This document shows, piece by piece, positions 1-63,189 of a stretch of DNA of 63,189 bases (its first letter is position 1; every line of letters starts with the position of its first letter). The DNA is from Candidatus Aegiribacteria sp. Its GTDB lineage: Bacteria > Fermentibacterota > Fermentibacteria > Fermentibacterales > JCC-6. The stretch spans positions 1-63,189 of the forward strand of contig JAGLOY010000016.1 in assembly GCA_023138735.1 (NCBI GenBank). The letters run 5' to 3'. The position numbers and the translations under genes were made by a program. The notes below the pieces were generated by a model. That model saw nothing but the letters and a program-made list of their open reading frames with translations. It did not search any database and was not told where the DNA came from.

Positions 1-8
1 GGATTTGA

Positions 9-716
9 ATGAAAACGGGAGTATCCTTTTTCTGTCCTGCGTATAACGATCAGGATAACATCAGAAGTACCGTGGAGAACGTAATCGGGACACTTGAATC
101 TCTTGAGCAGGATTATGAGATAATCATTGTTGAGGATGGGTCTCCCGACGGAACTGCTGAGGTCGCCGATGTCCTCGCAGAGGAGTATCCCCGGGTGAAT
201 GTCATTCATCACTCTACAAACAGGGGGTACGGAGGAGCTCTCCGCAGCGGTTTCAGCCATGCCATGAATTTCGATAAGGTTGCTTACACAGATGGAGACG
301 GACAGTACGATTTCGCTGAATTCAGCCTTCTTCTGCAGGCGTACGACAGCGGTTGCGCTGTTGCGGGTTACAGGCTCAACAGGGCCGACAGCAGAAGAAG
401 AGTGATTCAGACCGGGATGTTCGGTCTCCTTCTGAAGCTCCTGTTCAGGTTGAATGTACGCGATGTGAACTGTTCAATGAAACTTTTTTCCAGGGAAACT
501 CTTAACGATATTGTAATAACCAGCGACAGCGCGTTCATCGATGCTGAAATACTCATTAAACTTGAGCGGAACGGTGTGGAAATCAGGCAGGTGGGTGTTC
601 ACCACAGACCAAGGCTTCATGGCATAGCCTCAGGTGCGAAGCTCCCCGTAGTACTGGCAACTATCAAGGATGCGTTCAGCCTTGCATTCTCAAGGGGAAA
701 AGCGGGGAACAGGTGA
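9..716 (+). CDS. GT2 family glycosyltransferase (polyprenyl-phosphate sugar transferase-like)
   Basis: This 235-residue protein is a GT-A fold glycosyltransferase that probably moves a sugar from a nucleotide donor to a lipid carrier or glycan on the cytoplasmic side. The sequence shows the N-terminal PAYND motif (residues 10-14), EDGSPDGT (42-49), the NRGYGGALRSG segment (about 71-81) and a metal-binding TDGDGQYD stretch (94-101). This pattern is typical of the dolichol-phosphate mannosyltransferase branch of GT2. There is no C-terminal membrane domain, so it is the short soluble form. It overlaps the next gene by 4 bases (GTGA), implying translational coupling with an RfbD-like reductase and a membrane glycosyltransferase. 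Donor and acceptor cannot be told from sequence. Confidence 0.85.
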   Translation: MKTGVSFFCPAYNDQDNIRSTVENVIGTLESLEQDYEIIIVEDGSPDGTAEVADVLAEEYPRVNVIHHSTNRGYGGALRSGFSHAMNFDKVAYTDGDGQYDFAEFSLLLQAYDSGCAVAGYRLNRADSRRRVIQTGMFGLLLKLLFRLNVRDVNCSMKLFSRETLNDIVITSDSAFIDAEILIKLERNGVEIRQVGVHHRPRLHGIASGAKLPVVLATIKDAFSLAFSRGKAGNR

Positions 717-1582
717 AAGTAACCGTACTCGGAGCAGGTGGAATGCTGGGATCGGATCTTATCCCGGTATGGCGGGAATCCTCTGATCTTGATTTTTATA
801 CACACAGCCAGTGCGATGCTGCAAATCGCGAACAGGTGAGGACTGTTCTTGAGAAAAACAGGCCTGACCTTGTTCTTCATCTGGCCGCTGCAACGGATGT
901 GGACAGGTGCCAGACAGACAGGAAATACGCCTACCTCAACAATACGATATCCTCCACTATCGTTGCCCAGGAATGCAACCGGATCGAGGCTGGAATAGTC
1001 TACATTTCTTCAATAGCGGTATTCGATGGCGAGAAAACAGAACCCTATACTGAATTCGACATGACGGTACCCGTCAACATCTATGGAGAATCAAAACTCC
1101 AGGGAGAGCGTGAAATAGCACAATTCTGCCCGCAGCACTGGATTTTCAGGACCGGGTGGCTTTTCGGAGGCGGTCCCCTTGACCGGAAATTTGTTGCGAA
1201 TATTCTCAGGAAAGCCAGGCAGGAGGAGTTGAGGGTGGTGCGGGATTGTGTGGGTTCACCAACCTATACCGTTGATCTCGCAAGGGGAATGCGTGAGATA
1301 GTCGGGAATCAGCCCTTTGGAGTCTATCACGTTGTCAACGCCGGACCCCTCGTCAGCAGATATGAGCTGGCCCGCCATATACTGGGGATTGCCCATTTCG
1401 ATCCTGATCGTATTACTCCCTGTCTTTCGGGAGATCTGGATCTTTCAGCTCCCCGGCCAAGAATGGAAGGCGCCCGATCAATGAAGCTTCCGCTTCTTGA
1501 GAATCCCCCTGTCCTTCCCGACTGGCGGGAGAGTCTCGAAGGATACATTGAAGAACGACTCAATCAGTTTTTATCCAGCTGA
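713..1582 (+). CDS. NAD-dependent sugar epimerase/dTDP-4-dehydrorhamnose reductase-like protein
   Basis: A short-chain dehydrogenase of 289 residues, closest in appearance to RfbD, which reduces dTDP-4-keto-L-rhamnose in the last step of dTDP-rhamnose synthesis. The Rossmann glycine motif GAGGMLGS is at residues 7-14, and the catalytic Tyr and Lys lie in YGESK (124-128). The length matches RfbD. The start is GTG, overlapping the upstream stop codon in GTGA. Its position between two glycosyltransferases supports a role in surface glycan precursor synthesis. No rfbA, rfbB or rfbC gene is seen nearby, so the exact substrate remains inferred. Confidence 0.78.
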   Translation: MKVTVLGAGGMLGSDLIPVWRESSDLDFYTHSQCDAANREQVRTVLEKNRPDLVLHLAAATDVDRCQTDRKYAYLNNTISSTIVAQECNRIEAGIVYISSIAVFDGEKTEPYTEFDMTVPVNIYGESKLQGEREIAQFCPQHWIFRTGWLFGGGPLDRKFVANILRKARQEELRVVRDCVGSPTYTVDLARGMREIVGNQPFGVYHVVNAGPLVSRYELARHILGIAHFDPDRITPCLSGDLDLSAPRPRMEGARSMKLPLLENPPVLPDWRESLEGYIEERLNQFLSS

Positions 1583-1585
1583 ACA

Positions 1586-3055
1586 ATGAATTACAGAAAA
1601 TACATCACCGATAACCCCCGGGTTGCCTACCTCCTTGTTTATTCTGTGGGGATGCTGCTCCGCCTGCTGTTAATAGGGGCTAAGAGTCTCTGGGTTGATG
1701 AAGCGTACGCCGCAGGGCTGATGGAAATGAATCCCATGGATCTAATCAGGATGTCCATTGCCGGCTCCCCTCATCCTCCCCTTGCTTTCCTATTCCTGAA
1801 GTTTTCAACACTTCTCTTCGGGCAGGGTGAAGTCGGCCTGCGGTTAGTCCCAGCCGTTGCCTCAGCACTCGCCGCTGTCCCCCTGATGCTGCTGATAGCC
1901 CGAAGAATCAACCTCTCATCTGCTTTATGGGCCGGTCTTATCTGGGCTGTTTCCCCCTTTGCCGTTTCCCTCGGACAGGAAGCATGGCTTTACGGGATTG
2001 TATCTTTTCTGGGATTCTTATTCATCGATATCGCAGACAGAGCATGGAACGGCAGCAGAAAAGCGCTGTATTTTATCGTTCCGATAGCGTTGATCGGTAT
2101 GCTTCTGCAGCATATGTTCGGTTTATTCGTTGCCGCTGGATTTGCCCTGTACTTCACTGTTCCACTCAAGGAGCGGCTTCCCTGGAGACAGCTTGCCCTT
2201 GTCTCAATAATCTTCGCTGTTCTTTACTCTCCCTTCGCCGTTCTTATGCTTGAGCAGGCTTCGTTCAGGGCCGATCGAATCAGCAGAGCCGCAATGGATA
2301 TGGCTGCCGTCTACCGGTACCGTTTACTGGTACGGATTCCCACAGTTTTTGTCAGGCTCATTCCGGGCGGGCTGCTGCTGGAATCGGGCCGTGGAATGCT
2401 GCATGATACCAAGCAGATCATCTTCTGGCTCACTTTTGGAGCAGGAAACCTTTTTCTGCTTTTTAATCTATTCCTCAGGAATCTGCTTGACAGAAAATTC
2501 AGAATATGGCTGCTCTTTCTCTTTGCAGTTCCCTTTCTGATCTTTCTGAAGGAAGATCCTACCGTAAGACACCTGACCATCCTATGGATACCGCTCGGTT
2601 TTGCAATTGCCGCTGCGTCCCGGAAGTGGAAGTACGCCGGCCCCATCATGCTTGCTGCAGCTGCCATCATGCTGCTTCCGTACTACAATATCAGGAGCTT
2701 CCCCTACCACAGATCTGACTGGAGAGGAGCTGCTGTATACGTTGAAGAGAGATTCTCTGATGGTGAAAGCGTCCTGGTTCTGGGAGGGCAGTCCGGAGGT
2801 CTCGCCTGGGACTATTACTCATCCGGCAGCTTTCCAAGAGCAGCTCTCGGCGGGGAAGATCCCTACCGTAACAGTATTGTTCCGGGAAGAAGCGCGCAGT
2901 CTGCCGTAGACAGCCTTCTGAACCTTCACGATTCCATCTGGTTAGTTAAGGATTACTGGGGTGGACCCAAAACCTCGGATGTGATAAGAGGTTACCGCGT
3001 TCTTTCGGAGATATGGATCAGTCCTGCAATGGAAGTAATCCATATTTCAAAATAG
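1586..3055 (+). CDS. GT39/ArnT-like membrane glycosyltransferase
   Basis: A 489-residue polytopic membrane protein with roughly a dozen hydrophobic segments. The first periplasmic loop carries WVDEAY (residues 36-41), the acidic pair typical of the GT-C fold GT39/GT83 families, which use polyprenyl-phosphate sugars as donors. A soluble C-terminal tail begins near residue 375. It follows the RfbD-like gene by 3 bases, so the three genes probably form one operon. A plausible scheme is that the GT2 enzyme makes a lipid-linked sugar and this protein transfers it to a protein, lipid or glycan outside the membrane. The acceptor is unknown. Confidence 0.75.
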   Translation: MNYRKYITDNPRVAYLLVYSVGMLLRLLLIGAKSLWVDEAYAAGLMEMNPMDLIRMSIAGSPHPPLAFLFLKFSTLLFGQGEVGLRLVPAVASALAAVPLMLLIARRINLSSALWAGLIWAVSPFAVSLGQEAWLYGIVSFLGFLFIDIADRAWNGSRKALYFIVPIALIGMLLQHMFGLFVAAGFALYFTVPLKERLPWRQLALVSIIFAVLYSPFAVLMLEQASFRADRISRAAMDMAAVYRYRLLVRIPTVFVRLIPGGLLLESGRGMLHDTKQIIFWLTFGAGNLFLLFNLFLRNLLDRKFRIWLLFLFAVPFLIFLKEDPTVRHLTILWIPLGFAIAAASRKWKYAGPIMLAAAAIMLLPYYNIRSFPYHRSDWRGAAVYVEERFSDGESVLVLGGQSGGLAWDYYSSGSFPRAALGGEDPYRNSIVPGRSAQSAVDSLLNLHDSIWLVKDYWGGPKTSDVIRGYRVLSEIWISPAMEVIHISK

Positions 3056-3066
3056 GCACTCACTAT

Positions 3067-3449
3067 TGGGGTCGTATCTTGAATTTTGGCTTTATTGTTG
3101 TAATAGTTTTCCTATGACTAGATCACTCCGAATAGAATATCCCGGTGCTTTGTATCACGTAACTGCTCGAGGAATCTCTTGTCGGAAGTGATCAATTCCG
3201 TGATCTTCCCGAAGTTCCCCGCAATCAAAGATTCCTAAATCGCCCCTCACTTGAGGATCCTTTTGCAAGTGCTTCAGATTAAGTCAGCCACAATAAAGCT
3301 ATCTATACTGCTCATATAAAACATGGATATAGCCAGCAGGAGATTGCTAAGCATTCTGGTATGCACTACAGTACTATCAGTAAGATCATAGAGATCCTTG
3401 AGAATAGCAATTAGAGAGAAGAAACACCAAAATTCAAGATACGACCCCA
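3067..3449 (+). mobile_element. Non-autonomous RAYT-type element with terminal inverted repeats
   Basis: A 383-bp element bounded by perfect 23-bp inverted repeats at 3067-3089 and 3427-3449; the outer end begins TGGGGTCGTATCTTG. No clear target-site duplication is visible. It contains the beginning and end of a REP-associated tyrosine transposase gene but lacks the catalytic middle, so it resembles a MITE made by internal deletion. It sits between the convergent 1586-3055 and 3460-3768 genes and accounts for the only gene-free stretch over 300 bases in the window. Confidence 0.82.
3114..3414 (+). pseudogene. RAYT (Y1/IS200-like) transposase remnant
   Basis: An ATG at 3114 opens 25 codons reading MTRSLRIEYPGALYHVTARG, which is the highly characteristic N-terminus of REP-associated tyrosine transposases, before a TGA at 3189. 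Near the right end, another frame ending with TAG at 3412-3414 encodes KHGYSQQEIAKHSGMHYSTI, the C-terminal helix-turn-helix typical of the same proteins. The HUH motif and the catalytic tyrosine region are missing. The coding remnant is therefore inactive and could move only if a full-length copy elsewhere acts on its ends. Confidence 0.82.
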
Positions 3450-3459
3450 GATTGGCATC

Positions 3460-3768
3460 TCACTCCCTGACGTGTTCAAGACCCTTTGAGACAAGATCTT
3501 TCACGTGGTCATCGTCCAGCATGTAGAAAACATGCCTTCCATTTTTGCGGCTTCTGACAAGCCTGGCCGTGCGGAGGGACCGAAGCTGGTGGGAAACGGC
3601 AGAAACGCTTACATCTGTCTGCTCTGCAAGTTCACAGACGCATTTCTCACCACTGAACATCGACATCAGCAGGAGCAGCCTCGTCGGATCAGCCATCTGA
3701 TGAAAAAGCTCGGCCAGAACTTTGACTTCCCCGGCTTCAGCCTGAAGATCTTGTCCAGGATCTGTCAT
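3460..3768 (-). CDS. ArsR/SmtB-family metal-responsive repressor
   Basis: A 102-residue winged-helix repressor that should dissociate from DNA on binding metal. The recognition helix lies in SVSAVSHQLRSLR. Two kinds of metal site are visible: CVC at residues 43-45 (alpha-3 type, thiol-rich) and an alpha-5 DxHx10HxxE set formed by D86, H88, H99 and E102, as in zinc and cobalt/nickel sensors. The start codon overlaps the permease stop in TAATGA, so the two genes are translationally coupled and the repressor is made downstream of the pump it controls. The likely operator is the palindrome at 5033-5046. Zn(II) is the most likely effector, with Cd, Pb, Co or Ni possible. Confidence 0.87.
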   Translation of the reverse strand: MTDPGQDLQAEAGEVKVLAELFHQMADPTRLLLLMSMFSGEKCVCELAEQTDVSVSAVSHQLRSLRTARLVRSRKNGRHVFYMLDDDHVKDLVSKGLEHVRE

Positions 3769-5003
3769 TATTCCCCCCTTACATCGTAACCAAGTTCCCT
3801 GATTGTCCGGACTGCTTCTACTCTGTCAAATTTCGAGCCGCTGTCCAGTGCCAGAACGACGGTGTCTTTCCCGGCCGAGGCGGTTACATTGAGTATTCCC
3901 GGCAGTTTATTAAGAGCTGTGTTTACTGCCATCTCACACTTCGAGCAGTTCATGCCGTTAACAACGAACTTCACTGTTTCCTGCCCGTTGCCTTTTCCAG
4001 AGGATTTCAATCTGAGATTAAGAAACTCTCTGAAGGCGAACCAGGCCATTCCGGAGATCATGAACACACCGGCTGCAATACTGAGCAAACCTGTAATCGA
4101 ATTCATGGCATGTTCGGTATGGTAGGCCTGGGATACTGAAACGTTAAGTGAGTTGAGGATTCCTCCCGCGGCAAGACTGATAATTATTACGGTCAGTATG
4201 TAGACCAGGAATACTTTCGTTCCAAGGGTTTTACGAACCGCGCCCATGGTTGCCGCGTTCGTGGCAGGACCGGCCATGAGAAATACAAGAGCGCTGCCCA
4301 CAGGAAATCCGGCATATATCAGACCGGCCGCGATCGGGACCGATGCCACAGAGCATACGTAGAGCGGAATACCGATTGCAAGCGCGGCCAGCAGTCCAAG
4401 CGGACCGTTTAAAACGGTGAACTCTGACAGCTGTCCCGGTTCGAGGAAAGTGGTGATCAGGGCGGATATAACTATTCCGATGGCAAGCCATCCGTAAATA
4501 TCCCGAAAGAGACCGTTGAAAGAGTAATTCCAGATCCGCCTTGGAAGTGAACCGGTTTCAATCTCCGTGCATGCAGGTCTGGTTCCCTGGTTTTCACTGC
4601 CATTGCCTACTCGATCGGCTATGGTTCCACCCAGAATGCCTGCAACGAATGCTGCGATGACCTTGGCAAGTGCAATAGGCCAGCCTAGAATAGACCACGT
4701 TACAGCAATGGAATCGACTCCGGTCTGAGGAGTGCTGATAAGGAATGACGTAACAGCGCCCATGGATGCTCCGTCTCTTCGGAGGCCCAGCGCCGCAGGC
4801 AGTACTCCGCAGGAGCACAGAGGCAGAGGCACACCCACCAGGGCTGCCTTGGCGCTGCTTCTGAATCCTGGTTTTCCCAGGTGGGTAAGCACCCTGTCTT
4901 TCTTAACAAAAACATGCAGGAGTCCTGCAAGAAGCAGCCCGAGAAGAAGTGAAGGCGCAAGGGCTACGATTGTACTCCACAGGGCATCTATAAATCCAAG
5001 CAT
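3768..5003 (-). CDS. SO_0444-type metal efflux permease with C-terminal HMA domain
   Basis: A 411-residue inner-membrane permease of the ArsP/DUF318-like superfamily, closest to the SO_0444 Cu/Zn efflux group. The PLCSCG motif at residues 61-66 lies at the start of the second helix bundle, and about 8-10 hydrophobic segments are present. From about residue 345 a heavy-metal-associated domain follows, with GMNCSKC placing C353 and C356 for metal capture. It is the first gene of an operon with the ArsR repressor and has a strong promoter overlapped by a palindromic operator. Metal delivery from the HMA tail to the pore is inferred. Metal specificity (Zn, Cu or As) is not resolved. Confidence 0.84.
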   Translation of the reverse strand: MLGFIDALWSTIVALAPSLLLGLLLAGLLHVFVKKDRVLTHLGKPGFRSSAKAALVGVPLPLCSCGVLPAALGLRRDGASMGAVTSFLISTPQTGVDSIAVTWSILGWPIALAKVIAAFVAGILGGTIADRVGNGSENQGTRPACTEIETGSLPRRIWNYSFNGLFRDIYGWLAIGIVISALITTFLEPGQLSEFTVLNGPLGLLAALAIGIPLYVCSVASVPIAAGLIYAGFPVGSALVFLMAGPATNAATMGAVRKTLGTKVFLVYILTVIIISLAAGGILNSLNVSVSQAYHTEHAMNSITGLLSIAAGVFMISGMAWFAFREFLNLRLKSSGKGNGQETVKFVVNGMNCSKCEMAVNTALNKLPGILNVTASAGKDTVVLALDSGSKFDRVEAVRTIRELGYDVRGE

Positions 5004-5032
5004 TGAAACATCCTCTTATTCTATTGAATATA

Positions 5033-5046
5033 TGAGCAATTGCTCA
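5033..5046. promoter_or_regulatory. ArsR/SmtB-type operator palindrome
   Basis: TGAGCAATTGCTCA is a perfect 14-bp palindrome with imperfect AT-rich extensions on both sides. It matches the form of SmtB/CzrA-class operators and lies immediately downstream of the -10 box of the permease promoter, where a bound repressor would block initiation. The adjacent operon encodes an ArsR-family protein. Confidence 0.82.
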
Positions 5047-5049
5047 AGT

Positions 5050-5077
5050 ATTATAATAAAGAGATCAGATCTGTCAA
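5050..5077 (-). promoter_or_regulatory. Sigma-70 promoter of the metal-efflux operon
   Basis: On the minus strand TTGACA (5072-5077) is separated by 16 bases from TATAAT (5050-5055). Both boxes match the consensus exactly. The operator at 5033-5046 starts 3 bases downstream of the -10 box. Confidence 0.8.
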
Positions 5078-5223
5078 GAACCGTAGAGATTCCGGAACCC
5101 TGATCAATCTTGTTCAGTATCCAGGTGTTCTGTTATTGTATTCGTAGTATTCTGAATTGAGGCATACGTTGGTATGATGCCTTTCTCATGGTCATCGTAC
5201 TGATCTGATCCACTGGAGGAAAT

Positions 5224-6744
5224 ATGAAATCGTCTATCATTGCTGTTCTGTTATTTGTTGTGTTCAATTCCATTTCATCAGGTACTGATATCATCCAGTT
5301 CAGAGAGCTGACTTCCGGATTAAACAGTGCCTTCGATCTATTCGAGTCCAGCCTTACTGAAAGTGATTATATCAACGAAACTCTTCTGCTCGACAGCATT
5401 CTCTATCCTGACAGCGTTGAGCGGCACTTCTACTATGTCATTCCACCCGATTGCGATCCGGAAGAGCCGAGTCCTCTGTTCGTATGGCTTCACGGAGGAG
5501 TCAGCACTGAGGACCTTCGCACGATGGAACCGGAAATACTGACAGAATGGTATCTGATTCCCCGGCTCCTTGAAGAAGGTTACTTCATCGCTTTTCCATG
5601 CGGTCAGCTGGATGCCACATGGTGGGATCCTGTAGGGGAGGAGGGTATCCTCCGGATCGTTCGATGGATGAAGATGAACTTCAACGTTGACGACTCCAGG
5701 GTCTTCGTTGGAGGTTTCTCTGACGGCGCTTCAGGAAGCTTCTCTCTGATGATGTGCAGCCCGAGCTGCTTCGCGGGTTATCTCGCCTTCTCAGGACATA
5801 TCGGTGTAGCTGCGATAGATGGCGAACGGGCAACATATCTCCCCAGTCTTTCAAACAGGCCCGGCATTGCATCCCACAGCGATGAGGATGGACTGTACCC
5901 CACCGGAAAAATGGCTCCCACAGTAGCTCTGGCGGAATCTGCCGGAGCGGTAATAGAGTACCACACTTTCCAGGGATTCGAGCATGACCCCTCTTACCTG
6001 CCTCAGCTGGAAGACAGAATATTCGAGTTCCTTTCGGAAACGGAGAGGGAGAGGTTTCCACGCAGTATCACCTGGGAAGCCGGGGAACCATCCGGCTGTG
6101 ACTGGCTGATGGTGGATTCAATTATTCCGTGGCCTCTTATTGGCAGTGACATTGATTACAATACACTGCTCGTGTCCGACAGGCTCAGGTTCGGTTTCTA
6201 TGCCGATTGGGACTACGAAGGTGATGGGGTTTTTGTGGCGGGTGTCGTGGACGGGGATGTCCCTGCGGCCAGGCTGGGGCTTGGGGAGAACGACGTAATT
6301 ATCGGTTTCGAGGGGGAGGATATTACCAGCCTTGATGAAATAGGGATACTGCAGGAGGAAATGCTGCCCGGAGACAGCTTTTCCATAGCGATCCTTCGTA
6401 ATTCCGAAGTGCTTCCACTGCGGGACATGTTCAACCCTGCCGAGTACTACTGGCTTCTCCCGAGGTCCGGACCTTCTGTCAGGATTGAAGCCGATTACTC
6501 ACAGAACAGATTCGACATCACAGTTAACCGATTCTGTATGCTCCGACTGCTCCTCCATCCGGAAATGGTGGATTTCAGCAGTGAAATAGTCGTAACCTGC
6601 AACGGTTACGAAATCTTCCGGGGACCGGTCGAGGAGGACGGCAATTATGCCATGGGTAACCTCATGGAAACTCTGGATCTTGAAAGGTGCTATACAGCCG
6701 AATTGGAGCTTAATCTGGAGGAACTTCTGCTGCCGTTGATGTAA
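5224..6744 (+). CDS. Secreted alpha/beta-hydrolase (esterase-like) with PDZ domain
   Basis: A 506-residue exported protein with an N-terminal signal peptide. Residues about 65-275 form an alpha/beta-hydrolase of the PHB-depolymerase/feruloyl-esterase type. The oxyanion segment is WLHGG (88-92), the nucleophile lies in GFSDG (S166), and a late histidine is in GFEHDPS (H254), with an acidic residue near 220. A PDZ domain follows at about 325-400 (GVFVAGVVDGDVPAARLGL) and then a C-terminal beta-rich region. A hydrolase fused to a PDZ domain is uncommon; the PDZ may bind peptide ends or the substrate. The start has a GGAGGA Shine-Dalgarno. Its 3' end overlaps the convergent 6710-7246 gene by 35 bases. 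Confidence 0.75.
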   Translation: MKSSIIAVLLFVVFNSISSGTDIIQFRELTSGLNSAFDLFESSLTESDYINETLLLDSILYPDSVERHFYYVIPPDCDPEEPSPLFVWLHGGVSTEDLRTMEPEILTEWYLIPRLLEEGYFIAFPCGQLDATWWDPVGEEGILRIVRWMKMNFNVDDSRVFVGGFSDGASGSFSLMMCSPSCFAGYLAFSGHIGVAAIDGERATYLPSLSNRPGIASHSDEDGLYPTGKMAPTVALAESAGAVIEYHTFQGFEHDPSYLPQLEDRIFEFLSETERERFPRSITWEAGEPSGCDWLMVDSIIPWPLIGSDIDYNTLLVSDRLRFGFYADWDYEGDGVFVAGVVDGDVPAARLGLGENDVIIGFEGEDITSLDEIGILQEEMLPGDSFSIAILRNSEVLPLRDMFNPAEYYWLLPRSGPSVRIEADYSQNRFDITVNRFCMLRLLLHPEMVDFSSEIVVTCNGYEIFRGPVEEDGNYAMGNLMETLDLERCYTAELELNLEELLLPLM

Positions 6745-7246
6745 GAACCTTCTCTATCCCTCCGACGTACATTCTGTGGTAACCCTTTTCGGGGTAGAGG
6801 TCGTCGATTTCATCGTCAAGAAATCTTTTCGGCTGAATATCCTGGTAGTAGAGCTTCCTGCACACTAAGATAAGCTTAGCCTCTTCAAAGGCTACCGTTC
6901 CTGCTGACGGTTCGAATGGTGTCAGACCTGTTGCAACGGCCTTGTCAGTTTCCCTGCCCGAATGGGAACCGCAGTACTTAAGTGCATCCCTGCAATCTTC
7001 CGGGAAGAAACTCATTGTGAATAACCCGTTATTCTCCATGAATTTCCATGTATGTCTCCCGGGTCTCACGAATACAAAGGCAACCCTCTTATTCCAGAGC
7101 TGCCCCATGCCGCCCCAGCTTGCGGTCATGGTGTTGTATCCGGCAGCGGAAGCGCAGGCAGTCAGAAGGAACCAATCCTCCGCTATAAGTTTGAAAACGC
7201 TCTCTGAAATATCGTCAGGCTTGATCTCTTTGAAGAATGGTTTCAT
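6710..7246 (-). CDS. Flavin reductase-like (flavoredoxin family) FMN-binding protein
   Basis: A 178-residue split-barrel flavoprotein of the flavin reductase-like/flavoredoxin family. The conserved pattern is visible in MTASWGGMGQLW near residue 42, FVRPGRHTW (about 59-67) and NGLFTMSFF. These proteins bind FMN and act in electron transfer or flavin reduction. The C-terminal end lies inside the end of the convergent hydrolase gene (35-base overlap). The DOMON lipoprotein lies 18 bases upstream on the same strand, so the two may be cotranscribed and share a redox theme. The physiological partner is unknown. Confidence 0.76.
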   Translation of the reverse strand: MKPFFKEIKPDDISESVFKLIAEDWFLLTACASAAGYNTMTASWGGMGQLWNKRVAFVFVRPGRHTWKFMENNGLFTMSFFPEDCRDALKYCGSHSGRETDKAVATGLTPFEPSAGTVAFEEAKLILVCRKLYYQDIQPKRFLDDEIDDLYPEKGYHRMYVGGIEKVLTSTAAEVPPD

Positions 7247-7264
7247 TGAAGCTCCGTATGCTTT

Positions 7265-7831
7265 CTAGATTTTTATGGATGTATTCGAAATCGTAGTGTA
7301 AGCCGAGGTAAAATTGTCGGCTCCGTCTGCTGCGCAGACAAGGACGATGTTATAGGTCTGTCCCTCTGAAAGGACATTGTCGTAAAGGTCGCCCGAATCA
7401 AGGGGGATCGTGAAAAAGATAGTTGTTGTTCCCGAACCTTCACTGCCGGACTTGTCCGATACGTTCTGCTCTCCGCCCTGCAGGTCGGTGTCGGAAACAT
7501 GGGTATCGCTGTCGACTCCGAAATCATCTCTGATACTGACTGAAGAACCGCTTACATAACCGATAATAATGTTGGAATCATGCAGCATATAGGATCCTGC
7601 GAACCCTACTGCAATCCAGCCGGTTGAGGGTCCCCTGAGCTCAACTTCCAGGTTGCTGTCCTGAACTCTCCACTTAAGCACAAAACCTTCATGTGAGAGG
7701 GTTCTCCAACCATTGGGATCGAAAGGGTTATCCTGGCATGCCAGGAATAAGATGAGGAGAGCAAGAAAGAGTGCGGAAAGAATACAGTATTTTTTAATGA
7801 TAGATAACCTCCTGACAGAATTGCTGTGCAT
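7265..7831 (-). CDS. DOMON-domain lipoprotein
   Basis: A 188-codon reading frame with a hydrophobic signal and lipobox LFLAC, so the mature protein should be lipid-anchored. The rest is a beta-rich DOMON-like domain, with GWIAVGFAG followed by IIGYVSGSSVSIRDDFG and a C-terminal FFTIPLDSGD strand. Such domains bind heme or sugars outside the membrane. The ATG at 7831 lacks a Shine-Dalgarno. A strong AGGAGG (7808-7813) lies inside the frame, 6 bases before ATC and 9 before ATT AAA AAA (7798), which would give a textbook lipoprotein start, MKKYCILSALFL. The actual start may thus be a non-standard codon. Confidence 0.72.
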   Translation of the reverse strand: MHSNSVRRLSIIKKYCILSALFLALLILFLACQDNPFDPNGWRTLSHEGFVLKWRVQDSNLEVELRGPSTGWIAVGFAGSYMLHDSNIIIGYVSGSSVSIRDDFGVDSDTHVSDTDLQGGEQNVSDKSGSEGSGTTTIFFTIPLDSGDLYDNVLSEGQTYNIVLVCAADGADNFTSAYTTISNTSIKI

Positions 7832-7946
7832 TCTGGAAACAAATATGTCAGCTTCCCGTTCCCCGGTAAACAGCTGCCACTTGAATTTTCCCTCTCATTT
7901 CCACAGAATAGTCGTGTTATAAGCGAAATTTCATCGGAGGAGTTGT

Positions 7947-9266
7947 ATGACGCTCAGTAAGAAACCTCTCAAGGGCATGAGAGAGCTAACGCCCGCTGAG
8001 AAGAGGGTTGAGGATTATATTGTCGGAAAATTACGGGAAGCGGGGGCTGTGTACGGTTTCGAGGAGTACGAGACACCCGTTCTTGAGCCCCTTGAGCTTT
8101 TCCTGGCAAAATCCGGCAACGAACTGGCTGTCAAGCAGAGTTATAATTTTCCTGATAAGGGCGGCAGGAAGCTGATAATGAGGCCGGAGCTCACACCTTC
8201 CCTCGCCAGGATGGTGGCCGCTGCAGGGGAGCTTATTTACCCGGTCAAGTGGATGTCATTTCCGGTCTGCTACAGGTACGAGAGACCCCAGCGCGGAAGA
8301 GTTCGCGAATTCATGCAGTTCAACCTGGATATACTTGGGGTTTCCGGTCTTGATGCCGAGCTTGAAGTGTTTCTTGTACTGAGGAGAATCATGAACAGTC
8401 TGGGCGCCAGCCCGGGTCAGTACATTATCCGCTACTCCAGCAGGAGACTTGCCTCAGAAATTCTAAGCAGCTGCGGTATGACTGAAGAGGAAATGGCTCA
8501 GGCTTATGCGGTGATCGACAAAAAGGACAAGTTGAAGCCTGATGAATGGGAGGAACTGGTCCGGGAAACTGTAAAGAACGAACGGAACGCGGATACTGTT
8601 ATGAAGTTCGCGTCGTGCAGCGATCCGGATTCGTCCTGGCTACGCGAAACAGCTGGCGGCAGCGAAGCCTATGACGAGCTTGTTAAATTCAGCGGAATGC
8701 TGAAGTATGCAGGTATTACTGAAGCACAGTTCGATGCAGGCGTTGTGCGGGGTCTTGATTATTACACTGGAATAGTCTTTGAGGTTTCGGACACTGGAAG
8801 TAAAAACCGGAGGGCGATCTGCGGGGGAGGAAGGTACGATAATCTGGTGGGTATGTTCGGCGGTCAGAAGGTAACCGGAGTTGGATTCGGGCTTGGATTG
8901 CTGACCCTTGAATTGTTCCTGAAAACCTACGATCTTATACCTGGTGGTATTTCCGGTAAACATCCCGTTGATATTTTCCTCGCTGTGTATTCCGATGAAG
9001 AGAGAACCTTTGCTGTGAACCTTGCGGAAAAGCTGCGGAACGCAGGTGTCTCGGTTGAAATAGATATCACAGGTAAGAACCTCTCAAAGCAGTTCAAGAT
9101 TGCCGATAGAAAATTAATCGGATACGTCGCGGTTATCGGCCCTGTGGAAGCCGCTTCAGGGCGAATTACACTTAAAAATATGATTTCGGGCACTGAAACT
9201 GAGTGTGAAGTCTCAGAGGTTCCGGGAATCCTGATTGAGGGGAACCTGTGCGAGGAGGCGAATTGA
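7947..9266 (+). CDS. hisS: Histidine-tRNA ligase
   Basis: A class II aminoacyl-tRNA synthetase of 439 residues that charges tRNA-His. Motif 2 is visible around CYRYERPQRGRVREFMQFN, the histidine-A motif is RGLDYYTGIVFEV, and motif 3 follows in CGGGRYDNLVGMFGG. A C-terminal anticodon-binding domain starts near residue 340. A Shine-Dalgarno (GGAGGAG) precedes the ATG. The stop overlaps the start of the SpoIIE-type phosphatase gene in TTGA. The sequence YDFxxxG-type N-terminus (GMRELTP) is as expected. Confidence 0.95.
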   Translation: MTLSKKPLKGMRELTPAEKRVEDYIVGKLREAGAVYGFEEYETPVLEPLELFLAKSGNELAVKQSYNFPDKGGRKLIMRPELTPSLARMVAAAGELIYPVKWMSFPVCYRYERPQRGRVREFMQFNLDILGVSGLDAELEVFLVLRRIMNSLGASPGQYIIRYSSRRLASEILSSCGMTEEEMAQAYAVIDKKDKLKPDEWEELVRETVKNERNADTVMKFASCSDPDSSWLRETAGGSEAYDELVKFSGMLKYAGITEAQFDAGVVRGLDYYTGIVFEVSDTGSKNRRAICGGGRYDNLVGMFGGQKVTGVGFGLGLLTLELFLKTYDLIPGGISGKHPVDIFLAVYSDEERTFAVNLAEKLRNAGVSVEIDITGKNLSKQFKIADRKLIGYVAVIGPVEAASGRITLKNMISGTETECEVSEVPGILIEGNLCEEAN

Positions 9267-11620
9267 CCGGATTCATAAAGCGGATTCCCTGCAGGAAACT
9301 CTTGATCATTCTTACACCATTCCTGTTCGTTCCGCTGTTTTTCATTCGAACTTCCCCGGGGAGTCTGAATTTTCCGGAATTAACTGCCAGCCTGGGAGCG
9401 GTGTTCCTGTATCTGATTCTTACTCGGCTTATTGGCAGGCTTCACCTTACAAGCGTCTTGATATCACTGGTTATTTTCTCAGTGATTGTTTTCGGGCTTT
9501 CTGTTTTTCTGCAACCTTCAGCCAGTCAGGAACAAACCGTACAGGAAGTGATCGATCTTACCAACGGTTCTATATCTGACAGGCTGATTCCGCTTCAGGA
9601 TGACAGTTCTGAGTTTTCAGGATGGGCTTCAATCCAGAGTGAAATAGACAGTCTTGCCAGCTCAGGTGGTGATGCTATCAGGAATTTTGGTCTTTTCGAG
9701 GGTTCCGGAACCGTGGGAATGACCCTCGGAGCCTTGGGGGAGGTAACTTCAGCGACCGCTGAGATATTCATCAGGACTGTTTATGCTGGTTCGAATGTTG
9801 CCCAGGAGGATTCCATTGTCCTTTCCGAGGGAACACTGAGGGAGTCGGAGCATCCGCTTAAGATTCTTGCGCTTATCGCTGCCGTTATCTTTTCAATCGC
9901 AATAATGGCTTCATTGAAATACCTTGTTCTGGTCGAGAGAAGAAAAGGAACATTGTTATGGTTCCAGCTGCTTGTGATCACCTTTGTCCTCAGGATCCTT
10001 TACGTTTCTCTGGGTATGGAGAATCTTCTTCGAGTAGCCATGGCGGAGATCGGCAATTCTGAAACTATACTGTCGATAAGCCCATTCTACGTTCTTCTGT
10101 TCATCTTCGCGCTCATTAACTCGTTCAGAACAGACTGGGCGCACTACCTGACCAGATGGAGGAAGTATATTGCTCTTGCCGGATCTCTGGGAGTTCTCGT
10201 GCTCTCCCAATCCATTCTCAGATTCTACTTCAGGGGCGGCCTGACGATCTCATCCCTTGCGCTTGGAACCCTCATAGGCTGTGTGTTCACAATCCTGCTG
10301 ATATTCAGTTCAGTGACTTTCCTGAAGATCCTCTTCCTCCTGCCGTCCGCAAGACTTGTGGACAGGAAACTCAACCAGCTGAAAATAATGGATGGCCTCG
10401 GGCAATCCATCTACTCAACATTTGATGAGGATAAGATCGTGCACTCATCTGTAACTCTCGGCAGAAGAATTTCCGGAGCCGACAGATGCTGGGCTGTAAA
10501 AATGGATATGAAAGGTTTCAGTTCCTGGGAAGCCATAGTAAGGGATTCATCTAAAACAGCATTTCCTCCTGCGTGGCACACTGAGGTTCTCAGAAGGCTG
10601 GAAAAATCCGGTGGAACGATTCTTTATAACCGGTATCCGAGCCACCCTCTGGCGGCATTCGCGGGAAAGGATTCACCTGTGCCGGGTTCTTTAATAGCTT
10701 CAATGCTCAAGATCAGGAAAAAGACATTCGGCATAATCTATGCATCCACGAATCGTCAGTTCGGATTCATGAACGAATCAAAAGGTCTTGTTGAAACCTT
10801 TGCAAGACAGGTGGCTGCGGCTATTGATAATGCGAGACTGATGGAGACAGAGCTGGAAAGAGAGAGGTACCGTGAAGAACTGGCAATAGCCAGATCGATA
10901 CAGGAGAGCCTGCTGCCCGGAGAGCTTCCCGAAATCGAGAATATTGATATTGCGGGTGTTTCTGTACCCAGCATGCAGGTCGGCGGAGACTATTACGATG
11001 TATTTCCGATTCCCGGCGGGCTGTACGGTATAGCAATCGCTGATGTTGCCGGAAAGGGCACCGCGGCTGCCCTGCTGATGGCGGCGCTTCAATCCGCCCT
11101 TCATGCTATAGCTCCGGGAATGAGTAATAAGGCCGGTGAAACGGTGCAGAGGCTTAACACCATAATGAGCAGGAGAATGCCCGATGATAAGTTCATTACT
11201 TTCTTCTACGGTGTTCTGGATCCCATCGAAAGAACGATCAGCTACTGTTGCGCAGGCCATGATCCGCCCGTTCTTTCAGGAAGTGATGGTTCTGTAAGCA
11301 GTCTATCCGAGGGAGGTCTTGTACTTGGCGTTGAAGGTGATGCCGCATACAGGACTACCACCATGAAGATAAACCCTGATGACAGGCTGCTGCTGTACAC
11401 TGACGGCATAACCGAGAGTATGAACAGGGAAACCGGAGAGGAATTCGGTACCGGAAGACTTGTAGACTTCCTGACCGGACAGGACAGCCTTCAATCACGG
11501 ATCATCCTTGAAAATCTGCTTGACAGGCTTTCGTCGTTCCGGGGTGAAGTCGCAGCATTGGATGATATGACTCTCCTTATGATTACATGTACGGCTCACA
11601 CGAAAGCAGCAGCTGACTGA
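9263..11620 (+). CDS. Membrane-anchored SpoIIE/RsbU-type serine phosphatase with GAF domain
   Basis: About 785 residues. The N-terminal third has multiple transmembrane segments with a periplasmic region between the first ones (about residues 85-190). A GAF-like sensor domain spans roughly 375-525, followed by the signalling helix RYREELAIARSIQESLLPG and a PP2C/SpoIIE catalytic domain (about 545-780). Its metal-binding aspartates lie in GGDYYDVF (near 574) and DVAGKG (near 594), with DDMTLL near the end. Such enzymes dephosphorylate STAS-type anti-anti-sigma factors. I place the start at TTG 9263, preceded by GAGGAGG and overlapping the hisS stop; a GTG at 9248 lies upstream of that Shine-Dalgarno and is less likely. 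No anti-sigma or STAS gene is adjacent. Confidence 0.85.
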   Translation: MTGFIKRIPCRKLLIILTPFLFVPLFFIRTSPGSLNFPELTASLGAVFLYLILTRLIGRLHLTSVLISLVIFSVIVFGLSVFLQPSASQEQTVQEVIDLTNGSISDRLIPLQDDSSEFSGWASIQSEIDSLASSGGDAIRNFGLFEGSGTVGMTLGALGEVTSATAEIFIRTVYAGSNVAQEDSIVLSEGTLRESEHPLKILALIAAVIFSIAIMASLKYLVLVERRKGTLLWFQLLVITFVLRILYVSLGMENLLRVAMAEIGNSETILSISPFYVLLFIFALINSFRTDWAHYLTRWRKYIALAGSLGVLVLSQSILRFYFRGGLTISSLALGTLIGCVFTILLIFSSVTFLKILFLLPSARLVDRKLNQLKIMDGLGQSIYSTFDEDKIVHSSVTLGRRISGADRCWAVKMDMKGFSSWEAIVRDSSKTAFPPAWHTEVLRRLEKSGGTILYNRYPSHPLAAFAGKDSPVPGSLIASMLKIRKKTFGIIYASTNRQFGFMNESKGLVETFARQVAAAIDNARLMETELERERYREELAIARSIQESLLPGELPEIENIDIAGVSVPSMQVGGDYYDVFPIPGGLYGIAIADVAGKGTAAALLMAALQSALHAIAPGMSNKAGETVQRLNTIMSRRMPDDKFITFFYGVLDPIERTISYCCAGHDPPVLSGSDGSVSSLSEGGLVLGVEGDAAYRTTTMKINPDDRLLLYTDGITESMNRETGEEFGTGRLVDFLTGQDSLQSRIILENLLDRLSSFRGEVAALDDMTLLMITCTAHTKAAAD

Positions 11621-11658
11621 GCAGTTACTGAAAAAACTACGTTCCATGGAGGGCTGAT

Positions 11659-12147
11659 TTGAATAACATTTCCCAATTGCGCAACGGACTTTCCGTGTTA
11701 CTTGAATCGGAAGGTGATGCGCGGTTTCTACTTCAGAAGGTGTGTGATTACCTTCATGAAAACATCGAGAACTGCGACTGGGCCGGATATTACCTTGTTG
11801 ATCCTTCCCGCAGAGAAGATCTGTTTCTGGGGCCATACGCAGGTGAGCCTACCGAGCATACAAGGATTGGATTCGGGGAGGGGATTTGCGGTCAGGCTGC
11901 CGCATCCGGAAAGACCTTTGTCATTGCGGACGTCAGAATCGAATCGAATTATCTATCCTGCAACCCCCGGGTGAGATCGGAAATAGTAGTTCCCGTGTTT
12001 CATGACAGGGTCATGATTGGTGAGATCGATCTGGATTCCAATGTGCGCAACGGATTCAGCGAGGATGACAGGAGTCTGCTGGAATGGCTTGCCGGCTTAA
12101 CATCGGAACTTGCTGAACAGGTCAGGAAAGAGGCATCGGAAAACTGA
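11659..12147 (+). CDS. GAF domain protein, free methionine-(R)-sulfoxide reductase-like
   Basis: A single-domain GAF protein of 162 residues with the layout of fRMsr, which reduces free methionine-R-sulfoxide. Conserved segments are WAGYYLVD, LFLGPYAGEP, EGICGQAA and SEIVVPVFHD...IGEIDLDS. Two of the three cysteines used by the E. coli enzyme appear to be present (in EGICGQ and in YLSCNP); the earliest one is replaced. It could therefore be a working reductase with a changed thiol relay, or a sensory GAF protein. The start is TTG with GGAGGG upstream. It lies 38 bases after the GAF-containing phosphatase, which also fits a signalling role. Confidence 0.72.
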   Translation: MNNISQLRNGLSVLLESEGDARFLLQKVCDYLHENIENCDWAGYYLVDPSRREDLFLGPYAGEPTEHTRIGFGEGICGQAAASGKTFVIADVRIESNYLSCNPRVRSEIVVPVFHDRVMIGEIDLDSNVRNGFSEDDRSLLEWLAGLTSELAEQVRKEASEN

Positions 12148-12170
12148 AAACGCTTGCTGGTCCCGCAGGA

Positions 12171-13604
12171 TTGAATGATGATGATAAGCTGGCCAGGATA
12201 ACCCTCATATCCCTCATCATCATCGGTGTCGTGCTTATTGTTTCCATGGTAACCCAGCACCTTCTCATCGGTATTCTGCTGCTTGCCGTACCCGGAATTC
12301 TGTTTCTTCTTGCCGGTTCACCCGTACGGGTTCTCATGATGGCTTTCGCTCTGCAGATAGTGCTTACGCTCGCGCAGCTGGAGACCGCTTCCGTGCGGAT
12401 AGGTATCCTGAGTCTCAGAGCAGATGACCTGCTTTCGATCTGGTTTGTATGGCTCTGGGTGCTTACTCTCCCCGACAGGTCGATGAAAGGAATAAGGATC
12501 GGCCTTCAGGGAATGCTGATAATTCTTTTTCTACTGATATTCGGATTTTCAGCTTATCGCGGACTCGCTGCAGGCAACGATACCTTTTTCATAAGTTTTC
12601 AGCTTAAGTCTTACGGAGCTTATTTCCTGTACTTTCCGCTTCTGTGGGTTCTGTCAGATGAAAGCTCCAGCCGGCGGATCTGGACAGTCCTTCTCTCATC
12701 GGCGGCTATCGGCGGACTGATATATATGGTAAAGGGATATATGGGGGTTGGAGAGGACGTTTACTACCGTGATATGACCGGTATCAGGATAGCCACCAGA
12801 CAGCCCAACGCCATAGGAGCGGTTCTGATGATGTTCATTGGAAAGCTATGGAAGGACTGGAGGGAGAGACCTCCTATTATCGTAGTTATCCCTTTCATCC
12901 TTCTTATGGGCGGGGGGATCATCCTGTCGCAGACCAGAGGAATCTGGGGAGGAATCATACTTGCGCTTGCATCAGCATGGATTCTTAACCTGTTCAGAAA
13001 AAAGGACAATATCCGACTCGGTAGAAAGCTCATTGTCTCTCTGACAGTCCTGGCTGTACTTGTCATTCTTATTGTGTTTACCATATCTACACTGGGCATC
13101 CTGTCAGCTGCTAATGTAGCTCAGAGAACTGAGACGGAAACGGGCAGTTACCTGACCGATACCTCCGTTCTTGCGAGGATTATTACCTGGGTCACAATAA
13201 TTGACGATCTCAGCGGTTCGCGGATGATAATGGGAAAAGGCCTTGGGGCTGAATACACCTGCTTCAGACCGGATATAGGAGAAGTCGTGACCGTCTGGTA
13301 CGTTGATGGCTCTCTTTTCCAGATTGCCCTGAATATGGGAATCACAGGTGTTATCGTATTTCTTGGAATATTCCTTGTTACCCTGGTGAGCGCAGCAAGG
13401 CTGTTCATCAGAACCGAAAGCAGGCGCCGGGCTGGTATAGCTCTCGGAGTATTCTGTGCCGTCATCATGCTGCTTTTCGCGTCTGGATTTGCTTCGGTAC
13501 TCACCAATTACAGGTTCACCATGCTCTGGGCTTTCTTTCCCGCTCTGCTTCAGACGGAGATCATGAGAGAAAGGAAGGAAAACACTCTTATTCCTGCAGC
13601 GTAA
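12171..13604 (+). CDS. O-antigen ligase/polymerase-like membrane protein
   Basis: A 477-residue protein with about 12 transmembrane segments and a larger extracytoplasmic loop near residues 310-385, the layout of the Wzy_C/WaaL (O-antigen ligase-like) superfamily. Conserved features include GGGIILSQTRGIWGG near residue 245 and GKGLGAEYTCF near 355. These proteins join or polymerise lipid-linked glycans at the periplasmic face. The frame opens with TTG at 12171, with AGGA directly before it and little spacing; no closer ATG supports another start. A surface glycan role agrees with the glycan genes at the start of the window, though they are 9 kb away. Confidence 0.75.
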   Translation: MNDDDKLARITLISLIIIGVVLIVSMVTQHLLIGILLLAVPGILFLLAGSPVRVLMMAFALQIVLTLAQLETASVRIGILSLRADDLLSIWFVWLWVLTLPDRSMKGIRIGLQGMLIILFLLIFGFSAYRGLAAGNDTFFISFQLKSYGAYFLYFPLLWVLSDESSSRRIWTVLLSSAAIGGLIYMVKGYMGVGEDVYYRDMTGIRIATRQPNAIGAVLMMFIGKLWKDWRERPPIIVVIPFILLMGGGIILSQTRGIWGGIILALASAWILNLFRKKDNIRLGRKLIVSLTVLAVLVILIVFTISTLGILSAANVAQRTETETGSYLTDTSVLARIITWVTIIDDLSGSRMIMGKGLGAEYTCFRPDIGEVVTVWYVDGSLFQIALNMGITGVIVFLGIFLVTLVSAARLFIRTESRRRAGIALGVFCAVIMLLFASGFASVLTNYRFTMLWAFFPALLQTEIMRERKENTLIPAA

Positions 13605-13728
13605 TACGGCAGGTAACCCTTGATTTGGAACCTGAATTCAAGTATTTTAGCACCTGCTTTTTTTTGTTATTTAACTTTTACGCATTTCCGGGAAATCTCA
13701 CCCTGTATCCATCTGCATGGAGGCCTGA

Positions 13729-14925
13729 ATGAAGATACTAGTCATTAACAGTGGAAGTTCTTCCATCAAGTTCAAACTTATCGATATGGAGAATGAAACA
13801 CTTCTAGCCGAAGGATTGATCGAAAGGATCGGTCTCCCTGAAGGACGGATAAAATACAAGTCCTTTGAAAAGACGATAATTATCGAAGAACCTGTTCCCG
13901 ATCACAGGAAGGGCATTGATTTTGTTCTGAATGCCCTTACCAACTCTGAATACGGCCCGATTGACAGCTACAGTGAGATAGGTGCTGTTGGTCACAGAGT
14001 CGTTCATGGCGGAGAACAATTCACCACTTCGGTGATAATTGATGAAAAGGTTATTCAGGGTATTGAGGACTGCAGCTTCATGGCGCCTCTTCATAATCCT
14101 CCGAACCTGCAGGGGATTCTGGCTACTATGGAAACGCTCCCTGGTATCCCGAACATCGCCGTTTTCGATACCGCGTTCCATCAGACTATGCCTCCGGTAT
14201 CTTACATATTCCCGGTTCCCTACAGCATATTTGAAGAAGAGCGTATCAGAAGATTCGGGTTCCATGGCCCCAGTCACCAGTACGTTTCCCGGCAGGCGGC
14301 AATGATGATGGACAAGCCCATTGAGGAGCTGTGTATCATTACCTGTCATCTGGGGAACGGAAGCAGCCTGTGTGCTGTTAAACACGGCAGCAGCATTGAT
14401 ACCAGCCTGGGTTACGGAACGGCCTGCGGTGTAATGATGGGAACCCGCAGCGGTGATGTTGATTCAGCCGTCCTTATAGATCTTGTTGAAAACTACGGTT
14501 ACTCGATTTCCGATGTGAAGGAAATGGTCTACAAGAAAAGCGGAATGCTCGGTATTTCAGGATTATCCAGCGATCAGCGGGATATAGAGGATGCCGCCGA
14601 GGAAGGGAATGAGAGAGCAGAGCTTGCCCTTGAAATGTTCGCTTCCAGTGTTCGGAAGTATATAGGAGCATATGCGGTCACAATGGGTGCTCTTGATGCG
14701 ATTGTCTTTACTGCCGGTGTCGGTGAGAACGGCCCGCAGATGCGAGAACGCATCTGCAGTGGCCTTGAAGTTCTTGGCGTATCCATCGATGTTGAAGTCA
14801 ACGATTTCAAAGGCTTGCAGCGGGATATAAGCGCGGATGAGAGCAGGGTTAAAGTACTGGTGATTCCAACGAACGAAGAACTGATGATAGCAAGGGAAAC
14901 CAACAGATTATCCGAAGGGAAATAA
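13729..14925 (+). CDS. ackA: Acetate kinase
   Basis: A full-length ASKHA-fold kinase of 398 residues converting acetyl phosphate and ADP to acetate and ATP. The phosphate-binding NSGSSSIKFKL begins at residue 7, HRVVHGG carries the acetate-site arginine, and HLGNGSSLCAVK and MGTRSGDVD are the family signatures. The C-terminal GVGENG motif is intact. No phosphotransacetylase gene is adjacent. The presence of ackA suggests substrate-level ATP formation during fermentation. A parvulin lipoprotein gene begins 3 bases after the stop. Confidence 0.95.
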   Translation: MKILVINSGSSSIKFKLIDMENETLLAEGLIERIGLPEGRIKYKSFEKTIIIEEPVPDHRKGIDFVLNALTNSEYGPIDSYSEIGAVGHRVVHGGEQFTTSVIIDEKVIQGIEDCSFMAPLHNPPNLQGILATMETLPGIPNIAVFDTAFHQTMPPVSYIFPVPYSIFEEERIRRFGFHGPSHQYVSRQAAMMMDKPIEELCIITCHLGNGSSLCAVKHGSSIDTSLGYGTACGVMMGTRSGDVDSAVLIDLVENYGYSISDVKEMVYKKSGMLGISGLSSDQRDIEDAAEEGNERAELALEMFASSVRKYIGAYAVTMGALDAIVFTAGVGENGPQMRERICSGLEVLGVSIDVEVNDFKGLQRDISADESRVKVLVIPTNEELMIARETNRLSEGK

Positions 14926-14928
14926 CAC

Positions 14929-15708
14929 ATGTCACTCAAGAATCTGACTCTACTGGCAGCAGTCCTGATAGTAAGTGTTTCAGCATGCGGCGGAGAAGCC
15001 GAAAGTAATGATACAGATCCCGCTTCTAATGCAACTGATCAGACAGTGGAAGAAATACCGGTTATCGAAATACCTGAAATGGTTTATGCCAGCCACATTC
15101 TTATTCCCTACCAGGGATGCCAGCAGGCTCCTCCGGAAGCCTCATCCATGGAAGACGCAAGGGTGCATCTTACATCAATCGCCGATAGTATCTCTGCCGG
15201 CCAGTTAGCATTCGGTGAAGCCGCTGCCAGACATTCCTCGTGTCCTTCATCGGCACAGGGAGGATCTCTTGGCGGTTTTGTCAGAGGCGAGATGGTCCCC
15301 GAATTCGATGCAGTCGCATTCAATCTTGAACCCGGAGAAGTTTCAGAAGTATTTTCAACTGCCTACGGATTCCACATCATTCTCAGACAGGAAACGATCG
15401 GGGCCAGTCACATCCTTCTGGCGTACCAGGATGCCGAAAGAAGTTCGGCAACAAGAACGAAGGAAGAAGCTTTTGAGATTATAGAGGGGCTTCAGGAAAG
15501 CATTTCGGACGGCTCTCTTACTTTCACCGATGCAGCTGCAGGGCATTCCGATTGTCCCTCTGCCAGCAATGGCGGAGACCTCGGCCCCTTTCCACGCGGA
15601 GTAATGGCAACAGCTTTTGAGGAAGCGGCATTCGCACTTGAACCGGGGAATATCTCCGGTATTGTGGAAACACCCTTCGGCTATCACCTCATAATGAGGA
15701 CAGAATAG
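14929..15708 (+). CDS. Lipoprotein with two tandem parvulin (PpiC) domains
   Basis: A 259-residue exported foldase. The signal ends with a lipobox (VSVSACGG), then a short acidic linker rich in Asp, Thr and Asn. Two PpiC-type peptidyl-prolyl isomerase domains follow. The first runs from ASHILIPYQG to GFHIILRQE and the second from GASHILLAYQD to GYHLIMRTE. Each keeps the GGSLG or GGDLG turn and the F-x-x-x-A-F segment of parvulins. It probably assists folding of exported proteins at the membrane. A single-domain relative is encoded at 23923-24405. Adjacency to ackA is probably not functional. Confidence 0.86.
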   Translation: MSLKNLTLLAAVLIVSVSACGGEAESNDTDPASNATDQTVEEIPVIEIPEMVYASHILIPYQGCQQAPPEASSMEDARVHLTSIADSISAGQLAFGEAAARHSSCPSSAQGGSLGGFVRGEMVPEFDAVAFNLEPGEVSEVFSTAYGFHIILRQETIGASHILLAYQDAERSSATRTKEEAFEIIEGLQESISDGSLTFTDAAAGHSDCPSASNGGDLGPFPRGVMATAFEEAAFALEPGNISGIVETPFGYHLIMRTE

Positions 15709-15740
15709 AAACAGGTTCAGCCTGGTAAACCCGGGCTAAG

Positions 15741-17120
15741 ATGATACAGTTACTGCTCATTCTTCTGAGTCAGCCCTGTTTCTCATCAGTAATTCCGAGT
15801 GACGGGGCACAAACTGTCATTTTCACAGGGGAAACCAGCACAGGGTACCTTGCCCTTGGAAGTCTGTTCCCCTCCTGGGGTGGTTCTGCTCATCTGATCA
15901 TATACACTCTGAATGAGACAGGAATTGTCACTTCATCCGGAAGTGCCTCTTTCAAAGGAGAACCTGTCTGCGCGGCGCAATTACCGGAGGGTGCTGCGGT
16001 TGTCTGTATTGACAGAGAGAATGGGATTTCAAGGTTATCTCTGATCGATGCATCAGGATCGGAGCAATGGGTAACAGATTTCGCCGGAGGTTTTAACGCG
16101 AACGCTTCTGTCAGATCTTCCGGGACGGATATACTTCTTGCCGGAAATGATGTTCTGACTCCACTGATCCCGAGGGTTGCTCTGCTTAGCGAACAGGGGG
16201 ATATTCAGTGGAACTATCAGTACACTGAAAGTCTCTTTGAAGTGAGGGATGTCAGTTGCTATAACGATCAGATATTTGTCCTTGGATGTTCTGAGCAACC
16301 GGGATGGCAGAGTGATATTAATCTGATGGTAACTGACGGTAGCGGCTGCAACCCTCAGTATTTCTCCATATCCTCTGTAGATGGACGATTTTCTCCAGAA
16401 GCGATTCAGGTGGACTCCAGAGGAATCTTCCTTCTTGTCAACACCTTGACCGGGAGCAACGGCATGGTTTACGATGGACAGCTGATCAAGCTTAACTTCT
16501 CCATGGAAATCCAGTGGACCGGTACAGTATCCGGATCCAGCTGGATCCGCGGAGTGGAGATGATTTCTCTTGCGGATGGCGGGTTTGCTCTCTGCGGCTG
16601 GACAAACTCGTTACCTTTCAGCGAATCAGATAGATCAGACCTCATGCTATGCAAATTTAATGAAAACGGTGAACTCCTTTGGAACGTAAACCATGGAACT
16701 CTTTCAACGGATTACGGATTCTGCTTAACCGGAGTATCAGATGGAGGATTTGCAGTGTCCGGCTGCGTTACCGAGGATCTGTATCAGGGGTGGGTGCTCA
16801 AGACGGATTCTCTGGGGAACGTCGAACCGCAGGGAATCGAGTATACTGAAAATGTTGCTTTTTCCATTCATCAGCTGTCCAATCCAATAACAGATGGAAA
16901 CCTCAGTTTTTTGGTGAATACTCCTGATAGCGGCATGCTCGAGATACGCATCTACGACATGGCAGGAAGACAAGTAACAATGATGCATACTTCAGTTGCT
17001 CAGGGAGTAAGTACGATCAATCAAGCGATATCACTTCCTTCAGGGATATATACCGTGCGGGTCACAGATGGGTTAACGGATTCGATATTCCGTTCCGTTG
17101 TTCTGGGAGGTTCGCGATGA
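15741..17120 (+). CDS. Secreted repeat (propeller-like) protein with C-terminal sorting domain
   Basis: A 459-residue exported protein. After the signal peptide come repeated beta-rich units with motifs such as DGGFALCGWT and DGGFAVSGCV, which suggest a beta-propeller. The last 75 residues form a type IX-like sorting/FlgD-Ig domain: SNPITDGNLSFLVNTP, then LEIRIYDMAGRQV and PSGIYTVRVTDG. Such a domain usually directs transport to the cell surface or outside. The start ATG has only a weak Shine-Dalgarno. Its stop overlaps the start of the SGNH-like gene by 4 bases. Ligand and function are unknown. Confidence 0.7.
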   Translation: MIQLLLILLSQPCFSSVIPSDGAQTVIFTGETSTGYLALGSLFPSWGGSAHLIIYTLNETGIVTSSGSASFKGEPVCAAQLPEGAAVVCIDRENGISRLSLIDASGSEQWVTDFAGGFNANASVRSSGTDILLAGNDVLTPLIPRVALLSEQGDIQWNYQYTESLFEVRDVSCYNDQIFVLGCSEQPGWQSDINLMVTDGSGCNPQYFSISSVDGRFSPEAIQVDSRGIFLLVNTLTGSNGMVYDGQLIKLNFSMEIQWTGTVSGSSWIRGVEMISLADGGFALCGWTNSLPFSESDRSDLMLCKFNENGELLWNVNHGTLSTDYGFCLTGVSDGGFAVSGCVTEDLYQGWVLKTDSLGNVEPQGIEYTENVAFSIHQLSNPITDGNLSFLVNTPDSGMLEIRIYDMAGRQVTMMHTSVAQGVSTINQAISLPSGIYTVRVTDGLTDSIFRSVVLGGSR

Positions 17121-17818
17121 TATCATATCTGATCATCCTCAGTCTTATATCTGACCCATCGATCTACTTCGTTGGTAACAGCTACACAATGTCCGGCGGA
17201 GGAATCTACAATCATGTGAAAGAGATATATGACTCTGTTGAATCCGATACACTTTGCGTTGGATATCATGCAACAGGAGGAGCTACATTCCAGATTCACT
17301 GGAACAATCCAACCCTGAGAGAAGAGCTTGAATCAGGTGACTGGGATACAATAGTTTTCCAGGAGCAGAGCTGCATGCCTGTAATCTCTCCGGATTTGAC
17401 GTACACCTACGGAGACAGCCTGGCACTGTTGACTGCTGCGAGCGGGAGTCAGCCCGCATTCTTCATGACCTGGGCAAGGAAGAAAGACCCTCTTATGCTG
17501 GAAGGACTTCGCCTTGGATACTCCAGAATGGGTTTTGTCCACGCTTCACCTGTAGCTCCATGTGGCGTTGCATTTGATCTGTTGCGTGTGCATCATCCTG
17601 AAATAGATCCTTACTCTTCAGACGGCGCTCACCCTTCAGTTCATGGTACCTACATTGCTGCCTGTGTCATAGCACTGACCATTTACGATGTGGATATCTC
17701 CTCCGGAACGGTCTGGCAACCGGCCGGGATCAGTGTTGAGGAGGGAGAGATCATCAGATCATCAGCAGTATCGGCATGTTCTCTGTACCAGCAACCAGGT
17801 ATAGCAGAAGTCAGATAA
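17117..17818 (+). CDS. SGNH/GDSL-like hydrolase (DUF4886-like)
   Basis: A 233-residue probable exported esterase with a short hydrophobic N-terminus. The first SGNH block is FVGNSYTMSGG, where the usual catalytic Ser is in GNSY (about residue 23). QEQSCMPVIS supplies a second block and DGAHPSVHGTYIAACV the catalytic Asp-x-x-His. This arrangement fits the DUF4886-like branch of SGNH hydrolases, which often act on carbohydrate esters. It overlaps the preceding secreted propeller gene by 4 bases (ATGA), so the two products are likely made together. The substrate is not known. Confidence 0.72.
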   Translation: MISYLIILSLISDPSIYFVGNSYTMSGGGIYNHVKEIYDSVESDTLCVGYHATGGATFQIHWNNPTLREELESGDWDTIVFQEQSCMPVISPDLTYTYGDSLALLTAASGSQPAFFMTWARKKDPLMLEGLRLGYSRMGFVHASPVAPCGVAFDLLRVHHPEIDPYSSDGAHPSVHGTYIAACVIALTIYDVDISSGTVWQPAGISVEEGEIIRSSAVSACSLYQQPGIAEVR

Positions 17819-17853
17819 TATCAGCCAGAAGCAGGAGATTCTTCAATTAACCT

Positions 17854-18843
17854 TCACCTGCTCTCAACGATAACTCCCCGGGCGCGCAGCCCGTTTCGGG
17901 CAGCGACACAGAAGTAAACTCCTGGCGGGAGACCCTCGAATCGAACAGAGTGCGTTCCGGTGGAGAAATATCCTTCCGGAATCTCCTCGATCAGTCTGCC
18001 GGAGATGTCCATAAGCGTCAGAACCGGACTGACACCCTCAGCCAGATTCAGGCTGAACTCAAGAGTACCGGATGAGGGATTAGCTAAGGTGGTGAGTGTA
18101 TTTCCATTGGTACCGGTGGAAGGTGTGATCCCCCCGCCCATGTTGCAGCAGTATCTATGGATCATCCCCATCGAAGGATCGGTGAAATAGAACCGGCACC
18201 AGTCCCAGGAAGCTACTCCCACAGCGCTTTCAAACTCTCCGATTATCAGGGATTCATATGATGTGGAATCATAATATAACCTGACCGGAGAAACAGAATC
18301 CTCGCAGGCTACAGCAACATAATACGAATAATCAAGCTCTGCTGAAATATCATGCACTTCCGGGCAATCCTCTATTACCAGGAATACTTCCACCGGAGAT
18401 AAACCTATCGGGGTCTCTACAACGTAAAGAGTTGTACTTGAAGCATCCATTATGAACATATGCTCACTCAATAGAAAATGAGCAAGCCCGGTAATACTTT
18501 GAGGACCACTATCCGAAAGATCGTAAACAGCCAGTTCATTTCCCTCAATGTCTATCTTGTGGACAATTCCGGTTCCGCTCTCGGCAAACCAGAGTGTATC
18601 GCCGTACGCTGTTAATCCAACCGGCGGATTGGGTGTATCTGGTATTGATATGGTGTCCAGCACAGTACCGTTGTTTTCGTTCATCTTGTACAATACTCTC
18701 GAGAGTGAATCAAGAGCGAAGAGATCGCCGTTGTAAGCCAACCCGCTGATATATGGGGAAGGGGAGGGAAAACTGAACTCGATGAACTGCCCGAACGCAG
18801 GTAGGGTTGCAATAAGAACCATAGCCAGAATCGGAATCTTCAT
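17854..18843 (-). CDS. Secreted NHL/SMP-30-like propeller protein with C-terminal sorting domain
   Basis: A 329-residue protein with a signal peptide (MKIPILAMVLIATLPAFG). The central part has repeated strands such as ISGLAYNGDLFALDSLSRVL and LTAYGDTLWFAESGTGIVHK, as in NHL or SMP-30-type beta-propellers. The C-terminal 75 residues match a type IX-like sorting domain (ANPSSGTLEFSLNL, LTLMDISGRLIEE, GLPPGVYFCVAARNG). It is convergent with 17117-17818. It is probably a surface protein of unknown ligand. Confidence 0.7.
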   Translation of the reverse strand: MKIPILAMVLIATLPAFGQFIEFSFPSPSPYISGLAYNGDLFALDSLSRVLYKMNENNGTVLDTISIPDTPNPPVGLTAYGDTLWFAESGTGIVHKIDIEGNELAVYDLSDSGPQSITGLAHFLLSEHMFIMDASSTTLYVVETPIGLSPVEVFLVIEDCPEVHDISAELDYSYYVAVACEDSVSPVRLYYDSTSYESLIIGEFESAVGVASWDWCRFYFTDPSMGMIHRYCCNMGGGITPSTGTNGNTLTTLANPSSGTLEFSLNLAEGVSPVLTLMDISGRLIEEIPEGYFSTGTHSVRFEGLPPGVYFCVAARNGLRARGVIVESR

Positions 18844-18990
18844 ACGGCACCTCCCATATTTAGACCATCTAATAATAGTAACCGGTTGCGAATTACGTCA
18901 AGTTTACAGAGTCGGAAGGGTTTATATATTCTAAAATAATTACACGCTTGGAACAACTGAAATTAACGCAGTTCAAGCGCTCACACAAAC

Positions 18991-20550
18991 GTGAAAAGAG
19001 TCGGGATGAACAGACTATTCGCAATAGCAGAGGAACTCCGGAAGCTGGATGTGAAAGCCAGCCGGCTGGCATGGGCCAAGTATACAGCCGGATACGATTT
19101 CGGTATCATGGACGTGGAGCGGGAAATACAGACAAAAATGAAAAGCAAGAAGAGCTGGAACACGATACAGGACCTCCTGGCCGCGGACCTCTCCCCGCTT
19201 GACCAGAGGCGTGTACAGATAATGGAGATGACCTTCAGGCCGTTCCACCTCTCTGCGAGACTCAATGAGCTGTCTCTGGCTATCCAGGAGAAAACAAACG
19301 AACTTTCCTCCGTTCTGAACACACACCGCTGTACCGTTGCAGGCAGAGAGATGACTTCACCTGAGATAGCAAGGATTCTTATATCCGAGCCCGACCGGGA
19401 TATCAGGAAGAAAGCCTTTCTGGCAAGAACCCAGGTGAACGTTCCTCTGGTGAACGCGGGATTTCTGCAGCTCCTCGATATGAGGAAGGAGTTTGCTCAG
19501 GAGTATGGGGCTCCGGATTTCGTTCACTATCAGCTTGAGCAGCAGGAGCTGAACCCGGCTATGTTCGATTCCTGGAGGGATGAGGTAAATTCTGTGGTTC
19601 CGCTGATGAGAAAGATTCGCGCAGGTTTCAGCGAGGATATCATCGGCGACCCGATTGTAATGCCCTGGGATGCTGCCTTTATATCCGGGAAGATCGCTCC
19701 GGAACTGAACCGGCATGTGAGTATGGCCGATTATCACAGACCGATCAGTGAACTGTTCAGCAAATTCGGCATCGACATAGCAGCAATGAACATTACCTAT
19801 GACATCTTCCCGAGGAAGAATAAATCCGAGTGGGGATACAACTTCCCTGTAGAGACAGGTGTGGATTCCAGGATACTGGCAAACGTAAGGGACAGGTATT
19901 TCGAATTCGGCGTCCTGCTCCACGAGACCGGTCACGCCGTTCACAGCTTTACTACCGATCCGGAAGAGACTATCCTGAATATGGGTATCAGCGGTATCGT
20001 CTCGGAGGGAATTGCGAATCTCTTCGGCAGATTCAGCACGCACAAAGCATTCTACTCAGGGTTTTTCAGTGAGAAACCGGAGGAGGCCGGGAGGAATTTC
20101 AAGCAGCTTAAGCTTTGGAATCGGGCAAATCAACTCAGAGCTGTATCCAGAATCCTTTTCGATCAGGCTCTCTATCGCAGCAGAATAAAGAACATCGATG
20201 ATATTCACCAGCTGCTCTGGCAGACGAATATGGAAGTTCTAGGTGAGCAGCCTTACGCTGACATGCCGCTTTGGGCCAGTACGATACACTACACCACACA
20301 TCCGATCTACTTCCACAATTACCTTCTGGGAGATCTGACATGTGACATGCTGGAGCAGGTTTTCATGGACAGTGAAGGTATCTCTGATCATGCTGAAAGA
20401 CCTGGAAAGTTCGGCAGGTTCATCCTGGATGAGGTGATCGGTGCGTCCGGGAGGTATCCTTTCCCGGAACTCTTCAGGAGGATCAGCGGCTCCGGCCTCT
20501 CGCTCAGATTACTCTCACAGCGGCTGATAGCAGAAGCAGAGGAGCATTAG
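18991..20550 (+). CDS. M3-family zinc metallopeptidase (oligoendopeptidase-like)
   Basis: A 519-residue cytosolic zinc peptidase that would cleave short peptides. The catalytic HExxH is HETGH at residues 311-315 (zinc ligands H311 and H315, base E312), and the downstream glutamate is in ISGIVSEGIANLFG about 25 residues later, as in M3 enzymes. The length is shorter than thermolysin-like oligopeptidase F (about 600) and closer to the M3 carboxypeptidase-type variants. The frame opens with GTG at 18991; an in-frame ATG at 19006 is a realistic alternative start. No signal peptide is visible. Confidence 0.84.
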   Translation: MKRVGMNRLFAIAEELRKLDVKASRLAWAKYTAGYDFGIMDVEREIQTKMKSKKSWNTIQDLLAADLSPLDQRRVQIMEMTFRPFHLSARLNELSLAIQEKTNELSSVLNTHRCTVAGREMTSPEIARILISEPDRDIRKKAFLARTQVNVPLVNAGFLQLLDMRKEFAQEYGAPDFVHYQLEQQELNPAMFDSWRDEVNSVVPLMRKIRAGFSEDIIGDPIVMPWDAAFISGKIAPELNRHVSMADYHRPISELFSKFGIDIAAMNITYDIFPRKNKSEWGYNFPVETGVDSRILANVRDRYFEFGVLLHETGHAVHSFTTDPEETILNMGISGIVSEGIANLFGRFSTHKAFYSGFFSEKPEEAGRNFKQLKLWNRANQLRAVSRILFDQALYRSRIKNIDDIHQLLWQTNMEVLGEQPYADMPLWASTIHYTTHPIYFHNYLLGDLTCDMLEQVFMDSEGISDHAERPGKFGRFILDEVIGASGRYPFPELFRRISGSGLSLRLLSQRLIAEAEEH

Positions 20551-20590
20551 GATTCCATCAACAGAGGTTACTGAATCAAAGGGGAGTAAA

Positions 20591-20986
20591 GTGAAGAGAA
20601 GAGTGTTGATAACCCTTGCTGTTATTGTTGGAGTGCTGATAATTGCAGGAGGGCTTTTCAAGATCCGCTACGATAAGATGGTCCGGACCTTCAGAGAAGA
20701 GAGGGTTGAGTCAGTATACCTGCAGGATATCGATGATGGTGTTTATTCGGGGAGCTTCGGGGATTTCCTGGTTTCGGTTACACTGGACGTAACGGTGTCT
20801 GATAACCGGATTGCAGATATTAGCATAATTGAGCAGCGGGGTGGACCCGGCTACGAGGCTTTGGAAACGCTTGATCTTATACTCGAAGCACAGACGCCAC
20901 TTGTCGATGCTGTTTCAGGTGCAACCGGCAGCAGCAGGTGTATTATGATTGCTGTTTATAAAGCGTTATCTGATAAGGATTTATAA
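20591..20986 (+). CDS. Membrane-anchored FMN-binding domain protein
   Basis: A 131-residue protein with one N-terminal transmembrane segment and an extracytoplasmic FMN-binding domain like those in RnfG/NqrC. The segment DAVSGATGSSRCIMIAV holds the S/T-G-A-T-S/T pattern at which FMN is covalently linked to Thr in that family; here it is SGATGSS. It starts with GTG, preceded by GGGGAG. It is a stand-alone domain and no other rnf or nqr genes are adjacent, so it may serve as a small extracytoplasmic electron carrier. Confidence 0.82.
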   Translation: MKRRVLITLAVIVGVLIIAGGLFKIRYDKMVRTFREERVESVYLQDIDDGVYSGSFGDFLVSVTLDVTVSDNRIADISIIEQRGGPGYEALETLDLILEAQTPLVDAVSGATGSSRCIMIAVYKALSDKDL

Positions 20987-21008
20987 GATTAGAAAGCAGG
21001 AGGATAGT

Positions 21009-21383
21009 ATGAGTACGATATTTGAAAGTATGTCTGGAGGCAGCCTGCTCTTTCAGGAGCAGTACGCAATGGCACAATCACAGAAGAACGGCTGGACGAA
21101 ATCGGTCAATACATGGAAATGTTTAACTGTCAGTCTTTCTGCGACCCACCTTCAGGTAAAACTCCACGGTCTGTTGGGATTGCTGGTCAAGCCATTCAAT
21201 GCAGATCTTGATCATTTAATTCCCATTACCGATATCAGATCGGTTGAGAAGAGGAAGAGGTATTTCGGATACAATGAAATCTCAGTCGTATTCAGCCTGC
21301 CGAAGGGAGGCGAGCGGGAACTGCTTCTTTACCTCAAAAGGGGGGAGGAGTTTCTCAACCTTCTGGGCAGTATGAGAAGTTAA
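21009..21383 (+). CDS. Small PH/GRAM-like protein of unknown function
   Basis: I do not recognise a specific family. From the ATG at 21009, preceded by AGGAGGA, it encodes 124 residues with alternating beta strands (TWKCLTVSLSATHLQVKL, RSVEKRKRYFGYNEISVVF) that resemble bacterial PH-like or GRAM folds. An upstream in-frame ATG at 20949 lies inside the FMN-binding gene and has no Shine-Dalgarno, so it is less likely. No signal peptide or membrane segment is clear. It may be cotranscribed with the FMN-binding protein. Confidence 0.6.
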   Translation: MSTIFESMSGGSLLFQEQYAMAQSQKNGWTKSVNTWKCLTVSLSATHLQVKLHGLLGLLVKPFNADLDHLIPITDIRSVEKRKRYFGYNEISVVFSLPKGGERELLLYLKRGEEFLNLLGSMRS

Positions 21384-21393
21384 GAGTACCGGT

Positions 21394-22491
21394 TTAATCT
21401 GGAGCTGGTTTCTGTTTCAGAGATGAACCTGTCGCTTTGAAGACAACGATAGCACCCAGTATCACAGGTATGTACAAAAGAAAGAAACGCTGAAGAAGAG
21501 TGAAGATTCCAAGCGTATCCGCACTCATGACAGAAGCCATGAGAGCAGCAATACTGAGTTCTGCAACACCGCTCGCACCGGGACTCGGAGAGAAATAGCA
21601 GATGAAAAGAACAAGCGTCTGTATGCAGAGAACCTGAACGAAAGCTCCGGATGCCCCCAGCCCGAGCATTATGAAATAGGCAAGGATGAACTTGTTCAGA
21701 TAGAGTACCCAGGTCAGGAAGATGGCCAGAATCAGGATGAATGGATGCTCAGTAATAAAGAGTTTGCATGAGTCCTTGTACGCGGTTATTTCTGTGATGA
21801 ATCGATCGGTTATTCTGTTTATTCTGTTCTCGAATTTTGGCAGCCAGGAACAGAGTTTCTTCGAGAGCCATTTCACAAATTTCAGAAAGAGGCTCGGCTT
21901 CAGTACCAGCAGTACGACTACAATAAGCTCTGTAACGAATACGATGAAACAGAAGGTGATAAGGCTGTGCATCGTTCTGCTGAATGATGCGGCCAGAACG
22001 CTGAGAGCAAGAACTGCAGCGACGATGAAAAAGATCAACGTTCCAAGTAAGTTCAGCAGGCTAACCGAAAGGGATTTCCCAACCGAGACACCTGCCCTGT
22101 AGTATATGTACATCTGGGCTGGCCCTCCCGCGCTCTGAGATGGGGTTACCGCCCCCATGAAGATATTAGCGAGGTTAGCCCGGAAACTCACCATGAATTT
22201 CATATCCGGAACAAGCTTCATGAAGTAGATGTGGTTCCGGAAAGCACCAAGACACATATCGATGCAAGAGAGAAGCAGTACTAAGGCAAGGTAACCCAGA
22301 TTGAAGTTCTTGAGTGCGTTCAACGTATCGCCGGTGTGTGTCTTCAGGAATATCGCCGTGAGTGCGATAACGGTCAGAAGGATGAAGATGATAAGTCCTT
22401 TGCGGATCTTTGCCCTGTCGAATCCCTTCACTTCCGGCGGCTGGTCCGTTTTCAGCTGTTCCGTAATCTCAGTTCTGTTTTCCTCAGGCAA
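21394..22491 (-). CDS. Flippase-like membrane protein (LPG synthase TM-domain/UPF0104 family)
   Basis: A 365-residue integral membrane protein with about eight hydrophobic segments. The family pattern of the lysylphosphatidylglycerol-synthase transmembrane domain (also UPF0104/AglD-like) is present: GAVTPSQSAGGPAQMYIYYR near residues 115-134 and SPSPGASGVAELSIAALM near 300. Related proteins move lipids or lipid-linked sugars across the membrane. No soluble aminoacyltransferase domain is fused, so a lysyl-lipid synthase is unlikely. The gene is downstream of the aminotransferase on the same strand but separated by a terminator-like hairpin. Confidence 0.8.
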   Translation of the reverse strand: MPEENRTEITEQLKTDQPPEVKGFDRAKIRKGLIIFILLTVIALTAIFLKTHTGDTLNALKNFNLGYLALVLLLSCIDMCLGAFRNHIYFMKLVPDMKFMVSFRANLANIFMGAVTPSQSAGGPAQMYIYYRAGVSVGKSLSVSLLNLLGTLIFFIVAAVLALSVLAASFSRTMHSLITFCFIVFVTELIVVVLLVLKPSLFLKFVKWLSKKLCSWLPKFENRINRITDRFITEITAYKDSCKLFITEHPFILILAIFLTWVLYLNKFILAYFIMLGLGASGAFVQVLCIQTLVLFICYFSPSPGASGVAELSIAALMASVMSADTLGIFTLLQRFFLLYIPVILGAIVVFKATGSSLKQKPAPD

Positions 22492-22513
22492 GTAAAACCC
22501 CGTTTATGCTGTC

Positions 22514-22537
22514 AAGGCGGGACATGAGTCCCGCCTT
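22514..22537 (-). terminator. Terminator-like hairpin after the aminotransferase gene
   Basis: A perfect 10-bp stem, AAGGCGGGAC paired with GTCCCGCCTT, around a 4-base loop (ATGA). There is no clear T-run on either strand, so it may act as a weak terminator or an mRNA-stabilising end. The GGCGGG/CCCGCC composition is like the hairpin at 30043-30068. Confidence 0.5.
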
Positions 22538-22558
22538 CATCTTCATGAATGCTATTAT

Positions 22559-23761
22559 TCAGCGATTTTCGCGAACAACACCTGCCAGTCGTTTTACACC
22601 TTCAGCGATCTGCTCTTCACTGGCGAAGCTGAAGTTCAGGCGCATACTCTGAAAGTCATCGTTATTGGGGAAGAAGGCACTGCCCGGAACGTATGCGACA
22701 TTCTCATCAACGGCTTTCTGGAAAAGATCGTCTGCGCTCATCCCATCCGGCAGTGTAAGCCAGAGGAATAACCCGCCCTCAGGTTTTGTCCATTTGACTT
22801 CAGGCATGTCAGCGAATTCCTTCGCAAGGCATTCCAGCATGATATCTTTCTTCTTGCTGTAAAGCGCGATTGTCTTCTCAAGCCCTTTCTCAAGGGCACC
22901 GTTCACGAGCATCGCATGAGTAATAGCCTGATTGAAAGGCGGTGTGCAGAGGTCAACTGCCTGTTTGGCCATTACCATCTTATCGACCAGCCAGTGCGGT
23001 CCGCATGCCCATCCGAGACGGAAGCCGGGAAGCAGTATCTTGGAAAATGTGTACAGGGAGAGAACCATATCCGGGTCCATGGATTGGAATGTGGCCTGAT
23101 TCTCGCCACTGTATCTCAACTGTCTGTAGGGAGTATCTTCAATAATCAGGTATTCACCCCTGCGAGCGATTTCAAGAATTTCTCTTCTTCTTGCTTCAGG
23201 AATGGTCACACCTGCTGGATTCTGGAAATCCGGAATAATGTAAATGAATCTTGGCCTGCGGCCTTCACGTTCAAGTTTCTCTATGGTTTCCTGAAGTTTC
23301 TCAGGTATCATTCCGTGATCATCCAGCTCAACACCCACAGAAACTCCCTGGTAACTCTTGAAAGCCTGAAGACCGCCAAGGTAAGTAGGAGAACCGGTTA
23401 TGCAGGTATCACCAGGATTGAAGAATATTTTTGCAACGAGATCAAGCCCCTGCTGCGAGGCGGTTGTGATAAGAATGTGATCCGGAGAAGTCTTGATTCC
23501 GTCGGTCCGCATGATTATCGCGAGATCCTCACGGAGCCTAATATCACCTTCAGTCGGGCCGTACTGCAGTGCTGTGGCATGTTCATTTTCAATAACAGTG
23601 TCAACAGCCGCTTCAACATAATCCACCGGAAAAGTAGCAGGTGCAGGTAATCCTCCGGCAAATGAAATTATTCCCGGTTTTGCGGTCAGTTTCAGCAGTT
23701 CTCTGATAACTGACCTCTTCATTCCAAGAGCACGGTCTGAAAAGTAATCCTGTCTGTTCAC
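22559..23761 (-). CDS. PLP-dependent aminotransferase (2-aminoadipate/LysN-like, class I/II)
   Basis: A fold-type I aminotransferase of 400 residues. The N-terminal SFAGGLPAPATFP is typical of the LysN/2-aminoadipate aminotransferase and MocR-related group, IYIIPDFQNPAGVT carries the substrate and PLP contacts, and the Schiff-base lysine lies in YTFSKILLPGFRLGW. There is no N-terminal winged-helix domain, so it is an enzyme rather than a MocR regulator. It starts with GTG, preceded by AGGAG. The substrate could be 2-aminoadipate, aromatic or branched-chain amino acids and cannot be resolved here. Confidence 0.86.
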   Translation of the reverse strand: MNRQDYFSDRALGMKRSVIRELLKLTAKPGIISFAGGLPAPATFPVDYVEAAVDTVIENEHATALQYGPTEGDIRLREDLAIIMRTDGIKTSPDHILITTASQQGLDLVAKIFFNPGDTCITGSPTYLGGLQAFKSYQGVSVGVELDDHGMIPEKLQETIEKLEREGRRPRFIYIIPDFQNPAGVTIPEARRREILEIARRGEYLIIEDTPYRQLRYSGENQATFQSMDPDMVLSLYTFSKILLPGFRLGWACGPHWLVDKMVMAKQAVDLCTPPFNQAITHAMLVNGALEKGLEKTIALYSKKKDIMLECLAKEFADMPEVKWTKPEGGLFLWLTLPDGMSADDLFQKAVDENVAYVPGSAFFPNNDDFQSMRLNFSFASEEQIAEGVKRLAGVVRENR

Positions 23762-23798
23762 TTATTGACTCCTTTCGGTGACCTTAACGATGTGTTCA

Positions 23799-23815
23799 TA
23801 TAATATCGTATTATA
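23799..23815. promoter_or_regulatory. AT-rich palindrome with back-to-back -10-like boxes
   Basis: TATAATA-TCG-TATTATA is a perfect 7-bp inverted repeat between the divergent aminotransferase (minus) and parvulin (plus) genes. Each arm reads as a -10 box for outward transcription on its own strand. It could be a shared promoter or an operator; no clear consensus -35 box goes with either arm. Confidence 0.35.
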
Positions 23816-23922
23816 TTCACTGTATGAATATGACCAAATCTGCTGATGTCAACTGACTTGATTCAGCATTGCAGATAATTAAAGAAATGCATGGTACGTA
23901 CATGCTTACATGGAGGACTCTG

Positions 23923-24405
23923 ATGGCTCGCATTCGAAGCAGGACAATCGCCGGTTTCTGTCTGGCGCCATTGCTGGTATTATCATGCGGGGCGTACGAA
24001 GAAGCCGGTGAAAACACTTTGCCCGATCCTGATGGGGTAATAGTTACCACCGATTTCCCAGATACGGCATCAACCGGTGATACCGAATTCATCAGTGCTG
24101 CGCATATTCTCATAAAATGGCATACCACGCCGGAAGACAGCGGTTCAGCTGACGAGGATGACGCTATGAGATCTATCCGAAGGATTCAGGATGAAATACT
24201 TTCCGGGCAGGTCACATTTGAGGAAATGGCGTTCAATTATTCACACTGCACCTCAGCGGCGGATAGCGGAAGACTGCCCGTTTTTACAAGTGGCGGCATT
24301 ACCGAGGAACTGGACAGTACGATCGCAGCCCTTGAACCGGGAGAAATATCCGGGATTATCAGAACGCGTTTCGGCTATCACCTTGTGAAACGGTTGGGTA
24401 GTTAG
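23923..24405 (+). CDS. Single-domain parvulin (PpiC) lipoprotein
   Basis: From the ATG at 23923, preceded by GGAGG at a normal distance, this encodes 160 residues: a signal peptide with lipobox LVLSC, a short acidic linker, then one PpiC-type peptidyl-prolyl isomerase domain from AAHILIKWH to FGYHLVKRL. An in-frame ATG at 23869 has no Shine-Dalgarno and would make the signal too long. The glycine turn is altered (DSGRLPVF instead of GGDLGPF), so activity may be reduced. It is related to the two-domain lipoprotein at 14929-15708. The pseudouridine synthase gene begins 2 bases after its stop. Confidence 0.8.
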   Translation: MARIRSRTIAGFCLAPLLVLSCGAYEEAGENTLPDPDGVIVTTDFPDTASTGDTEFISAAHILIKWHTTPEDSGSADEDDAMRSIRRIQDEILSGQVTFEEMAFNYSHCTSAADSGRLPVFTSGGITEELDSTIAALEPGEISGIIRTRFGYHLVKRLGS

Positions 24406-24407
24406 TC

Positions 24408-25385
24408 TTGGAGCTCTATGAAAGCACGGTTGAAGAAGGGGAGAGGGGGCTTCGTCTCGATACATATCTCGTTATGCAGGATGATATAGTAGAGAGCCGG
24501 AGTTACATAAGCACACTTATCTCAAATGGACACGTATCCGTTGATGGCGAACCGGTAACAAAATCCGCATTCAATGTTCAGCTTAACCAGGAGATACACC
24601 TGGAGATCCCTGATGCGGTTCCTGTCGATATGTCTCCGGAAAAAATTGAATTGGACATTGTGTTCGAAGATGAACATCTGATCGTGCTGAACAAGCAGGC
24701 AGGCCTTGTGATTCATCCATCCGGAACCTGCAAGAAGGGAACCCTTGTCAACGCGCTGCTTGCCCACTGTGATAACCTTTCAGGTATATCCGGTGAGCTT
24801 CGGCCCGGAATCGTGCACAGGCTTGATAAGGATACCACCGGTTTGATGATGGTTGCCAAGGACAATATTACACATCGCGGCCTGTCGTCTCAGCTTTCCG
24901 CAAGAACAGTTAAACGTCGCTATATCGCACTTGTCTGGCATACACCGGTCCCCGATGCGGACAGAATTGATGCTCCCATAGGACGTGATCTTAACAACCG
25001 GCAGAATATGACCGTGCTCTCAACCGGGAAACGTGCGGTCACCAACTATCAGGTTCTGCGCAGGTTCAGGCACACAAGCATGATCGAATGCAGGCTCGAG
25101 ACGGGCAGAACCCATCAGATAAGGGTTCATCTGTCTGTTCGAAAGGGTTGTCCCATAATAGCAGATTTCAAGTACGGTGGGTGCAATCCAAAGGAAATAC
25201 CCTCGACAGTTCGTAACAGGGAACTGCTGAAAGACGTGCTCCGCATTGCCACACATCAGATGCTCCATGCGGAGACACTCGGCTTCATTCATCCAATCTC
25301 AGGAGTTGAGATGGAGTTCAACGAAGCGCCTCCTCTGGAATTCAGGCTGGTGATGAAACGTCTTGAAAAGGACATGAATGACTGA
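24408..25385 (+). CDS. RluA/RluD-family pseudouridine synthase
   Basis: A 325-residue RNA-modifying enzyme. An N-terminal S4 RNA-binding domain spans about residues 12-70 (RLDTYLVMQ...SYISTLISNGHVSVDGE), followed by the catalytic domain with the signature GIVHRLDKDTTGLMMVAK, in which the aspartate of HRLDKDT is catalytic. The arrangement matches RluD, which modifies the helix 69 region of 23S rRNA, although RluA and RluC relatives are not excluded. The start is TTG at 24408. The stop overlaps the start of the next membrane-protein gene by 8 bases. Confidence 0.88.
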   Translation: MELYESTVEEGERGLRLDTYLVMQDDIVESRSYISTLISNGHVSVDGEPVTKSAFNVQLNQEIHLEIPDAVPVDMSPEKIELDIVFEDEHLIVLNKQAGLVIHPSGTCKKGTLVNALLAHCDNLSGISGELRPGIVHRLDKDTTGLMMVAKDNITHRGLSSQLSARTVKRRYIALVWHTPVPDADRIDAPIGRDLNNRQNMTVLSTGKRAVTNYQVLRRFRHTSMIECRLETGRTHQIRVHLSVRKGCPIIADFKYGGCNPKEIPSTVRNRELLKDVLRIATHQMLHAETLGFIHPISGVEMEFNEAPPLEFRLVMKRLEKDMND

Positions 25386-25965
25386 TACAGCATATTCAAT
25401 CCTTCTTTTTTCAGGACTCATCGCAGGCCCTGCTTCAGCATTCATCGTCGACAGCTCGGTATTGCCGTTCTACCTTATATTTCCCCTGATTGGTCTCTGC
25501 GGCAAAGCCAGAAGAGGAACATTGAGAATTCTTCTGCTGGTCACCGCTCCAGTATTTGCTTTAGTGTGGGGAGCAGCTTCCGGAAACACTGTTCTGGTGG
25601 ATAGGTCGCTCAGATGGATAGCTGCCGTTGCTGCTGGGGCATCTATGTCCGGTGCGCTGGGTGCTTCAAGAGCTTCAGAGCTCCTGTTCTCGGTCTCCAG
25701 AAGAATGAACTTTGCAGGATTACCTGAGAGCCTTGCCATGGCGGTATCTCTGGCAGGACCTTTTTCAGAGAGGATTAAAACAGTATTCATCGATAGCAGG
25801 AAAAACGGCAGGAGTTACGGTGATTCTATTACCCTTGCCCTCTCTTCGGTAACCGAAATAGATATTTCGGAGAAAGGCAGCATGAGCAAACAGAATGCGC
25901 TTTCAGCAATTGCAGCCTGTCTGGCCTGGCTGATTCTTCTGGCCGGTATCATGCAGGTATTGTAG
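25378..25965 (+). CDS. Integral membrane protein, weakly EcfT/CbiQ-like
   Basis: No confident family. The 195 residues contain about five hydrophobic segments and a cytoplasmic-looking stretch, SRRMNFAGLPESLAMAVSL, followed by RIKTVFIDSRKNGRSYGD. The position and shape of this segment are reminiscent of the coupling helices of EcfT/CbiQ transporter subunits, but the family's AxxRG motif is not clear and no ECF ATPases are nearby. It overlaps the pseudouridine synthase gene by 8 bases and is followed 3 bases later by truA, so it belongs to this operon. Confidence 0.5.
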   Translation: MTDTAYSILLFSGLIAGPASAFIVDSSVLPFYLIFPLIGLCGKARRGTLRILLLVTAPVFALVWGAASGNTVLVDRSLRWIAAVAAGASMSGALGASRASELLFSVSRRMNFAGLPESLAMAVSLAGPFSERIKTVFIDSRKNGRSYGDSITLALSSVTEIDISEKGSMSKQNALSAIAACLAWLILLAGIMQVL

Positions 25966-25968
25966 ATC

Positions 25969-26709
25969 ATGAGTGTAATCAGGATAAAAATGCTGATCGA
26001 ATATGATGGAACCGATTTCTCCGGATGGCAGCATCAACCGGAGGCAAGAACCGTTCAGGGGGATATTGAAACCGTTCTCGAGAAGCTTTGCATCGACAGG
26101 ATTGCCATAACAGGATCAGGCAGAACAGATGCGGGAGTGCATGCCCTCGGGCAGGTAGCCCATGCTGACGTGGAGACTGATAAACTTGAAAGGGTTAGAA
26201 CGGGTTTGCCTGCCATGCTCCCGACCGATATTGCAGTTGCCAAAGTTGAGGAGGTTAACAGTTCTTTTCACGCAAGATTCCAGGCCATTTCAAGACTTTA
26301 CAGGTACCGCATTGAAAAGAAGAAACACCCTCTCCGGAATAGGTACTCCCATACACTGCCTTTTTCGAGGGAACTTGTTACATCTGATATGCAGAAAGCC
26401 GCGGAACTCTCAACTGGCAAGAATGACTGGATGGCGATGGCAAAAGAAGGAAGCGACAACTCCGACTGGATAGTAAATGTCCAAAGCGCAAAGATCATTG
26501 AGGATGAGTCAGGCTGGACATTCCTCATCCGTGCCAACAGGTTTCTCAGAGGGATGGTGAGGATCTGGGCGGGAACACTGGTTAATATAGGTTCCGGCGC
26601 GGCTCATCCTGAGCTGATAACCGAGCTTCTGCAAACGAAAGACCGCGGCAGGGCCGGTGTATCGCTTCCGGGTAAGGGGCTGACACTTATGGAGGTGAAG
26701 TACAATTGA
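25969..26709 (+). CDS. truA: tRNA pseudouridine(38-40) synthase TruA
   Basis: A 246-residue TruA enzyme that modifies positions 38-40 of the tRNA anticodon stem-loop. The N-terminal EYDGTDFSGWQHQPEARTVQ is typical, and the catalytic aspartate is D54 in GRTDAGVHALGQVAH. The C-terminal RGMVRIWAGTLVNIG is also conserved. The length matches the bacterial family. The stop overlaps the TTG start of the next gene in TTGA. Confidence 0.94.
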   Translation: MSVIRIKMLIEYDGTDFSGWQHQPEARTVQGDIETVLEKLCIDRIAITGSGRTDAGVHALGQVAHADVETDKLERVRTGLPAMLPTDIAVAKVEEVNSSFHARFQAISRLYRYRIEKKKHPLRNRYSHTLPFSRELVTSDMQKAAELSTGKNDWMAMAKEGSDNSDWIVNVQSAKIIEDESGWTFLIRANRFLRGMVRIWAGTLVNIGSGAAHPELITELLQTKDRGRAGVSLPGKGLTLMEVKYN

Positions 26710-27650
26710 GTACTGATTTCGACAGAGAGAAACTTAAACTGAAATCGCTGTCTGAGCGAACCAGCAAAGTCGATTCCAGCCTTCTGCTCGGGAATCCCAG
26801 AAATAAGGATACCGTTGAATTTGTTCGATCACTACCGGACCTGCTCGCGGTTAAGGACATGAAAAAACTCGCCCGCGCAATCATTAAAGCAAAAAACGCT
26901 GGAGCTTCAAGGATCATCATGTACGGGGGGCATGTTATAAAATGCGGTCTCGGACCCCTACTGGTGAAGTGGATAAAGAACGGTACGATCAACTGCCTTG
27001 CCACTAACGGAGCCGGCACCATCCACGATATTGAAACGGCTCTTTTCGGCGAGACATCCGAGGACGTTGAAGCAGGAATTGCGGACGGCAGTTTCGGTAT
27101 GTGGCAGGAAACCGGGGAAATCTATTCGAAAGCGATCAATACAGCTTACAGTGATAACCTTGGGCTCGGCGAAGCCCTCGGCAACGAGATCATCCGAAGG
27201 AAAGGCAATACCGCTATTAGCCCTCTCGCCGCAGCTTGCGAAGCGGGTATTCCGGTAACCGTACATCCTGCCCTTGGTGGAGATATCATCCATCCCTACC
27301 CGGAAGTAAGCTGGGAAAAACTAGCAAAAGCTGCCGAGAAGGACTTTGACATGCTGGGGGAGAGGATCACACACATGACCTCTGGCGTGGTCATAAACGC
27401 AGGATCCGCTGTGATCATGCCGGAAGTGTTCCTTAAACTTCTGACATCAGCAATCAATCTGGGTTACGATATCAGTGATATTACAGCTGCAAGCTTCGAC
27501 ATGATAATGCAGTACAGGCCTTTGAACAATGTAGTCCTGAGGCCGACCAGAGCTCTGGGAGGAGAACAGATAGTTCTTACCGGTCATCATGAACTGATGC
27601 TCCCGCTGCTGGATGTATTCCTGGAAGCAGAGGAGGGTGGTAATGTATAA
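26706..27650 (+). CDS. Conserved protein with deoxyhypusine-synthase-like fold, unknown function
   Basis: A 314-residue cytosolic protein from a conserved bacterial family that I recognise but cannot assign a reaction to. Characteristic stretches are IIMYGGHVIKCGLGPLLVKW, NCLATNGAGTIHDIETALFG, HPALGGDIIHPYP and LTGHHELMLPLL. The NAD-type nucleotide-binding arrangement resembles deoxyhypusine synthase. The eukaryotic catalytic lysine region is not obvious, and bacteria of this kind have no eIF5A. The start is TTG, overlapping the truA stop, so it is tied to a tRNA-modification gene. Its stop overlaps the next gene by 8 bases. Confidence 0.72.
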   Translation: MSTDFDREKLKLKSLSERTSKVDSSLLLGNPRNKDTVEFVRSLPDLLAVKDMKKLARAIIKAKNAGASRIIMYGGHVIKCGLGPLLVKWIKNGTINCLATNGAGTIHDIETALFGETSEDVEAGIADGSFGMWQETGEIYSKAINTAYSDNLGLGEALGNEIIRRKGNTAISPLAAACEAGIPVTVHPALGGDIIHPYPEVSWEKLAKAAEKDFDMLGERITHMTSGVVINAGSAVIMPEVFLKLLTSAINLGYDISDITAASFDMIMQYRPLNNVVLRPTRALGGEQIVLTGHHELMLPLLDVFLEAEEGGNV

Positions 27651-28098
27651 ATCTATACTATTCCTGATTCCCGTTCTAATTCTTTTCGCATGCGGTGATA
27701 CCGTTACACCGGATAATACCGATCAGACCGCCGAAACAGGCTCCATCGATCCCTACGGTGATCCTCCCGGTTACACGGGAGACCCGTTTGAGAATTTTCC
27801 TGAACCTGTAAGCATGACAATTCCCGGGGAAGAAGTTCCAATTGAATACGAGGAAGAGATACTGTCAGGAACACATTTCACGGTTCAGATATCAGCGGCA
27901 ACAAACGAGGAAACCGCAATACGTCTGATGGAATCGGTTTCCGCAGAAATCAGTCATCCTGTGTTTATCGATCATCAGGGAGGTTTCTGGAAAGTCAGAG
28001 TAGGTGCCTTTCCGGCCATGGAAGATGCCGCTGCTTACACGCAGGTTCTTGTGAACATGGGTTTCACGGATGCCTGGGTCACAACAAGAGAACCCTGA
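27643..28098 (+). CDS. SPOR-domain lipoprotein
   Basis: From ATG 27643, preceded by GGAGGG, this encodes 151 residues. The signal ends in lipobox ILFACG, followed by an acidic, proline-rich linker and a C-terminal SPOR domain (about residues 80-150: HFTVQISAATNEETAIRLM and FWKVRVGAFPAMEDAAAYTQ). SPOR domains bind denuded septal peptidoglycan glycans, which suggests a role at the division site. The longer frame from 27613 lies within the upstream gene and lacks a Shine-Dalgarno. It ends just before the tRNA-Gly promoter. Confidence 0.83.
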   Translation: MYKSILFLIPVLILFACGDTVTPDNTDQTAETGSIDPYGDPPGYTGDPFENFPEPVSMTIPGEEVPIEYEEEILSGTHFTVQISAATNEETAIRLMESVSAEISHPVFIDHQGGFWKVRVGAFPAMEDAAAYTQVLVNMGFTDAWVTTREP

Positions 28099-28100
28099 CC

Positions 28101-28129
28101 TTGACAAAAGACCCTCTAATTGCGATATA
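28101..28129 (+). promoter_or_regulatory. Probable promoter of tRNA-Gly
   Basis: A perfect TTGACA (28101-28106) is followed after 17 bases by GATATA (28124-28129), a fair -10 box. It lies about 120 bases upstream of the tRNA gene, leaving a leader with inverted repeats. Confidence 0.5.
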
Positions 28130-28250
28130 TCCAACCGCTCCGGCATCGGAGTCTGATACAGAATAAAAGTGCTTTTAGAAATAACTTGTGCGGGAAACCG
28201 AACATCTGTAAGGTTCCCCGCTCGAACGAGAGCGTTAGCAACATAACCGA

Positions 28251-28326
28251 GCGGGAATAGCTCAGTTGGTAGAGCCCTACCTTGCCAAGGTAGCTGTCGC
28301 GGGTTCAAGTCCCGTTTCCCGCTCCA
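28251..28326 (+). tRNA. tRNA-Gly (anticodon GCC)
   Basis: The cloverleaf folds fully. The acceptor stem is GCGGGAA/TTCCCGC, the D arm contains AGCTCAGTTGGTAGAGC, the anticodon stem is CTACC/GGTAG with loop TTGCCAA giving anticodon GCC, and the T arm is CGGGTTCAAGTCCCG. The discriminator base is T and the CCA end is encoded. It reads glycine GGC and GGT codons. Confidence 0.96.
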
Positions 28327-28330
28327 TTCT

Positions 28331-28366
28331 TAGAAGGCGAATAGCGTTAAAACTGTTCGCCTTCTA
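28331..28366 (+). terminator. Terminator hairpin after tRNA-Gly
   Basis: An 11-bp perfect stem, TAGAAGGCGAA with TTCGCCTTCTA, around a 14-base loop. It begins 4 bases after the tRNA and is followed by CTATTTTA, a short T-rich tail. Confidence 0.62.
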
Positions 28367-28469
28367 CTATTTTACGCGGGGATTCCGTCAAGTTATTCTC
28401 TCAAGCTCTCCATATCCCGCTCCAGAAGGTATTCCCCACCGCGGGGACGTCGGCAGAAAGATGTAAGTA

Positions 28470-29945
28470 TCAGATATCCTCTAAACGGGAATCAATGAAT
28501 TCATCCCACCTCAGCTCCCATGAATCCATCAACTCGGTCTTCTCCTCTTCGGTCATTGCTGCGTCCTCAATGGAGTTCATAATCAGACACTTCACATCAG
28601 CAAGGGATAAATCCCAGGCCAGAACGGCAACAACGAAATCACAGGTAACCCCGTTTGAGCCGAAGATTGCGGGATCATCAGGATTTATTGAGATGCGGAT
28701 TCCACTGCGCATAAGCGGAACTGCTGGATGGTTCCGGAGATCAGGTACATATCCGAGGACCTGGTTACTGATAGGACATATCTCAAGAGGGATTCCATCT
28801 GAAGCGTACATGGATGCAAGTTCCGGCAGCTTTTGAAGCTCGATACCATGACCGACACGCTCGGCCCCCAGAAGGTATGCATCTATCATGTTGTTGTTCA
28901 CTGTTCCTGGATAAGGTCCTGTTAACGATACCGGGGAATCCGGTACTCCTGTTGGAAAACTGCTCTCACCATCGTGAAGGTAAAGCGGCAGTTCGAAACC
29001 GTACTCTGTCATTGAGTATTCGCGTGCTTCCTCCATCATCGGAGCCATGTAGAATGCTGTTGCGCCTTTGTCTTCTTCCGAGTAGACATCGGCTCCAACA
29101 ACAATATCCGGGTACTGAGCCATGAGATCTGCAGCAGATTTCATGCTTCCTGTTATACGGTTTCGAAAATCATCAATGGTTTCACCCGGGTAAATGTATC
29201 TGGAATCGCAGTAAACGATTCGCAGAGTGATGTCTATACCCTGTCCGGCAAGACTGTCTACAATACCCTGATAGAATTCTACACCCCCCGCAGATGGTGT
29301 GTGTGAGCGAAGCTCAATATGCTGAACATTCTCGTTCACAGCGTAATTATAGAATGCCTGATAAATGTAATGAGTGCCTGCGTCAGGATCGGCAAGGAGT
29401 CCATGCACCCTCCCGAATATCCTTTCGAACTCGGCCCATATATCCTCTAAATGCTCATCGCTTTCATCGATCACTATGTAGTCAATCAAACTGTCCCGCA
29501 TAGCTGCCTGATCGGGAGCTGTTGCCAGCAACTGCGGCACAGAAAGCCACTCATCACCCGGTATTGAATCAAGAAAGAGCCGGAACGATTTGGATGCGGG
29601 ATTGAAGTAGCAGTCGTTCCTGCTTGAAACAGAATCGAAAAGTGCAAAGTAATCTCCCATGGCGCTGGGGTGAACATGCAGAACAGCTCCCTTGGGTATA
29701 GCGAGTAAGAATTCGTACAGGTCCGTTCCCATGTAATCTTCCCTGACCAGCGGGAAGAACTGACTGACCCAGGGATTCCAGGGTTCCTGTTGCCCGACAG
29801 CATCAGCTTTTAACTCTTCGAATATGGAATCAACCAGCATCTCTTCCGAAGAGAGTTCAACTATTGGAGCTATCTGCCTTAGAACAGCTTCTCTTGAATC
29901 AGCGTAATTAGTTGTCAGCAATAATGATATAATGAGCATGGTCAT
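28470..29945 (-). CDS. Exported adenosine deaminase-superfamily hydrolase
   Basis: A 491-residue amidohydrolase with an N-terminal signal peptide, so it acts outside the cytoplasm. The zinc site of adenosine deaminases is complete: LHVHPSA with H90 and H92, LHDGE corresponding to the HxGE motif, ERVGHGIEL for the third block and SINPDDPAIFG for the late aspartates. The length and signal resemble secreted ADGF/ADA2-type enzymes more than cytosolic ADA of about 340 residues. It would deaminate adenosine or a related nucleoside, perhaps for purine salvage. The purine specificity is inferred. It has its own upstream region and no operon partner. Confidence 0.8.
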   Translation of the reverse strand: MTMLIISLLLTTNYADSREAVLRQIAPIVELSSEEMLVDSIFEELKADAVGQQEPWNPWVSQFFPLVREDYMGTDLYEFLLAIPKGAVLHVHPSAMGDYFALFDSVSSRNDCYFNPASKSFRLFLDSIPGDEWLSVPQLLATAPDQAAMRDSLIDYIVIDESDEHLEDIWAEFERIFGRVHGLLADPDAGTHYIYQAFYNYAVNENVQHIELRSHTPSAGGVEFYQGIVDSLAGQGIDITLRIVYCDSRYIYPGETIDDFRNRITGSMKSAADLMAQYPDIVVGADVYSEEDKGATAFYMAPMMEEAREYSMTEYGFELPLYLHDGESSFPTGVPDSPVSLTGPYPGTVNNNMIDAYLLGAERVGHGIELQKLPELASMYASDGIPLEICPISNQVLGYVPDLRNHPAVPLMRSGIRISINPDDPAIFGSNGVTCDFVVAVLAWDLSLADVKCLIMNSIEDAAMTEEEKTELMDSWELRWDEFIDSRLEDI

Positions 29946-30042
29946 TTGAATTCTCCTAACTTAGAGTCACTTCATATCAGACAATCATAGCGTCTGAAAG
30001 TGAGCCTGTCATGAGAATACTGTTGACTGCAGTGATGCAGAA

Positions 30043-30068
30043 AGGCGGGGTGAATAATCACCCCGCCT
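30043..30068 (-). terminator. Intrinsic terminator of the secreted 30087-30821 gene
   Basis: A perfect 11-bp stem, AGGCGGGGTGA with TCACCCCGCCT, around a 4-base loop. On the minus strand it is followed directly by TTTCTGC. It lies 19 bases past the stop codon of the minus-strand gene. Confidence 0.75.
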
Positions 30069-30086
30069 GACTGATAGAACCAGGAA

Positions 30087-30821
30087 CTAGAATGTAGCTT
30101 TAATCGCACCCCATGTCGACTGCTGAAGAGCAGATGTACCCCACATGAAACCGAGAATGTTCTCCCAGAGCGGAACGCTTTCATTAGCGTATGCAGGAGT
30201 ATATCCACTGATGACACTGTGCCCATCGTTAGCAACACAGATACCAGCTTGCCCTGCAGCTGGTGAGGCTGTCCAACCGGTTACGGGAACTGCATCCGAA
30301 ACGGTAAACATTGCGTTCAGGATACCAAGACCTGGATCAGCCCAACCCCAATCGGAGATTCCATCTGTGATAGGATGTCCTGGATCCCAGTCATAGTGAG
30401 GAATAACCGGAGCACCGAAACCTGTGTACCCGGTGACACCCATGTTGTTTGCAAGAGTACCCTGACCGGCAGTTCCGGAAGACCACTGCCACGTTGATGC
30501 GAAGATCCTTGCTGCACCGGTGTCGTAAAGATCGATGACACCTCCCCAGTACAGATCGTTGCCATTAGCGTACCAGGATTCAATAACGATTATATCCCAA
30601 CCCGCACCAAGCCCGTCCAACGCGGAATTAAAAGCAGCCTGCTGTCCGCCGGGTTCACCTGAGTAGGCTTCTATGTTTGCAGATGGCCAAAGGTTGCCTG
30701 CTGCGACTTGAGACGCAGTTCCGAAACCGGCAGTTTCATCGTAGTAGATGAGAACATTAGCAGGATCCTGGGCACCTGCTACAGCGATAAGTACCAGTAT
30801 TGAACAAACAAGAAACTTCAT
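30087..30821 (-). CDS. Secreted ThuA/GATase-like protein with STWGAIK C-terminal tail
   Basis: A 244-residue exported protein with signal MKFLVCSILVLIAVAGAQ. The mature part begins with a strand-turn pattern (ANVLIYYDETAG, then GWDIIVIESWYANG and ARIFASTWQWSS) like the glutamine-amidotransferase-like or ThuA-like fold, but no catalytic Cys-His pair is clear. The C-terminus is LQQSTWGAIKATF. This tail recurs in the UGA-containing paralogues at 51272 and 51926, so it is probably a shared surface or processing signal. It has a good promoter and a strong terminator and seems to be a single-gene unit. Confidence 0.7.
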   Translation of the reverse strand: MKFLVCSILVLIAVAGAQDPANVLIYYDETAGFGTASQVAAGNLWPSANIEAYSGEPGGQQAAFNSALDGLGAGWDIIVIESWYANGNDLYWGGVIDLYDTGAARIFASTWQWSSGTAGQGTLANNMGVTGYTGFGAPVIPHYDWDPGHPITDGISDWGWADPGLGILNAMFTVSDAVPVTGWTASPAAGQAGICVANDGHSVISGYTPAYANESVPLWENILGFMWGTSALQQSTWGAIKATF

Positions 30822-30866
30822 TAAGTAACCTCCTTATATGTTGAGAATAGATTTCCTTACTAAGTA

Positions 30867-30895
30867 AAGTTACAAACTGCAGTAAGCATAGTCAA
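30867..30895 (-). promoter_or_regulatory. Promoter candidate for the 30087-30821 gene
   Basis: On the minus strand TTGACT (30890-30895) is followed after exactly 17 bases by TAACTT (30867-30872), located 46 bases upstream of the start codon. An AGGAGG Shine-Dalgarno follows. Confidence 0.45.
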
Positions 30896-31062
30896 GTATA
30901 TAATACTGACACAGTGATTTCTGAATTCAGTAACTGCCGGATTCTCAGCCCGTCTGACGTTTCTGGATTCACAAAAGGTAGTTATATATGAAGGCATGGC
31001 ATTATCCGGGTTCGAAAAATGCTGCGCAGTATATGCGTTCGACACGGGAATAAGGAGTATGA

Positions 31063-31728
31063 ATGGAAAACACTGTATTCAACAGGACGGAGAATGACTC
31101 CGGCGGGCGACGAATAAGTAAGAAGGTCTATAATCTTGTGATAGGGCTGGTCCTATGCTGGGGTTTCTTCGCAAGCTGGCTGATTGTCAAGATCATTCCC
31201 TATAAATCGCTGGTTGATATCAATATCTGGGTGTTTTTCCTCGGTTACTTTGCATCCTGTTTCATTGGCTTCTTCATTTTTACAAAATCTGTGAATCCAT
31301 TTATCAGTTTCATTGGTTACAACTTCGTTGTCGTTCCATTCGGGTTGATCATTAATATCGTGGTGTATCAGTACGATCCCGGCCTTGTTCTTGCCGTCAT
31401 ACGTGTAACTGGCCTGGTGACAATTGTTATGATGATCCTAGGGTCCCTTTACCCGGCGTTCTTCAACAAAATCGCAAGAGCGCTTTCAATTTCACTGATT
31501 ATCGTGATCATTGTTGAATTGATAGAGATCCTTATCTTTCAGATACACCACGGCATCATCGATTGGATCGTTGTTGTCATCTTCTGTGGTTATGTTGGTC
31601 TTGATTGGAGCAGAGCGAATCAGATACCTAAGACACTGGACAATGCAGTCGATAGCGCAGCTTCACTATACATGGATATCATCATTCTGTTCCTCCGGAT
31701 TCTGAGGATAATGGGAAGACGGAATTAG
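31063..31728 (+). CDS. Integral membrane protein of unknown function
   Basis: I do not recognise a family. The 221 residues include a charged N-terminus followed by about six hydrophobic segments separated by very short loops (for example VIGLVLCWGFFASWLIVKII). It ends with a short amphipathic stretch near the C-terminus. It is followed 9 bases later by an acetyltransferase-like gene. A weak Shine-Dalgarno (AAGGAG) precedes the ATG. It may be a stand-alone inner-membrane protein. Confidence 0.6.
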   Translation: MENTVFNRTENDSGGRRISKKVYNLVIGLVLCWGFFASWLIVKIIPYKSLVDINIWVFFLGYFASCFIGFFIFTKSVNPFISFIGYNFVVVPFGLIINIVVYQYDPGLVLAVIRVTGLVTIVMMILGSLYPAFFNKIARALSISLIIVIIVELIEILIFQIHHGIIDWIVVVIFCGYVGLDWSRANQIPKTLDNAVDSAASLYMDIIILFLRILRIMGRRN

Positions 31729-31737
31729 GAGTAGTGA

Positions 31738-32487
31738 ATGGATTACAGCATTGTTTCTTTAGAAGAAAGATATGACTTATTTGAAAGACAGGATAAAATA
31801 TGTGAAGAAGTATGGCCTGAATTTATGCTTCATGACACTATTGCAAATACCTGTTGGATGAAATTTGTAGAAGCCTTCAAAAAGTTTCAATTACTGTTAA
31901 TGGATGAAAATGAAATACTGGCCGTTATCAATACAGTCCCGCTGCATTATGACGAAAGCATTAATGAGCTTCCGGATAAAGGATGGGATTGGGGTGTTTT
32001 AAAATCACTAACAGATTACGAAACCGGAAAACAACCGAATATTCTAATGGGAGTCCAGATTGTAGTAAATAAAAACCATCAGGGAAAAGGGTTGAGTTCG
32101 CTTGCCGTTAAGGAGATGTCAGATCTGGCCAGAAGAACTGGTTTCAATAAGTTGATAATACCTGTCAGACCCAGTGAGAAGCATAAATATCCATTAATAC
32201 CGATGGAGGATTACATACGCTGGAAGGACGAGAATGGGTTGCCCTTTGATAACTGGCTGAGAGTTCATATCAAAGCAGGCGGGCGAATTGTAAAGGTTTG
32301 TACAAAAGCAATGTACATTCCCGGAACAGTCGATGAATGGAAAGTATGGGCAGATATGGATTTCCCCGGATCCGGATCATACATAGTCCCGGGTGCTCTT
32401 AATCCAATATTGATCGACATTGAAAGCAATGAAGGTATTTATATTGAACCGAATGTATGGATTCTTCACAAAACAGAAAGTGATTAA
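31738..32487 (+). CDS. GNAT-like acetyltransferase
   Basis: A 249-residue protein with a GNAT core. The acetyl-CoA pyrophosphate loop is in NKNHQGKGLSSLAVKEMSD (Q/R-x-x-G-x-G form QGKGL) near residue 118, preceded by the strand LMGVQIVV. The C-terminal half (from about residue 165) is an extension not typical of small GNATs. The DNA is clearly more AT-rich than its neighbours and uses AT-ending codons, which suggests recent acquisition. The substrate is unknown. Confidence 0.72.
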   Translation: MDYSIVSLEERYDLFERQDKICEEVWPEFMLHDTIANTCWMKFVEAFKKFQLLLMDENEILAVINTVPLHYDESINELPDKGWDWGVLKSLTDYETGKQPNILMGVQIVVNKNHQGKGLSSLAVKEMSDLARRTGFNKLIIPVRPSEKHKYPLIPMEDYIRWKDENGLPFDNWLRVHIKAGGRIVKVCTKAMYIPGTVDEWKVWADMDFPGSGSYIVPGALNPILIDIESNEGIYIEPNVWILHKTESD

Positions 32488-32511
32488 CAGACTGTTCCAT
32501 CTGGAGAAAAC

Positions 32512-33123
32512 ATGACGGATTTGTACGAGGAAAGGTATGAAAGAGCTGGTTACTACTGGGGCACGAACCCATCCCACTCATGCTATAGGGTATTACAGAT
32601 GCTGCCTCCCGATCGACCGCTGCGGCTTCTCGATATCGGGTGTGGAGAAGGTCGGAACGCTGTTTTCTTTGCCCGCAACGGTTATCAGGTTACGGCTTTC
32701 GATACGCAACCAAGGGGCATTGAGAAGACGAAGCAGCTTGCTGCCGATGCCGGTGCTCCGGTTGAGGCATTTGTTGCGGACATCAACGAGTTCCGTCTCA
32801 CCGAGCCGTTTGATGTATTGTTTTCGACAGGAGTACTTCAGTACATTCCGCCCGGGCAGCGAAAGGACCTGTTCTCGAACTACCGTACATTCACCAGTCC
32901 CAGCGGGCTGAACGTGTTCTCGGTCTTTGTGAAGAAACCATTCATCGGCAAAGCTCCCGATGCTGAGAAAACTGCATACAAGTGGATTTCAGGAGAAATA
33001 CTGACCTATTACCATGAGTGGAAGATAGAATACTGTACCGAGGAGATTTTTGAATGCATGTCCAGCGGAGTACCGCATAAGCACGCAGTCAACAGGATTA
33101 TTGCCAGAAAAGAAACCAGTTAG
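32512..33123 (+). CDS. Class I SAM-dependent methyltransferase (TehB-like)
   Basis: A 203-residue methyltransferase with SAM motif I LRLLDIGCGEGRNAVFFA (near residues 37-54), followed by the acidic strand end VTAFD, and motif IV in FDVLFSTGVLQYIPPGQ. The arrangement resembles TehB and related small-molecule methyltransferases. Tellurite or selenite detoxification is possible but not shown. It lies in a region of accessory single genes between the acetyltransferase and a flavodoxin-like protein. Confidence 0.8.
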   Translation: MTDLYEERYERAGYYWGTNPSHSCYRVLQMLPPDRPLRLLDIGCGEGRNAVFFARNGYQVTAFDTQPRGIEKTKQLAADAGAPVEAFVADINEFRLTEPFDVLFSTGVLQYIPPGQRKDLFSNYRTFTSPSGLNVFSVFVKKPFIGKAPDAEKTAYKWISGEILTYYHEWKIEYCTEEIFECMSSGVPHKHAVNRIIARKETS

Positions 33124-33193
33124 ATAACAGGAATGATACAACGAATCCATATTTTCGGAGCATCCGGATCCGGGACAGTTAATGGAGGTTATG

Positions 33194-33799
33194 ATGAATG
33201 TACTTGCTATCATGGGCAGCCCTCGAAAAGGTGAAGCAACAGATCTTCTGGTCGATAAGGCAATAGAGGGTGTAAGATCGAAGGCTTCAGACTGCAACGT
33301 GAAGAAACTGAACCTGATCGACTATGATATTCAACACTGCCGTAATTGTCTTATATGCAGGGATAGCAGAACCACTGAACCTGTCAGTAAGTGTTCCATC
33401 CGTGACGATATGGATCAGATTTGTATAGATGTCCTTGATTCGGATGCCCTGATTTTCGGAACACCTGTACATATGGGATATGCCACAGGGTTGATGATGT
33501 CTTTTCTTGAGAGAATCTGCTGGGTTTTCGCGAAACCAGAAAAGAACATCTTAAGCATACGAGGATGTCCCCTTCCAAGATCTGATAGGAAACGCAAGTC
33601 AGTTACAATCGTCACGTCAGGAATTGTACCACCAATGTACAGAAAACTCTGTAATCAAGCTGCCCCTCTTATAAAAGGGGTTATTAAAGATTCGCTGAAT
33701 GCAAGAACAGTAGGGGATATGTACGCAGGTGATATTGAGCACAAGGGTGTTGAATGCTATTTCGGCAAGGCCTTCAAACTGGGCAGCAAACTTGTATAG
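33194..33799 (+). CDS. Flavodoxin-like NAD(P)H-dependent FMN reductase/iron-sulfur flavoprotein-type
   Basis: A 201-residue flavoprotein. The phosphate-binding loop is MGSPRKGEATDLL near the N-terminus and the flavin-side segment is GTPVHMGYATGLMMSFLER. Cysteines in HCRNCLICRDS and SKCSI sit where the [4Fe-4S]-binding cysteines of iron-sulfur flavoproteins (Isf) occur, so a cluster is possible. I start at ATG 33194, 5 bases after GGAGG; ATGs at 33182 and 33191 are too far or too close. It is one of several independent accessory genes here. Confidence 0.8.
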   Translation: MNVLAIMGSPRKGEATDLLVDKAIEGVRSKASDCNVKKLNLIDYDIQHCRNCLICRDSRTTEPVSKCSIRDDMDQICIDVLDSDALIFGTPVHMGYATGLMMSFLERICWVFAKPEKNILSIRGCPLPRSDRKRKSVTIVTSGIVPPMYRKLCNQAAPLIKGVIKDSLNARTVGDMYAGDIEHKGVECYFGKAFKLGSKLV

Positions 33800-33916
33800 G
33801 TGCTAGTGACCGCCGGGCAGTCATCGCGAAAGAGCCAGCTAGTGCACGATTGAGTAGACTGTTTATAGTTCTGTCTGATAACAGAGAGCATAATATCCGG
33901 ATTCTGGAGGTATGGA

Positions 33917-35167
33917 ATGAGATCACTTTACAGTTTGATCTTTCTGCCCGTTATTGCTATTTCGATTGTACTTTTTCCGAATGAAGCCCAAGCAGATGAT
34001 TACGAAGCTTTTTCTTTCGTAGTATTCGGTGACAACAGACTCCCGGGTTATTTCCCATTCAATGAAAACCAGATTGAAGAACTCGAGCAGTGCTTTGAAC
34101 AGATCATGCTGTACGCTTATGGTCCGGATGCGCAGCTGGAACATGAACTGAGTTTCGATCCTGCAACCGGGGAACTGGACTGGTTCAAGGTGTGGCCGGT
34201 GGGTATGCCTGATGCCTACACCCTGTCTGTGTTGAAAAATGGATGGCCGCGTCTGATGCTGCGAGGACCCGGTGCGAGTATTGTGCTGCGCTCAGAGGGA
34301 CAGGCCTGGGTATACAACAGTATCATTGAACTTATCAATGAGGGAGCAGAGGATCCTCTGCTGGGTCCATCATTCTGTCTCAATACAGGAGATATGACCT
34401 ATTTTGGTTTCTTCGGAACATCCAGGGATGAAAGTCCATTCTGGAATGACCTGTATGAGCGATTTCTGACCAGGCTTCCGGAGAGCAATCCAGAAGGGCT
34501 TCCAGGACGATACTTCCCCGCTTCTGGGAATCATGAAACCTGGCTGGATGAAAACCTTGTTGGTCTCCTCTCTACGGTACCGTATCTCTCAGAAATGGGT
34601 TTCACGATCGATAACCGGGTTTACATGTTTGATTATGAAGGTTGTCGGTTCATCTTCCTCGATACCGGTGATATGGATTACCGGAATCCATCCGAATGGG
34701 GAGGTAACTATCCGGGATTCCAGGTACAGATGGATATTCTAACCGGCTGGCTTGGGGAAGCTGTTGATATTGGCAGCAGACAGGTATTTGTCACGTTTCA
34801 TAATCCTTCATTCTGTCAATCCGGATTCGGACCTCTGCCGGAAGAACACAATCCGCACTATTACATAGAACCTTATGCATCTGATCTGAGTATCACGGTG
34901 TTCAACGGACATGTACACACAACGGAATTGTATGAAGTTGAAGGAATTCGGTACCTTGTCCTGGGCGGTGGCGGTGGTGAACAGGGACATGAAGCAGTTC
35001 CTCAATCGGATAACTACCCTGAGGAAATGTACTGGAAAGGTAATCAGAGAGTAGAGGACTACAACTACCTTCTGGTACAGGTAAGTGACGATGGATTGAG
35101 CATGCAGCTTCAGCGCTATCGACCCGAAGCCGAGAATCCTTACGAATCCGTGGAACTGTATGAATAA
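33917..35167 (+). CDS. Secreted metallophosphoesterase
   Basis: A 416-residue calcineurin-like phosphoesterase with a signal peptide (cleavage near NEAQA). Metal-binding motifs run in order: FGDNR (GD-x-N/H), LNTGDMTYFG, SGNHETW, VTFHNPSF and NGHVHTTEL, with GNH and GHVH typical of the family. The first block replaces the common DxH with GDN. The substrate could be a phosphomonoester or diester released outside the cell. It has a GGAGG Shine-Dalgarno and its own upstream region. Confidence 0.83.
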   Translation: MRSLYSLIFLPVIAISIVLFPNEAQADDYEAFSFVVFGDNRLPGYFPFNENQIEELEQCFEQIMLYAYGPDAQLEHELSFDPATGELDWFKVWPVGMPDAYTLSVLKNGWPRLMLRGPGASIVLRSEGQAWVYNSIIELINEGAEDPLLGPSFCLNTGDMTYFGFFGTSRDESPFWNDLYERFLTRLPESNPEGLPGRYFPASGNHETWLDENLVGLLSTVPYLSEMGFTIDNRVYMFDYEGCRFIFLDTGDMDYRNPSEWGGNYPGFQVQMDILTGWLGEAVDIGSRQVFVTFHNPSFCQSGFGPLPEEHNPHYYIEPYASDLSITVFNGHVHTTELYEVEGIRYLVLGGGGGEQGHEAVPQSDNYPEEMYWKGNQRVEDYNYLLVQVSDDGLSMQLQRYRPEAENPYESVELYE

Positions 35168-35279
35168 CACTTATGAGATCTCCTTTGTGACAGTGGGGAT
35201 AGCTTTCTGCTGAGAGATAGTGTATTCTGTTTCCACTACTGAAATCGATGTTGGGTGTGATAGAATAAGTGGAGCCGAA

Positions 35280-35966
35280 TTGATTAAAGTAATATCATTC
35301 GATGGTGACATGACCTTGTGGGATTTTGAGAAGGTCATGAGGCACTCACTTACAGTTACCCTCGAGGAACTGCGGCATCACATTCCTGGCCGGTCGTCCG
35401 CAGCTTTGACAGTGGACAGGATGATAGAGATTCGCAACTCAGTTGCAGCCGAATTCAGAGGAAAGACAACCAACCTTGAAGAGATCCGGTTTCATGGATT
35501 CAAACGCACATTAGAATTCATCGGCTGCTCGGATGATACACTCGCGACCAACCTGAATTCGTTATACATCAAACACCGGTTCGAGGATATCGAGCTGTAT
35601 CCGGATGCTATCCCGACCCTGGATATTCTCCGTTCGGACTTCACCATCGGACTTCTGTCCAACGGCAACGGCTATCCGGAAAGATGCGGGCTTCCAGACC
35701 GCTTCAGTTTTGTGGTGTTCTCGCAGGATGTCGGAGTCGAGAAACCTCACTCAGGAATGTTTCTCGAAGTCTGTCGGCATGCCGGCTGCGATCCTCGTGA
35801 ACTCATGCACATCGGGGACTCACTGGAATCGGATGTTGCCGGTGCGAACGGAGCCGGAGCCGTATCGGTATGGCTCAATCGAGACAACAGAGAAAATGAA
35901 ACCGGCATAGTACCCGATCACGAGATTCGATCCCTTTTAGAACTCGCAGAAATTACAGAAGAATGA
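35280..35966 (+). CDS. HAD-superfamily hydrolase
   Basis: A 228-residue haloacid-dehalogenase-type phosphatase. Motif I is FDGDMTL (DxDxT), motif II is LLSNGNG, motif III surrounds VGVEKPHSGMF and motif IV is HIGDSLESDVAGANGAG. The helical cap suggests subfamily IA, as in phosphoglycolate phosphatase or pyrimidine 5'-nucleotidase. I place the start at TTG 35280, 5 bases after GGAG; the frame opens farther upstream at GTG 35220 but without support. It overlaps the adenylate cyclase-type gene by 4 bases. Confidence 0.83.
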   Translation: MIKVISFDGDMTLWDFEKVMRHSLTVTLEELRHHIPGRSSAALTVDRMIEIRNSVAAEFRGKTTNLEEIRFHGFKRTLEFIGCSDDTLATNLNSLYIKHRFEDIELYPDAIPTLDILRSDFTIGLLSNGNGYPERCGLPDRFSFVVFSQDVGVEKPHSGMFLEVCRHAGCDPRELMHIGDSLESDVAGANGAGAVSVWLNRDNRENETGIVPDHEIRSLLELAEITEE

Positions 35967-38900
35967 AACAGATGATGAGTGAGTGGGTAATGAATCTCCA
36001 GCAGGACCTTGGTGTCCTGACTGAAGTCTTCTCCACAAGAGCAGGCAGCACTCCTGCCCTTCTTCCCGGTGAGCGGAGAACCGTTGCCGTCCTATTCACT
36101 GACCTCAAGGGTTTCACCAGTATGTCCGAGAAACTCGATCACGAGATCGTCCATTCCATCATGAGCGGAGTAATGGGGGGATTATCACGACTGGTTGAGT
36201 TCCATGGCGGATACGTCGACAAATTCGAAGGTGATCGGATCATGGCTCTCTTTGGTGCAGAGAAGGCTCATGAGAACGATTGCGTTCGTGCAGTATCGTG
36301 TGCTGTCAAAATGATCGACATGGTGCAGGAGTTCGCTTCCGTGCTTCGTGACAGGGGATTTTCAATCGATGCCAGATCAGGCGTGAGCTACGGTGATGTA
36401 ACCGTTGCACCCGATCCATCCGGCCACATGACCGCTACTGGAGACGAGGTGAACATCGCTTCCCGTCTGGAAGAGACGGCAGAGACCGGGAGCGTCCAGG
36501 TCACTGAAGCTGTAAGAAATACTGCCGGCGGGCTTTTTGAATGGGAGGATCTGGGTCTTGTCTCCGTCAAGGGAAAGAAGGAGGCTGTGCATGCATTCCG
36601 GCCGACCGGACCCGGCATTGCACAGATCGAGCGATGGGAGAGAGCGAAAAGACTGGCCTCTGTTCCGTTTGTGGGTCGCAAAAATGAACTGGCCGAGCTG
36701 GAGAAACTTCTTCAAATGCAATCCGGGGCTGCCACCAAGTACAACAGGCGCGGAGGTGCAAAACACATCTTCATTGGTATCCAGGGGGTAGCAGGTATCG
36801 GCAAGTCCCGTCTTATTTTTGAACTGCGGAAAAGTATCGAGGCTCGCTCCGATAGAACACTGGTCCTTAAAGCCGGCTGCGCCTCATACGCTCAGCCTTC
36901 TCTTTTGCTGATCCTGGCAATGATCAGAAACCGGCTCGCTATTGTGTCGACAGAATATCCCTCCGAGGAGACATTGAGAAGCAGGCTGGAGAGCCTTCTG
37001 CGTGATTCTGATGCAGGGGGAAGGATCAGGGAGGATTCAATCGACATTCTCGTTTCACTGCTGTCATCCAGGAGCGGGAACCTTCAGTTTTCCTCCACTG
37101 ATGAACTGGAGGATGATACCAGACTTCAGGTGCTGTCTTCCATTGCAGACCTTATGCGCGTGCTGTCAGACAATTCAGACAGACTAGTTGTCATACTGGA
37201 TGACATCCACTGGATAGACTCCTCATCGCGTGAAGTAATAGAGTTTCTGGCCACCAACTGCGATACCAGGCTGCCCATTCTTTTCATTCTGATTTACAGG
37301 CCCGAGCCTGCTCTGGGAATAGACATGATAGGCGGCCTGTCCGAGGAGTACACATCCACACTGGAGATCATACTCGAGGAAATAGACCCTGAGAGTTCCC
37401 GTGAGCTTATCCGGTACCTGCTTGGAACCGGGGATTCATCAGAACCTGCCATATCCGGCGATATCATCGACTATCTGCTTGAATCATCCGGGAGAAATGC
37501 CTTCTTCATCGAAGAGCTGGTTCTCGGCCTGATCGAAACCGGCCTGCTGGAGCTTGACACCGATCGCGGGTGGATGCTTAATGCGAGCCCGGAATCGATT
37601 GTAATTCCGCAGAGCATCAAAGGCCTGATCAGGGCCAGAACGGATCAGCTGCCTTCTGAGCCGCGAAGGCTGCTTCAGATCGCCTCCGTCCTGGGTGAGC
37701 AGTTCGATCCAAGGGTACTCTTCCAGGTGGCTGATAATACCGGTATGGATGACAACCCCGATGAATCTTTCAGAGAACTCATTGAAAGAGGTTTCCTCGA
37801 ACCTGACAATGAAAATCCTTCTCTTTTCGGATTCGAGCATGTGCTTGCAAGAGATGCTGTATACGAGACTATTCTCAGACGAAATCGAAGGTTCCTCCAC
37901 TCGCTTTGTGCGGATACGCTCATTGAACTTGAACAGCAGAATCCCGATCTTGCCTCCGTAATAGCCCTGCACAGGGCCGATGCAGGGCAGACCGGGAAGG
38001 CGATACCCTGGGGCAAACGGGCACTGGATCTTGCTGCAGAGCGCTATGACAGAGACGCAGTACTCTTCTGGTCGGAAAGGCTCGAGAACTGGATCCGTGC
38101 GAGACTTGATTCGGCGGATGATGCAATGCTCCTGATCGAAGTATTGCGGAAGCGTCAGACGATAGAGGGTTTGAGGCTTGAACGACAGGCGCAGCATGCA
38201 ACATTGGAGAAGATCGATAGCCTTATCACGGAGTGGAATCTCTCGGACATGCGGGCCGGATACTTAATGTCAGTAGGAAGTATGCATAGGAATGCGGATG
38301 ATCTTTCAGAAGCTCTTGAGAAATTCGAACAGGCTATCGAGCTGTTCAGGGAATCCGAAGATAGAAGCGGGATCGCGCGTGCTACAAGTGCTATTGCCAT
38401 GTGTAATAAACAGATGGGGCGTCTCGAACAGGCAGCAGAAGAGCTGGCGTATTCCATTTCACTCTTCAGGGAACTCGGGGAAACGCAGAATATTGCCATA
38501 GCGCTCGTCAGATTCGCATCCACGATGCATCTTCTCGGTCGATACGATGATGGTCTGGAAATCCTCGGAGAAGCCCTCCAGCTTGCACGGGAAGAATGTA
38601 TTAAAACAGTAGAGGCTGATATACTCAGTCAGAGAGGAGTGCTGCAGCATTTACTGAGGCAGCATGAACAGGCTCTCCAGAGTCAGCAGGATGCACTGAC
38701 CATTTCCCGTGAAGTGGGTTACAGATACGGTGAACTCTCCGCGCTGAACAGTATGTGCAACGTGCTGAACAGAATACCCCGGTTCGATGAGGCCAGAAGA
38801 ATCGGTCTGGAAGCTCTGAAAGCCAGCAGGGAACTCGGAGTGCGCCGGACCGAAGCAAACGTTCTCTGTGGTCTCGGACTCACCGAGTTGGGTGATAGCC

Positions 38901-39628
38901 GATATCAGGAAGCTTACGATTACTTCGGGGAGTCATTGGAAGCTCACAGGAGGATAAGGAACAGACCTGGACAGGCCGCCGTACTCTGGAACCTGGGTCT
39001 TGCTGCCTTTGATCTGCTGCGTTTCGAGGATGGGGTGGAATACTGCAGGAAGTCGATGGAACTCTATAAGGAGATAGGGAACAGGAAGCGAGTGTCAGTC
39101 AAACTCCTGATCCAGTCCATAACCCTCACCGAAATGGGAAGAGTTAACGAAGCCTTGGCCTGTCTTGAGGAGTACGAAAGCGATTACATCGATCTTGATG
39201 ATTCATTTGCCCGGCTGCGGGTCAGCTGCGCCAGGGCAGATATTGCGCTTCGAAAGGGAGAACTGAAGAAGGCCGAAGATTTCTACAACAGGACTCTTGA
39301 GATAGCACGCGAGATGAATGTTAATGAACTGGTTGCAAAGTCTCTCCAGAACATAGGCATGATCAGGCTCGAGCAGGGAAGACCAGAGGAAGCGAGAGAT
39401 TACCTCCAGAGGGGTTTCGAAGCACTTGATGGAAGTGAATACCTGGAAACTTTCATTGCCTGCGCGGAGTACTTGCTTATGGCAGGCAGGAACGAAGATG
39501 CCATCCATTTTGCAAGGAAGGCATATTCAAGGGCTTCCGCTGCCGGTAACATGAAAACCAAGAAAAGGTCACTAGAGATCCTTGAAGAACTCGGAGAGAA
39601 TGTAAGAAAAGAAATTAAGTCAATCTGA
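35963..39628 (+). CDS. Class III adenylate cyclase-AAA ATPase-TPR signalling protein
   Basis: A 1221-residue soluble multidomain protein. Residues about 30-205 are a class III nucleotidyl cyclase: metal aspartates D47 (FTDLKGF) and D91 (KFEGDRIMA), ATP-selecting K87 and D161, and transition-state N164 and R168 in GDEVNIASRL, so it should make cAMP. A STAND-type ATPase follows, with P-loop GVAGIGKS (about 275-282) and Walker B LVVILDDIHWID. From about 730 to the end there are many TPR repeats. This layout fits a ligand-sensing switch controlling cAMP output. It overlaps the HAD gene by 4 bases and abuts the convergent 39629 gene. Confidence 0.87.
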   Translation: MKQMMSEWVMNLQQDLGVLTEVFSTRAGSTPALLPGERRTVAVLFTDLKGFTSMSEKLDHEIVHSIMSGVMGGLSRLVEFHGGYVDKFEGDRIMALFGAEKAHENDCVRAVSCAVKMIDMVQEFASVLRDRGFSIDARSGVSYGDVTVAPDPSGHMTATGDEVNIASRLEETAETGSVQVTEAVRNTAGGLFEWEDLGLVSVKGKKEAVHAFRPTGPGIAQIERWERAKRLASVPFVGRKNELAELEKLLQMQSGAATKYNRRGGAKHIFIGIQGVAGIGKSRLIFELRKSIEARSDRTLVLKAGCASYAQPSLLLILAMIRNRLAIVSTEYPSEETLRSRLESLLRDSDAGGRIREDSIDILVSLLSSRSGNLQFSSTDELEDDTRLQVLSSIADLMRVLSDNSDRLVVILDDIHWIDSSSREVIEFLATNCDTRLPILFILIYRPEPALGIDMIGGLSEEYTSTLEIILEEIDPESSRELIRYLLGTGDSSEPAISGDIIDYLLESSGRNAFFIEELVLGLIETGLLELDTDRGWMLNASPESIVIPQSIKGLIRARTDQLPSEPRRLLQIASVLGEQFDPRVLFQVADNTGMDDNPDESFRELIERGFLEPDNENPSLFGFEHVLARDAVYETILRRNRRFLHSLCADTLIELEQQNPDLASVIALHRADAGQTGKAIPWGKRALDLAAERYDRDAVLFWSERLENWIRARLDSADDAMLLIEVLRKRQTIEGLRLERQAQHATLEKIDSLITEWNLSDMRAGYLMSVGSMHRNADDLSEALEKFEQAIELFRESEDRSGIARATSAIAMCNKQMGRLEQAAEELAYSISLFRELGETQNIAIALVRFASTMHLLGRYDDGLEILGEALQLAREECIKTVEADILSQRGVLQHLLRQHEQALQSQQDALTISREVGYRYGELSALNSMCNVLNRIPRFDEARRIGLEALKASRELGVRRTEANVLCGLGLTELGDSRYQEAYDYFGESLEAHRRIRNRPGQAAVLWNLGLAAFDLLRFEDGVEYCRKSMELYKEIGNRKRVSVKLLIQSITLTEMGRVNEALACLEEYESDYIDLDDSFARLRVSCARADIALRKGELKKAEDFYNRTLEIAREMNVNELVAKSLQNIGMIRLEQGRPEEARDYLQRGFEALDGSEYLETFIACAEYLLMAGRNEDAIHFARKAYSRASAAGNMKTKKRSLEILEELGENVRKEIKSI

Positions 39629-40216
39629 TCAATCTATCCGGCTCACCATGTAGGCTATTCCACCACCTATAATTCCCACAGATGTCAGACCCATGCCCCC
39701 ATATGATCCAAAACGCAGAGCTATCTGAAGTACCTGATCATGATCGGATTCGAAGGTATCAACAAAGTCCAGTCTTGTGGCAATGCCCACCCAGTCTCTC
39801 CAGCCGACAGAGAACTCTACTGTGTAGCCGGCGAATCCATCGGGAAACGGGCTGTCCATTAAGATAAGGCCTGGAGAGAGATCGAGATGGAAGTCGCTGT
39901 CAATGTGGTATCTGAGATTTCCCCTGATGCCAAACTGGCTGTGCCAGCCGTCTGGACTATTGTAAGCACTGAAGAGGACGGATGGCCCCAGATCATAGCT
40001 TTCATTCAGAACGAACATCCAGCCAAGACTGGTTGTCATATCAAAATCACGAGTGATCATGTTATCGGGCTGGCTGACCTGCAGGCCGATATAGAAATCA
40101 GTTATGGGGTAGGACGTGCAGTTGCTGCTGTAGTCGTAGCGTATGCACACCTCCCCGGACACGATTGATACGATAAATAAAAGAAAAAGACAGAGTTTTA
40201 CGGAAATTGTTTTCAT
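39629..40216 (-). CDS. Predicted exported beta-barrel-like outer membrane protein
   Basis: No confident family. The 195 residues start with a signal peptide (LCLFLLFIVSIVSG) and then contain alternating strands of an outer-membrane beta-barrel type (FDMTTSLGWMFVLNESYDLG, WHSQFGIRGNLRYHI, GYTVEFSVGWRDWVGIATRL). The C-terminus GGIAYMVSRID lacks the usual terminal aromatic. Its stop codon touches the stop of the convergent cyclase gene. It is probably a small porin-like or outer-membrane assembly protein. Confidence 0.58.
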   Translation of the reverse strand: MKTISVKLCLFLLFIVSIVSGEVCIRYDYSSNCTSYPITDFYIGLQVSQPDNMITRDFDMTTSLGWMFVLNESYDLGPSVLFSAYNSPDGWHSQFGIRGNLRYHIDSDFHLDLSPGLILMDSPFPDGFAGYTVEFSVGWRDWVGIATRLDFVDTFESDHDQVLQIALRFGSYGGMGLTSVGIIGGGIAYMVSRID

Positions 40217-40434
40217 TGATTTCCCCTCAATAATTTACATACTGATCCCCTTTTTCGACCCTGTTTTGATTATATGATGACTTCCGCAACAATAAAAGGA
40301 GCTTTTTTGAGCATAATGAAAGCTGATTCCTGGTTTTGCTGCGATTTGCCACCAACACAGTATTCCTCATATGATTAAGGTGCACTGGATTTACCCGGCA
40401 GAGCAGCGCTATAGAAATTCAGACAGGGGGACGC

Positions 40435-41274
40435 ATGCAACACAGTGAGTTTCATTTTGAGGGGACGAATGGTGTATATCTTTTCGCTCAGTGCTGGCTG
40501 CCGGATGTTTCCCCACGCGCTGTGATTGTTATTGTTCATGGAGTTGGTGATCATAGCGGTCGATACATGAACATTGTTAACCACATGGTCTCTAATCAGA
40601 TCGCTGTATACGGGTATGACCACCGGGGGCACGGAAACTCCCCGGGCCAGCGTGGTCATATAAACTCGTGGGGAGAATACCGCGGTGACTTATTAAATTA
40701 CATCAATGTAATCAGTTCACTGCAGTCGGGCAGCCTCATGTTCCTGCTGGGTCATAGTATGGGGGCTCTGATTGCACTGGACTATGTCCTCTGGGAAAAT
40801 GAGCAGATAGAAGGAGCCATTATCTCCGGAGCACCCATTGAGCCGGTAGGTATTGCTAAACCTTTTAAGATTGCACTTGCTCGATTTCTCTCCCGCATTT
40901 ACCCGGGATTTCCTATTGATCTCGGTCTGGATCATGATGCCATATCCCGTATCCCGGAAGTAGTGAAGTCGTATCGGAAAGATCCGCTTGTCCATGGGAA
41001 AATAAGCGCTCGATGGGGAACTGAACTGTTATCCGCACTCGAATCTGTGAAGATGTGGGGGGAGAGTATTAATACTCCGCTTCTCATGATTCACGGCGGA
41101 GCCGATCGAATGAATTGTGCTGAAGGCGCAAAGAAGTTCTTCGAGCGAATTCAATCGCATGATAAGGAATTCATAAGTTACCCCGAATGCTATCATGAGC
41201 TGCATAACGATCTGGATAATGAAGTAATGCTGAATGATCTGCTGAATTGGATAAACCAGCACAATGAAGAATGA
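40435..41274 (+). CDS. Alpha/beta-hydrolase, monoacylglycerol lipase/lysophospholipase-like
   Basis: A 279-residue cytosolic hydrolase of the lysophospholipase (PldB/monoglyceride lipase) type. The oxyanion region is VIVHGVGDHSGRY, the GYDHRGHGNSPGQRG block is typical, the nucleophile lies in GHSMG, and the Asp and His of the triad lie in HGGADRM and CYHELHND. The gene overlaps the ArsC-fusion gene by 11 bases, so they are cotranscribed. It probably cleaves monoacylglycerols or lysophospholipids. Confidence 0.85.
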   Translation: MQHSEFHFEGTNGVYLFAQCWLPDVSPRAVIVIVHGVGDHSGRYMNIVNHMVSNQIAVYGYDHRGHGNSPGQRGHINSWGEYRGDLLNYINVISSLQSGSLMFLLGHSMGALIALDYVLWENEQIEGAIISGAPIEPVGIAKPFKIALARFLSRIYPGFPIDLGLDHDAISRIPEVVKSYRKDPLVHGKISARWGTELLSALESVKMWGESINTPLLMIHGGADRMNCAEGAKKFFERIQSHDKEFISYPECYHELHNDLDNEVMLNDLLNWINQHNEE

Positions 41275-42277
41275 ACCTGTCTGGGAGAGCTCAGAGAATG
41301 GCAGCAAACCTGATAAGGAACAATGCAGACTGCGAAACCACACCTGGGTTGCATTCTTCTTCCGGAGCGGTCGTCTGGCTTACTGGGAGTGTACCGGCTG
41401 CGGAAAGACCGATCGGGATATAGAACAGCTGCCCAAAAGAGTTGATCGAATAAGTGGATGGATCAGACATCCTCCCAGACTTGTCGCATATGGACCGCGA
41501 CCACCGGCCAGTACACGGAAATGGATTACGACTGAGGGTTTGATCCTGACCGAAGGTGATCCAGGTTCCATCCACTTTGTCGGTCTGCCAATTCCTGAAA
41601 TCACCGAGGCACACACTTACCTGCTTCTTGAAAAGAGCGGAGAGATCAGAGAAAAATTTGAGCCGATCCGGGAGCATCCCTGTCAGTACAATGACCATTT
41701 CTGGCTGACAAGGTATCAGGTTATTGATAATGAACTGGTACGATTCAGAGCTCATTGCTTTGAAGAGAGTACTTTTGAGACACCGTTCGCACAAGAACCC
41801 AAACAGAAGGTCATTTTATCCGGATTGAAATTGTTACCCAGGAAAAAGATCAGTGTACTGTTTTTATGCACAGGGAACTCCTGCAGGAGCCAGATGGCGG
41901 AAGGTCTCTGCCGCCACTTCAGAGGTGATGTACTTGAACCGTATTCGGCGGGAATCGAGAAACACGGGCTCAACCCTCTCGCTGTAAAAGTAATGCGCGA
42001 AATTGGCATCGATATCTCCTGTCAGAGAAGCAAGACCGTGGATGATCTTGGCGACAGTGAATTTGACTACGTGGTTACAGTGTGCGGTCATGCGAACGAG
42101 AGCTGTCCCTTCTTTCCTGCAGGAACGAAGGTGATTCATAAGGGATTTGATGACCCGCCGAAACTGGCAGCAGAAGCCGTAAACGAAGAGGAAGCGTTAA
42201 TCCATTATCGCTGCGTTCGGGATGAGATCAGGGAATACATATTGACGTTCCCAGTCGCACTTAATGTATCAATCTAA
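41264..42277 (+). CDS. LMW-PTP-type arsenate reductase fused to an N-terminal Cys-rich domain
   Basis: A 337-residue two-part protein. Residues about 195-330 form a low-molecular-weight phosphatase-type arsenate reductase: the P-loop VLFLCTGNSCRSQMAEGL supplies C-x5-R, and two further thiols lie in VTVCGHANESCP, as in thioredoxin-coupled ArsC. The N-terminal 185 residues are unusual. They contain paired Cys and His residues (CRLRNHTW and WECTGCGK) that could hold zinc, and later CQYNDHFW. I know no standard function for this part. It shares an 11-base overlap with the lipase gene. No arsenic operon is nearby. Confidence 0.78.
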   Translation: MKNEPVWESSENGSKPDKEQCRLRNHTWVAFFFRSGRLAYWECTGCGKTDRDIEQLPKRVDRISGWIRHPPRLVAYGPRPPASTRKWITTEGLILTEGDPGSIHFVGLPIPEITEAHTYLLLEKSGEIREKFEPIREHPCQYNDHFWLTRYQVIDNELVRFRAHCFEESTFETPFAQEPKQKVILSGLKLLPRKKISVLFLCTGNSCRSQMAEGLCRHFRGDVLEPYSAGIEKHGLNPLAVKVMREIGIDISCQRSKTVDDLGDSEFDYVVTVCGHANESCPFFPAGTKVIHKGFDDPPKLAAEAVNEEEALIHYRCVRDEIREYILTFPVALNVSI

Positions 42278-42285
42278 TCCTTTAT

Positions 42286-42314
42286 TTGCTTTCCCTCTTT
42301 GATTTTAGTATAAT
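42286..42314 (+). promoter_or_regulatory. Promoter of the DEAD-box helicase gene
   Basis: TTGCTT (42286-42291) is followed after 17 bases by a perfect TATAAT (42309-42314). It leaves a leader of about 130 bases before the ATG at 42450. Confidence 0.6.
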
Positions 42315-42320
42315 TGAACT

Positions 42321-42449
42321 TCGATGGTTCTCATCGAACCGAGCATCCCAATATTTAACAGGGGCGCCGATTGCCGCGTTTAGTGCGGTCCTTTCTTTCC
42401 CACGTGTCCGGCGGGTAGAGATTTGTATAACCCCGGACCAGGAAAAATA
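42321..42449 (+). promoter_or_regulatory. Structured 5' leader of the DEAD-box helicase mRNA
   Basis: Two mutually exclusive hairpins are possible near the start: TCGATG/CATCGA (42321-42337) and GGTTC/GAACC (42326-42340). A further pairing of GTCCGG (42406-42411) with CCGGAC (42433-42438) lies right next to the AGGA Shine-Dalgarno. Long structured leaders are common in cold-induced DEAD-box helicase genes, so the arrangement may regulate translation. Confidence 0.4.
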
Positions 42450-43778
42450 ATGCAGAAACAACTACACACTAGTGCGTCTAATAAACGCACAGACCATTCC
42501 ACAATGTTACCGAAGCCCCAGCTTCCAGAAGGCGTCTTCAGGGATCTGATTCCCAGTATCAGACGTTCTTTGGCCGCGGAGGGGTATGTAACACCAACGC
42601 CTATTCAGGAGCAGTGCATTCCGCACCTTCTTAAAGGACGGGACCTTCTGGGTGTCGCCCAGACAGGCACCGGCAAGACTGCCGCATTTGCTCTGCCGCT
42701 GTTGCAGCGGCTTTCCGGCAACTACCGTAAATCCCGAATGGGAACCCCCAGAGCGCTTATCCTCGCTCCCACTCGTGAACTCGCAGCGCAGATAGGGGAG
42801 AGCATTGGGACTTATGGACGCTTTTTACCTATCAAGCATTCAGTGATCTTCGGTGGTGTCAAACAGTTCCACCAGGTGAAAGCCCTTAACAAAGGGGTCG
42901 ATATTCTCGTGGCAACCCCGGGCCGTCTGCTTGACCTTATGCAGCAGGGATTCATACATTTGAATGAGGTGGAGGTCTTCATACTCGATGAAGGTGACCG
43001 GATGCTCGATATGGGCTTCATACCCGATATAAAGAAGATATTGTCCGAAATTCCAGCCGAACGTCAGACTCTGTTTTTCTCGGCCACTATGCCTCCGAAA
43101 ATGGTGAGTCTGGCCAGCAGCATGATCAACAATCCCGTGAAAATTACCATCACACCAGACCAGCCGGTAGTAGAGAGTATTGACCAGAAGGTACTCTTCG
43201 TCGGAAAAAAGAACAAGGATGACCTTCTGGTTTCACTGTTGCGCGATCCTTTGGTCTACAAAGCACTCATTTTCACTCAGATGAAACATACCGCCAACCG
43301 TGTGGTGCAAAAGTTGTCCGCAAAGGGCATTCCCGGTGCTGCTATTCACGGGAACAAAAGCCAGGCAAGCCGAACCAGGGCGCTTAATGATTTCAAGCGA
43401 GGCCGTTGCCAGGTGCTGGTCGCTACTGATGTTGCAGCGAGAGGATTGGATGTGGATGATATTACCCATGTAATCAACTACGATCTCCCAATGGAGTCCG
43501 AGACATATGTACACCGTATCGGGCGTACAGCTCGGGCGGGAGCGGATGGTAGCGCCATTTCGTTCTGCTGTGCCGAGGACCGTGCTTATCTGCGGGAAAT
43601 AGAACACCTTCTTGGTAAGCAGGTGCCAGCTGAGATGGAGCACGCTTATCATTGCAATGAAGCCTTCCGATCCAGTCTACCTGCCCCGAAGAATTTCGGT
43701 CGCGGTAGTGGCGGCAGACGTCCCCGGAGCAACAGTACTCACTCCCGCAGCAGAAGAAATAATCGCGGTATGCGCTAA
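42450..43778 (+). CDS. DEAD-box RNA helicase (RhlE/CsdA-like)
   Basis: A 442-residue ATP-dependent RNA helicase. The Q motif is EGYVTPTPIQEQCIP, Walker A is AQTGTGKT, motif Ia PTRELAAQ, motif II is DEGD (a variant of DEAD), motif III SAT, motif V ATDVAARGLD and motif VI HRIGRTARAG. The C-terminal tail is short, Arg/Ser-rich and RGG-like, as in RhlE. The start ATG 42450 has AGGA at a normal distance; the frame extends to 42423 without a good start. DEGD in place of DEAD is unusual but chemically reasonable. The long leader suggests cold or growth-phase control. Confidence 0.9.
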   Translation: MQKQLHTSASNKRTDHSTMLPKPQLPEGVFRDLIPSIRRSLAAEGYVTPTPIQEQCIPHLLKGRDLLGVAQTGTGKTAAFALPLLQRLSGNYRKSRMGTPRALILAPTRELAAQIGESIGTYGRFLPIKHSVIFGGVKQFHQVKALNKGVDILVATPGRLLDLMQQGFIHLNEVEVFILDEGDRMLDMGFIPDIKKILSEIPAERQTLFFSATMPPKMVSLASSMINNPVKITITPDQPVVESIDQKVLFVGKKNKDDLLVSLLRDPLVYKALIFTQMKHTANRVVQKLSAKGIPGAAIHGNKSQASRTRALNDFKRGRCQVLVATDVAARGLDVDDITHVINYDLPMESETYVHRIGRTARAGADGSAISFCCAEDRAYLREIEHLLGKQVPAEMEHAYHCNEAFRSSLPAPKNFGRGSGGRRPRSNSTHSRSRRNNRGMR

Positions 43779-43780
43779 AA

Positions 43781-43799
43781 CCTGACAGCAGCTGTCAGG
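43781..43799 (-). terminator. Hairpin at the end of two convergent genes
   Basis: CCTGACAG pairs with CTGTCAGG around CAG. On the minus strand it is followed by TTTTAGCG, so it can terminate the 43795-44868 gene, whose stop codon lies within the stem. Confidence 0.6.
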
Positions 43800-44868
43800 G
43801 AAGATCGTATCTGTAGAGCTCACCACTCCAGGAAGAGAATACAAGGCTCTTTTCGTCCGGGGTTGCAACGATCGTGGTCCAGCGGTCAATGAAATCTTCA
43901 AGGCCGCTCAGAGTATCAGCTTCTTCGCTGCTGAAGTCGGTCCAGTCGATATATCCAAGTAGAACTGTGTGACTGATCCCGCCCCGGCTGTAAATGTAAC
44001 GCCCGTCTTCAAGCCTGCCGAACACCGAAATCGGTTCACCCGGATTGATAACCTCGGTTCCATCTGAATATCGCAGAATTTGCTGATCATTGTCCTCTGC
44101 AAGACCCGCATCGGAAAGAACCCATGTATAGATTATTTCATTGCCCGAATAAGTCGTATCGTGCATAAACACCTCCCCGGTTACAACATCAGCTATCATG
44201 TCTGTCGGGTAGCTGCCTGCGGCTATCAGGTTGGACCATGGATTTTTGTAGAACCCGTCACCGAGGATTTCTCCATAACCTCCGCTCCTCGTCCCGTTCT
44301 GAATATCTATCATGAAACCTTCGATCAGGTTATCGTCGTTTTCCCTGGTGACGAAAGATGCGAAGTCCGGAGGAGTCGGTGAGCAATCCATGAGGGGTGA
44401 TCCGAAAATGTGCCTGGAATCCTGAGTGAAATCGAAGTGGGGCCCACCACCGACATCGAATGAAAGCGCGAGAAGTCTGATGTCTGTTCCGTCAGTTCTG
44501 CAGACAGCCACAAGGACAGGCCCTGGTATGTACTGCTCCCCGGTCTGCAGGCTTTCAGGAATGGCAACCTGCTGGCAGAAACAGATATGTTCTCCATCTG
44601 GGCTTAAGGCAAAATTGGAAATCCTGCCCGGGTTTGCCCATCCGTACTCTTCCGGATTCCAGTCGTTCAGGAATGATGCGGTCTTCATTGGAACATCAAT
44701 GCTCACCAGGGTGAGCTGTTCATCGCAATTGATATACAGTACCGCTCCGTTCTCGAGGACTTCAAAAGCTCTGTTGTAATCTGAGAGGGACTCCGCAATA
44801 ACAACCGGCTCGGAGGCCTGTATGGCAGTGACCAGTAATATTGTCTGTATCAGATATAAGTATTTCAC
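43795..44868 (-). CDS. Exported PD40/WD40-like propeller protein
   Basis: A 357-residue exported protein with signal peptide ending near IQAS. It has repeated beta-strand units including FALSPDGEHICFCQQ and TIVATPDEKSLVFSSWSGEL, which match the PD40 type of WD40-like beta-propeller. No catalytic motif or sorting domain is seen. It is encoded downstream of the Ycf48-like gene on the same strand, 20 bases apart, so the two propeller proteins may be cotranscribed. Confidence 0.62.
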   Translation of the reverse strand: MKYLYLIQTILLVTAIQASEPVVIAESLSDYNRAFEVLENGAVLYINCDEQLTLVSIDVPMKTASFLNDWNPEEYGWANPGRISNFALSPDGEHICFCQQVAIPESLQTGEQYIPGPVLVAVCRTDGTDIRLLALSFDVGGGPHFDFTQDSRHIFGSPLMDCSPTPPDFASFVTRENDDNLIEGFMIDIQNGTRSGGYGEILGDGFYKNPWSNLIAAGSYPTDMIADVVTGEVFMHDTTYSGNEIIYTWVLSDAGLAEDNDQQILRYSDGTEVINPGEPISVFGRLEDGRYIYSRGGISHTVLLGYIDWTDFSSEEADTLSGLEDFIDRWTTIVATPDEKSLVFSSWSGELYRYDLP

Positions 44869-44888
44869 AGTATTTACGCTCCCCTTAA

Positions 44889-45962
44889 TCAGTGAAATGA
44901 ATTGACGAAAGAAACATCACCAAATCCTTCATTGGTCGGAGCGGTCTGTACGGACCATATCGTTCCATCACTAGTGTGGAGTATGATACCACCATCCCCT
45001 CCTTGACCCACTGTCCATGCGGTGTTCTGATCTGTAGCACATGTTCGGAGCAGGTAGTACCCTCCAGCTGCGCCAGATACGGATTGCTTTGTCCAGCTGT
45101 TTCCACCATCCTCAGTCAGGTAGATCATGCCGAAATCCATTGCAACCCAGGCCCTGTTAACAGTGGTGGGGCATACACCGTTCGCATCCGGACTGAAGGG
45201 AGATCGAAACAGCGAGTCGGGTGTGCATAGATTCCAGTTCACACCGCTGTCGATAGTATTGGCAATTGTGGAGCCATGGCCGACTGTCCAGCAATGATCC
45301 GTATCGAATGCGCTGATCGAAATCAGGGGGTAATCTGTTAGAAGAGCAGAATCACCCTCGGCTGTCCAGGTTGCCCCACCGTCAATTGAGTGAATGATGA
45401 CCGCATCGCTAGCGGTTGCTCCAGCTACCCAGATATTCGAGGCGTCAACAACAGTAATCGAGGTCATACTGTAAAGATCATACGCTGGATCTGATTTTGA
45501 TGTCCAGGAATTACCTCCGTCTACAGAATGGATAATCGTGTTGTTCCCGCCGACTACCCAGATATTGTTCGCACTCAGCACATCCAGATCGAGAAAACCT
45601 GTAGATGGTATACCTGAACTCTGCGAAAGTCTCTCCCATGTTGCACCCGCATCCTGCGTCTTGAGAACTACGCCATAGCCATTTGAAATATTACCCACTA
45701 CCCATGCGTTGAGTGAGTCGACAGCTCTGACAGCGCAAAGTGACGAATGCGGGATGGTTGAAATATCACCCTGACGTATCCATGTGCTCCCTCCGTCTAC
45801 CGAATGAAGGATCATACCGTATCCATCAGCAGCACTGCCGACTACCCATCCATTGACTGAGTTCACATGGGACGGGCCGGAAACATCACCGCATGCTGTC
45901 ATCAGCAGCGGGACGAAAAATAAAGTAAGAACGCTGAGTCCTCTAATTTTGCCGCTAACCAT
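44889..45962 (-). CDS. Lipoprotein with seven Ycf48/BNR-type repeats
   Basis: A 357-residue lipoprotein with lipobox LLMTACGD. At least seven repeats follow with pattern W-x-V-G...H-S-x-D-G-G-x-x-W, for example NIWVVGGNNTIIHSVDGGNS and NIWVAGATASDAVIIHSIDG. This is the sequence signature of Ycf48-like/BNR seven-bladed propellers, of which plant Ycf48 assembles photosystem II; the bacterial versions are usually cell-surface proteins of unknown role. It is probably anchored in a membrane and exposed outside. Confidence 0.8.
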   Translation of the reverse strand: MVSGKIRGLSVLTLFFVPLLMTACGDVSGPSHVNSVNGWVVGSAADGYGMILHSVDGGSTWIRQGDISTIPHSSLCAVRAVDSLNAWVVGNISNGYGVVLKTQDAGATWERLSQSSGIPSTGFLDLDVLSANNIWVVGGNNTIIHSVDGGNSWTSKSDPAYDLYSMTSITVVDASNIWVAGATASDAVIIHSIDGGATWTAEGDSALLTDYPLISISAFDTDHCWTVGHGSTIANTIDSGVNWNLCTPDSLFRSPFSPDANGVCPTTVNRAWVAMDFGMIYLTEDGGNSWTKQSVSGAAGGYYLLRTCATDQNTAWTVGQGGDGGIILHTSDGTIWSVQTAPTNEGFGDVSFVNSFH

Positions 45963-46137
45963 GGTATGTCCTTTCGTCTGAAATGTATGTTGCAGGATTC
46001 AGTCAATTATATTGATTTCCAATTCTATTTCAACAGGAAGTATCCTGGCTTTCTACTTTTAGACAATCGCTTTATATTGAAACGCACTGTATTGAATTCT
46101 TACTCGATATTCTGTTTGCGCATTAAGGAGAGATAAT

Positions 46138-47619
46138 ATGAATAAATCTTACATGCGGTTTCTGCTTCTTATTCTATCCTTCACGGTGGTGTCGGGAGCG
46201 GCGGCATCGGATGTGATGGTCAGACTCTTCGAACTTCAGGACTGTTCGATTGAGTCCCTTCTGGACGAAGGTTACGATATCGCGACAGTAAATCGCACTC
46301 AGAACTACGTTGATATTGTCATTGACGAATCTTATCTGTCTACTCTGGAGAGTAAGGCAGCAGACATCCGGGTCTTGCCCGAATCATGGGTAAGGTTGCT
46401 GCCGGAAAACACCGATGATGCGGGTTACTACCTCGATCCCGCAGAGACCTGGGCATTCTGGACCGATCTTGCCGCCGTATATCCTGATCTGGTGCAGTAT
46501 CCTGTAACTCAGGGACAGTCTTTCCAGGGCAGGGATATCTACTCGATCTGTATTACCAGCTCATCCGGTCCATCGGATAAACCCGCGATTTTCTTCAACT
46601 CGCTTATCCATGCCCGGGAACCAGCAACCAACTCGGTTTTAGCCGATTTCGGGCTGTGGCTGGCCACCGAGTACAACAACGATACAATGGCCACCATCAT
46701 CCTGGACAACTCCGAAATCTACTTTATGCCAATTGTTAATCCAGATGGATATGAAGATAACATGACCGGTGGCAATATGCAGCGAAAAAATATGAACTTC
46801 ACCATTCCTGTACCCTCATCCGGCATCGATCTGAACAGGAATTATGGATATCAGTGGGGATATGATGACTACGGATCCAGTCCGAATCCATACGATGAAA
46901 CCTACAGAGGATCAGCGGCTTTCTCAGAGCCGGAAACGCAGGTAATACGCGAATTTACGAACACCATAGATCCTATAGGATCAATGCATTACCACTCCAC
47001 AGGAGGTATGGTGATTTACTCCTGGAACTACGTGAATCAGCCCACGCCCCATCAGAGCACATTCGAAAGCTGGGCTGCAGCGATGACTGCGCAGAACGGG
47101 TATGATTACGGCAGATGCGGCCAGCTGATGTATCCCTCCAACGGTGACGCCTGCGACTGGTCGTACGATAATACGGAACACCAGACCTGCCTGTCTTTCG
47201 GTGTAGAGGTTGATGACAACGGTTTCTGGGGTAGCCAGAATGATTCAACCGCAATAGCCGAGTTCTGCGCTGAGTGCAGATTCATGAACATACTGTTGTG
47301 CATGAACCTCATTAATCTTACAGGAATAGAAATCACCACCGAAGACGCAGGCATGGGTATTCTGTCCGTGACGGGAATCTCGCCGAATCCGGTTATGAAC
47401 AGTCTGAACTTCTCTGCAAGTATTCCATCCGGGGCGCTTGAAGTTACCATCTTCGACCTGGCAGGGCGCCGGATCGATCAGTTCGAAGTTGAAAATCTTG
47501 AATCAGGTAATTGCCAGTTGAACTGGGCAGTTCCCGCAAGCGTACCGAACGGCGTGTATATGCTGATCGTTGAATCGGGCAGCCAGATCTCTGGTTCACG
47601 CTTCACGGTACTCAGATAA
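46138..47619 (+). CDS. Secreted M14 zinc carboxypeptidase with C-terminal sorting domain
   Basis: A 493-residue exported metallocarboxypeptidase. Zinc ligands are H158 and E161 in HAREP and the histidine in SMHYHSTGG; substrate-side DLNRNYGYQWG is the N-R motif, and the catalytic glutamate lies in FGVEVDDNG. After the enzyme domain, residues about 405-493 form a type IX-like sorting domain (ISPNPVMNSLNFSASI, VTIFDLAGRRID, VPNGVYMLIVESG). The N-terminal prodomain (about residues 25-90) fits M14 zymogens. It probably digests peptides outside the cell. Confidence 0.86.
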   Translation: MNKSYMRFLLLILSFTVVSGAAASDVMVRLFELQDCSIESLLDEGYDIATVNRTQNYVDIVIDESYLSTLESKAADIRVLPESWVRLLPENTDDAGYYLDPAETWAFWTDLAAVYPDLVQYPVTQGQSFQGRDIYSICITSSSGPSDKPAIFFNSLIHAREPATNSVLADFGLWLATEYNNDTMATIILDNSEIYFMPIVNPDGYEDNMTGGNMQRKNMNFTIPVPSSGIDLNRNYGYQWGYDDYGSSPNPYDETYRGSAAFSEPETQVIREFTNTIDPIGSMHYHSTGGMVIYSWNYVNQPTPHQSTFESWAAAMTAQNGYDYGRCGQLMYPSNGDACDWSYDNTEHQTCLSFGVEVDDNGFWGSQNDSTAIAEFCAECRFMNILLCMNLINLTGIEITTEDAGMGILSVTGISPNPVMNSLNFSASIPSGALEVTIFDLAGRRIDQFEVENLESGNCQLNWAVPASVPNGVYMLIVESGSQISGSRFTVLR

Positions 47620-47681
47620 GAAAAAATTCATCGATTGAGAGATACGTCTCCCGGAGAATGAAAGGGGTCCAGGAGTAGATG

Positions 47682-48125
47682 ATGTGGTGGATTGAAAAAG
47701 GAGTTCTCGCTGGAAGCCACAACCCTTCCGATCGGGAATTGAGCAATGCTGTTAAGCTTGGCATCACAACGGTCATCTCTCTCCTTGATGAGACGGAGCA
47801 GATTCCTGCTTATTCCAATGAGATTTTCCGGGCGGGCAAACTGCAGCATCGCCATTCCATACCTGTCAGGGATTATTCAGCGCCCTCAATCGGGCAGCTC
47901 AGAGAGTTCATTGATCTCGTGCACCAATCTCCTGGTGCAGTCCTTATCCATTGCCAGGGTGGTTCGGGACGAACGGGAACATTCGGTGCAGCCTGGCTGA
48001 TCAGCAAGGGGTTCTCATCCGATGGAGCGATCAGAGCTGTCAGAGAAATGAATCCAAATGCTGTTGAGACTGCTGCTCAGGAGGAATGTCTCTGGACATT
48101 CAGCGATACATACTCTGGGGAATAG
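47682..48125 (+). CDS. Dual-specificity/tyrosine protein phosphatase
   Basis: A 147-residue cysteine phosphatase with the P-loop HCQGGSGRTG (HCx5R, Cys about residue 91) and an upstream general-acid aspartate in VRDYSAPS. The layout fits the compact DSP family. An upstream ATG 47679 is 3 bases closer to AGGAG; ATG 47682 has the better 6-base spacing. Substrates (phosphoprotein, phosphoinositide or nucleotide) are unknown. It is preceded by the carboxypeptidase gene and followed by the two paralogues of unknown function. Confidence 0.82.
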   Translation: MWWIEKGVLAGSHNPSDRELSNAVKLGITTVISLLDETEQIPAYSNEIFRAGKLQHRHSIPVRDYSAPSIGQLREFIDLVHQSPGAVLIHCQGGSGRTGTFGAAWLISKGFSSDGAIRAVREMNPNAVETAAQEECLWTFSDTYSGE

Positions 48126-48163
48126 TTAAGTTAGTATTACCACGACAGACAGGGGGTAGAAAT

Positions 48164-48535
48164 ATGGTGTTGCCACTTCTCCTGATTCTCGTTGCAGGTG
48201 TTGAGGGTGAGGATACGCTCTACATCGATCATGCTCATGCAATTACTTATCTCTCCGATTGTTTGAGGTTAGATGAAGCCTACGAAGATGGAGTTCTCGA
48301 GACCGTGAGTTTCATGATCGAGTGGTTGGATGACCTGCCTGACAGTACAGTTAGAGATTATACGGATATCGCCATCAGGGAGCTGTTCGACCCGGGAGAG
48401 CCTGTTGCTGATGATTCATTGCCCCTTCTGGACAGGTTCAGAGTTTACAAGGATGGACGGATACTCTACTCCAGTCCAATACAAGGATTTCTTATTCCAT
48501 ACGAGGACTTCCTCAGGGGAATAACGAACATCTAA
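48164..48535 (+). CDS. Small exported protein, paralogue of the C-terminal module of 48604-49803
   Basis: From ATG 48164 (preceded by AGGGGGT), 123 residues start with a hydrophobic signal (VLPLLLILVAGVEG). I recognise no family. The core DYTDIAIREL followed by RFRVYKDGRILY and IPYEDFLRG aligns well with the end of the neighbouring longer protein (DYYDITISEF, SFRVYRRGEIIV, IHYEDYKD). The two genes thus contain duplicated copies of a ~100-residue module. The longer open frame from 48086 lies inside the phosphatase gene and is not the likely start. Confidence 0.6.
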   Translation: MVLPLLLILVAGVEGEDTLYIDHAHAITYLSDCLRLDEAYEDGVLETVSFMIEWLDDLPDSTVRDYTDIAIRELFDPGEPVADDSLPLLDRFRVYKDGRILYSSPIQGFLIPYEDFLRGITNI

Positions 48536-48603
48536 CCCGATAAGTAAATTCCAGTAGATTAAGTAAGTTCTCGCTGAGGGGTCAGCACAATAGGAGGGAT
48601 TCA

Positions 48604-49803
48604 ATGGGCAGGCATTCTGTAATAAAACTACTTATGATGATGATTCTTCCAGTGGTTCTGCTGAGCCTCGCACCCGCCGACCAGCAGGTCGAGGATCTGG
48701 GCTGGGTAGTTGCATGTGAGGTGTTCGACAGTCAGACCACCGCATCTTCAGCAGCTTCCGAACTTGCCATTCTAACCAACGTTGAGACGGGGATTCTATG
48801 GATTCCCGATTGGCCGACCCTTTCCGGTTACAACGGCTGGCTGGTCTATCTGGGTCCTTTCCAGGAGGAGTTAATGGCAGCTGAGGTTGCATGTCTTCTG
48901 CTCTGGAAGTATCCGGACGTTTATGCCATACATGTTGGATCAACTGGAGGCAGGATTACCGCCCCGCCTGAAGTGCTGGAGTTCCATGATATCCTTGGAC
49001 TGGTCCCGCCCTCCCCCGGATACTATCGCATTCCTGAAGAACCTGAAGGATTCGTGATCGACTACTTCACTCCGGATTTGGGAGAAGTAGAGGAGTGGGA
49101 GCTGCCGATGCTTATCACCACCAGGCTTCCCGGATGGGAGATCGAGAAGTGGGTCGATCTCTACAATGGTACCGTAGAAATGAGGGCTCGAAGAATCCTC
49201 GATGATGATCAGGACCCTATAATGATTTACGCAAGAGATGCGGAGTTCCTGAAGGAATCGGCATACATGGCAGGGGCTGCCATCGTAGAGGAGGAAGGCT
49301 TATATACACTTCTCCACAGGTATCCTGATGCGCAGCACAGAAAAGGCGACTGCGACTTCTGGGTTGCTCTCACCGATGAGGGTCTTGAATACGGATACAG
49401 AGTAAGATCCTTCTATGGTGAGATGATCTACAGCTGGCCCTTCCTGCCGGAGTCGGCGCATGAAGACCTCGCTATTCCCGTACTGATCGAGTCATGGCAG
49501 GACGCTGTTGATTGCCTGATACCGATTCTCGAGGAGGATGGTATGTACACCCTTCCATTCCCTGAGAATATCCGTTTCATCGAAACCAGCCTGGACGGTT
49601 TCCCGGAGGATGCTTACCGTGATTACTACGATATCACCATCAGCGAATTCCACAACGTGGAATTAACCATTACCCCAGACAACGAGCCGATCAGATGGAG
49701 TTTCCGTGTCTACAGAAGGGGTGAGATCATAGTCTGGCATCCTGAAATCGGCATCTTCATCCATTACGAAGATTACAAAGATCCATACGCAGTATACATG
49801 TAA
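48604..49803 (+). CDS. Exported protein with SPOR-like region and duplicated C-terminal module
   Basis: A 399-residue exported protein with a signal peptide (LLMMMILPVVLLSLAPA). Residues about 30-120 look like a SPOR-type fold (VVACEVFDSQTTASSAASEL, NGWLVYLGPFQEELMAAEVA). The C-terminal ~105 residues match the small protein encoded immediately upstream. I cannot assign a function; the SPOR-like part suggests a cell-wall location. A GGAGG Shine-Dalgarno precedes the ATG. Confidence 0.62.
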   Translation: MGRHSVIKLLMMMILPVVLLSLAPADQQVEDLGWVVACEVFDSQTTASSAASELAILTNVETGILWIPDWPTLSGYNGWLVYLGPFQEELMAAEVACLLLWKYPDVYAIHVGSTGGRITAPPEVLEFHDILGLVPPSPGYYRIPEEPEGFVIDYFTPDLGEVEEWELPMLITTRLPGWEIEKWVDLYNGTVEMRARRILDDDQDPIMIYARDAEFLKESAYMAGAAIVEEEGLYTLLHRYPDAQHRKGDCDFWVALTDEGLEYGYRVRSFYGEMIYSWPFLPESAHEDLAIPVLIESWQDAVDCLIPILEEDGMYTLPFPENIRFIETSLDGFPEDAYRDYYDITISEFHNVELTITPDNEPIRWSFRVYRRGEIIVWHPEIGIFIHYEDYKDPYAVYM

Positions 49804-49854
49804 GCAGACACCATATTAAACCTGAGGCCTGTGGAGTTCTTCACCGTCATAATA

Positions 49855-51069
49855 TCACGATTCTATTAAAACGGTATCGTACCAGAGACGGTATTCTTTT
49901 CCTCTGAAAGTTTTTCTCTGCTCTTCAATGAGGCTTGTGTACTGATAATTCTGAGATTCAGGAGCCTCAGAGCTCACATACCGACGATGCAGAACCTGCC
50001 TGCCGTCTGAACTGTAGAAACTTTCAGCCGGCGTACCATTCTCCCATCCCCAGAATACTGCAAGAGAACGTCCGTACCTCTTATCTCCGATTGTCAGATC
50101 CACGACACGGGCACTGTAATCCTTGTTTTCTCCTGATAAATAGGACGAAGGGAATAACTCATTCATGAACCTTGTTCGGGGATAAGTTTCATCTGCCGTT
50201 ACCCTCATGACCCAGTCGAATCCCTGATTGGTGGAGTTGAAGTAATCAAGGATATTCGGCTCGGGAGGCTCACAATCGGAGTGTTCAATAAGAACTTCGT
50301 AGCATTCCTTATCCTGGATATTCACCTTTCGGACTACCTGCGATTGAACTGTCTGTGTTAAAACTCCTCCCGGGTAGTCGAAAAACCTGCAAACCTCGAT
50401 ATGACCTGTTTCAAGAACCGTTCCGAAGTAAAGCCCCGGTCCTGTAGTGAGGATTTCCATTTCCTCATCCGGGAGTTCCTCTATCAGTATATGCGGTACG
50501 ATTTTTACCGGCTCTGCACTTCTTCCTATTCTGGACATTCTCAATACCTCTTTCTTCATTTTTACTCTGCTCTCCCACAGACGGCGTTTAACCGTACCCA
50601 GTGGAATGCGGAGTCTCAGGGCAACCTGCTTCTGAGAGTAACTGGAGAGGTAGGTCAGACGCGCTGTCTCCCGCAGCTTCGAGGAGAGTCTGGACAAAGC
50701 CAGCAGAGCCAGTTCCGTACGAGGATCTGTATCATCAGCGCTATAATCCACGGCATTGCTATACTCATCACTGATATGATGCTCACTCAGCATAATAAAC
50801 CTTTGATCTCTGCTGAGTCTGTTACGTGCTATATTCAGGGCGATCTGCCGTACCCAGCCGCCGAAACTGTAAGGTGCCCTCAGGGTTGACAGCTTCAGAA
50901 AACTTCTCAAAAAGGCTTCCTGAGCAACATCCTCTGCGTCATGTATGCTGCCCATCAAACCGGTTAACTCCGATACTATTCCCGTCCGGCAGCGTCCCAC
51001 CAGATCATTGAAAGCGGATATCTCACCGGTCTGAGCAGCTCTTATTAGTTTTTCGTCTGAATTATCCAT
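49855..51069 (-). CDS. ECF-like RNA polymerase sigma factor with long C-terminal extension
   Basis: A 404-residue sigma factor. Region 2 (about residues 15-85: DLVGRCRTGIVSELTGLM, then DAEDVAQEAFLRSFLKLSTL) and region 4 (about 115-170: LSSKLRETARLTYLSSYSQK, QVALRLRIPLGTVKRRLWES) are clear. About 230 additional residues follow that I do not recognise (FGTVLETGHIEVCRFFDYPG, WVMRVTADETYPRTRFM), probably a sensory or regulatory part. I choose ATG 51069, five bases after GGAGG, over an upstream one. It is divergent from the UGA-containing paralogues and could regulate them. Confidence 0.82.
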   Translation of the reverse strand: MDNSDEKLIRAAQTGEISAFNDLVGRCRTGIVSELTGLMGSIHDAEDVAQEAFLRSFLKLSTLRAPYSFGGWVRQIALNIARNRLSRDQRFIMLSEHHISDEYSNAVDYSADDTDPRTELALLALSRLSSKLRETARLTYLSSYSQKQVALRLRIPLGTVKRRLWESRVKMKKEVLRMSRIGRSAEPVKIVPHILIEELPDEEMEILTTGPGLYFGTVLETGHIEVCRFFDYPGGVLTQTVQSQVVRKVNIQDKECYEVLIEHSDCEPPEPNILDYFNSTNQGFDWVMRVTADETYPRTRFMNELFPSSYLSGENKDYSARVVDLTIGDKRYGRSLAVFWGWENGTPAESFYSSDGRQVLHRRYVSSEAPESQNYQYTSLIEEQRKTFRGKEYRLWYDTVLIES

Positions 51070-51150
51070 CATTTCCTCCATCCTACACTCAATCAACCCG
51101 GGAATATTATAAAGGTTCGGTTGTATTCAGGGATAACTCGAGATTGAATC

Positions 51151-51179
51151 TTGACAGGGAAGTGGCAGATTGCAAGATT
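51151..51179 (+). promoter_or_regulatory. Promoter candidate for the UGA-containing gene pair
   Basis: A perfect TTGACA (51151-51156) with a weak -10 box (AAGATT at 51174-51179) after 17 bases, about 90 bases upstream of the first ATG. An ECF-type promoter for the divergent sigma factor may exist here instead but is not recognisable. Confidence 0.35.
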
Positions 51180-51271
51180 ACTTACATGTTAAATAGGGTA
51201 TTGGGATATACGAGTCTTCAATGACTTATGAATCAATCCTGATTACAGTTATTCATTAAGGAGGGAAGCAC

Positions 51272-51919
51272 ATGAAGTACATTCTGTTCCTGCCACTTAT
51301 GGGATTACTCACTCTAGCTCTGTCTGCTGACATTATTATAGGACCTGCCGACGGTCCGGCATCAAGCTATCCCTTCTGCGGATCTTGATTCGATGCCATG
51401 CGCTACCAGGTGGTAGTGCTTGACGAAGAGATCGGGTCGGATTTTGACATAAGTTCCATTGCCTGGCAGAAGCACCCCGCCGGGGACGCTTCCGCAGAAT
51501 TCAGTACATTTAAGATCTACATGGGTCTCTGTTCAGAGGACCAGCTGGGCTCGATCTTCGATGACAATTACATCACCGGGACAAGAACGCTTGTCTACGA
51601 ATCATCATCTCAGGTCATGTCCGGGGGCATAGACGAATGGGTATCCATCCTGCTTGATACTGATTATCAGTACGATTCCTCCGAGGGTAACCTGATCATC
51701 GAAGTTACCTGGGTTAGCCCTGTGGATAGCAATAGTTTCTATTCCCGCAGCTGGGATGCCGGAACAATAAGGGCTGTCGGGTACACGCAGGCTGGAGCCC
51801 CGACCCAGCCAACCGGCAGTCTCTCCAGCTCGCTGCCAAGGCTGACGATTACAGGCAGTGCCGGAGGAGCATTGGAATCTCTGACGTTCGGAGCCGTGAA
51901 GTCCATGGACTGGAGGTAG
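51272..51919 (+). CDS. Secreted protein with in-frame UGA at codon 39 (paralogue 1)
   Basis: From ATG 51272, preceded by AAGGAGGG, the frame encodes a signal peptide (MKYILFLPLMGLLTLALSA) and a short mature start ending FCGS before TGA at 51386-51388 (codon 39). The same frame then stays open for 176 more codons, beginning FDAMRYQVVVLDEEIG, to TAG. If the UGA is read, the product is 215 residues, beta-rich, ending in LTFGAVKSMDWR. The second paralogue is interrupted at the homologous codon. A hairpin follows the UGA at a SECIS-like distance. Read as a normal stop, it would leave a short exported peptide and an orphan 173-residue frame. Function is unknown. Confidence 0.7.
51400..51419 (+). 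promoter_or_regulatory. SECIS-like hairpin after UGA of paralogue 1
   Basis: GCGCTACC pairs with GGTAGTGC (8 bp, one G-T wobble) around the loop AGGT. The loop begins 19 nt after the UGA. The spacing, stem length and G at loop position 2 fall within the bacterial SECIS ranges described for selenoprotein genes. Confidence 0.5.
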
Positions 51920-51925
51920 CCGCAA

Positions 51926-52561
51926 ATGAAGAGCGTATTATTTCTGCTGCTCGCTATCTCTTTCCTTTGCTTATCCGCAGAAGTGACAGTTGGTGATCCG
52001 GAGGAATCCGGCTGCGCACCTATCGGAATCGGTTGAAGCTCTTCTCTGCACTACCAGGCGGTAGTGCTTGATGAGGAGATTGGTGACGCGATGGACATAG
52101 CTGCAATTTCCTGCCAGCGCTATTCACCGGGAGATACCGTAGAGGGAACGTTCTACGATTTCAGCATTTACCTTGCCCTGTCCGATCAGGACGTGGTCGG
52201 TTCCACTTTCACCGAGAACTATATCGCTGGGACAAGGATCTGCGTCTTCTCGAGGGATACGATGACCATCTCGAATTCGCCGTACGATTGGGTCCAATTC
52301 GACCTGGACACACCATTCTGGTTCAACGGCGCCGATAACCTTATAGTCGAGTTCCTCTGGAGCACTGCCGAAACCGAAGACAACTGCATGTACACATGGC
52401 ACTGGAACACTGGAACTGTCAGGTCCATCAACGGGGAATACGGAAGCACGACAGGATCGATGTCCAGCCTTGTTATCATGTTCATTTTCGGTGGAGAGAT
52501 GCAGCTGGACAGCTCCACCTTCGGCAGTATAAAGGCTTTGCTTGGAAGTTCCGGCGGTTAA
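51926..52561 (+). CDS. Secreted protein with in-frame UGA at codon 37 (paralogue 2)
   Basis: ATG 51926 has GGAGG 9 bases upstream and follows the first paralogue by 6 bases, so the two are cotranscribed. A signal peptide (MKSVLFLLLAISFLCLSA) is followed by a short segment ending APIGIG and TGA at 52034-52036 (codon 37). The frame then continues without stops for 174 codons from SSSLHYQAVVLDEEIG to SSTFGSIKALLGSSGG and TAA. If the UGA is decoded, the product is about 211 residues and aligns along its length with paralogue 1 (YQ-x-VVLDEEIG, then NYI-x-GTR). Function is unknown; it is likely extracytoplasmic. Confidence 0.7.
52048..52067 (+). promoter_or_regulatory. SECIS-like hairpin after UGA of paralogue 2
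   Basis: GCACTACC pairs with GGTAGTGC in 8 perfect base pairs around the loop AGGC. The loop begins 19 nt after the UGA, exactly as in paralogue 1. Position 3 of the stem is A here and G there, and both pair with the opposite T, by Watson-Crick or wobble. Confidence 0.5.
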
Positions 52562-52571
52562 ACCGTATAGT

Positions 52572-53633
52572 TTACCTAAGCAGAACGAACCTGAACGTCT
52601 CTACCTGTTCGGAGTACCTCAGATATGCGGTGTAGATACCCGGTGGGCCGCTGAAACCGAAGGTACTCTCACCTGAAGCAAGCTGACCGTTATGCAGCAC
52701 TTCCATAAGTCTTCCGGACAGATCGAATACCTCAAGCAGTATCTGTGCAGGATCGTTGATGTTAACAGCCAGAGAAGCAGAGCCTGTGGAAGGGTTAGCA
52801 GCAGTACTTATATGTCCGGTCTGGTATGTTTCTGCGGCAGGATCGTCCTCAATACCCCCGAACACCGGTATCATCAGCCTGCTAATGTAGTACTCGTCAT
52901 CCTGCCCCTTGTAGCTCCAGTAGACATATCCATTAATACCCCATGCAAGACCCAGTGATTCTGATACGGGAACGGGGCAGGGTTCCTGGCCGTACTGTGT
53001 GTATGTAGCACCTGCGTTGTGGTAGAAGAAAAACTCATGACCGAACCTGGTTGTAATTATCAGACCGGATGGAGGAAAATCAAGTGTTGCAATCAGGTGT
53101 CCCATGAAACCGCTGATCTCACCGTTCACACCCGGCAGTCCATATGTATCGTAACTGGAACCATCAGGTGTAATGTAGTAGAACTGGTAAGGGCTTGAAG
53201 CGGCTGCCTCGCATAGATCGGGGAACATATTATCATTAAAATCCATACCTGCACCGCCTGTTGCCGCTGGATTGGGAAATTCGCTCCATGTGTCTGATCC
53301 GTCGGAGTAAAATATCATCGGTGAAGTGGAACTGTTGATGTAATACATTCCCTGGCTTGCAGCTACTCCAAAACCATCCGAACCTGCCGGAAGCGCAATC
53401 TCTCCCTGATATTCGCAATTGCCTGGATTTGCCAGAAAGAGTTTACCGTCGGCATTACTTCGGATTATCAGGTAACCCGTGCCCCAGTCTATGGCGATGT
53501 CCTGTATCTCCAGGGCGTAGGGTATCTGCCATGTTTCCTCAACAACGATTGGAATGTATGGGAAGTCGGGAACCTGAACTTCAGCTTCGATTGTTTCGGA
53601 AAAACATGTAAGAACTAAAAATAGATTTAACAT
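52572..53633 (-). CDS. Secreted beta-propeller-like protein with C-terminal sorting domain
   Basis: A 353-residue exported protein with a short signal (MLNLFLVLTCFSETIEA). Beta-rich repeats such as IQDIAIDWGTGYLIIRSNAD and GYVYWSYKGQDDEYYISRLM suggest a propeller. The last 75 residues are a type IX-like sorting domain (ANPSTGSASLAVNI, LLEVFDLSGRLMEV, PPGIYTAYLRYSEQVETFRF) ending in VLLR. It is convergent with paralogue 2, 10 bases away. A GGAG-containing leader precedes the ATG. Confidence 0.7.
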   Translation of the reverse strand: MLNLFLVLTCFSETIEAEVQVPDFPYIPIVVEETWQIPYALEIQDIAIDWGTGYLIIRSNADGKLFLANPGNCEYQGEIALPAGSDGFGVAASQGMYYINSSTSPMIFYSDGSDTWSEFPNPAATGGAGMDFNDNMFPDLCEAAASSPYQFYYITPDGSSYDTYGLPGVNGEISGFMGHLIATLDFPPSGLIITTRFGHEFFFYHNAGATYTQYGQEPCPVPVSESLGLAWGINGYVYWSYKGQDDEYYISRLMIPVFGGIEDDPAAETYQTGHISTAANPSTGSASLAVNINDPAQILLEVFDLSGRLMEVLHNGQLASGESTFGFSGPPGIYTAYLRYSEQVETFRFVLLR

Positions 53634-53863
53634 GATATCTCCTTAGCTATTAATTAGAATATCCATAATTAATTATTAGCACATTATAAACGGTGGTCAA
53701 GGATGGTATCTGGTGAATGCTATCTACTCGTTGCCCTGAAGTTCTATTCCGATGGAAGCCTGATGAGCTGGACAGGTAAGTGATTTAACCGCACTTTGAG
53801 AATTGTATGACCTGTACTATATAGCTCTGCAGCATACATAACAAAGAACTATGGAGTGTATAC

Positions 53864-55321
53864 TTGAAAAAGATCAAAAAGAAATCCATCGCAGCAATTC
53901 GGCAGAACATCGAAAATCTCCTGGTCCAGGTTCAGGAATGCCGGCAATCCGATCCAGAAAAAGCAGAAGAACTATCGGAGGAAGTGATCAGACTTGCCCG
54001 GAATAACGGGTTTAAAGACCTTCAAGCTTCGGGGCTGGTCTGGCTTTCGAGGTCTGTCTCCATACTCCAGGGTTCCACTGAGGCTATCGATCTGGCTCGG
54101 CAGGCTGTTGAACTGCTCAGCGACTCCGATGATAAATTCCTCATTGCGAGAACTCATAACAATCTGGGCAACTGCCTGAGAGTAAATCTTAATCCCACCG
54201 AGGCAATGGAGCACTACCAGACAGCGATGAATCTATATGAAGATATTGAGAACAACGATGGCATCTCATCTGTACTGGGAAACATCGGCACTACTTACAA
54301 ACTGATGGGTCTTTATGAGAAGGCTTTCAAAGCTTACTCTGACGCAATAGATGCTGCGGAGGATTCGGAATATAGCATGTTCAAGGCAGTTGCCATGAAT
54401 AATCTGGGCGCACTTCTAATGGTTCACGATAGACCTGAACGGGCCGAGAAATACCTGTTTGGTGCACTCGAGCTCAACAGGGAAGCAGGCAGGAAGCTGG
54501 GTGAAGGACACTGTCTGCAGAATCTGGGTGAACTTAATATTCTGCTTGGAAACCTGGATGAAGCGGAAGATTACTATCTGAAGGCAATAGCAGTGTGGAA
54601 GGAACTGGGCAGCGAGAGAATTCTCGCAAATACACTCTCATTGTTTGCAGGATTGAAAGAGACGCAGGGAAAACTGGATGAAGCAGAATCACATCTTATT
54701 CAGATGGTAAGAGCGTCCAGGAACTCACATATACCCAGGATCATCGCAGCCGCGGAAAGTGAGTATGCCGCTCTGAGGATAAGGATAGGCAAGACCGAAG
54801 GTACCGGAGCTGTACTCAGAAAATATCTGGGATTTCTTAACGATTCAGGTGATGACCTGATAGAGAAAGCCAAAACCTGCGCTACTCTATCAGATCTCTA
54901 CGAGCAGGAGGGTAGATTAAGCGAGGCACTGGAGAGTTACAAGGAGAAGGCAGAACTGGACCGGCAGGTAACCGCCATGGAAATGGAAAACGATGTAGTC
55001 CGGATACGGCTGCGTACGGAATTCGAACGCAGCGAACGCGTAAGAAAACTCCTCGAGGAACAGAAAAAGGAACTCAGAGAGTCCAATAGTAAGCTTAAAG
55101 AAGCCCTCGAAAGGATAAAGAGGCTCAGTGGAATGCTTCCAATATGTGCCAATTGCAAGAATATCAGGAACGACAAAGGATACTGGGAACAGATAGAGAG
55201 GTACATCTCTGAGCATTCGGAAGCAGTTTTCTCCCACTCCCTGTGTCCCAAGTGCACGCACGAACTATACCCCGAATTCGAAAGCTTGAACCATCAGCAA
55301 TCGGCAGGATCTGACGCCTGA
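53864..55321 (+). CDS. TPR protein with C-terminal coiled coil and Cys-rich signalling motif
   Basis: A 485-residue cytosolic protein. About eight tetratricopeptide-like repeats occupy residues 15-370 (for example ARTHNNLGNCLRVNLNPTEA and AVAMNNLGALLMVHDRPERA). A coiled coil follows (about 375-420), then a short domain GMLPICANCKNIRNDKGYW with a second pair, CPKC, near the end. That last domain is known from the C-terminus of some response-regulator or PAS proteins; here it is joined to TPRs, an unusual pairing. The start is TTG with GGAG upstream. The lipoprotein propeller gene follows 2 bases after its stop. Confidence 0.74.
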   Translation: MKKIKKKSIAAIRQNIENLLVQVQECRQSDPEKAEELSEEVIRLARNNGFKDLQASGLVWLSRSVSILQGSTEAIDLARQAVELLSDSDDKFLIARTHNNLGNCLRVNLNPTEAMEHYQTAMNLYEDIENNDGISSVLGNIGTTYKLMGLYEKAFKAYSDAIDAAEDSEYSMFKAVAMNNLGALLMVHDRPERAEKYLFGALELNREAGRKLGEGHCLQNLGELNILLGNLDEAEDYYLKAIAVWKELGSERILANTLSLFAGLKETQGKLDEAESHLIQMVRASRNSHIPRIIAAAESEYAALRIRIGKTEGTGAVLRKYLGFLNDSGDDLIEKAKTCATLSDLYEQEGRLSEALESYKEKAELDRQVTAMEMENDVVRIRLRTEFERSERVRKLLEEQKKELRESNSKLKEALERIKRLSGMLPICANCKNIRNDKGYWEQIERYISEHSEAVFSHSLCPKCTHELYPEFESLNHQQSAGSDA

Positions 55322-55323
55322 CC

Positions 55324-56469
55324 ATGGCTTTCTTCGAATACTGCACGAAAACACCAACTTCAATACTTGTAACAATATCCTCGATAATGATAATGATCGG
55401 ATGCGGACCAGATGAGACACCCCCAGAGCTTCCCCACATAGGGTACAAACTTATTATTACCGACTCAATAGGAGTCGAGTTCGGTGACGCTGAGTATCTT
55501 CTCGGATGGCCAGTCAGCCCGACGCATTCCCCCGATGGTAATATCGTGTTTGTTGACAGAAAGAAGCCAGCCGCATTCATCTTTACACCAGAGGGAGAAT
55601 TCATAAGGTCTGTAGGCAGGGAAGGGGAAGGACCGGGAGAGTTCCATATGCCGATGGTTGTATCATTCCGTTCCGATGGAAGCATGATTATAGGCGATGG
55701 GGTTGCAATAACAATGTTCGATAGCAACTACGAATATCAGGACCAGATGATCTGGCCGTTTTTCCATCCGTATATTATTACTGCTCTGGATAGTGGTGGT
55801 TTTGTAGGAAAAGGAACTGATTTTCTACCGGAGGATGATAAGATCATGATCGTTTCAACCCTCGCGCGATGGGATGGGGATGAGGATCCCTCTGTAGAGT
55901 ATTTCAGAATTGAGCATGAATTTAGTGTACCAGATGGAGTCAGCGATTGGTCCAATTCCAGGGAACATACTATCTACTGCTGTGCCTCGCGCGATGGGCG
56001 GGTCTTCTACTCACAATCTTCAATCGACAAGTTTGAGATCCATGGCTGCGAGCCGGATGGCACTCCATTCCTCCACATTGTGGATGAGAACTTTCACAGA
56101 GTAAGGAAAAGCGAAGAAGACCTTCAGGCTGAGATGGACGCCTGGAACAGCCTGGTCCGTTTGGTGACTGGAGATTCATCAACAGGTATTACAGTCAAAC
56201 TCGATCCATATAGAAAAGCTATCAGGGATATGTTCACTGACGGCAGTGAAAGGCTGTGGGTAAGGCTCGGAAACTACCCCGGAATTGTTTTCCGAGTATA
56301 TGACTTCAGCGGTGAGATCCTCTTTCATGCAATGGTTGAGTATGACGGCAATCCGACTGATCTGAACAGCTGGGAGATCACCGGTGATGAGCATGGTTTT
56401 CTCGCTATAAATACATCGCACGAATATTATCAGAGGGTCTATATGCTTACACTTGTCGAGAATGAGTAA
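55324..56469 (+). CDS. Lipoprotein with 6-bladed beta-propeller
   Basis: A 381-residue lipoprotein whose signal ends in lipobox IMIGCGPD after a long N-terminal part. The mature protein is typical of the NHL-like six-bladed propeller family: VFVDRKKPAAFIFTPEGEFI, SVGREGEGPGEFHMP and VSFRSDGSMIIGDG. Members of the family are widespread on the cell surface of Bacteroidota-like bacteria with unknown ligands. It follows the TPR protein by 2 bases, so the two are translationally close. Confidence 0.78.
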   Translation: MAFFEYCTKTPTSILVTISSIMIMIGCGPDETPPELPHIGYKLIITDSIGVEFGDAEYLLGWPVSPTHSPDGNIVFVDRKKPAAFIFTPEGEFIRSVGREGEGPGEFHMPMVVSFRSDGSMIIGDGVAITMFDSNYEYQDQMIWPFFHPYIITALDSGGFVGKGTDFLPEDDKIMIVSTLARWDGDEDPSVEYFRIEHEFSVPDGVSDWSNSREHTIYCCASRDGRVFYSQSSIDKFEIHGCEPDGTPFLHIVDENFHRVRKSEEDLQAEMDAWNSLVRLVTGDSSTGITVKLDPYRKAIRDMFTDGSERLWVRLGNYPGIVFRVYDFSGEILFHAMVEYDGNPTDLNSWEITGDEHGFLAINTSHEYYQRVYMLTLVENE

Positions 56470-56624
56470 GGCTTCAGCCCCGCCTGAACGAATGCAGTAA
56501 GCACCGGATAAACCATTAACTTGACAAAACAAGATCAGAACAAATAATCTATGTATGGATTATAGAATCCATGAATTAAGGATCTGCTTGATCATTGCCG
56601 GATGTCGGAAGAAGGGGGAACAAT

Positions 56625-56867
56625 ATGGACATCGCTACGCTTCGTACGTTTTTTATGTGGTGCACGATTCTTAACGGAGGTATGCTGGTCATTTCATCTC
56701 TTGGATTAACGTTTGCAGGTAATCTGATCTACCGGGTTCATAACAGATGGTTTAAAATGTCAAGAGAAGCCTTCAATATTGTGGTTTACTCGTTCATAGG
56801 TTTTTACAAGATCATTCTGATGGTGTTTTGTCTTGTTCCTTACGTCGTACTTGTTATCATGGGATAA
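56625..56867 (+). CDS. Small membrane protein, DUF6868-like
   Basis: An 80-residue protein with two hydrophobic segments. The pattern MDIATLRTFFMWCTILNGG, GNLIYRVHNRWFKMSREAFN and KIILMVFCLVPYVVLVIMG strongly resembles the conserved DUF6868 family, of unknown function. The ATG at 56625 follows GGGGGA; an ORF extension upstream is not supported. It is next to another small membrane protein gene of unknown function. Confidence 0.7.
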   Translation: MDIATLRTFFMWCTILNGGMLVISSLGLTFAGNLIYRVHNRWFKMSREAFNIVVYSFIGFYKIILMVFCLVPYVVLVIMG

Positions 56868-56944
56868 GGCAGAACAATCAACAATATGATTCTGAATCTT
56901 TGTCGCTGGATCGGCAAAACACTGACTTGTAAGGAGTTCGTTCG

Positions 56945-57250
56945 ATGGAAGAACAAAGCGTTGCGAAAAGGGATTTCACAGATGATCTGATGCGCGCTCT
57001 CTTCATGTTATTATTCTTCGTGGTAGCGCGATTTGTTTCGGTGCTGGTTACATTCATCGCCCTGTATCAGTTTATCTGCACACTGATTACACGGAAGCCT
57101 AATGATAACTTGAAAGATTTTGGCAAAGATCTAAGTGTATACGCAGCAGAAATTATTGGATTCCTGACCTACAGCACAGACAAAAAACCCTGGCCTTTTT
57201 CTCCTGGGAATGAAACAGAGCCGGAGAATCCAGAACCCGCAGCGGAATAA
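56945..57250 (+). CDS. DUF4389-like membrane protein
   Basis: A 101-residue protein with a hydrophobic segment, LFMLLFFVVARFVSVLVTFI, followed by a conserved cytoplasmic-side part (LITRKPNDNLKDFGKDLSVY and FLTYSTDKKPWPFSPG). This order matches the DUF4389 family, of unknown function. Shine-Dalgarno TAAGGAG precedes the ATG. It is followed after 52 bases by the GDT1-type gene. Confidence 0.75.
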   Translation: MEEQSVAKRDFTDDLMRALFMLLFFVVARFVSVLVTFIALYQFICTLITRKPNDNLKDFGKDLSVYAAEIIGFLTYSTDKKPWPFSPGNETEPENPEPAAE

Positions 57251-57302
57251 ATCAAACAGTAATATCTGTGCTGTGTTCTCAATTAATCAGGAAGCGAGAA
57301 TA

Positions 57303-57590
57303 ATGAATGCAAAACTGATTCTGACGGTATTCGTAACAGTATTCCTTGCAGAGCTTGGCGATAAAACTCAGCTGGCGACTTTGCTGTTTTCCGCTGATAG
57401 AGAAATCAATAAACTTGCCGTATTCTGTGCTGCTGCATTTGCATTGATACTATCAACTGCGATTGCGGTTACCGTTGGCGGTGCGATTTCGAATTATATA
57501 AACAGGCGTATCTTAACAATCGTTGCTGGAGCTGGATTTATTGCGGTTGGTATGTGGACGCTTGTACAAGGAATCAGAACAACGGTGTAA
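57303..57590 (+). CDS. Half-length GDT1/UPF0016-family transporter
   Basis: A 95-residue membrane protein with three predicted segments and the ELGDKTQLA motif of the TMEM165/GDT1 (UPF0016) family, which in bacteria exports Mn2+ or other divalent cations. Most GDT1 proteins have two such motifs in about 190-200 residues; here only one repeat is encoded, so the protein should function as a dimer. ATG 57303 is chosen; the longer frame from 57210 lies in the previous gene. Its TAA is in frame with the downstream glycosyltransferase. Confidence 0.8.
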   Translation: MNAKLILTVFVTVFLAELGDKTQLATLLFSADREINKLAVFCAAAFALILSTAIAVTVGGAISNYINRRILTIVAGAGFIAVGMWTLVQGIRTTV

Positions 57591-57608
57591 GTTGAGGGAC
57601 GGTTCAAC

Positions 57609-58391
57609 CTGTTTAGTGAAGGGGAAAGGATCAAAACCATAGACAGAAGCTCTGCTCCTCGTTTTTCCCTGATAATCCCCGCTCGCAACGAAGAGAACTA
57701 CCTTCCGAGGCTGCTCGATTCAGTGGATATCGCACGAATGAAATATCATCGCGGCAGCGATGCTGTTGAAGTAATAGTATCTGATAACTGCTCCACCGAT
57801 AAAACCGCTGAAATTGCTGAATCCCGTGGATGTGAAGTTGTCAAAGAGGAAAAGAGGATAATCGCCGCTGTACGCAACGCTGGAGCAGCAGCTGCAGCGG
57901 GGGAGATTATCTGTTTCCTGGACGCAGACAGCCAGATGCACCCGAACACATTCAATGCTGTCGATCAGGTCATTTCAGGCGGAAAGGTGGTCGGGGGCTC
58001 AACAGGAGTAACCCTTGATCGAATGACCCTGGGTATCGCCCTGACCTATTACCTTGTCATGTTACCTATGATCCTGGTAACAGGCATGGATACAGGCGTT
58101 GTCTTTTGCAGACGGTCGGATTTCATTCAATTAGGCGGTTACAACGAACAGAAACTGTTCGCAGAAGATGTTGATTTCATTGTGCGGCTCAAACTCCTGG
58201 GGCGCAAACGCAGACAGAAACTGATTCGTCTTACATCAGCAAGAGCAGTCGCTTCCATGCGCAAATTCAAGCAGCATGGAAACTGGCATTATTTCCCGCT
58301 TATGATGCGCGGTGTTTGTGCAATGTTCCTCCCGTCGGAACGCTTCGAGAAATTTGCGAGGAAGTACTGGTACGATGACAGGCAGACCTGA
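57609..58391 (+). CDS. GT2 family glycosyltransferase with non-canonical start
   Basis: A GT2 enzyme whose N-terminal motif FSLIIPARNEENYLPRLL is encoded upstream of the first canonical start (GTG 57723) in the same frame, so the real start is upstream. The donor-side motif IVSDNCSTDKTA and ICFLDADSQM (DxD-like) are intact, and RRSDFIQLGGYNE and FAEDVDFI follow. No ATG, GTG or TTG occurs in frame between the GDT1 stop (57588-57590) and 57723. Candidates are CTG 57609 (used here, 9 bases after GAGGGA), ATC 57630 and ATA 57639. The acceptor is unknown. Confidence 0.66.
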   Translation: MFSEGERIKTIDRSSAPRFSLIIPARNEENYLPRLLDSVDIARMKYHRGSDAVEVIVSDNCSTDKTAEIAESRGCEVVKEEKRIIAAVRNAGAAAAAGEIICFLDADSQMHPNTFNAVDQVISGGKVVGGSTGVTLDRMTLGIALTYYLVMLPMILVTGMDTGVVFCRRSDFIQLGGYNEQKLFAEDVDFIVRLKLLGRKRRQKLIRLTSARAVASMRKFKQHGNWHYFPLMMRGVCAMFLPSERFEKFARKYWYDDRQT

Positions 58392-58402
58392 TATCGTTTC
58401 GT

Positions 58403-59122
58403 TTATACAGCAAGATACTTGAGATATATCAGCATCAGTCCCAGGTCAGCAAGCAGATGACTGATGACAGCCGGGATTATCGATTCGAACCTGATGCGAA
58501 GATATGCCCAGAACACTCCCACAAGAAAAATAGCCGAAGATAGAAGCAATCCCTGCGCAAGTGAAAATAGAGTTACTGTCGTAATCAAATGGTACGAAGT
58601 GTAGAACAGGGCTGTCAGAAGTACGGTATTCCTGGAACTGGTCAATGTTTTCAATCTGGAGAATACGTAACCCCGCCAGTAGATCTCTTCGAGAATTGAA
58701 TTCCCTACGATCATCATGAACAGGAAAACAAACAGGTTCCCCGAATCAAGATTCCATCTGTCAAGAGCGGTCGTCATGGTCGATGTATCGATCAGCTGCC
58801 TGCTGAATATCAGGGAAAACAGGTAGATAGCAGTCAGAAATACTGCCCCGACAAGCAGGCCCGGCAGCAGGGATTTTCTGATATTCCTAAAACCGATAAA
58901 TCTGAAGAACTCACTCATCGTCTGTCTGCGGATAACAACTCGATCAAGCAGTGGAACGGCAATGCATACCACGCCGTAGAAAAGGATGTAAGTAGCGAAG
59001 ATACTGTTGAGAAGAATAAGCCCGCTAAAAACCGCGGTAGAGGGGAGGAGCATCAGAATCAGGACTGGCAGCAAGTTGTTATCTTTCTTCATCAAATCCG
59101 GTCTGGAATGCTCTGAGGACAT
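58403..59122 (-). CDS. CPBP-family intramembrane metalloprotease
   Basis: A 239-residue membrane protein with about seven segments and the CPBP (Abi) motifs: ILEEIYWRGYVFSRL containing EExxxR and SYHLIT with the histidine, and SAIFLVGVFWAYL with a late conserved segment ending HLLAD. Such proteases process prenylated or other membrane substrates. It is the second gene of a pair, 6 bases after the TetR gene on the same strand, so the regulator probably controls it. Confidence 0.84.
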   Translation of the reverse strand: MSSEHSRPDLMKKDNNLLPVLILMLLPSTAVFSGLILLNSIFATYILFYGVVCIAVPLLDRVVIRRQTMSEFFRFIGFRNIRKSLLPGLLVGAVFLTAIYLFSLIFSRQLIDTSTMTTALDRWNLDSGNLFVFLFMMIVGNSILEEIYWRGYVFSRLKTLTSSRNTVLLTALFYTSYHLITTVTLFSLAQGLLLSSAIFLVGVFWAYLRIRFESIIPAVISHLLADLGLMLIYLKYLAV

Positions 59123-59128
59123 TGAAGA

Positions 59129-59782
59129 TTATTCAGTTGTGAAAGCAAGCCTGCGAACCCGGATGATATCACTCTGAATAATTTCCGTTATCGTCAGGTC
59201 CACATCCAGAAATTGCTTGAGGAGGGAAAGAATGAAGCGGCTTCTTGCTTGATTTACGGTGAGATCATCTTCGGTAATCACTTTGAAGAGCTCCGGGATC
59301 ATGGCTGCAAACATCACCGTGAGCAGCATCTGGCCAATAGACAGCTTGAGCATTTCCCTTGTTTGCGGCATGCGTTCATCAAGCATCGCAGTAAGCATGT
59401 CCAGAAGGGAGCCGGTATTTTCCGCGAAAGCCTTCCGTGATCTTACCTTTACGAGTGGATCGAATAGATGCGAACGTACAAGACCAGAATATTTCAGGAT
59501 GCCCTCCATCGTATAATCCAGTAAGCAGTATATCCTGACAGGAAGATCCAGTTCTTCCAGTTCAAGGATCATCTTCCAGTCATCGAAGACATGTTCCAGC
59601 GTCAAATCGAGGGCACAAACGATAAGATTGTCCTTGGATCCATAGTAATAGTTCAGAGCGGCGGAGTTCACTTCAGCATTTTCAGCGATGCGGCGTGTGG
59701 TGATACCACTGACACCCTCACTGTTGAGAATGTCTATAGCGGCAAGTATGATTCTCTGCCTGGCGTCACCTTTATATTCCAT
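59129..59782 (-). CDS. TetR/AcrR-family transcriptional regulator
   Basis: A 217-residue regulator. The N-terminal DNA-binding domain is ILAAIDILNSEGVSGITTRR followed by IAENAEVNSAALNYYYGSKD. The C-terminal ligand-binding part is unique. It is the first gene of a pair with the CPBP protease and is divergent from the TonB-dependent receptor, whose promoter carries three ATGATT repeats. It therefore probably represses its own gene pair and the receptor. The ligand is unknown. Confidence 0.86.
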   Translation of the reverse strand: MEYKGDARQRIILAAIDILNSEGVSGITTRRIAENAEVNSAALNYYYGSKDNLIVCALDLTLEHVFDDWKMILELEELDLPVRIYCLLDYTMEGILKYSGLVRSHLFDPLVKVRSRKAFAENTGSLLDMLTAMLDERMPQTREMLKLSIGQMLLTVMFAAMIPELFKVITEDDLTVNQARSRFILSLLKQFLDVDLTITEIIQSDIIRVRRLAFTTE

Positions 59783-59846
59783 AAACCCTCCCGATCAGAC
59801 TCAGCTAAGGTAACCTCTCCGCTGCTTTCTGGCAACCCGTTAAGTA

Positions 59847-59877
59847 TTGACTGATTGCTATTTTTCAGTATTATAAT
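59847..59877 (+). promoter_or_regulatory. Promoter of the TonB-dependent receptor
   Basis: TTGACT (59847-59852) with a perfect TATAAT (59872-59877) after 19 bases, slightly wider than the usual 17. The repeats at 59875-59912 begin within the -10 box. Confidence 0.5.
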
Positions 59878-59912
59878 CACATGATTGAAACATATGATTA
59901 AATCGTATGATT
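59875..59912. repeat. Three ATGATT iterons at 13-bp spacing (TetR operator candidate)
   Basis: ATGATT occurs at 59881, 59894 and 59907, exactly 13 bp apart. The first forms the near-palindrome AATCA-CA-TGATT with the preceding bases and the third forms AATCG-TA-TGATT. They overlap and follow the -10 box of the receptor, in the intergenic region next to the TetR gene, so they are a likely repressor binding site. Confidence 0.55.
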
Positions 59913-59965
59913 AGCAAATCTTGAGGATAATTATATCGGAACCAGCAGATAATAGGGAGAGCGCA

Positions 59966-62257
59966 ATGAGGTTAGGATCAGTATTCTTAGTATTCATTCA
60001 AATGGTTGTCATAATATCAGTTACATATGGAGATGAACCCACAGGAAGTATTTCGGGGAAGGTGGTTGCAGAGGCAACTCAGTATCCTATCGTTGGCGCG
60101 TACGTGATGGTGGAGGGAACTTCTCTTGGGGCTATCACAGACCCATCTGGAATCTTCATGATCCCTGATATTCCTGTGGGCGGATACGCCATAAGTGTCA
60201 CCAGTGTAGGTTACCATTCCCGGGTGAAGACGGACATCATAGTCAGGTCTGAGAGATCGACTTCCGTTGATATTGCACTTGATGTTGCTGTCATCTTCGG
60301 CGGAATCATCGAGGTCAGGCCCGAGTATTTCTCTGATGATGAGACCCAGCCAACAGGTCAAACGGAGTTCTCCGGAGAGCAGATCAGGAGGACACCCGGT
60401 TCTGCAGGTGATATTACACGCGTTATCTCAGGGTTGCCTTCCATCGCAAAGGTGGACGATCAGTACAATGGCCTTGCTGTGCGCGGTGGCAATCCTCTGG
60501 AGAACGGCATCTACATCGACAATATTGAGATAGCGAACATCAACCACTTCCCCAGGCAGGGAACTTCCGGAGGTGCGCTCGGCATGGTTAACGTTGATCT
60601 GCTGGAAAACGCCTGGTTCTCAGCGGGGGGATTCTCCTCTTCATACGGGGACAGACTTTCCTCAATAATGGAGCTGAAGCTCAGAGACGGCAATCGGGAG
60701 GAGTTTGACGGGCAGATTGATTTCAGCATGTCAGGGTTTGGTGCAGTGGGCGAGGGCCCCCTCTTTAAGGGCAGGGGATCCTGGCTGGTGTCTGCTAGAA
60801 GGTCGTATGTAGACCTGCTGGTAGATATAGCAGACATCGATGCAGTGCCGACCTATTCCGATTTTCAGGCAAAGGTGGATTTCGAAGTGACGCCCATGCA
60901 CCAGCTCTCATTTCTGAGTGTCGGAGCATGGGATTATGTCGATTACAATTATGAGCAGGCCCACGAGGATGGTAATACGAATTACGGGATAACGGATAAC
61001 CAGAATATCGTTGCCGGTCTTGGATGGAGATGGCTCTGGGAGGGTGAGGGATATTCGAATACAACATTATCCTTCCAGGGTATCAGGTACAGAGGAGACT
61101 ATTGGAAGACTCTCTCACGTGACACACAGGTAGTGCAGGATTCACATGAAAGAGCTCTTCAGTTTCGCAACGTGAACACATGGCAGGTATCTCCAATGCT
61201 TGCGATGGAATTCGGTCTGGATGGCAAATACAGGTTTGACAGGTTTGACAATTTCTTCGCCGCCGATACCAATTACAGCGGTGAGCCGATACCTGCCCTT
61301 TCGGTAAGGCGGGATCTCAATACAATTCAGGGAGGTGTATTCGCCACATTATCGTACTCTTTATTACCAGCACTGACACTTTCGGGCGGCGCAAGACTGG
61401 ACTACAATGATTTTACTGACAGAGGATACGTGTCACCAAGAGGGGCAGTCAGTTGGGAACCATCGGAAGGGACGGTGATAAGCGCCGCTGCTGGGGTTTA
61501 CAGACAGACGCTATCAACGGAGCTGCTTTCAAGAGATGCAGATTTTACCGACCTGGATGCTCCCATCGCCTACCATACCGTTGTTGGGCTGAAGCAACTG
61601 CTGACGGATGATACCCGTCTGGTGGTGGAAGCCTATATGAAACGATATGAGAACTTTCCATACGATCCGACGCAGCCGGGCTACTTCGTACTGGACGGCC
61701 CGAGCAGCGAGCAGGATCTCTACGCGTTTGAAAGCCTGGTCTCAGGAGCACAGGCCCGTGCCACGGGAGTAGAGGTTACTCTGCAGAAACGTCTGGTAAG
61801 CGGTTTCTACGGGCTGCTAGCTGGATCATATTCGGTATCAGAGTATCGAAGCCCGGGAAAGGAGTGGAGGAGCCGGATTTTCGACAACAGATGGATCTTC
61901 ACAGTTGAGGGCGGTTACAGACTGGACAGGAACTGGGAGTTCAGCTGCAGGTGGCTGTTTGCCGGGGGAAGGCCATACACTCCACTTGATCTTGCCGCCT
62001 CCGAGGAGTTTAACCGGACCATTCTTGACGGTTCAAGGATCAATGCCGAGAGGTACCCGGACTATCATTCTTTGAACATTCGCATGGACAGGAGATTCAA
62101 CTTCTCCGGATCGAGTCTTGTCTGTTACGCCTCAATATGGAATACCTATAATCGGAGGAACGTCACAGCTACCTACTGGAACCAGATAGAAGAGAAAGAG
62201 GATTACATCTACCAGTGGGGAATGATGCCCATAATAGGAGTTGAGTTCGAGTTCTAA
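59966..62257 (+). CDS. TonB-dependent outer-membrane receptor
   Basis: A 763-residue receptor. The signal peptide (to about residue 25) is followed by a carboxypeptidase-regulatory-like domain (TGSISGKVVAEATQYPIVGA...SVTSVGYHSRV), a plug (GSAGDITRVISGLPSIAKVD, GLAVRGGNPLENGIYIDNIE) and a long beta-barrel ending in VEFEF, with the required terminal aromatic. It resembles SusC-like and peptide/siderophore receptors, but no SusD is adjacent. It starts at ATG 59966 after GGGAGAG. The divergent TetR gene and the iterons suggest inducible expression. The substrate is unknown. Confidence 0.88.
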   Translation: MRLGSVFLVFIQMVVIISVTYGDEPTGSISGKVVAEATQYPIVGAYVMVEGTSLGAITDPSGIFMIPDIPVGGYAISVTSVGYHSRVKTDIIVRSERSTSVDIALDVAVIFGGIIEVRPEYFSDDETQPTGQTEFSGEQIRRTPGSAGDITRVISGLPSIAKVDDQYNGLAVRGGNPLENGIYIDNIEIANINHFPRQGTSGGALGMVNVDLLENAWFSAGGFSSSYGDRLSSIMELKLRDGNREEFDGQIDFSMSGFGAVGEGPLFKGRGSWLVSARRSYVDLLVDIADIDAVPTYSDFQAKVDFEVTPMHQLSFLSVGAWDYVDYNYEQAHEDGNTNYGITDNQNIVAGLGWRWLWEGEGYSNTTLSFQGIRYRGDYWKTLSRDTQVVQDSHERALQFRNVNTWQVSPMLAMEFGLDGKYRFDRFDNFFAADTNYSGEPIPALSVRRDLNTIQGGVFATLSYSLLPALTLSGGARLDYNDFTDRGYVSPRGAVSWEPSEGTVISAAAGVYRQTLSTELLSRDADFTDLDAPIAYHTVVGLKQLLTDDTRLVVEAYMKRYENFPYDPTQPGYFVLDGPSSEQDLYAFESLVSGAQARATGVEVTLQKRLVSGFYGLLAGSYSVSEYRSPGKEWRSRIFDNRWIFTVEGGYRLDRNWEFSCRWLFAGGRPYTPLDLAASEEFNRTILDGSRINAERYPDYHSLNIRMDRRFNFSGSSLVCYASIWNTYNRRNVTATYWNQIEEKEDYIYQWGMMPIIGVEFEF

Positions 62258-62421
62258 TGCTCTGACAGGTAAACCTTAATTCCGCCTCAAGCCTATTGTG
62301 AGATCCGCATGATTCCAATAGGATTAAATACTCTGCAATCTGATCATAAGAATAATGCTGGAACTCAGGAAGAATTTTCAGGAATACTCGACAGATAATT
62401 CAATGAAGGAGATTGAATACA

Positions 62422-63045
62422 ATGATAGCGCAGATTCTTTGTGTAGTGCTTATTGCCGGCCTGGTCGGGGCAGCTACCCTCACGGTAGGGGAAGATGAGC
62501 AGTTCGCAACTCCACAGCAGGCTATAGATGCAATCACGGATGGAGATACGATACTCATAAAAGCCGGCACATATGAATTCAACGAATCCATTGAACTCTG
62601 GGGGCACACTGATATCCGGATTACAGGGGAAGAGGGCACCAGATTGGTCTGCGACAGCGAGATCGATAATGTAATGTGGATTGTCAATTGCGACCGGATT
62701 ACCTTAAGCGGTCTCACTGCCACGCACACGGAGCCTACGGAGGATGAACGCTGCTACGGCAATGTATTTGGAATAGACGGCTGTGATGATATCACCATTG
62801 AGAATTGTGAGATAAACGGGTGTGGTGCAATAGGAGTTTATACGAACCTCGTAGACGGAATTGTACTCAGAAACAACTTCATCCACGACAATACACTCTG
62901 GGCAGTTCAGCACGAAGGGAATGATCTCCTCCAGGAAAACCAATATCTCGACGGTCTTACAATGGAGGGCAATACTCTCCTCAACAATGGAGGTGGACAA
63001 TTGGATGAGGAGAAAGAGAGCACTTCCATCTCAATTCCTGATTGA
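62422..63045 (+). CDS. Exported right-handed beta-helix protein (NosD/pectate-lyase-like fold)
   Basis: From ATG 62422, preceded by AAGGAG, 207 residues begin with a signal (MIAQILCVVLIAGLVGA). Then follow beta-helix rungs such as TPQQAIDAITDGDTILIKAG, DITIENCEINGCGAIGVYTN and IVLRNNFIHDNTLWAVQHEG, as in parallel beta-helix (NosD/CASH) repeats. No catalytic residues of a pectate lyase are evident. It lies 164 bases after the receptor, so a shared operon is possible. It is convergent with a partial hydrolase at the window end. Confidence 0.76.
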   Translation: MIAQILCVVLIAGLVGAATLTVGEDEQFATPQQAIDAITDGDTILIKAGTYEFNESIELWGHTDIRITGEEGTRLVCDSEIDNVMWIVNCDRITLSGLTATHTEPTEDERCYGNVFGIDGCDDITIENCEINGCGAIGVYTNLVDGIVLRNNFIHDNTLWAVQHEGNDLLQENQYLDGLTMEGNTLLNNGGGQLDEEKESTSISIPD

Positions 63046-63047
63046 CG

Positions 63048-63189
63048 TCACTCACCCGTCCAGGTCTGTGCTTCTCTCAGAGTCTCCTGGTCCACTGTAT
63101 GCCCTGACGGGAAATCATGGAATTCCACATCCATACCAAAGGAAGTTAGATATTCGAAGGCGGTTGTACTGGCCTCGTACTCCACAACC
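63048..63189 (-). CDS. Partial carboxylesterase/phospholipase-like hydrolase (3' end only)
   Basis: The minus strand from the window edge encodes 46 C-terminal residues ending in TGA at 63048-63050. The sequence includes FGMDVEFHDFPSGHTVDQET followed by LREAQTWTGE, matching the end of alpha/beta-hydrolases of the carboxylesterase type (the SGH region supplies the catalytic histidine). The beginning lies outside the window. Confidence 0.6.
   Translation of the reverse strand, partial: VVEYEASTTAFEYLTSFGMDVEFHDFPSGHTVDQETLREAQTWTGE

Follow-up and report, generated by a model that had tools for sequence, protein, structure and literature searches.

The closest described systems to the genes considered here are the bacterial selenoproteins whose SECIS element lies within the gene and which are made through the SelA/SelB/SelC/SelD pathway. 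In the available part of a 2026 catalogue there are 119 prokaryotic selenoprotein families and subfamilies, and most of the selenoproteins so far characterised adopt a thioredoxin-like fold (PMC13188914). The bacterial SECIS model given in the same part is a hairpin with a loop of 3–9 nt, a stem of 4–16 bp and a G in the first two bases of the loop, situated at a spacing of 16–37 nt after the UGA (PMC13188914). There are two further points of comparison: the thioredoxin-like selenoproteins (Trx, Prx, Grx, DsbA-like), which have a Cys near the selenocysteine (Sec), often as C-x-x-U; and the TonB-dependent receptor of the FCYXU motif type (NF049945), which has a C-x-x-U motif and, by its name, an envelope location.

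The DNA analysed here (the window) is a stretch of 63,189 nucleotides from Candidatus Aegiribacteria sp., in which two adjacent genes each contain an in-frame UGA. The original prediction described these genes as tandem secreted paralogues with the UGA at the homologous codon, each with its own Shine–Dalgarno sequence and ATG, and with about 175 codons open past the UGA; its coordinates were exact. The features of the pair are:

51272..51919, + strand: gene 1, predicted exported selenoprotein of 215 residues, Sec at codon 39, motif C-G-S-U
51272..51325, + strand: signal-peptide-like N-terminus of gene 1, approximate extent, from sequence reading
51386..51388, + strand: in-frame UGA of gene 1, read as selenocysteine
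51400..51419, + strand: hairpin of gene 1, GCGCUACC-AGGU-GGUAGUGC, loop at 51408-51411, 19 nt after the UGA
51884..51901, + strand: tail motif TFGAVK of gene 1, candidate sorting tag
51926..52561, + strand: gene 2, tandem paralogue of 211 residues, Sec at codon 37, motif G-I-G-U
51926..51979, + strand: signal-peptide-like N-terminus of gene 2, approximate extent, from sequence reading
52034..52036, + strand: in-frame UGA of gene 2, read as selenocysteine
52048..52067, + strand: hairpin of gene 2, GCACUACC-AGGC-GGUAGUGC, loop at 52056-52059, 19 nt after the UGA
52517..52534, + strand: tail motif TFGSIK of gene 2, candidate sorting tag

The TGA is followed by 176 open codons and a TAG stop in gene 1, and by 174 open codons and a TAA stop in gene 2. 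The Shine–Dalgarno sequence of gene 1 is AAGGAGGG, upstream of its ATG; that of gene 2 is GGAGG, upstream of its own ATG and located within the final codons of gene 1. The two proteins are 36% identical, and their UGA codons are aligned. UGA had also been named as a normal stop of other genes in the window, and TGA does end genes at 714-716 and 9264-9266. Further frames that could be joined across a TGA exist in the window.

A search with both window proteins revealed nine members of the family in the window's own genome (an assembly of 3.22 Mb in 192 contigs, 91% complete), the weakest with E 1.9e-24. At the position of the window UGAs, eight of the nine carry an in-frame TGA and L022 carries a Cys codon, which bears out the view that the pair in the window did not arise by chance. 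In L021 there is a second in-frame TGA, which is best read as the true stop, because its position is where other members end. Across the window's phylum, 41 of 42 genomes have family matches (E 0.001 or better; that of G024, E 3.3e-4, is weak), with many paralogues per genome and a size of about 200 residues. Among named loci, 33 of 34 carry the names Candidatus Aegiribacteria, Fermentibacteria, Fermentibacterales, Fermentibacter daniensis, Sabulitectum or candidate division Hyd24-12. A weak, 47-residue match to the family is also present in a viral-contig record (L268).

From the 196 matches in the phylum, 154 distinct rows were read (157 including duplicates), 147 of which cover the codon in question: it is TGA in 134, TGC in 10, TGT in 3, and no other codon in any. 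The seven rows without the codon are those that meet a contig end (L033, L091, L101, L127) or are fragments (L116, L144, L156); L144 and L156 are family members that appear to be broken or frame-shifted. The residue of the homologues at this position, which the original prediction had proposed to record, is thus encoded by UGA (134) or is Cys (13) and is nothing else, which speaks for Sec and against readthrough as Trp. In 46 of the 134 UGA genes the first stop past the UGA is again TGA, so that a single gene uses UGA both for Sec and for termination. TGA is also the stop of 11 of 28 long window ORFs (picked by hand).

In both window genes, a perfect stem of 8 bp starts 11 nt after the UGA. 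In the family as a whole, 131 of 134 UGA genes, but none of the 13 Cys genes, have a stem of at least 6 bp; when the same proteins were re-coded randomly with the codon usage of the family (1000 rounds), such a stem was expected by chance in 6.5 of 134 (sd 2.4, maximum 15). The UGA genes that lack such a stem in this register are L052 (4 bp), L089 (1 bp) and L141 (0 bp). The loop is AGGU in 108 of the 134 UGA genes, and the distance from UGA to loop is 19 nt in 102 and 22 nt in 32. Counting from the loop, pair 2 is C-G in 88 of 134 and U-A in 43 of 134, and a tree made without the hairpin codons shows 11 changes for each of its two sides. On well-supported branches, four of five independent contrasts at this pair agree and none is against (p 0.125, which is not significant alone); agreement is about 1.5 of 3 at pair 4 and about 0.4 of 4 at pair 6, again with none against, the remainder being without a difference on the other side. 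The hairpins of the window and of the family lie within the published bacterial SECIS model, as it stands in the available part of the paper (PMC13188914).

The machinery to be expected for Sec, which the original prediction had proposed to look for, is all present in the window's genome (selA, selB, selD and tRNA-Sec), the tRNA-Sec gene being cut by a contig end. The scores are 513.8 bits for selA, 327.9 for selB and 317.9 for selD, all above the cut-off. The selA and selB genes are adjacent on one contig, and directly ahead of them are what we take, from a reading of the translations, to be Rnf electron-transport genes (L016 8350-15652, − strand). The selD gene (L027, G000:C162:13869-14792) has one in-frame TGA, which is known for Sec-containing SelD. 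Of the tRNA-Sec gene, the last 19 bases are found at the end of contig C163 (8584-8602 of 8602; E 0.006), where they were detected with the tRNA-Sec of a relative as DNA query, and the sequence behind this fragment resembles that behind the tRNA-Sec gene of the relative. The best Rfam match for tRNA-Sec in the window's genome, although above the Rfam cut-off, was rejected, as it is a tRNA-Ser with anticodon CGA.

Among the 42 genomes of the phylum, a whole tRNA-Sec is present in 36 (68 to 76 bits, with stricter filters than in the Rfam scan of the window's genome) and was not found in six, one of them the window's genome with its partial gene; the anticodon is TCA in all 12 that were examined with ARAGORN. 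The selA gene is present in 37 of the 42 (35 above the cut-off), including 24 of 24 genomes that are at least 90% complete. The five genomes in which selA was not found are all at most 80% complete, and G002, G006, G017 and G018, which are selA-negative, have UGA members of the family.

By comparison of substitution rates, the codons past the UGA are under purifying selection. With the hairpin excluded, the median dN/dS past the UGA is 0.148 and the range 0.04 to 0.42 in 118 pairs (those of 290 with dS between 0 and 2); in comparisons with orthologues, gene 1 gives 0.167 and gene 2 gives 0.098 and 0.079. The constraint for which a Ka/Ks analysis downstream of the UGA had been suggested as a test is therefore found, dN/dS being well below 1. 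In trees of 143 of the 147 rows, made without an outgroup, the Cys rows are at three places, such that three changes are needed, at least two of which are forced by well-supported branches.

The family is also present in a second phylum. One named match is in a metagenome-assembled genome (MAG) titled Candidatus Zixiibacteriota, which has 27 matches, 11 with TGA and 16 without. In the phylum of this MAG, 11 of 14 genomes have matches, and every one of the 11 has a TGA in at least one match; selA is present in all 11 of these, and in one of the three without matches. In the loci fetched from the second phylum, 42 UGA genes were read. Their hairpin mostly has a loop of 3 nt with G as its first base, at a distance of 20 to 24 nt from the UGA, and the stem is of at least 6 bp in 29 of 42 (fewer in 13) versus 3.1 expected (sd 1.6, maximum 10 in 500 rounds). 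At L221 2363-5281, in the Zixiibacteriota-titled MAG, there are four tandem members, three with UGA and the fourth with Gly. Second-phylum members with neither Sec nor Cys (e.g. in G042) have the same domain by profile and the tail T-S-L-G-R-V-K but, unlike the Sec/Cys family, have other residues at this place (e.g. Gly) and no redox motif. Thus, the superfamily is wider, and only some of its members have the redox residues.

Upstream of gene 1 is:

49855-51096, − strand: sigma factor (Pfam Sigma70_r2), transcribed divergently from the selenoprotein pair, with a long extension at the C-terminus

No match to this sigma factor was found in the other loci compared, and in L214 a different ORF is upstream of the gene pair; one relative retains the gene downstream (52572-53633), on a contig to which both L033 and L213 belong. 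Thus, the gene neighbourhood provides no functional context.

The proteins of the family are probably exported: a hydrophobic stretch precedes the UGA in 144 of 146 members tested, and the signal peptide that had been predicted for each window gene agrees with our own reading of the two N-termini. In 126 of the 134 UGA members there is a Cys 1–3 residues before the Sec (C-x-x-U, C-x-U or C-U), and in 13 of 13 Cys members there is a further Cys three residues earlier, i.e., the C-x-x-C spacing that is typical of thiol redox centres. Gene 2 is among the eight of 134 UGA members without a Cys within three residues, its nearest upstream Cys being 7 residues from the Sec, so the C-x-x-U reading fits gene 1 better.

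An AlphaFold2 model was made of mature gene 1, with both window proteins and 40 others from named loci as its input. This model (mean pLDDT 93.8, pTM 0.88) is nearly all beta, and it places Sec, as residue 22, in a loop that joins the strands at 2-6 and 25-32. In a comparison with folds in the PDB, the best match (3gbw) was weak (E 3.8e-4, TM 0.45); among the best 50 of 1547 matches there were several carbohydrate-binding modules, lower among the weak matches, and no thioredoxin. A search of the PDB by sequence gave nothing credible. The nearby Cys that the family has in common with the thioredoxin-like selenoproteins suggests redox chemistry, whereas the nearly all-beta fold of the model, the probable export, the many paralogues and the lack of a thioredoxin among those 50 fold matches set the family apart from them. 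Similarly, it has in common with NF049945 the C-x-x-U motif and a probable envelope location, but consists of only about 200 residues, and there was no NCBIfam match to NF049945 at E 0.5 or better in 39 members.

Nearly certainly, then, the UGA is recoded as Sec in both window genes, and it is very likely that in both genes this Sec belongs to an exported protein. SelB with Sec-tRNA-Sec would bind the hairpin and insert Sec at the UGA, whereupon the ribosome would make the full-length protein; the signal peptide would carry the protein across the inner membrane; and the exported protein would fold as a beta sandwich, in which a loop immediately ahead of predicted strand 2 holds the Sec, mostly preceded by a Cys at a distance of 1 to 3 residues. 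The Sec would be a selenol/selenenylsulfide redox centre outside the cytoplasm, with thiols, disulfides or reduced sulfur as the most likely substrates, and the conserved tail, T-F-G-x-I-K, may serve to target the protein to the cell surface or to anchor it there.

The original prediction had left a choice between an extracellular selenoprotein and a family with UGA readthrough. The Cys partners, the occurrence of the hairpin with UGA but not with Cys, and the presence of the Sec machinery support the former and disfavour the latter. Decoding of the UGA as another residue (Trp, Cys or Gly), through readthrough or a suppressor tRNA, would also account for frames that are open and conserved past the UGA, but is very improbable, given that Cys is the only alternative in 147 rows, that the hairpin accompanies UGA but not Cys, that the Sec machinery is present, that TGA is a stop in 46 of 134 family genes and 11 of 28 window ORFs, and that the tRNA-Trp met in the window's own genome has the anticodon CCA. 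Genome-wide reassignment of UGA to Trp or Gly was rejected, as TGA still ends those 46 family genes and 11 window ORFs. That the UGA is an ordinary stop, followed by pseudogene remnants or giving a short secreted peptide as product, has hardly any probability: UGA does terminate other genes of the window, but 134 genes have it at one codon, dN/dS after it is 0.148, and 13 Cys versions are full length. A reading of the pair as chance or pseudogene was rejected on the codon column, the hairpin statistics and dN/dS. As termination at UGA competes with Sec insertion in general, there could be a selenium-gated dual product, full length with selenium and truncated without it, with both forms used; this is improbable, because the signal peptide is followed by about 20 residues up to the UGA and nothing was seen that favours a function of the fragment.

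For the role of the Sec, rather than its decoding, an extracellular redox function is the reading that we favour with some reserve, on the basis of the motif and the Cys partners. Its main rival, which competes with the redox role only, is that the Sec is real but acts as a soft ligand, for an extracellular metal, metalloid or sulfur species, and not in redox catalysis. Several features would suit a soft ligand: the C-U motif is also found in metal-named selenoproteins in the available part of the catalogue, e.g. SaoL and HgcA (PMC13188914); the predicted scaffold consists almost wholly of beta strands, its weak fold matches including carbohydrate-binding modules; and there are many paralogues per genome. 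However, 13 of 13 Cys members keep the C-x-x-C spacing, and the family is not known to have any other conserved set of ligands; we regard a ligand role as possible but rather unlikely.

Most members end in T-F-G-x-I-K or, where they are from the second phylum, in T-S-L-G-R-V-K. In the complete ORFs of at least 100 codons in the window and all loci, the pattern [TS][FWL][GA]x[IVL]K within the last 16 residues is present in 190 of 2070, of which 175 match the family profile and 15 do not, versus 0.26 expected from ORF interiors. These 15 are:

window 30087-30821, − strand: non-family tail ORF, signal-like N-terminus by eye
L021 49-639, − strand: non-family tail ORF
L205 3718-4371: non-family tail ORF
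L230 2136-2879 and 2876-3394: two non-family tail ORFs
L238 262-1389, − strand: non-family tail ORF
Loci among L158-L177: nine non-family tail ORFs, beside tRNA-Sec

As the last nine are the gene beside tRNA-Sec in relatives, they are not independent of each other. The tails of non-family proteins include STWGAIKATF, TTWGHIKTLMQ and TSLGRVKALF. The C-terminal end of the gene 1 model is of low confidence (pLDDT 62 to 66). The tail is a candidate for a new C-terminal sorting or anchoring tag in two phyla; it was in none of the libraries searched (NCBIfam among them) and in no paper found.

There is much that this family has in common with the known bacterial selenoproteins with an in-gene SECIS: the UGA, the G in the first two loop bases, the spacing of 16–37 nt, the Cys homologues and the full machinery. 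By name, domain and motif, however, none of the 119 families in the available part of the catalogue fits it (PMC13188914; for entries based on cd, PTHR and other models, the comparison covered name and motif). Neither of the window proteins and none of 39 diverse members had a credible match in Pfam or NCBIfam, the best being E 0.0049 in Pfam (a DUF, in one of the 39 members) and E 0.077 in NCBIfam. In the available part of the deep-Sep paper the words Fermentibacter, Hyd24-12 and Zixibacteria do not occur (PMC12013277), and no report of the family was found in the literature among the titles and abstract openings listed, a search whose coverage mostly excluded subscription papers. The decoding of Sec is of a known kind. 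What is new, to the extent tested here, is the protein family together with its exported beta fold and its expansion. Any gene caller that ends a gene at UGA would cut these genes short, a possible reason for the absence of the family from the family libraries searched.

The family would be exported and nearly all-beta, with expansions inside individual genomes, in two phyla that were represented here exclusively by metagenome-assembled genomes. It offers one scaffold that has Sec and Cys versions, with and without a SECIS, and it raises the question of why anaerobes would spend selenium outside the cell. Possibly, although this wider reading is tentative, there is an extracellular selenoproteome in these organisms: up to about ten or more exported, tail-attached Sec paralogues per genome would form a selenium-based redox layer, with switches between Sec and Cys and the SECIS present or absent accordingly. 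If true, this layer would have a new tail, T-W/F-G-x-I-K, in common with other, dissimilar proteins.
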